Below, piece by piece: positions 1 to 64,000 of a stretch of DNA of 64,000 nt. Each line of letters starts with the position of its first letter. Positions within the stretch are counted from its first letter, which is position 1. The stretch is from NCBI RefSeq assembly GCF_021917145.1, contig NW_025813700.1, positions 558,001-622,000 on the forward strand, given 5' to 3'. The DNA comes from Hypomesus transpacificus (Eukaryota; Chordata; Actinopteri; Osmeriformes; Osmeridae). The notes beneath the pieces are model-generated. The model made no database searches and was not told the origin of the DNA. It saw only the letters and a program-made list of their open reading frames with translations. Made by a program: the position numbers and the translations under genes.

Positions 1-85
1 CAATGATATGGTTTGCCCCATAAACTCAACAGCGACACATTAGAGCGTCACGGCATTTCTCTGTCCGGTTTACATTTACATTTGC

Positions 86-126
86 CTTCCCACTCAGTCT
101 CGGTTTCCTCGAGACTGAGTGGGAAG
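86..126. repeat. Perfect 17-bp inverted repeat (hairpin)
   Basis: Arms 86-102 (CTTCCCACTCAGTCTCG) and 110-126 are exact reverse complements with a 7-nt loop. Short flanks of the 'TACATTTACATT' kind lie outside, so it may be a rearranged end of the SINE family found nearby. Confidence 0.8.
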
Positions 127-658
127 ATTAATGTAGGTCTGGTGAGGTCACGCCAGGAGAAGGGTAGGTTGGCCTGGAGCTGTGCTGGTGGGGGGGAGGG
201 AGGGAGGGAGGGAGAGCAAAATGTCTGGCACAGCGCCACAGAGGGGTTGAGTGTCCTGTGCGCCTCCATACAGGCAGGCGCAGACTTGCTGAATATGTAC
301 GGAGCACTTGCTCCTAGAGTCCACATATAAATCCAATCCGGCACCTAACCCGGAGACACCAGGCATCTGGGCTAAAGTTTAACCCCCCCCCCCCCAGTAG
401 GAGGAAGCTCACACACTAGAGACAGGAGGAGACTTTGGTTGACAGGAAAATGTGTCAACAGAGAGTTGTGGTTCGTGCAAGGTTCGTCTTCGAGGAGGGT
501 GTGAGCCCGCTGCGTTTTCTGCAGCCTCGGTGAGACATTCCCCTTCGTGGGCGACCCCTGAACCGCCCACCCCTGACTGCTCCCCCAACACGCTTCAGAG
601 GTCACCGTGAGGATCAGCGCAAACCGCGGCACGCCGAGTCGAACATGTACAATGTCAT

Positions 659-837
659 GAGTCAGATGGCTGAGCGGTGAGGGAGTCGGGCTAGTAATCA
701 GAAGGTTGCCGGATCGATTCCTCGCCGTGCCAAATGAAGTTGCACTTCACCCTACTTGCCTCGGGGGGGAATGTCCCTGTACTTACTGTAAGTCGCTCTG
801 GATAAGAGCGTCTGCTGAATGACTAAATGTAAATGTA
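659..837 (+). mobile_element. tRNA-derived SINE, copy 1
   Basis: The tRNA-like head (GGCTGAGCGGTGAGGGAGTC.. with a B-box-like GGATCGATTCC) is followed by the conserved body 'TCGCTCTGGATAAGAGCGTC' and an AAATGTAAATGT tail. It lies in sesn3 intron 3, antisense to the gene. Confidence 0.85.
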
Positions 838-894
838 CACTCGTCAAACAACGCAGCGATGGTGAACCGCATGTCAGGGGAGGGAGGGTCTTAC

Positions 895-5154
<4,260 letters not shown>

Positions 5155-6351
5155 GTTGGTAGAAGAGATAAGAGAAAAAGCAAGACCGTCCTTTGCTTCT
5201 CGGCGTTCTGTAAAAAATACAGTACTCCACGTTGTTGCATGTGTGGCGGTGGTGGGTAGGAGATGGGGAGACCGACAAGTTGTTGAATTACGAAGCCTTT
5301 TCTCGAGAGTGGTCTTCGGTGGCTCCGTCCTCCCCAGTCTCACTTCCCACACAACGCCAAGCGCCTCGGTGCGCGAACTTCCAACTTTGCTCCGCAGAAG
5401 GCACGACACACCCACAAGCCAATGAAAACTCATAGCCCGCAGAGGGGTGTGCTTGCTCGTTCAACAGTTTTCCACAACCCGCATTTTTTTCCTATTCGAT
5501 CCAAAAGCAACATTAAACAGAACCGCCTTTAAGAGTGGTTAAATAAAGAATGCTATACAACCATAAGTAGACCAATTATCCTCACTGTCTGTCACGAAAA
5601 ACATGTTTTTTTGTATTGTTATGCAATCAGCTGAATGTGTGTGTGTAGAAGATAAGTTATTTCACAATTTTGGTGAATGTAGTCTGAATCGTTTATAAAT
5701 AAAAGATGCATGCATCACACACAGTGCTTGAGAATACAACATTTATTTTCGTATATAAACCAGAGACCCTGTACAACACAGACGGGAACCCGGCCTCATG
5801 ATGGATGCATGGCTGTGGAAGTGCTGTGGGCCCCTTGTAAAACATGATGTAGGCCCTTTGGTCCGGTTATTTACATCATAAACGTTCTCTTTGAGCAGCT
5901 CTTTCCATGCCAGACATCCCAAGTTGAAGTGTAGATGAGCCGAGAAACATGCACACACTGAGTCAGCAGCGCGTTAGTGTTGTGGTGATAAGAAAAAATA
6001 GCTCAGCAGAAATTCTGACCAAACCACACACGCAGAATTCAGTTCATCGCACCTTCCTCTTGTATGTCTCGCCCAGCAACAAGAACACAGTCATATCAGC
6101 TGACTCTGAGGCTGACCTTGTGACTAATTACAGTCCTGTTGTTTTTCTTGTAGTGGTTGACACCATCCTCTCACTTCCCCTTCGATACAACACAGAACTG
6201 GTGTCTGCTTTTAAGTACGGAAGGTAGGCAATGCACAGTAAACAGACGTAAAAACATATCGTTTTTAGATCAAGCCCCTTCGATTTTGTATTCCCCCATT
6301 CTTTTTGAATTCATTCTTTTTTTAGTTCAATCTCATGTGCACACCTCAAAG

Positions 6352-6555
6352 CAGGGGCGTAGCCACAGGTAGGCCTGGGTAGGCACAGGCCAACCCAATT
6401 TGTTCTAAAGCCATGCTACCCAAAAACAAAAATATCTCCGAAAGATTACGCACCGGGTGCACATTACAAAGTAAATAAGAAAAAAAAAAACTGAAAAGAT
6501 GCCTTTCCATATTTTTCTAGGCTTACTCAGAAATATTATTCTGGCTACGCCCCTG
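6352..6555. mobile_element. hAT-type MITE, about 204 bp
   Basis: Near-perfect 15-bp terminal inverted repeats (CAGGGGCGTAGCCAC and, on the other strand, CAGGGGCGTAGCCAG). The flanking 8-mers CCTCAAAG and CCAGGCAA are too different to be a clear target duplication. Non-coding. Confidence 0.7.
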
Positions 6556-6593
6556 CCAGGCAATTGTGTGTGACTGGGTTCAATTCCACTTCA

Positions 6594-6736
6594 TTACATT
6601 TACATTTAGTAGACGCTCGCAAGTAGGATGAAGTGCCTCGCACAAGTACACAACGTAATTTGGCAAGGCCGGGAATCGAACTGGCAACCTTCAAATTACA
6701 AGTCCAAATCCCTAACCGCTCAGCCACCTGACTCCC
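6594..6736 (-). mobile_element. tRNA-derived SINE, copy 2 (internally deleted)
   Basis: Tail ACATTTACATTTAGTAGACG, then the tRNA-like head on the opposite strand (GGTGGCTGAGCGGTTAGGG). About 50 bp of the conserved body are missing. Confidence 0.8.
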
Positions 6737-6769
6737 TTAATTAATGTCAGACCGAACCTGAGGTAATGA

Positions 6770-6967
6770 CATTTACATTTACATTTAGTCATTTAGCAGA
6801 CGCTCTTATCCAGAGCGACTTACAGTAAGTACAGAGACATTCTCCCCGAGGCAAGTAGGGTGAAGTGCCTTGCCCAAGGACACAACGTCATGTGCACCGA
6901 CCGGGAATCGAACTGGCAACCTTCAGATTATTAACCCAACTCCCTCACCGCTCAGCCACCTGACTCC
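6770..6967 (-). mobile_element. tRNA-derived SINE, copy 3
   Basis: A complete copy with tail, body core (GCAGACGCTCTTATCCAGAG) and tRNA-like head. It lies only about 33 bp from copy 2 in the same orientation. Confidence 0.88.
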
Positions 6968-7728
6968 CGCGAATCACATAGTTACCTCAAGTAATCACGA
7001 AACACAGCAACCAGACAGACAGGATCTCTTCTCGTGTTGATCAAAACACAGAAGACATGTCATTGGCCTACAGACAAATAACCTAGTTTTGGTCAAAGAC
7101 CAAAAGTCATCAAACAAACCAGTCGCAGACATCCCTGTCTCCCGGGATTAATCTTGACTGATGTTGTCATCAGCCCATATTTGGTCTGAGTGACATCATC
7201 AGCATTGATAGATTAGATTACATGGTCGAGTATGTCGATGATGGTGATCGTCCCACTGAACTGAAATGTATATTCACTGTTTCATAGAATGTCTTTATTT
7301 TGTTTGAAGCTTTGAGGAGATTGTCCTCATTTATTTAGTTAAACTGTTGTTTGTGAAAAGCAAGAGCCGTAGTCACAATTGTACTAAAATCAAAAATCTT
7401 ATTTGATCAAATGTTTTATCTTGAGAATTCTTCAGATAATCAAATCTATTCTAGACAGTCAGAATACATATGGGTTAAAATCGTGATTTGTATATTATTT
7501 TTTATGACGTACATAAATGCAAAATCATAATATTCTCTTAAACCCTGTGGAATAAGAAACAAATCTGCCTCATATACATTGTTTGTCTGAAAAAAAAAAG
7601 CAACACTTTAGACCCAGAAAAAAATTGTCCATTCAAAGTTCAGTAAACAGAGCTTGTTTCTAGCTGATGACCAGGCTCTTCAAGGTGGAAGAAAAGTGTA
7701 TGGCTCACACAAAGCAACACCGGTGTAC

Positions 7729-7914
7729 GGTGGTCAGATGGCTGAGCGGTTAGGGAGTCGGGCAATTAATCAGAAGGTTGCCGGTTCGATTCCCGGCCGT
7801 GCAAAAAATGACAATTTGTCCTTGGGCAAGGCAGTTCACCCTACTTGCCTCGGGGGGAATGACCCTGTACTTACTCTAAGTCGCTCTGGACAAGAGTGTC
7901 TGCCAAATGACTAA
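7729..7914 (+). mobile_element. tRNA-derived SINE, copy 4, with target duplication
   Basis: Complete, with head GGCTGAGCGGTTAGGGAGTC and B-box GGTTCGATTCC. Flanks AACACCGGTG and AACACCAGTG are an imperfect target-site duplication, which supports retrotransposition. Confidence 0.88.
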
Positions 7915-9411
7915 ATGTAACACCAGTGAATTACTCAACAACCTGACATGGGTAGTTTCTTTTACTCTGAAAATTTCCAAAGCAGGGTGTCAACACGCTA
8001 CCTGTTGGCAGTCTTGTACTTCAGTCAAACGTGTGCTTCTATAGTGCATCTTATTGTAAACATGGCATTGCTTGTTTGGAGCTGACAACCATCCCCTTTG
8101 AAATAATACTAAGTGATCTTGCTGTTTATTTTGTCCAGATCAATGCTCCTATCAGCTGGGTCTACAACGACGCTACTGTAGGTTGAACGCAACACTGAAT
8201 CAGAGCAGATGTCTGGTCGTCAACCTCTCAGCAGACAGGCCGCCACACCCACTCTGGCCCTTGGACGTTCACCCCATCTTAAGAGCGTTACATCACTTTA
8301 GAGCTCTGTCAAACTGATTACATGAATTCCTTTTCCTTCCATTCCAATGTATTGTTGTTCACTGTCATTTGGTATGGATGGGTTGCTCTCGCACAATAAA
8401 CTCAAATTGCCTTGAATTATCCAGATTATTCTTTCAGACCAATATATTGTGTGTAGAGAGCAAAAGAATGAAGGGTAAAGATACCATCAACACAAAACAA
8501 AGGAGATTTGACGCTTGGGAGTCAAACCTCCAAGCGTTGACCCAAGGTTCCATCTGCATTGATCTACATTCTTGACTGCTGACTTCTCTCAACATAACAA
8601 CCCAATGGGCTCAAATAGAACGTTATCTCTGCCTGGGCTAAACGGTTTGATCCATCACCCATTGATTTGATTTCTTTGTGCATATCAAATGGAATGACTT
8701 CCAGATAATATGCTTTACACAGAAGAGATAACCCTTTTTATCAGGACTATAATAACGTGAATGACTTCAAAACTGTGAGAAACATTGAGAAATGCAACAA
8801 ATCCTGAATCAGTCATGTGAGACTCACGGTTTTACTTGACGTTGGAAAGTACGATTAGTGCCACCTAAAGGCTTATCTGGAGACTGCCACGGAAAATAAA
8901 CAAGGAGGGAAAAGGCCTTTGCAGAACTTCCCAATGACACAACAAAAACACACACGAGAGAACCTTTTCAACCATATTTAATATTTTTCAAACATTGGGT
9001 TTGGAAAAAGTACAAAAGTGATCTTGTACACCACAGTATGAAACCAGCTCTTAAGGTCCAAAGAGCTGTAAAGTGTAAGATGTCTCTTTAAAAAGCATAT
9101 TCTACATGTGTTTATCGTCAACCAGCCTTACCTTACAAACACGCACTAAAACCGACACAAGCAATACATTTTAAATACATTAGGCTGACCCCTGTAATAC
9201 CTTTACATGTGATTCTTAAAAAACTATTTAAAAGGGTGGGAGAAAAAGTCTAAAAGTACATTACAGTACATGAGACCACAATGCCAACCTGTATATGGCA
9301 GTAAGTCATGCATTATTACAATCGTTCCACTACGGAGAAACAGCAAAGCGACAGCCGCCACACAGTGAGAAAGAGAGCAGCCAGGGATCCAAGTCTTTCT
9401 ACAAAACACGA

Positions 9412-9482
9412 TTTCAAAAGATCTCCCGTGTTCTCATTGGTTGTTTTTTTTTTCAAAAGATCTCCTGTGTTCTCATTGGTTG
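9412..9482. repeat. 32-bp direct duplication
   Basis: Copies at 9412-9443 and 9451-9482 differ at one base (CTCCCGTG versus CTCCTGTG) and are separated by a T run. Each carries a CCAAT box on the minus strand (ATTGG on plus). Confidence 0.9.
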
Positions 9483-10877
9483 GTTTTGGACTTCTCTGCC
9501 TGCTGGCCAGCAACGCTGTGGTCATGGTCACCCTTTCGACAGTTGCATACATATTAAAGTTGAGAAGGGGCCTCCAATGGAGAGGAGGCTTCTTCCAGAA
9601 TCATGTCCATATAGAAAAATAGAACTTAATATTATACACGAATTGTAAAATCCCCAAAATGTGGGAGGATGTTCTCTCTGAGTATGTGGCGAGTAAACAT
9701 AATAGTAAATTGAAAGAAACACAATTGAATAAATAAATTGCATGACATCCGTCGGGATGGAGCGGAACCGTGATGTTTTCTGCGACAGATAAGAAGCAGA
9801 CCATGTCGTTCCCCCCCCCCCCGGGCAGTGTAAATATGAGGGTGTTCCCTCCTCTATTAATTCCAAAGTCACACCCAGAGACAAAAAAATCACCTGACAA
9901 ACAGAGAACACGTCCAACATCTCCAGTGTCCTCCAACACCCCCCCCCCCCCTTTTCCACCAACGCAAACCTAGTTCTGCTCCTGGGCTATTGCTGGTGCC
10001 GGCGTTCTGCCATTTTAAGCTACTGCATCAGATTTTGCTACCGTTGAGCAAACTATAATACAGGGCTAACCTCTTACCATAACCTTCCTGTGCAGCATTA
10101 ACCTGCTGCTAGCATGCTGATGGGTAGCTAGCTAAACCTACTACAAATTGGTGCCCGCTCATTTTTTGCGACCAATCGGGAACATGCTCCCAGTAGGAAG
10201 GTTCCACAGCAGGGTTAGGATAGCCCTATGTATTTGAGCTATGGTAGTAAAATGTGGCAGGACGTCGATTTGCTTTTCCACTGAGTACATCTCCGTTCTG
10301 GGAAATCTATGTGCTGCTAGCCAGTTTTACAGACCTTGTTTGCATTGTCTGTTTACAATAAACAGATAAAAGGGTGGTGTGATGGCTTTGATGGCACCCG
10401 CTAGCCACAACGTTTTTTGTTGTTGTTTACGTTTGTTTTGTGAATGCCCTACATGGCGGCTGCAGGGGACGATTTTGAGATTGATCAAGCCATGATCACA
10501 ATGATCTGGCCCGCAGCCACTGACAAACAGTTCTAGATCCACTAAGGGCTGGTCTACAGTGCCCGTTTTGGAGTCCGCTGTCCTTGCCTGGTCCTTTTAA
10601 ATGCAAAGAAGGTTCGAGACTAGGCGCCGGTTTCGAACCGGCTCTAAAAACAGCCTTGGTGGAAGAGGGGGAAAATCAACGGGTCGACACGAAAACAGGT
10701 TTCCATGTACAGCATGGTTGCTGCGTTAGCGACGGATAAACCATAATTGAACATGATGGCAATAAATTGAGGGAACGGTGGAATGGGGACTAGAAGGGGG
10801 GTGGGTAGAGTACGGCATCAGACCTTCACAGTGCTAAAACAATGAAGCCTCAGAGCCACTGCGGGTGGGACTTGTTG

Positions 10878-20782
<9,905 letters not shown>

Positions 20783-21737
20783 GGCTAGCTATTGACAACG
20801 TTTTGACGTGATTGTATAAATACAAGTTTTGTTCGGGGAATGACAAGATCACAGAAAGCAGGTTTATTAATTCTGTCCTACGGGTTTGTGGAAATTAAAT
20901 ATGCGGTAAGTGCAGGAAGCAGCCATGTTTTCCCAGAGTTCCTCACTAATAATGAAAGGGAGTGGTTTGGGCTGTGTTGTTACTGGATAGCGCCCTCTGT
21001 CGCTTACTTTATGCGTCGTTCCTCAACCGTTACTTTGCATTTTCATAATTTTCCAAAGTCAATATTAAGTTCATACGCATTAAAATAAGTGTAAAACCTT
21101 TTACTTATACACAGGTGAATATCCACACAATGGTAAAGAGAACGAATTCCAAAACATCGTGCAATGCAAATATACTGTACATATAGCTACAATACATATA
21201 CAAAACATTTCGAATGAGAATCATATTCCTAAACAGATATGCATAGTCCAATGCATGTGGCGGACACCAAATCTTGCACATTTAGACCAAACACGGAAAA
21301 TAAGGTTTTGAAGGAAAGTGGATGAACTAAAATATGCTGAAATTCTCATTTGAGTCGTTTACACAAAGGAACTACGGTACATTGATGATTTCAGACATAA
21401 AGTACAATGTGTAAATTCCCAGTGTAATGTACCATACACAAAATGCCATGCCAAAATGTTAAATATCAATCCAGCAGTTTTTTTCATATTAAAGGCAACT
21501 CATACAAAGTAAGGCCAGCTGTTATGACATTTAATTCACTATGTACAAGATGCGCTACCTGATAACCCTCAATACCTGCTATTATTCACCCAAGGTCAAA
21601 CTCATGGCTACAGAAATTCCTAAAAAGGAGTAAAGAAAAGTCATATATTCCCCCCAGGTCAAAAAGTCCCTTTCTGTCAAGACAGTTAATTGTGCTGTTG
21701 ACTAGTTTGGGCTTGTGGGCCACCGTAGATGTCCTCC
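20783..21737. other. mtmr2 5' flank and pde2a 3'UTR
   Basis: GCTAGC-type palindromes cluster within mtmr2 intron 1 and around its first exon (20565-20790). An open frame on the plus strand at 20840-21088 has no recognisable family. The remainder up to 21737 is AT-rich and fits the pde2a 3'UTR; an ATTAAA at 21535-21530 (minus) is a possible signal. Confidence 0.5.
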
Positions 21738-37526
<15,789 letters not shown>

Positions 37527-37717
37527 GTGTTCCAGTGGCACCGATCCCACACTCACTGTCAGTCACAGGGCCCCACACCCAGTCGCTCCTTCAAGGCCAG
37601 ACTACCCCTCTAGGAATTGCCCTCCTTTGCGTCGGATGCGGCGATGCCACTGTTTCGGAGTCTACGAAGCATCTCTCAGAATAACGAGAGCGTGAGAGAC
37701 GGAGAGAGACGGAGAGG

Positions 37718-37774
<57 letters not shown>

Positions 37775-37776
37775 GG
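37718..37776. repeat. (GA)n-G12 tract upstream of the pde2a start
   Basis: GA repeats pass directly into a 12-G run. On the pde2a sense strand this is C12 followed by CT, about 190-250 bp before the start codon. Confidence 0.92.
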
Positions 37777-38291
37777 AGCAAACCTCTGGGGTTTCAACCC
37801 AGCGCTGGATCGATGCTGGGGCTGCAACAGCAACCAGATCGCTCTCCCCGTTCACTCCTGTCCAGAGTCGAGCACGCAGCAGCACATTCCCACATTCATC
37901 TTCGTACCCATCCTTGTTCGATAATGGGGCAGTTAATGATTGTTACATCGATAGCGCAGAGCTGCAATGTAACAGCTGCCAGCTTGGAGGCCTCGTGTGA
38001 TGGCTGGTTTAGACTAACCACCTCTGGTCACATCAGAAACTCTCCGGTTTTAATCTGAGAACATTTGACTGCTAATGGTCCCCAGTGTTCTCATCAGATT
38101 GTCACTCGTGGGAATTCCTCATCAAATAGGAAGCGTTTCTGTGACGCTTTGCCTCATATCTGTGCTGTTCGCATTCAGAGTGGGATTGTGTTGGAACATG
38201 CAATAAAGAGGATGAATGCGGGTACAATCAAACTTGTAGCTACCGGTTACATGCAACCTAGAGATCAGCCAGATATCGAAACTTCATTTCA

Positions 38292-38297
38292 TTTATT
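38292..38297 (-). terminator. Probable arap1 polyadenylation signal
   Basis: AATAAA on the minus strand, 165 nt after the arap1 stop codon, and well placed to end the transcript before the pde2a promoter. Confidence 0.6.
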
Positions 38298-38461
38298 CCA
38301 CATGTAGAACGTTACGTAGAGAGAACATTGAGATCATAAAAATCTGTAACAAATATACATTCATCATTTGGGAGGGAAAAAGGCTTGATCAAGGCTTCCC
38401 GAAACCATAGCTGGAATGATGTGGAGATGGATGGGAGGAGAGCCCTTCACCAGCCTCTAAA

Positions 38462-41400
38462 TCAGGAGGTTCCTGGCCACAGGTCACCATGGTGCTAGAA
38501 GACAGTTAACGAGTGTTACTGTAAAACAGCTGACCTACTACAGACTATGACTGTCAGCGTATTCATACGTGAAAAGTGATATGCCTAGAAAAAAGGCTTT
38601 ATGACATGTCAATAGCAATCGCATGATTACCTGGAGGAAAAAAAACGTAGCCAACCAGTCGGTCAGTTCCTGATCGGATTCGCAGCACAGATACCTGAGG
38701 AAAACGAGAGGATGTAGACAGGATGGGAGTGAAAGGAGAACCGTGTCTTTGAAACGAACGCACAGTCAAATAGTTACAGTCGACAGTTCCTGCCGAATCT
38801 CACCATCTATGCATCTCGTGTTGGTCTTGCGTCCACACTACGGTCATCCCCCAGCTATCAGAGTCAGTAAACAGAGAGAAGTTGGAAGGTAGTAGTAGTC
38901 GTTGGAAGGTAGACACTAGTCGGTGTCAGACAGTGTAGCCAGTTGAAGCCCTGAGTCGTGTCTTACCTTGAGGGCGGCTGAAGCTTCTTCCTGATGCCAC
39001 AGTAGACCTTCAGAGCCTGCAAGTGACAATCCTTTTCCGGATGGTTACTCTACATAGAAAAAACAACCACATTTCATTCATAATCCATCGATGAAAACGA
39101 ATACATATTTAGAGTCTATAAAAAGTCTCCAAGTGTTGTACGAGTAGGCAGGTTAAGGTGCACCGTGTGCCGCAAGGTCGGTCTGAAAAAGGAAACTCTT
39201 ATGACACAGCAGGCAATGAGCTATGTCTTAGGCAAGCAGCCCTTCGTCGCCTTACCTTTGGGGTCTTGTAAATCTCAAGGGAGGTGGCCGTGACGACACA
39301 GTAGCGTTTGCTGAAGCTGCCCTTGGCTCGTTGGCCCTTCTCCTCGCAGAACTGGACGTGCCCATTCCTGGTGACGTTCACCCAGCCGTCTATAAAAAAA
39401 AAATCAGAAATCAGAATCAGAAATCAGAAATTGATTTATGGTTTATTTATAGGTGGAAGTACACAGTAAGCACTGACTACTATCATTTCACAGGATTAAA
39501 GAATAAGTACAATGGAGTTTTTGTTTTGTTGGTTCAAGGCCTCTGTTTTCTTAGGAGGATGGGAAATCTTTGATTTACCCGTGCATGTTAAAATGGTCTT
39601 CATGTAGTCATTTTTCTTGATCACCAGGTGGCAGTCTTTGTCAAGTGAAAAACATACAGGGAGCACTTGCTCCTGATAGTGCAAAGGGCGTTCTGTTAAA
39701 GGAGCCGGGAAAATGGTACTCTTATAATCCCTTTGTGAACATTATAGACTCATACTTATGAGTCCTGTAACTTATTTGACAAACATGACCTTGATGGTGG
39801 TTCACCCATCTTCACCCATACATATATCTTGTTTTACCCATGTCATCCTTGTCGTTGACCAGGAAGCAGCTCCAGTAGTCTTCCGGCTGTGAAGAGATGT
39901 TCCTCCGCCTCAGAACCTCAGAAACCACGTCTGTAGCGGTCGTTTTCTGAGACACCTTCCGTTCGGGAAGGGAGGGGCAAAGGGGGGCTTAGATCACGGA
40001 TGGAATATCAGACATCACTGGGACACGCCCCCTACTGTAACCATGTCAACATTGACCATTGAAACGTCCCCACCAATAAGTACTACCGGGAGAGATGGGG
40101 TGGTGTTATAAAAAAAAAAGAATCTGTGTTAAATTCATTCATGTTATGACCCAACCTACAGAGGAGTGAAAAGGCTAAGCACATCTCAGGGGGTGGTCGT
40201 GATGGATGAAGACAAATCTGACCTGGACGAGCAGCTCTGATCCCTCCTCCTTCACTTCCAGGTAAATCCCACATATAGTGCGCGTTTCCTGTTGGAAACA
40301 GGAACATTTCGGCAGATATTCAGGCGCAAAACAAAGTCCATGCGCCAGTGGACCAAGATTGAGGATGTCACGAAATGCTGCGGTTTCAATTCGATTCACT
40401 TCATTCATTCCCCAAAGGTTTAGTCACGAGGAGCGTGCTGTGGCGCTAAGCATACACCCCTCACCTCATCCGGTCGGTCCTCTTTGGCTGTGATGATGTG
40501 GGAAATCATTTCGATCTGCCTTTTAACGTGCTCCGCGTCGACCTGCGAGGAGAGAACAAGCGGAACCATGGGTTTCGTTCTCCAAACCTCGACGGTCGAC
40601 GTCGTCCTTTCGAGACGCGCGCACTCACGTCAAAGATGGCCTGGTAGTGCTGGACGAGGTCTTCCACCACCTGGCCGGCGCTCTTGTCGGTGCCGTCGGC
40701 CTGGAAGAGGGTGGGACCGAACACGATGGACAGGCTGTGGGCGTCCATCTTGTTCTCCTCGGCGAAGCACTGGACACTGGTTTTTGACGCCACAGATCGG
40801 GAGATTAGTGTTTTGCGTGAGGAGCTGAGCGCATTTGACGTCCCCGTTGAATTGGAAACATGAGGAGGGAAGAAAAGAGGGGGGGGGGGGGGGGGGCAGG
40901 GGGGCTCACCAGTAGAGGTGGTTGATGACTGCCCCCAGGGTGGCCTGGTGGACTGGGGGGAGGCTGGCGAGCAGGGTCTGGTATTGAGAGATCCTTCGAC
41001 TCGTCTCGCTGAGAGCTGCTTGGGCAGACCACAGAAGAAGAAGGCACAAAACGGATGACGAGGCGGCTTTTCACACGCCACCACGCTGGGATTCGGTTCT
41101 GTCCGCCTCCGGGGAGGAGGGGGGGGGTTAATGCCCCGGAGACCCGTCTCTCCGGGCACGCCTGCACTCACCCACGGTTCGGAGCCACGGCAGGGAGGCC
41201 TGTTCCCCGTCGAAGACTCCCTCGCGGACGCTCCGGAGGAACCGTTTCACAGTGTTGGCCACGTCGTCCACCTTGTGCTCCCCCTCCGTCAGCTGAACGC
41301 GCCGGGCGTCCAGGCACAGAGAAGACAGCAGGGCTGTCACCTTCGACTGCACGCCCGCCTTGCGGTAGATCCCTTCTGATTTCAAGCCTGCGAGGGAGGA

Positions 41401-44400
41401 AAAAAACACAAATCAACACAAAACAAAGATGGCCGCTTGACGAACGTTTGAGCCGAACGCACAAAACTCGAGGGGACTTGTTTCTCAAACCGTCTAGTGA
41501 CTCTGGCCACCCACCGTACTGTGTGATGAAGCCGAGACACCGGTCCACGATGACGGGGACATCCGTGCCGGTCAGTTGTTGCTGGTCCAGGGGTCCGTCA
41601 CCCCTCCCAGCCCCCTGCTGGAGGCTGTTCGCCCAGCCGGGGAAGTCAGCCCTCCGGTCCCCCTCCAAACGCAAAGTCCTGCCTCTATCCACCAGCACCA
41701 CAGGCCCGGGCTCCGGCTGCACGCCTGAGACCACAATCAGACCCACACCATCACTTACACTGCTGGGGTTTTTTTTTTCTGTGTCACATGACCACCAAGA
41801 CTACCCCGCCCCCTCCTGTGACTCACAGAGTTCCTGTAGTTTGCGCAGGTCGATGCTCTCTGGTCTGTCGGTGCCGTGGAGGAGGACGAGGAGGGTCGAG
41901 CCCCCCGCCGCCACCCAGCAGGCTCGAGGGCAGTGTGGGTTGGGCCCCTCGGTGTAGCGGAGCCTTCCCACCCTCTCGAAGGACCAGCTCGCCATACCCT
42001 CCGCCTCCGGGGGCACTATGGCCTGATGCACATGACGACACAGCGTCACTTTTGATTTCCTGGTCGTCCACCCGGTTACAGCACTGTGCCGAGCATTTCA
42101 TAGTGAATGTTTTGCTGTTGGTGAGTTTGGAACGAGCTTACCTTGGCGATGGTTTCGATCCACTGCTGCACTGAATCGGGAGTGTCGGCTCCAAACAGGT
42201 GTATTCGACCAGAGATTTGGTACAGCTCAAAGGTATGCAAGTAGCTGATTCGGGGTGAGTCAAAGAAGAACGAAAAGAGTTTAGGCTTCATGGGTTGAAC
42301 ACGATTTGTGTCCGTCCTGTTGGAAGAGGAGGGCTGGTGTTTTGTCCGTTGCTCCCCGACTCACCCATGTTTTCCTAAAGGATTGACCACGAGGCACTGG
42401 ACGTCACTCATCTTGATCTCTCCACATGGGTGCGCACGCTTCTCGCCGTCAAAGTATTTGAAGACGCCCTTGTCCAGAGTGCACCACCGTTGGCTGAAGT
42501 CTGCATAGCCCCGACACGGTGGACAACGTCGCATTGTCATTGATTTGACTTCAGATGTTTCACGTCAGTTGTCTTTTGCGCCGGGTCGGTAATGACTTTC
42601 AGCTGACAGTTAATTGTGTCAACGAACGTTACATTTACATTTTAGTCATTTAGCAGATGCTCTTATCCAGAGCGACTTACACTAAGTACAGGGACATTCC
42701 CCCCGAGGCAAGTAGGCTGAAATGCCTTCCCCAAGGACACAATGTTTTTTTTTGCGCATGGCCAGGAATCAAACCGGCAACCTTCTAATTAACAGCCCGA
42801 TTCCCTAACCGCTCAGCCATCTGACCCCCCGTGAACCGTCATACCTCCTTTTCCCTTGCGCTCCGTGACTGCTCGCGTCGTGGAGCCGATCTTGAACAAA
42901 ATCCCAGCGTGGGGGATCGGGACAGCAACCTGCGGAATGACCCGCTCTACGTCCTGAACCCCCGGAAACTCTGGATGAACGGACACAGTTAAAAAGTACG
43001 GACACAAAAAGTTCAGCTTTTTTCCGGAACAAAATCAGTTTTGCGTAACCATTTGAGGGACGTTGTGTTGCAGTGAAGGTTGTCGTCGGTTGGGGGTGAA
43101 TGGTAAACGTCCTGTCACCTGTATTGAGGTTATGAAAGAGGAACTCTTCTAGTAGTTTCCGCCCATAGTTCTGGGCTATGCACAGAGGGTTGGGCACATC
43201 TGGGTCTCCGGTGGAGCAGTTCACGTCAGCCCCGCAGAAGACCAATGACATTGTCTCTAGCAGGTCACCTGTTTGAACACTCTTGCACAGAGCCTGACAG
43301 AGCGAAGGGGGCAGAGAAGGGGCATAAGAAAAAAGGAATGATACTTGGGTAACGTTTGTAAAAATAGATATCATGGTGGTGGACAGAGAAACAGCAACTC
43401 ACTTTGTTGAGGTCTTCCTGACATCCAAACAGCCGGTGGTACTGTCTGTATTTTCTTTGGCAGTACTTGGTCTTGATGAAGTTTTGGCGTTCCTCATTGT
43501 TACTTGAAGGACGGATAGTTTCGCTTGGCGGAACGTTTGAGGCCCAGAACAGGTTGGAGCGGTCGTTGCCTAGCTGGACGAACACCTTTTGAATGAAAAG
43601 ATGGGACAGACATTGTCATTTCGACGGAAGGGAAATAGCTCACGTTCGTGAAAGCAGAAGTCGTCACAGTTGCAATATTGTGTTCATTCACAAAGGAAGT
43701 TACTTGTTCCCTTGTAGTAACAATGCTACTGGTCACTGCTACTGTACACTTGCAGGTGTCATGTGACTCCTCTTGACTATAAAATTATGTGAGGTGTGTG
43801 TCTACCTGAACAAGGCTGTCAGTCCACACCTTCTCATCCATCCTCAGACTGCGGACTTTAGATACACTCTGCCCAAGACTCCTATGCACTCCTAAATGTA
43901 TCCAAATGAAGATCGATTAGATACTGCAAAAGGTTCATCTATCGGCGGTAGATTAGTAATGCCTGATCTATGTCAGAGACGGCACGACGGCGATCAGCTT
44001 AAACTGGGATGTGTCGAGCGCCCAAATCCCTGTTGCTTAATTCCTGTTCTATTTACGGTGGTCCAGTACCTGCACAGCACTTGCAGATGACCACGCAAAG
44101 ATTGACAGACGCCCAGTCTGGGTCCTCGGCCCCACAGTCGGCACAGCGCCGGTTGGACTCCTCGACCCAGACGCTCCACACCACCGTGTCACTGGACAGA
44201 GAGCGGCCGATGCAGGCCTGCATGGCCTCCACCCACTCATCTCTCTGCTGCGTTGTCTCTGCCACAAAACTACAAAACGGGGTGCGGGTGATTAGCACTC
44301 GTGCGGATTCCCCCCTGACGTTGTAGGCTACAGTGCGTGGTGGGGACTGGACTGTGGGTCATGAGGAGGGCCCAAGGTCATTGCGTCTCACGGCTTGTAG

Positions 44401-46461
44401 CATGTGTCTCACCTGAACGGCTTGTAGCATGTGTCTCACCTGAACGGCTTGTAGCATGTGTCTCACCTGAACAGCTTGTAGCGTGTGTCTCACCTGAAGG
44501 GCTTGTAGCATGCGTCTCACCTGACGGGCTTGTAGCATGCGTCTCACCTGAAGGGCTTGTAGCATGTGTTGAGGCTGAAGGGCTTGTAGCATGCGTCTCA
44601 CCTGAAGGGCTTGTAGCATGCGTCTCACCTGAAGGGCTTGTAGCATGTGTTGAGGCTGAAGGCGCGTGGGTCGGTGCTCTTCACGCTGCCCATGTTCATG
44701 TCGATGGACGTGATGCCAATCCCTTGGCTGCGGTCCTGATGAGAAGATGTCATGTTAGAGATGAGGAGTTCCACAACGGTCTGTACCTAACCCATGAACG
44801 ACACTGAGATACCGAATAAAAGACATCAAGAGAACATGCAGCCATGTTAATGCTCCGTCGAGTTATGTTACAAATGAGGTTTATCAGTCTGTTGAAATCC
44901 AAGCATCAATGGATTTCATAAGAGGTGGGGTGGATATTTGAGCACTGCGTCTGAAACATGACATTTATATTTGTGTTTAGTGAACCATCCCGATGGAATA
45001 CCCAAACAAGTACCTCTGAGTTCAGGTAGAGGAACACTCTGTCTGCACTGACGACAATAAAAAGTTTGGAGCGGGACCCATTCATTTCCAGGTATCCTTG
45101 CTTCTCCCCGCGACTGTCCCCTCCCGCATCACTTAAGCTTGGAGAACGTGTCTTTCCGTTGGAGCAGAGCTGCTGGATGGTCTCTTTAAGGACTGCCACC
45201 CACTCGCCCCTGACGGCTAAAAATAATAATGATTAAATAATGATTACACACTTATGACAATAACAGTAGCGGTATTTTCTATTATTAGATTTCTGAGCAG
45301 AGGCCCTACCACTGTTCTCGGCACGGAACAAGAAAGTCCTGTTCTTCGTCACCACCTCAAACTTCTGTTCTCCGACGCTTAGCACATCGGCGATGGTTGA
45401 GACAGCGATGAATCGCTTCGAAAACACCTCCTGAGGAAAGAAGGGAGGAATACCGTGACAGATGCCGATTCATTTCACGGTCGTCAGTGTAAAATTGTGT
45501 CGTAAAAGATCATCCGCGCGACTGAACCTTTTCGTTTTGATAGTATCTCAGGAACTCTGCATCCAGCGTCACCCAGCGCTTTTGAAAGATCAGAGTCCTG
45601 CAAATAAGGCAAGGCTTTACTTTAATAACAGACAAGCCCACACAAGCACACAGGATGTCTTTCTTGGAGCTCTTGTTTCTCGCTTCCTCCCTTACCCCTT
45701 AGGCGGGGTCTTGTCCAGCCAACCCGTCTTAATGACAGGGGAGTGGGAAGAATACGGCTTCCCAGGATCCACAAGGCTGTGTGGACGAGTGCAGGAAATG
45801 TAGAGACTGCCCTCGTCAAAGGATGACCTACTCCTGAGAGTGGACAGAATCAAACATACTGCTACTATGTAGCTGTAGTCCAGAAACACAGAATGTACAA
45901 CAGAGCAGGGGCATTGTTAGACATCAAACTCTACTGGGGCACAGGCCCCTTTTTAAATCCCTTTTTTCTTTCAAGCTTGCTGCGCACAACGCACTACAAG
46001 GCTGTAGAAACTCCCCTTGCTTAACCCACTATACAACAGTTCAGGGACGCAAGTTTAGCTTTGGCAGGGACACTCATGCTGGGGCGTGTGCCCCCAGTAA
46101 AAAGGGTCTAACGACGCCCCTGCAACAGAGTTTCATATAAGCTTCTGTATTGAAAGTGAAAGACATGAGAGAACCATTGATCAACATACAAAAGCGGACA
46201 CGAATAAACAACATAGACAGACGCACCTGTTTCTGTGTGTGGACAGATCGCTGTCGGCGTCTTCAGAGTTGTTCATATTTACAGGCTCCTCCATACTCAT
46301 AAAACACTTCTGAAGTGCACGCAACTGGTCCACCTGTTAGAAAAGATAGCAAAGAAGAACAAATCTGAAATGTACAACTACCAATCGAATATCAACCCCT
46401 CGTTGTTAAGCGAATGTGCAAACGGTGACATTCTTCAGCCTCATGTTACCTTGCGCTCCAT
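38462..46461 (-). CDS. arap1: ARAP1: ArfGAP with RhoGAP, ankyrin repeat and PH domains (no SAM)
   Basis: A PI(3,4,5)P3-dependent Arf GAP and Rho GAP acting in endocytosis and actin control. 28 coding exons join in frame to 1127 aa: 46450-46461, 46227-46333, 45696-45833, 45528-45597, 45310-45430, 45014-45216, 44629-44735, 44070-44269, 43806-43891, 43403-43585, 43119-43293, 42845-42970, 42365-42500, 42142-42244, 41827-42022, 41515-41724, 41172-41387, 40910-41015, 40629-40776, 40465-40542, 40223-40288, 39838-39955, 39579-39692, 39256-39389, 38967-39049, 38804-38854, 38631-38694, 38462-38494. Order: PH1 (from about 73), PH2, ArfGAP zinc finger CADC-x16-CKCC (295-318) with HR after it, ankyrin region, PH3, PH4, RhoGAP with EGIYR arginine finger (Arg733), RA, PH5. 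The first coding exon is only MERK, and no N-terminal SAM domain was found. The pde2a neighbour and PH2 motif GIGIT.IDM support ARAP1. The donor of 44629-44735 sits in a minisatellite. Confidence 0.93.
40879..40896. repeat. G18 homopolymer (sense C18) after an arap1 donor
   Basis: It starts 12 nt beyond the donor of exon 40910-41015 in the transcript direction. Confidence 0.95.
42631..42829 (-). mobile_element. tRNA-derived SINE, copy 8
   Basis: Complete, with tail, conserved core and tRNA-like head. Its head ends about 15 bp before the arap1 exon at 42845. Confidence 0.88.
44391..44660. repeat. 27-bp x 10 minisatellite carrying repeated 5' splice sites
   Basis: Ten contiguous 27-bp units. 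The unit at 44634-44660 and the first 5 nt of the next are the real end of arap1 exon 44629-44735. In sense order the units are E-D-D-E-D-D-D-D-D-D. E is exon-like (CTCAACACATGCTACAAG). In D the matching part is GTGAGACGCATGC, so each D unit has a CAG|GTGAGA donor. Confidence 0.96.
45906..46122. mobile_element. hAT-type MITE, 217 bp, perfect target duplication
   Basis: Inverted ends CAGGGGCATTGTTAGAC and, on the other strand, CAGGGGCGTCGTTAGAC. Exact 8-bp duplications CAACAGAG lie on both sides (45898-45905 and 46123-46130). It lies in arap1 intron 2. Confidence 0.93.
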
Positions 46462-48306
<1,845 letters not shown>

Positions 48307-51300
48307 ATGGATGCCGCAAAGCACATGGACGAGGTTCGAGTCACGGAAATATGTGAGAAATTAGACAAGTAAGTTGCAAATAACTTCTGCTATGTAATCT
48401 AGCTAAATTCATTGTTAACCATACTGTACTGGGATGAAGGGAATCTCTCTGGCTTGTCATAACCATAAAGGTACAAATTAATGACTGAGTGAAAAATGAG
48501 TTAGATAATTCAAATATATACACAGCCCCCTTCACTGTAGCTAAGTTATTCGCTAGCTAGCTAATTAGATTTGCGATAGCCTATTAACAAAGCCAGCTAC
48601 ATAACCAACCATGACCTGCTACAGTATTTTCACAGACAGTAATCGATCATAAACATTTTAGTTAGTACGTAGCACCACAGTACTAGCTAAGCTACGTCGT
48701 GTCGTCTGGTTTGAGCGGGGAACCCGTTAACTTAGTAGCTAGGTGCTTGTTATGATTACTCATAGTTTGGACCACAACGTTTTTGTACTCGTTAAATATT
48801 GGGAATGAGGCAAAGAGAGACGGGTACATTCACATCAAATGCAGGTCATTGTCAAAACTAGTAGTGCCGTGAGAAGTACACCTTTTATTGCACATTCAAT
48901 GCACAAACTTGGTGAGTATTTGTAATGCATGTTTTCTACTGTTCCAATCAGGTCATCGCTAATGACCACGGACAAGATGGACACTTATCATGGGTAAGCA
49001 AAAAATCTAGCACTCCAACACACATGCACATACACATCATATGAAAACCGTTTATCATCAGTTAAAAGCGAATCTTAAGCGTCGGCTTCTGAATTACATG
49101 TTTTCTTATCTTTACTTACAACATATTCTAAAGCATGGATTGCATGTTCGAAGAATGAATGAACTACTAGGCCACTAACATGCTTGTGTCGTCTTCAAGG
49201 TATGTCAAGGAGGGAAAAGATGCTGCAAGACAAGGAAACATGTCAAAGTCATTGGAACTGTTTCAGTTGGCTTACAAGATCCACCCAAGTGACAAGCTTA
49301 AAGGCAGGATACAGAAACTCAAAGAAGCAATTAAAGAGATGGAACAGCAAAACTCTGAGGATGAGTTTGAGGACTTTGTCAATGTGAATAACTGTGGTCT
49401 AATGCTTTTCAAAGATCTTTACGACAAACTGTATGATTACCAGAAAGAGGGTGTCGCTTTTCTATATGGTCTTTATGGCAGGAAAGGGGGAATTCTTGCT
49501 GATGACATGGGCCTGGGAAAGACCATTCAGGTGATTTCATTCCTCTCTGGCATGTATGATGCTGAGTTGGTGAAACATGCTCTCCTGGTCATGCCAACAT
49601 CACTCATCAAAAACTGGGTCAAAGAGTTTGCCAAGTGGACCCCCGGGATGCGAGTCAAAGAGTTTCACGGTTCAAGCAAAACCGAGCGAAACCGGAACCT
49701 GGAGAAGATTCAAAGGAGAGGGGGTGTCATTATTACGACGTACCAAATGCTGATCAACAACTGGGAGCTTCTCGCATCTTACCACGGCGGCGAATTCAAA
49801 TGGGATTACGTCATCCTGGACGAGGCGCACAAAATCAAGACCTCGTCGACCAAGACGGCAAAAAGTGCCAGTGCCATACCTGCGCAGAATCGTTTACTTC
49901 TGACCGGTACTCCGGTCCAGAACAATCTAAAAGAGTTATGGGCTCTGTTTGATTTTGCTTGTCACGGGGCTCTCCTTGGGACAGCCAAGACTTTTAAAAC
50001 GGAATATGACAATCCCATCACCCGGGCAAGGGAGAAAGATGCCACCCCAGGGGAGAAGGCCCTGGGACTCAAGATGTCGGAGAACCTGATGACCATCATC
50101 GACCCGTACTTCTTGAGGAGAACCAAAGCCGAGGTGCAGAGAAAGAAGCAGGAATCTGAAACGGCCAATCGCGACGACTCGGAGGCAGACGGCTCCAAAG
50201 ATATTCGGAGGCGCGGCGGCGCTATAATGCCGACCCTGACCAGAAAGAATGACTTCATCATCTGGACATACCTAAGCCCAATTCAAGAGGACATCTACAA
50301 TAAGTTTCTATCCTTGGACCAAATCAAGGAGCTGCTCATGACCACCAGGTCACCACTCGCCGAACTGAACATCCTGAAGAAACTATGCGACCACCCGAGA
50401 CTCCTCTCTGCCAGGGCTGTTGCTCAGCTCGGCCTGGAAGAAGGAACGTCCGCAAACGTCAACGATGAAAACGCGTCCGCTGCCAACATGATCGACAACA
50501 TATCGGACAAAACGCTGATATCGGAATCGGGCAAGCTGAGGTTCCTTGTCGACCTTCTGCTCCGGCTCAAGGAAGAAGGCCATCGCACGCTCGTTTTCTC
50601 CCAGTCGAGGAAGATGCTGGACATCATGGAGCGAGTCCTGGTCAACATGGGCTTCAAGGTCATGAGAGTCGACGGCACTGTGATTCACCTCGCCGAGAGA
50701 GAGCGACGCATCACTGTCTTCCAGAGCGACAAGCGCTACTCTGTTTTTCTCCTGACGACACAAGTGGGAGGGGTCGGAATCACGCTGACTGCCGCCGATA
50801 GGGTGGTTATTTTCGATCCCAGTTGGAACCCAGCCACCGACGCACAGGCGGTCGACAGGGCCTATCGAATTGGACAGAAGGAAAATGTCATCATATACAG
50901 GCTGATCACCTGCGGTACGGTGGAGGAGAAGATCTACAGGCGGCAGGTGTTCAAAGATTCTCTGATCCGACAGACCACGGGTGACAAAAAGAATCCATTC
51001 AGGTACTTCAGTAGACAAGAGCTGAAGGAGCTTTTCACGCTGCAAGACACCCGGTCCTCCTCCACGCAGCTGCAGCTTCAGTCACTGCACTCGACCCAGA
51101 GGTGCAGTGACCCTCAGCTCGACGAACACATCGCCTACCTTCACACTATGGAGATGTTTGGCATCTCCGACCATGACCTCATGTTCTCCAATGAAACGCA
51201 TAACCAAGAAGATCATCCCGAGGATCAGGAATCCCACCAGTACATCGAGAACCGGGTCCAGAAAGCTCACGAGCTGATGATAGCCGAGTCCGACTTGCAC

Positions 51301-52962
51301 AAGCAGCTTAAAGAAAGCATTGAATCTAGCACCGAGCCAGCATGGCTGCGAAAACCACCACAGAACACAATGGGATCAACTGAGAGGAAACCCAAGGGTC
51401 CAAGCCCCGGCCCCAACCCCCCCTCTCCTAAAAACAGCTTTGCGCTTGTTGATCTTACCCAAACTGGGTCGCGAGTTGAGAGCAACATACTTAATCTGAG
51501 TGACAAGTTTGTTGATCTAACTGTGGATGAAAGCATAGAAGATCCAAATACGCCGACACGGAGTGAGGAAAACAATGACGTCAACTATTCCATGGATCTG
51601 TCTCCTGAGGAGGTACTGGCGGATAATGACGCGCTTGACGATTCTGTTCAAGAGGTGATCGACGAGTCTTTCCCGGTGAAGGAGGGTGACATGACTACTA
51701 ACGGTGTGGAGCTCAGCGGTCAAGAGAATGCCACTTCACCTGCGGAACACAACAGTCGAGCAGACACTCCCTCACCCGATAAACAAGACAAACACCAAGA
51801 TGTGTACTTCTCTTCTGAACTTAAAAGCCCGTCACTGAATCATCCGCGTGAATCCTCGGGAGACGCGAGAGACTTGCCTGTCAAACCCCTGAAGAATCAT
51901 CGACTGTCTATGCTACAGACGTCAAATATCAGCCAAGGGAGTCCTAAAGAAACACCCTCAAAAGTAGAGGACGACTTGGAGTTTCTTCCAAGTAGTTTCA
52001 ATTTAAAATGGGAGGACAGTGCCAGTGATGCTTCGGGAGAGGAACCCGAGGAGAACCAGGGGGGGAATTCAGGGTTTGCACTGCAGATGGATGGCAGCTA
52101 CATTGAAGGAGAAAGCCCAGCCGTGAAATCCCTGAAAGAGAATAATGCCTTCAGTCTCGACGGAACCCACGTCTCCGATGCGGACCAGTCCGTAAACGAC
52201 TCCTTCATCCACACCAAAAAAAAGAACAGGGCCGCGCTCATTTACGACAGCGAGGAAGACGAGGAGGGCTGCGATTCCAACGTGAGTGAATTAGACGAAC
52301 CCTTTAAAGGTTTGGGATCTTCCACACCCAAATTGGTCCGAACTCTGTCCACCCCCAGCAGGGTCCGAAAGAGCTTCGGAGGGAACACCTCAGTGGCATC
52401 GAGACGGTCCTTTGTGGAATCTGTAATTGAGGATATAGAGGACCTGCAAGAAGACATGGATGATGATGATGCTGCTGTTTCAAATGAACACTCTGATGGC
52501 GAAAGCAATGGAGGAGAGACGAATGGGACGAATGCCGAGTCTCTGATGGAGGAGGAGGAGGAGGAGCCCAGCGGAGAAACGCCGAACACTGAGAACGATG
52601 AAAGCGAGGGAGGAAGAAATGAGTCGATGAACGTCGGAGATTCCGAAACGGGAGAAGATGAAGAAAGTATGCTGGAAGAATCGACCAGTGATCCTGAGCT
52701 TGCGTCTAGTGAGAGAATGGATCACTACACTGCTAAAATGGATGTCTCAAAGTCTGACACATTGGAAATGGAAAAGAACGATTCATCTGTGACTGAGGGG
52801 AAAACTTATGAATCACTTGTAAAAATGGGGAAACAGTGTTACACAGAGGGTAAACTTGGCGATGCCTTGAGCTGCTTTTTGAGGGCATTAGACATTCAAG
52901 ATGGTGACCCTGAAATCCAGCTGTTGACAATTCAACTGTACCGAAAAATACATACAAAATGA
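48307..52962 (+). CDS. ercc6l: ERCC6L / PICH DNA translocase
   Basis: A SNF2-family ATPase that coats ultrafine anaphase bridges and works with Plk1, BEND3 and topoisomerases at centromeres. Three coding exons give 1288 aa: 48307-48368, 48952-48993, 49200-52962. Start ATG 48307 (MDAAKHMDEV) is followed by an N-terminal TPR (YVKEGKDAARQGN.., from 36). The helicase core has Walker A GLGKT (139-143), DEAH box (242-245), LLTGTPVQNN and motif VI QAVDRAYRIGQ (584-594). An acidic, Ser-rich linker follows. The PICH-specific region (RRSFVESVIEDIEDLQ) and C-terminal TPR (YESLVKMGKQCY..) close the protein, ending KIHTK. Length and order match the family (human about 1250 aa). Nearly all the protein is in one 3.8-kb exon. 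It is divergent from arap1. Confidence 0.97.
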
Positions 52963-53221
52963 AAGCAGTTAACTAAACTTTAATTTTTTTTTATTTTTAT
53001 AAATGCCTACAGTAGATAGAAGCATATTCCTATTATGTATGTGCTCTAGGTGTAATACAAGTGTTAGAATGTGTTAGGGAAGCAATGATTATCATGTTCT
53101 CACATTTTCATTGTTTACACCAAGTCAGGTTGTATTGAGATGATTTTTGTTCATATTTGTAAACAAATATACCAGTTGACAATTTGAGAAAGTACTGTAT
53201 TAAAGCAATAATTGTCAGTAA

Positions 53222-53227
53222 AATAAA
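53222..53227 (+). terminator. ercc6l polyadenylation signal
   Basis: AATAAA 260 nt after the stop codon in an AT-rich 3'UTR. Confidence 0.7.
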
Positions 53228-56200
53228 ACATTTTTTTGGTTTAAAAGTGTTTTATTATTTGTGTACTTTCAATTTAACACGTTATGATGGAAAGCTTTTT
53301 AGATCACTGTAGCAGTTAAAATTACTGCACACGTGTAAACGCCACTTGGTGGCGCACTAATCACGCAATAGAACCAGCTCCAGTTTGACCTCAAGTAATA
53401 CCTACATCTGATCACATCACGTTAGTTGTAACTATCTTGTTTACGAGTTGTCGCTTTAATTCTTTATAATCCGTTTTCAGAAAAATATGGGCTCTGATAT
53501 ATATTTTTAGGCTTTAGGCCCATCCTGGCCTTCAGTAGTCTTACAATGAGACAAAGACAAATGAACGTAATGAATCACATGTTTTGTATAGCCTTTATTA
53601 GGCCTACAAACACAGAGGGGTTCACATATCGCCCATAGAAATACACCTCAACCAACCGCAACACCCAAGGAAGACAAGGAAAAACTCACAGGAAAACGGA
53701 GGAAAGAATTTGAAAAAACTTGAAGAAAATTGGAATGTACGCACGCTTGCGTCTGCATTGGTCATGCCCAGTTTATATTAAAATTTCAGCGTGATGACAT
53801 AAATACAAGACAACTACTGATGCAATTTTCCGACCCCAATCAATGTGACGCAGACCCAAGCACATTGGCTGAGAGATATGGACTCATATGACGCAAAGTT
53901 TCCGGATTGTCTCTTTTCTGCTTTAGGTTACTATCGGTCATTCATATTTGTGGGTAGGTCCCCGACGTCTCGACTTCTGTGTTGAGGTAAGAATGATAAG
54001 CTAACTTGTTATACTAGCTAGCACCCTTAACCGACACTGGGAGATTAATAAAACAGTTATATATTTTGGGGGAATTGTCAGCTGTTTTATTTAGCTGCGT
54101 GGAATAATATTCGTGGCATATTGCTAACTAGGTGTCTAAAATTCAGGAAGGGAATTAAGCCCGCGCTAGCTGTCTTTGTAGATAGACAGAGCATACATTA
54201 TCGTTCGTTAGAATGATCCCTCATTTAAGAAGTTGTTCTTTTGGAGCAGTGCGGTGCATATGTTACGTTGTAGAGTCTACTAGATAATTAATGGGTGTCG
54301 TTTGTGAAAACCCTGATGAATCATGTCAAAGATAACGGATTACATTTCTTGATGTCTCCGAGCGAGTCCTATAGGAAAGCAGCCCAAAACAACAACAACA
54401 ATGAATGAATGAATGCATGAATTGAGAACAGCAAAGCATGTACACAGCTGACGATATCTAGCGTTTCTTTATAGATAGCTCTAGCACTTCAAGCGTTTGT
54501 TGTTTTCTATGGTCTGGACGCTGTTTACTATGTGACTTGATAGTGTAGCCATTACAATTCGAACGACTACCCCTTAAATGCAAGCCCTAGTCCTAAAAAA
54601 AAAAACATGAACGTGTTCTATAAAACAGTCTACCTGAATTTCAAATAATATTGCAACGTTTTGTATTGCAACCTAATTGGTATACAACCTACACAACATG
54701 TTAAAAAAAAAACTATCCAAAGGATTGCACTGGTAGGCCAGACACGTACGAAAGCATGATTATGTGGGTCAACTGCTTTCATTCTTTTGTGTACGTTATT
54801 GCATGAGGATACAACTGTGTTTGTCTTGAAGCGTGAACGTTTTGGGTTTAAAACATGGGCGCTAGGAAAAAGGGTTAGTCACTCACAGCAGTACCAGGTA
54901 CTCCGAGTACATTTGGAAGAAACATCTTCATCACTTCCTGTCAAATACACCCTAACCGGTTAAAAGTATGGGCGGTTACAAGGACATGTGTCAATTCTAT
55001 AAGAGGACCTTCCAGGAACAAGAACAGCACAGACAAAAAGATTGTTGCGTTGACCAAGAAAGTTCTTAAATTCTTAAAAATAAAGAAGTGTTCCTTCAAC
55101 GAAAAATAACTTTACAGCGCAGTTTGTCTACTTAAGGTAAGCTAGAACTACCTGCTCTTAGTAGTGCTTTGCGTAACCGTTGTCCACTGAAAATGGCAAA
55201 TTATACATAGTCAATGAATCATTGTTCTTAGTAACTAGTGTTTTGCGTAACCGTACTTAACACATTATTTGCATATAGTCAATTTAGTCTTTTCATTGGC
55301 TCATTGTCTTTCCTCAGTCAGATGGAATACATTGAAATGTGTATCACTTTAAAAGATTTACGATTGGACGTTGGGTTAAATCAGATACGTGGCATCAGAA
55401 TTTGGGAATGGGATAGCCTACATAATTCAATAGTTTGCCAGTTTGATAGGCTTATACGTATCACATTTTTGTGTATGAGCGTTGATTTTCAGCGAAAGTA
55501 GACTTCTCAATGGTCGAAACATTGAATATTTTACTTGTCAGCGTCAAATTAGTCATCAGTGGATAAAGAGATTAAGACTGGCGAAAACACTTAATGTAAA
55601 ATCTTAAAAATTACCAATGTCTCCATTAATTACGTATGTTGCAAATACTATGCGCATTCTAGCGTATTCCTTTGGACCGTCTTTCCTTGGTATCAATAGT
55701 AGCAAATGGGATTAGACAGATCAGTTGCACATGAGCGCTGTAAACCACTCCCGATGAGAATCTTGTGTTCTTAAGCACTTCTACAGGTTGGCTGCTTGAT
55801 TGGAATCAGGTTTCGGCCAGGTTGAGGTTTATCCGTGCCTAGAAGGCATCCTTTTTGGGACAGTTTCATGTTTTGACGTTTGAGAGATTAAAATGGCTAT
55901 TCTGTCAACAGAGATTTCCTTCATGGCTAATATTTTTAAGACGATCTTCGACTCCCAAAACAATGTGTTGTTCGGCTTATTTTCCTCTTAGAACAAGGAG
56001 TTCTTAATGATGTCATGAGTCCTGATTCCCTTAAAGGATTTCAAGTAATCTCCGTGTGAAATTACTTTACCTAAAAAGTAAAGATGATATAAACCAATTT
56101 AGGCTGTGGCATCTATAATTTGTTATTATTTTAGCCTATTATTATTATTATTAGTAGTAGTAGTAATAGTAGTAATATTACTGTCAATAGTGTAAAGAAG

Positions 56201-57221
56201 GTAGGCTAATACCAACCATTCTGCACAAAGTGGTACATCTTTCAATTATGTAATTGTTTAGGGAATTATCTGCAATGACTTAAACTCAGTGGTTTTTTTG
56301 GGCGTCCATGCCTCACTTTCAAGCGCTAAACTGCTTAGCCTCCGACCTATCTGTTTTGTCTATTTACATATAGCAATTTTCTCCAGGGGACATTTTCATT
56401 AACACTTTACAGTCATTATTATTCCTTCGTCAAATGATCGTACGATCTGAATTGTTAGACAAAGGATCTGTTGATCAACTGCAGAAGGCTGAGGAATCAA
56501 TTCTGCTCTGCTTCCTGTCCCACACAAGCCTCACACACATTCAGCTGCATTCATTGTACCCTGCCATTACGACTTTGGTTTTGAATCAAACGTTTCTATC
56601 AAATCTCGATTTGCATGACTCGTTCCTAGAGATTAGGGATTGGACATCCATTCCGCAAGCCTACCAATACTTCATGTAACAATGGCTGTGTTCTGGAAAA
56701 TAAGTCAGAAGTGTTGAAATTCTCAGCTGCTTGTGAGCAATCAAAGGGAGGTTTGTGTGAGGGCTGTACCAGCGCTCGGAAGGCCCGTCACTTTGACATG
56801 CAACGCAGACATGGGCTCTCCTGGGAAACGAACAGCAGTAACTTTGGGCTATCTCACAACATCTCACAACATTTGCTCTATCTTTGATCTTGGGTTCTTG
56901 GGGAAATGTAGCGGACCCTCTATCGAGCTTTCAAATAACTAACGTTGATTTCTCTCTGTCTTTCTCTCCGTGTTTCCAACCTCCCCTCTCCTTCCGCACA
57001 ACCATCGCTCCATAAGTCACCTTGCTACCCACCTGTAAAGCTTGCAACAAAGACCCGCACCTTCAGGGCTTTTTTTCATTCCAATCGTCTGGCTACATCG
57101 TCTTCCACCTTTCCACGCCCCCGTGCCGAAGTATTTGGCTGAACCGCACTCTCTTTCCGCAAGAGCACTCTTTTTTTCTCTCTTTCTGCACCAATCACTC
57201 CCCCCCACCCCCTCCTCGACC
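53228..57221. other. ercc6l-acsl4 intergenic region and acsl4 5' non-coding region
   Basis: A likely acsl4 first non-coding exon ends at 53986 (GTTGAG|GTAAGA), followed by GCTAGC palindromes. A second possible donor is CTTAAG|GTAAGC near 55136. An imperfect duplication with TTTGCGTAACCGT at about 55165 and 55240 is visible. No coding exon was recognised before 57222. Confidence 0.5.
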
Positions 57222-57606
57222 ATGGGCGGCAAGATAGACATGCATTACATCGTGTTCTCGCCTGTGTACCTGTTGATGTGGCTGTACACGCTGATCACCT
57301 TTGTCCCGTGGTATTTGCTCACTGACCCGGGGAAGAAGAAAACCATGGCCAAAAGAGTCAAAGCCAAGTCGACCACCGGCCAACCCGAGGGGCCCTATCG
57401 CTCCGTGGACCACTTTGACTCTCTGGCCCGGGAGGACTTTGACGGCAAAGACACCCTGGACAAGCTGTTCAAGCACGCCGTGCAGCGATTCGGCAAAGCC
57501 GACTGCCTCGGCACCAGGGAGGTGTTGAGCGAGGAGAACGAGACGCAACCCAACGGGAAGGTCTTCAAAAAGGTAACGGGCGCTTCCCCCCCCCCCCCAC
57601 ACACTC

Positions 57607-57649
<43 letters not shown>

Positions 57650-58458
57650 ACACGCCTTTCCCCCTCGCTCGCACTCCCAACCAGGGCTTTGCGAGTCGAC
57701 CCTAAGTCCTAGCTACGCTCATAGCGTTTCCCCGTCGGCCCTGGATGCAGTAGGCCAGCCGGACTCACCTTGGGGATGATGTTGGGGTGTTGTGTTGCAG
57801 CTGATCCTGGGGAAGTACAGGTGGCAGTCCTACGACGAGGTGGACCAGGTCATCGACCACCTGGGGAGCGGCCTGGCGGCGCTGGGCCAGCAGCCCCGGG
57901 CCACCATCGCCCTCTTCTGCGAGACGCGGGCCGAGTGGATGGTCACGGCACAGGCCTGCTTCCGACGCAACTTTCCCTGTGAGTGTCGGCCGCGCCGTTA
58001 CGACACCGGTGTTATGAGAGGGAGTCAGGCGGCTGAGCGGTGAGGGAGTCGGGCTAGTAATCTGAAGGTTGCTGGTTCGATTCCCCGGCCGCGCCAATTG
58101 ACGTTGTGTCCTTGGGCAAGGCACTTTACCCTACTTGCCTAGGGGGGAATGTCCCTGTACTTACCGTAAGTCGCTCTGGATAAGAGTGTCTGCCAAATGA
58201 CTAAATGTAAATGTATGACGCACGTCTGTGATTTTTGGGGGTTTGTTTTTTTTTGTCGTTGACCTGAGACGCTAATGAGAAACTGTGCTTGCGTTCGCAG
58301 TGGTGACGCTATATGCTACGCTGGGGGAGGAAGCGGTGGCCTATGGACTGAAGGATTGTGGAGCCACTCACCTCATCACTAGCGCTGAGCTTCTGGAGAC
58401 CAAACTCAAAGTACAGTTGATGTCTTCATTTGTGGATGAGAACAAATGCATGTCCCCC

Positions 58459-58489
<31 letters not shown>

Positions 58490-58814
58490 AACTGGTTGTG
58501 ACAACGAAAACCAAGGAGATACCGTTTAAACATTGTAACGATAGGTCTGTGCTGTACAGCGCATTCTGTTAGAGGTCACAAATTGGAAACATTGACTTGG
58601 ACAAGACCTTCACGTTGCAGCACAACCCCAAGAAACACTGTCAACACGTTGTAACGATCCGTCTGTCCTGTACAGCATGCGCTGGGAGAGATGCCAAACT
58701 TGAAACACATCATTTACGTGGACAACAAGACCATCAGCAAGACGGGTTACCCAGACAACGTCCACATCCACAGCATGCAGGCTGTACAAGAGCTGGGAGC
58801 CAAGTCGGAGAACT
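57222..58814 (+). CDS. acsl4: Long-chain acyl-CoA synthetase 4 (5' part, cut by an assembly gap)
   Basis: ACSL4 activates arachidonate and other long polyunsaturated fatty acids to acyl-CoA at ER, mitochondrial-associated and peroxisomal membranes and promotes ferroptosis. Exons: 57222-57572 (117 aa), 57801-57978, 58301-58410 and 58676-58814, joined in frame to about 259 aa. Start ATG 57222 follows the upstream open frame and begins [10 protein letters not shown] hydrophobic anchor (about 9-33, [19 protein letters not shown]) precedes the AMP-binding domain start. Recognisable ACSL4-type segments: [36 protein letters not shown] and [11 protein letters not shown]. The last favours ACSL4 over ACSL3. 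A normal protein is about 670 aa; the remaining exons, including the ATP/AMP motif, should fall in the gap. Donor AAA|GTACAG at 58411 is weak. Confidence 0.9.
57586..57649. repeat. C13 and C42 homopolymers after the acsl4 exon 1 donor
   Basis: Runs at 57586-57598 and 57608-57649, starting 13 nt after the donor. Runs this long are prone to assembly length errors. Confidence 0.95.
58020..58215 (+). mobile_element. tRNA-derived SINE, copy 9
   Basis: Complete, with head GGCGGCTGAGCGGTGAGGG, B-box GGTTCGATTCC and conserved body. It lies in acsl4 intron 2 in the sense orientation. Confidence 0.88.
58454..58490. repeat. C26-A11 homopolymers in acsl4 intron 3
   Basis: Begins 43 nt after the exon 3 donor. 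Confidence 0.95.
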
Positions 58815-59012
58815 GTGAGTGGGGGGGGAACGCACCCAACAACAAACACCAAAAAGACACAATGTCAAGTTAACACTCGAGTGCATCGATGTCATACTTA
58901 TGTCCCTAAGAGCATGACACAGATAAAACACCGGATTATAGGAGCACAGTCATACATGAGCTGTTGATACTCTTTTGGCGTTATCCCATTTAGTGATTGG
59001 TGTGTCTGTGTG

Positions 59013-59512
59013 NNNNNNNNNNNNNNNNNNNNNNNNNNNNNNNNNNNNNNNNNNNNNNNNNNNNNNNNNNNNNNNNNNNNNNNNNNNNNNNNNNNNNNNN
59101 NNNNNNNNNNNNNNNNNNNNNNNNNNNNNNNNNNNNNNNNNNNNNNNNNNNNNNNNNNNNNNNNNNNNNNNNNNNNNNNNNNNNNNNNNNNNNNNNNNNN
59201 NNNNNNNNNNNNNNNNNNNNNNNNNNNNNNNNNNNNNNNNNNNNNNNNNNNNNNNNNNNNNNNNNNNNNNNNNNNNNNNNNNNNNNNNNNNNNNNNNNNN
59301 NNNNNNNNNNNNNNNNNNNNNNNNNNNNNNNNNNNNNNNNNNNNNNNNNNNNNNNNNNNNNNNNNNNNNNNNNNNNNNNNNNNNNNNNNNNNNNNNNNNN
59401 NNNNNNNNNNNNNNNNNNNNNNNNNNNNNNNNNNNNNNNNNNNNNNNNNNNNNNNNNNNNNNNNNNNNNNNNNNNNNNNNNNNNNNNNNNNNNNNNNNNN
59501 NNNNNNNNNNNN
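59013..59512. other. Assembly gap, exactly 500 N
   Basis: A round 500-N run, the usual placeholder for a gap of unknown size. The left edge is a TG-rich stretch. acsl4 exons after residue 259 should be in it. Confidence 0.99.
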
Positions 59513-60640
59513 TGAGTATACTCATTCTCACATGCGCAGTACACGACAGCTGTCCCTTCGCCCATCACCATCTGTGCTCGTGTTCAATCTGTTCGGTCCT
59601 GTTTGTTTACAAGGAGTCTCCGACATAGTACTTAACTTACGTCCCTTACGTTTTTGTTTCGTTTTGAAGTTATTCAGGTTTTATGATCTTTGACTTTGTA
59701 AATAGTGTGCCGGTGGTTGTTCTTTCTCCAAATGTTCCTGTTCGCATTTTGTTTTTTTCGAAAATGTTTCTTTTGCATCACTGTGGAATACACCTCTTCT
59801 CACTTTAAAGCACCACTATTGTTCTATTTGTAGAATATTCATAGGTCAAATGTTTTCAGGACATCTTTGTGGTGTTACTTGAATACTGTTGTTTAAATAT
59901 ACTAAATTAATAGACTGTACACGATTACTGGATGGGACACTTGTACAATGAATATAGACTTTTGTCCATAGCAATGCTTGATGAGATGAAATATTTCCAA
60001 CTATGTATTTATTTTTTATTATTAACAATGTATGTTTTAGAATACAATAATTGAAATTCCCTTGAGTGACATGGAAAAACTTGAATGTAAAGATTTTCTA
60101 TGTATGTTCATTAAAGTAAGGTCATGTACACTATTTAACTTATGAGATGGTTTTAGTATAAAGGTCAAAAGTGGAGCATGTTGAAATGGCACTATCGTAT
60201 GTGACTTATCATTCTGTAGTTGTGACAAAACAGTAACAATAGAAAATTGGTCAATGGAAACGTGTGTATTATTGACAGAAAGTGTTAGTACTGTACGTTA
60301 AAAGTATTGTCACATTTGCACATATCTGTAATGGCCAACATATTTAGGTAAATGTTTTTTTTGGTCTTGATGTATTAGAATTGTTTTTTTATCCTGTGGA
60401 ATTGACTATACATCCATCAGGAATGCAGCTACAGTAATATTTATACTAAGATCCATATTCCAGCAGATTCTGCTGATAACTTCTATCAGCTACGTTTACT
60501 GTAGAATATTTATTCAAAGCTGCCTGTGTGTAAATTGTGGAACAGTTTGTGATAAGGGATCTGGGCAGTGTGTACGTAATGGTTATTTCCTTTGATGTAC
60601 ATATTATTTTTATATTGGTATATTAAAGCTTCTGCCCTAA
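59513..60640 (+). other. Probable acsl4 3'UTR
   Basis: AT-rich, without recognisable exons, ending near ATTAAA at 60622-60627. Position after acsl4 and before stag2 on the same strand fits a 3'UTR. A short last coding exon could still be hidden in the gap. Confidence 0.45.
60622..60627 (+). terminator. Candidate acsl4 polyadenylation signal
   Basis: ATTAAA hexamer followed by a T/G-rich stretch. Confidence 0.45.
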
Positions 60641-62913
60641 AATGTGTCTCTTTCTAATGACTGTTGATATCCTTGGACGTATACACGTTTCTAATGTCAA
60701 AACAACTGCGTTTTGATGAAGATTGGTTTCTCTAAAATTACAGTTGGACAGTTCACTATGTAGCCTATACAGGGCATTACAAAAATCATTTTTAACCTTA
60801 AAATATGAATTCAAAAACGGTTTATTATATTTTCTTGAACTATGGACTAGCTTACGGCTGAGAACATTAGAAACAGTATTGAAGCAATTGAAATTTTATG
60901 AGTTGTGAAAGATTTTATTGAGCTAGAAATATACAAAACAGAATTCACATTTTAGATTAAAACATTAAGGAATGGCCAACAGTTAAAGTTCCAAAGCGTT
61001 CACAAACTTTGTTATTACTGCACCAGAAAGTTGGGTAACAAAGTAGACTACCTCCAAGATCCCTTTCCATCCTTAGTGTGAAACACATGTATGAAAAGAC
61101 TGAAATAGTTGTTTGAACGTACGTATATAAAAACATGACAAATGCATGAAAAGTCTATCATTTTAATATGAAAAGAAAACTAGGATGAGTATTGAAATAC
61201 TCTACCTGGGATAAACTTCCAGTTGAGCTGCGTGCATGCGTAATTTCAATAAGTGTACTGTACAATATTGCCGACAGGTGGTGCATGTGCTACACAAAAT
61301 CAAGCTAGCTAGTATCGAAACAACAAACTGAGCCATGCTAGCTCTAGTGTAGCTATAGAATTCTACGGAATAAGATTGCCCAAAGCACTAACGTTAGTTC
61401 TAAAAGTGATTAATGTTATTTGTTGGACTTGCAAAGTAGTACACGTAAAAACGTTATAACTTCTGCAACATCTGGATCATTTTGATTTATGTTTTTAGCA
61501 AGGGATTGATTCAAACAGCGAGGTAAGTTGTAAAATGGCGGATACGATTCTGGGAATCTGTCGTTGTATGTTGCTGTACTGTATGTTAAGGAAGAGATGA
61601 ACAGCTCTACAGCTCTGTCTTGGTGCTGGTATGTCAGGTGAGCATGAGCGTTGGTTAAAATAAGTGATTGCCCTGCAAGGCGAAAGTTAGCTCGCTATGA
61701 TAACTAGCCTAGCTAGTGCTAGCTCGCTAACTAATGTAGCTAGTCAGCTAGCACGACTCAGCCACCTTCGACTTTGACGCGTTAGCTTGCTGGCTAGTTT
61801 AGTGATACTGCTGCTTGTTTATGTCAACACAATGTCCATTATTATTGACAAGGTCTAGTGATTTTTGATGGATACGAGATCTATCAATATAATGTTACAG
61901 CTTTAAAGAATAACAGACAAAAGTATTTGTAAAAACCAATTTCAATAAGCTTAACTGGTTTGGCTTTCTGAAATTCTGTGTGACGTTTAGCCAGCCCGCT
62001 GTCAAAAATGGAGAGCGTCAAAAAAATTGTTTACACGGAAGAGCAAGATTTGGTAGTTGGCTAAGGGTAGCTGGTCAACGAAGCTACAGTACCAAGTGCA
62101 CACTGACAATTTCAATACGACAATACTTAAAACATTAAAATATAGCTACCTAGTGTAACGTTAACACTTGCATAAGCCATGTGCATGTTTTGTCTAACAC
62201 CACCAGCTCCAAGTATATTATCGATATTAGCTACTAGTAGCCTAACACTGGTTTTGTCAGGTACCTCAAGTGAGTTGAGTGCTAACTAGTTAACGTTAGT
62301 GTCTATTGTTTTTAGCGTAGCGCTAGCTAGCTAATTAATTCACTGCCAATGCTATCTCGTCAGCCATACTAGCCAAGCAACCGACATTATCCAATGGCAA
62401 TGAAAAAAGATGGAGTATTTTAAGAACGTAGCAGTATAGTATCCTTATATGGAATAGGCCTCAAAATGGAGGGAAATAAATACTTTTTAATGTGTTTTTT
62501 AAAAAAATGCAATACATAACAACCTCATTTGTCAATGTAACTGTCAAGTGCGTGACCATGATGTTCAATCGCACCGTAAAAGCTAAACGAAAACAGTTTA
62601 GTGATATCTGGGCCAAAATGATCATTTACAATTCGAACCGTTATCCAACCACCATGACCTTTGACCTGTTAATCGAAGGTAACGGCACCATCCTGCTCCA
62701 AATGCTTTTATAGAGTTTGGAATTTGACATTTGTATTCAATTTGAATTCGTGTAGTGGTAATTACTATGGCGATAACATATCCAATAGTGTTACTTTCAA
62801 ATGAAACAGTTGTCTGTGTTCTTTTGCTCAAGGTTTAACATCCCTTCGGTCAGATCTTAAGGAGAGGAAATCCATCCTGATTTGCAAGGGTCTGAAAAGA
62901 AAATGTTAAAGAA
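60641..62913. other. stag2 5' region
   Basis: A likely non-coding first exon ends at 61522 (CAGCGAG|GTAAGTTG). An alternative donor TGTCAG|GTGAGC lies near 61638. Dense GCTAGC/GTTAGC palindromes cover 61290-61800 and 62230-62335. No coding exon was recognised before 62914. Confidence 0.5.

Positions 62914-64000
<1,087 letters not shown>

Follow-up and report, generated by a model that had tools for sequence, protein, structure and literature searches.

A 27-bp minisatellite that repeats a 5′ splice site at an ARAP-family exon of Hypomesus transpacificus, and similar arrays elsewhere in the genome

A minisatellite of ten units, each exactly 27 bp, straddles the end of a coding exon in the 64,000-nucleotide stretch of Hypomesus transpacificus DNA analyzed here (the window), and eight of the ten units carry the 5′ splice site, or donor, CAG/GTGAGA (the slash marks the exon-intron border). 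We consider it probable that this array arose by duplication across the border of an ARAP-family exon and expanded into the intron, that productive splicing uses the first donor, and that the array is near-neutral and belongs to a class recurring in this genome.

Structure of the array and its host gene

On the minus strand, which is the sense strand here, the units follow the order E-D-D-E-D-D-D-D-D-D, and the exonic side of the eight donors ends at 44629, 44602, 44548, 44521, 44494, 44467, 44440 and 44413. TRF places the repeat at 44392-44650 (period 27, 9.6 copies, 91% matches, score 418). The donor positions and the TRF result bear out the initial annotation, which had described ten 27-bp units at the exon end, eight of them with CAG/GTGAGA; the unit order that it gave also holds in its register of 44391-44660, while Table 1 uses 44386-44655, in which unit 1 ends at donor 1. 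All eight donors share the 9-mer CAGGTGAGA, which occurs ten times on the minus strand of the whole window (eight of them inside the array) and 0 times on the plus strand. Units 1-3 and units 4-6 are identical at 80 of 81 positions. The annotation had also suggested an 81-bp higher-order step; this step is seen once, as a single block copy, and is not a sustained higher-order repeat.

Table 1. Features at the ARAP-family exon and the donor array, in window positions
Feature	Position	Strand	Description
ARAP-family coding exon, PH domain end	44629..44735	minus	DRSQGIGITSIDMNMGSVKSTDPRAFSLNTCYKPF + 2 nt, phase 2
Unit 1 (E type)	44629..44655	minus	final 27 nt of the exon, up to donor 1 CAG/GTGAGA
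Units 2-3 (D type)	44575..44628	minus	start with GTGAGA and finish with TTCAG; a donor follows unit 2 and the second E unit follows unit 3
Unit 4 (second E type)	44548..44574	minus	27/27 identical to unit 1; within the block copy of units 1-3
Units 5-9 (D type)	44413..44547	minus	CAG/GTGAGA after each; the donor of unit 9 opens the last, incomplete unit
Unit 10 (D type without the final 6 nt)	44386..44412	minus	continues into GCC/GTGAGACGCAATG, probably the place where the intron first began
Intron from donor 1	44270..44628	minus	359 nt; 122 nt counted from the ninth GTGAGA
Presumed branch-point-like sequence	44290..44297	minus	TGCTAATC, upstream of the acceptor
Next coding exon	44070..44269	minus	remainder of PH, then the first part of the ArfGAP zinc finger; 3′ end placed by eye

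The D units are chimeras that join the intron head GTGAGAC to a copy of the exon tail, which in unit 2 is exact over 19 bases and extends to 20 with one difference. Within the 107-nt exon, CTTCAG occurs twice, at offsets 74 and 101, and the 27-nt spacing equals the period of the array. A ninth GTGAGA follows GCC instead of CAG (last upstream base 44392) and is probably where the intron originally began. The founding event was probably a tandem duplication of about 20 exon bases and 7 intron bases across the border, and the array would then have grown into the intron, including one copying of a three-unit block, in an order of duplications that we infer. The proposal in the annotation that a 27-bp segment spanning the border had been duplicated into competing donors is supported by the array sequence, the reading frames and the comparison of units.

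Tandem arrays are frequently mis-sized in assemblies, and the true locus might hold one or a few units that were expanded in this one. We regard such an artefact as very unlikely, because the identity matrix shows units that differ from each other, the locus of the array has a single full-length match in the genome, and independent arrays of like kind are found at other genes.

The domain content indicates a host gene of the ARAP family. ArfGAP (E-value 2.7e-10) and RhoGAP (2.8e-10) domains lie on one strand within one stretch, along with a second RhoGAP match just short of the cut-off (4.2e-05) and four partial PH matches with E-values of 0.0032-0.028, every one of which falls below the cut-off. 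The peptide of the two exons joined at the array matches ArfGap at 8.2e-10 and, under the cut-off, PH at 0.028. Ankyrin models matched none of 10 open reading frames at an E-value of 0.1, these frames being single exons or parts of exons. The exons bearing ArfGAP, RhoGAP and PH presumably belong to one transcript.

Reading frame and donor choice

The exon at whose end the array starts is open over its 107 nt, with CATCAG directly upstream. Splicing from donor 1 to the exon that starts at 44269, across the acceptor GTTTTGTAG/TTTTGTG, gives an in-phase junction reading ...CYKPF-S-FVAETTQQRDEWVEAMQ..., which joins the end of the PH domain to the ArfGAP exon. By comparison, all seven later donors (donors 2-8) give ...CYKPFR followed by TGA in frame, in agreement with the earlier claim that donor 1 alone keeps the frame open. 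The spliceosome would be offered eight identical donors, of which donor 1 (44629/44628) would yield the functional mRNA, while use of a later one would bring a stop right after CYKPF-R and, as expected of such transcripts, degradation.

Neither donor strength nor accessibility accounts for a choice of donor 1, and both were rejected as its cause. The U1 duplex energy is -11.2 kcal/mol at each of the eight donors, and local folding does not favor the first, with a predicted unpaired probability of the 9-mer of 0.002 at donor 1 and 0.0015-0.018 at the others. Given the equal U1 match and no greater predicted accessibility, the sequence offers no positive reason for choosing donor 1.

Seven later donors with an equal U1 match, all leading to TGA, together with a 9-mer invariant in all eight, could also be read as a rheostat set by copy number, in which more donors would mean more use of the later ones, more premature stops and decay, and less ARAP protein, the array being selected or functional. 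However, the invariance says little when the units differ so little, and similar arrays with many unit lengths occur in unrelated genes, which suits a mutational cause. This explanation appears unlikely to us, and we favor an array that is tolerated and near-neutral.

Donor arrays at other coding exons

For comparison, we used 49 other tandem-donor arrays, namely those heading three genome-wide lists. The largest cluster of exact CAGGTRAG may miss the true start of an array, making classification by clusters alone too narrow, and all 49 loci were re-checked with TRF, which added RPB2 and nothing else. The re-check was run in batches of 12 and 38 loci, with L063 in both and its listed array covered in the 38-locus batch only; the groups at C8:643358 and C8:644262 were merged as one array. 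Ten of the 49 begin at the donor of a recognizable coding exon: RNA polymerase II RPB2 (L026, 72 tandem donor-like units), two dynein heavy chains (L037 and L038), USP (L042), an MFS transporter (L045), a ZNF512-like gene (L046), EVA1/FAM176 (L047), HMG-CoA reductase (HMGCR; L058, 9 donors), ST7 (L061) and a GCKR-like gene (L071). An eleventh, in a GCAP-like gene (L002), was found by similarity, which makes 12 arrays with ARAP. Left out of the ten were L049 (an uncertain, P/H/Q-rich open frame), L044 and L070 (an open frame with no Pfam match), L051 (the array begins 58 nt within an intron of a potassium-channel-like gene) and L036 (upstream sequence masked with N). At the remaining listed loci, three-frame translations inspected by eye revealed no exon at the array start, which does not prove its absence.

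The arrays at coding exons hold 3 to 72 near-identical donor-like sites, and their units measure 27, 30, 15, 28, 40, 31, 46, 38, 26, 42, 41 and 29 bp. Selection for in-frame unit length was rejected, as 4 of the 12 lengths (ARAP included) are divisible by 3, about the number expected by chance. In 10 of the 12, an exact copy of the final 7-21 exon bases closes the unit; in the two dynein arrays the copy is 4 bases only. In 10 of the 12, among them ARAP and RPB2 (71/71 later units), every later donor causes a frameshift or a stop; with RPB2 set aside, this holds for 9 of the 11 (again with ARAP). The other two would permit in-frame use of later donors, a point against the reading that we favor: the dynein array L037, whose 29 later donors comprise 9 open, 4 frameshifted and 16 stopped, and the ST7 array, open at all 5.

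The idea that donors are a hotspot was also considered. Genome-wide, CAGGTRAG forms 3397 triples versus 395 for the reversed word, an 8.6-fold excess, while single sites number 45,527 versus 22,117 (2.06-fold). We dropped this claim because CAGTGRAG, a scrambled control with identical composition, likewise yields many arrays (1507 triples, and 908 for its reverse).

In the 11 arrays without RPB2, all inserts between donor 1 and the later donors begin with GT and end with AG. An mRNA made from a later donor could in principle be re-spliced through this GT...AG insert to the correct product, so that the array would correct itself, which would help explain how RPB2 tolerates 72 donor-like units. 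We find this doubtful as an account of the ARAP array: such ends follow automatically from duplication of an AG/GT border, the shorter inserts (from 27 nt in ARAP) are below the usual size of vertebrate introns, and inspection of the ARAP unit by eye revealed neither a good branch point nor a good pyrimidine tract. Most likely, the ARAP array and its counterparts are near-neutral minisatellites whose first donor is productive. The like anatomy at 11 other donors, where the units span 15-46 bp and the later donors are mostly non-productive, suggests a by-product of a minisatellite-rich genome, and the occurrence of arrays in conserved genes such as RPB2 suggests that donor 1 is used enough. More tentatively, the genome may hold dozens or more of these donor-straddling minisatellites, some in essential genes, a number extrapolated from 10 of 49 arrays and not counted. 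Splicing would then cope in one of two ways: either the first donor, with its adjoining exonic signals, wins outright, or the GT...AG inserts are re-spliced.

Comparison with known systems

Studies of how one 5′ splice site is chosen over equal ones usually rely on minigenes with a few sites. The arrays are natural sets in which near-identical donor-like sites number 3 to 72, and in 10 of 12 any later choice would ruin the protein. If there are indeed dozens with which splicing copes, they would serve as natural experiments and show that, among identical donors, the intron-proximal ones are not necessarily preferred. They also illustrate one route of intron lengthening, the capture of exon-tail and donor sequence.

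A minisatellite that repeats a donor is already known from human IFI6 (6-16), with a unit of 12 bp compared with 27 bp in ARAP. As described for that gene, the repeat lies at an exon end and two downstream units are used, giving three mRNA species (PMC4526556). The ARAP array is similar in that a consensus 5′ splice site is present in 8 of its 10 units and that it starts where a coding exon ends, yet its later donors give an immediate stop (7/7), whereas those of IFI6 are described as giving different isoforms (PMC4526556). Human genes in segmental duplications are reported to carry internal tandem repeats at their exon-intron boundaries, with units of about 30 bp on average, that alter splicing (PMC2812944); these are presented as novel introns in recent paralogs, while in ARAP the donor of an existing intron is multiplied and donor 1 alone preserves the frame. 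Tandem repeats inside introns of a fish gene are also described for growth hormone of the gilthead sea bream, whose introns 1 and 3 contain polymorphic minisatellites of variable copy number (cited in PMC3045353). Intron gain through DNA repeat expansion in Cryptococcus (PMC2395259) likewise alters gene structure by duplicating splice-signal sequence, there as whole introns and in ARAP as the donor only. In Caenorhabditis elegans, minisatellites near alternatively spliced regions are tied to splicing choices (PMC4039745); they are described there as intronic and bearing regulatory motifs, not as repeating a donor, in contrast to the ARAP array, which repeats the donor itself.

The arap array and its reading frame

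Minus-strand open frames near the array match ArfGap (2.7e-10) and RhoGAP (2.8e-10), together with four partial PH matches that each fall under their cut-off, while the 10 open reading frames scanned around the array gave no ankyrin match. We take the host gene to belong to the ARAP family (arap). Its exon at 44629-44735 (minus strand) terminates in ...GCCTTCAGCCTCAACACATGCTACAAGCCCTTCAG|GTGAGACGC, and from 44660 down to 44391 the units follow the sense order E-D-D-E-D-D-D-D-D-D, with E units keeping exon sequence and D units carrying a donor. Unit-by-unit reading of this interval bears out the ten 27-bp units of the initial annotation, eight of them with CAG|GTGAGA, and TRF reports a period of 27 with a score of 418. 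Outside the array, the 64-kb window has just two more copies of CAGGTGAGA on its minus strand and none on its plus strand, and a genome search with the locus returned one full-length match. Long GA/CT tracts are numerous in the window (1534-1967, 25193-25365, 30636-30767, 31620-31772, 34445-34609 and 47256-47521).

The D unit is the intron head GTGAGAC fused to the exon tail, and the last 19 bases of unit 2 are identical to the exon. Seven D units were compared with E: five match it at 21 of the 27 positions, one at 20 and one at 19. The exon contains CTTCAG twice, 27 nt apart, and this spacing may be what fixed the slip at 27 bp. Between units 1-3 and units 4-6, 80 of 81 positions are identical, and unit 4 equals unit 1, which argues that a single three-unit block was copied late. 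The final GTGAGACGCAATG lacks CAG and probably marks the original start of the intron, which would be 122 nt long when measured from there. The plus strand carries an open frame of 162 codons (44319-44807) that contains LVACVSPE repeats and crosses the array antisense; it probably arises as a side effect of the 27-bp period.

When donor 1 is joined to the acceptor before 44269, an intron of 359 nt is removed and a continuous PH-to-ArfGAP protein results. Every one of donors 2-8 yields CYKPFR and then a stop, so the earlier claim is correct: the protein stays open with the first donor alone. Transcripts spliced from donors 2-8 would, on general grounds, be expected to be degraded.

Donor arrays across the genome

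We scanned the genome for three closely spaced copies of CAGGTRAG, using the reversed word as a control, and found 1782 + 1615 matches against 146 + 249. Searches with CAGGTAAG and CAGGTGAGT gave 330 matches versus 52 reversed and 250 versus 12 reversed, respectively. We do not claim a donor hotspot, as triples also occur in the genome for the scrambled word CAGTGRAG (1507) and for its reverse (908), which indicates that minisatellites are simply common there. Among the matches listed, we retrieved every array, 49 in all (19 distinct with CAGGTRAG, 10 new with CAGGTAAG and 20 with CAGGTGAGT), a sample from the first contigs that is not random; ten of these 49 start where a recognisable coding exon ends, at its donor, and for one further array (L049) a coding-exon start is uncertain. 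The genome search with the arap locus also matched a GCAP-like gene (L002), giving 12 arrays for comparison.

Coding exons other than arap with donor arrays (matches with E-values)
Locus	Gene	Coordinates	Strand	Array	Match
L002	GCAP-like	G000:C14:4833068-4836197	minus	8 CAG|GTGAGA, 30-bp units, at end of first recognised exon	EF-hand, to 2.3e-16 (joined exons)
L026	RPB2 (RNA polymerase II)	G000:C1:2208500-2213000	minus	exon end ...KKAHQARAGVSQ, then 72 tandem 29-bp CAG|GTARGAG units	solved RPB2, 2.9e-34 (62-aa exon peptide)
L037, L038	dynein heavy chain (L037 presumably, by neighbourhood)	G000:C2:598100-606500		one gene, two array-bearing exons 4.3 kb apart	L038 exon: AAA_9, 2.7e-22; L037 exon: no significant match
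L042	ubiquitin protease				3.8e-06
L045	MFS transporter, presumably SLC16-like				2.4e-09 (exons joined across array); exon alone, no match
L046	ZNF512-like				5e-10 (joined exons); 0.0075 (exon alone)
L047	FAM176/EVA1				1.5e-60 (joined exons); exon alone, no match
L058	HMG-CoA reductase	G000:C7:9442800-9447500	minus	9 tandem donors, 26-bp unit	solved chain, 7.1e-16; no Pfam match
L061	ST7	G000:C9:844800-849400	minus	42-bp units	8.9e-16
L071	glucokinase-regulator-like				0.0012, under its cut-off; preceding exon helped naming

In all 12 arrays (11 plus RPB2) the unit begins with the intron head and finishes with CAG, and in 10 of the 12 its end is an exact copy of the final 7-21 exon bases; the two dynein arrays have 4 bases common to unit end and exon end. 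Unit length ranges from 15 to 46 bp and is a multiple of three in four arrays. Later donors all produce a stop or a frameshift in 10 of the 12 (arap, L002, L038, L042, L045, L046, L047, L058, L071 and RPB2). This includes L002, where donor 1 alone gives an open frame, and RPB2, where it applies to all 71 later units (33 GTAAG and 39 GTAGG units in the whole array) and the next exon beyond the array reads VLNRLTFASTLSHLRR.... The later donors of L037 are mixed (9 open, 4 frameshift, 16 stop), and those of ST7 are all open and would add 14 residues per unit.

L039 adjoins the dynein pair, with its array in the opposite orientation. In an ion channel gene (L051, Ion_trans_2 4.2e-10; G000:C10:13397000-13401900, minus), a 36-bp CAG|GTAAGG array begins 58 nt into the intron, past an intact separate donor. 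At L064 (G000:C10:12782300-12786700), the array lies 13 nt from the edge of an apparent antisense exon, which we take to be cytochrome c haem lyase, just before the acceptor of that gene.

Choice of donor 1 and known precedents

Donor 1 must presumably be used enough in these genes, because they are conserved and mostly reliant on it for an intact protein. Neither donor sequence nor local folding, compared among the arap donors, accounts for this choice, and donor 1 is likely to be favoured through exon-side signals or transcription order. Binding of SRSF1 immediately upstream of a pair of competing donors is described as suppressing the intron-distal one, with intron-proximal donors favoured by SRSF1 and intron-distal donors by hnRNP A1 (PMC5585400). 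Given these effects, the splicing outcome of an array is not obvious beforehand, and donor usage in such arrays is worth measuring.

Among the matches listed, titles and abstract openings contained no report of many donor-repeating arrays in one genome, in a search of largely open-access papers. A minisatellite is described as supplying multiple donors in human IFI6 (6-16) (PMC4526556), and human duplicated genes are reported to carry tandem repeats where exon meets intron (PMC2812944). The donor-repeating minisatellite is already known as a type from IFI6. The ST7 array is a better candidate than arap for IFI6-like isoforms.
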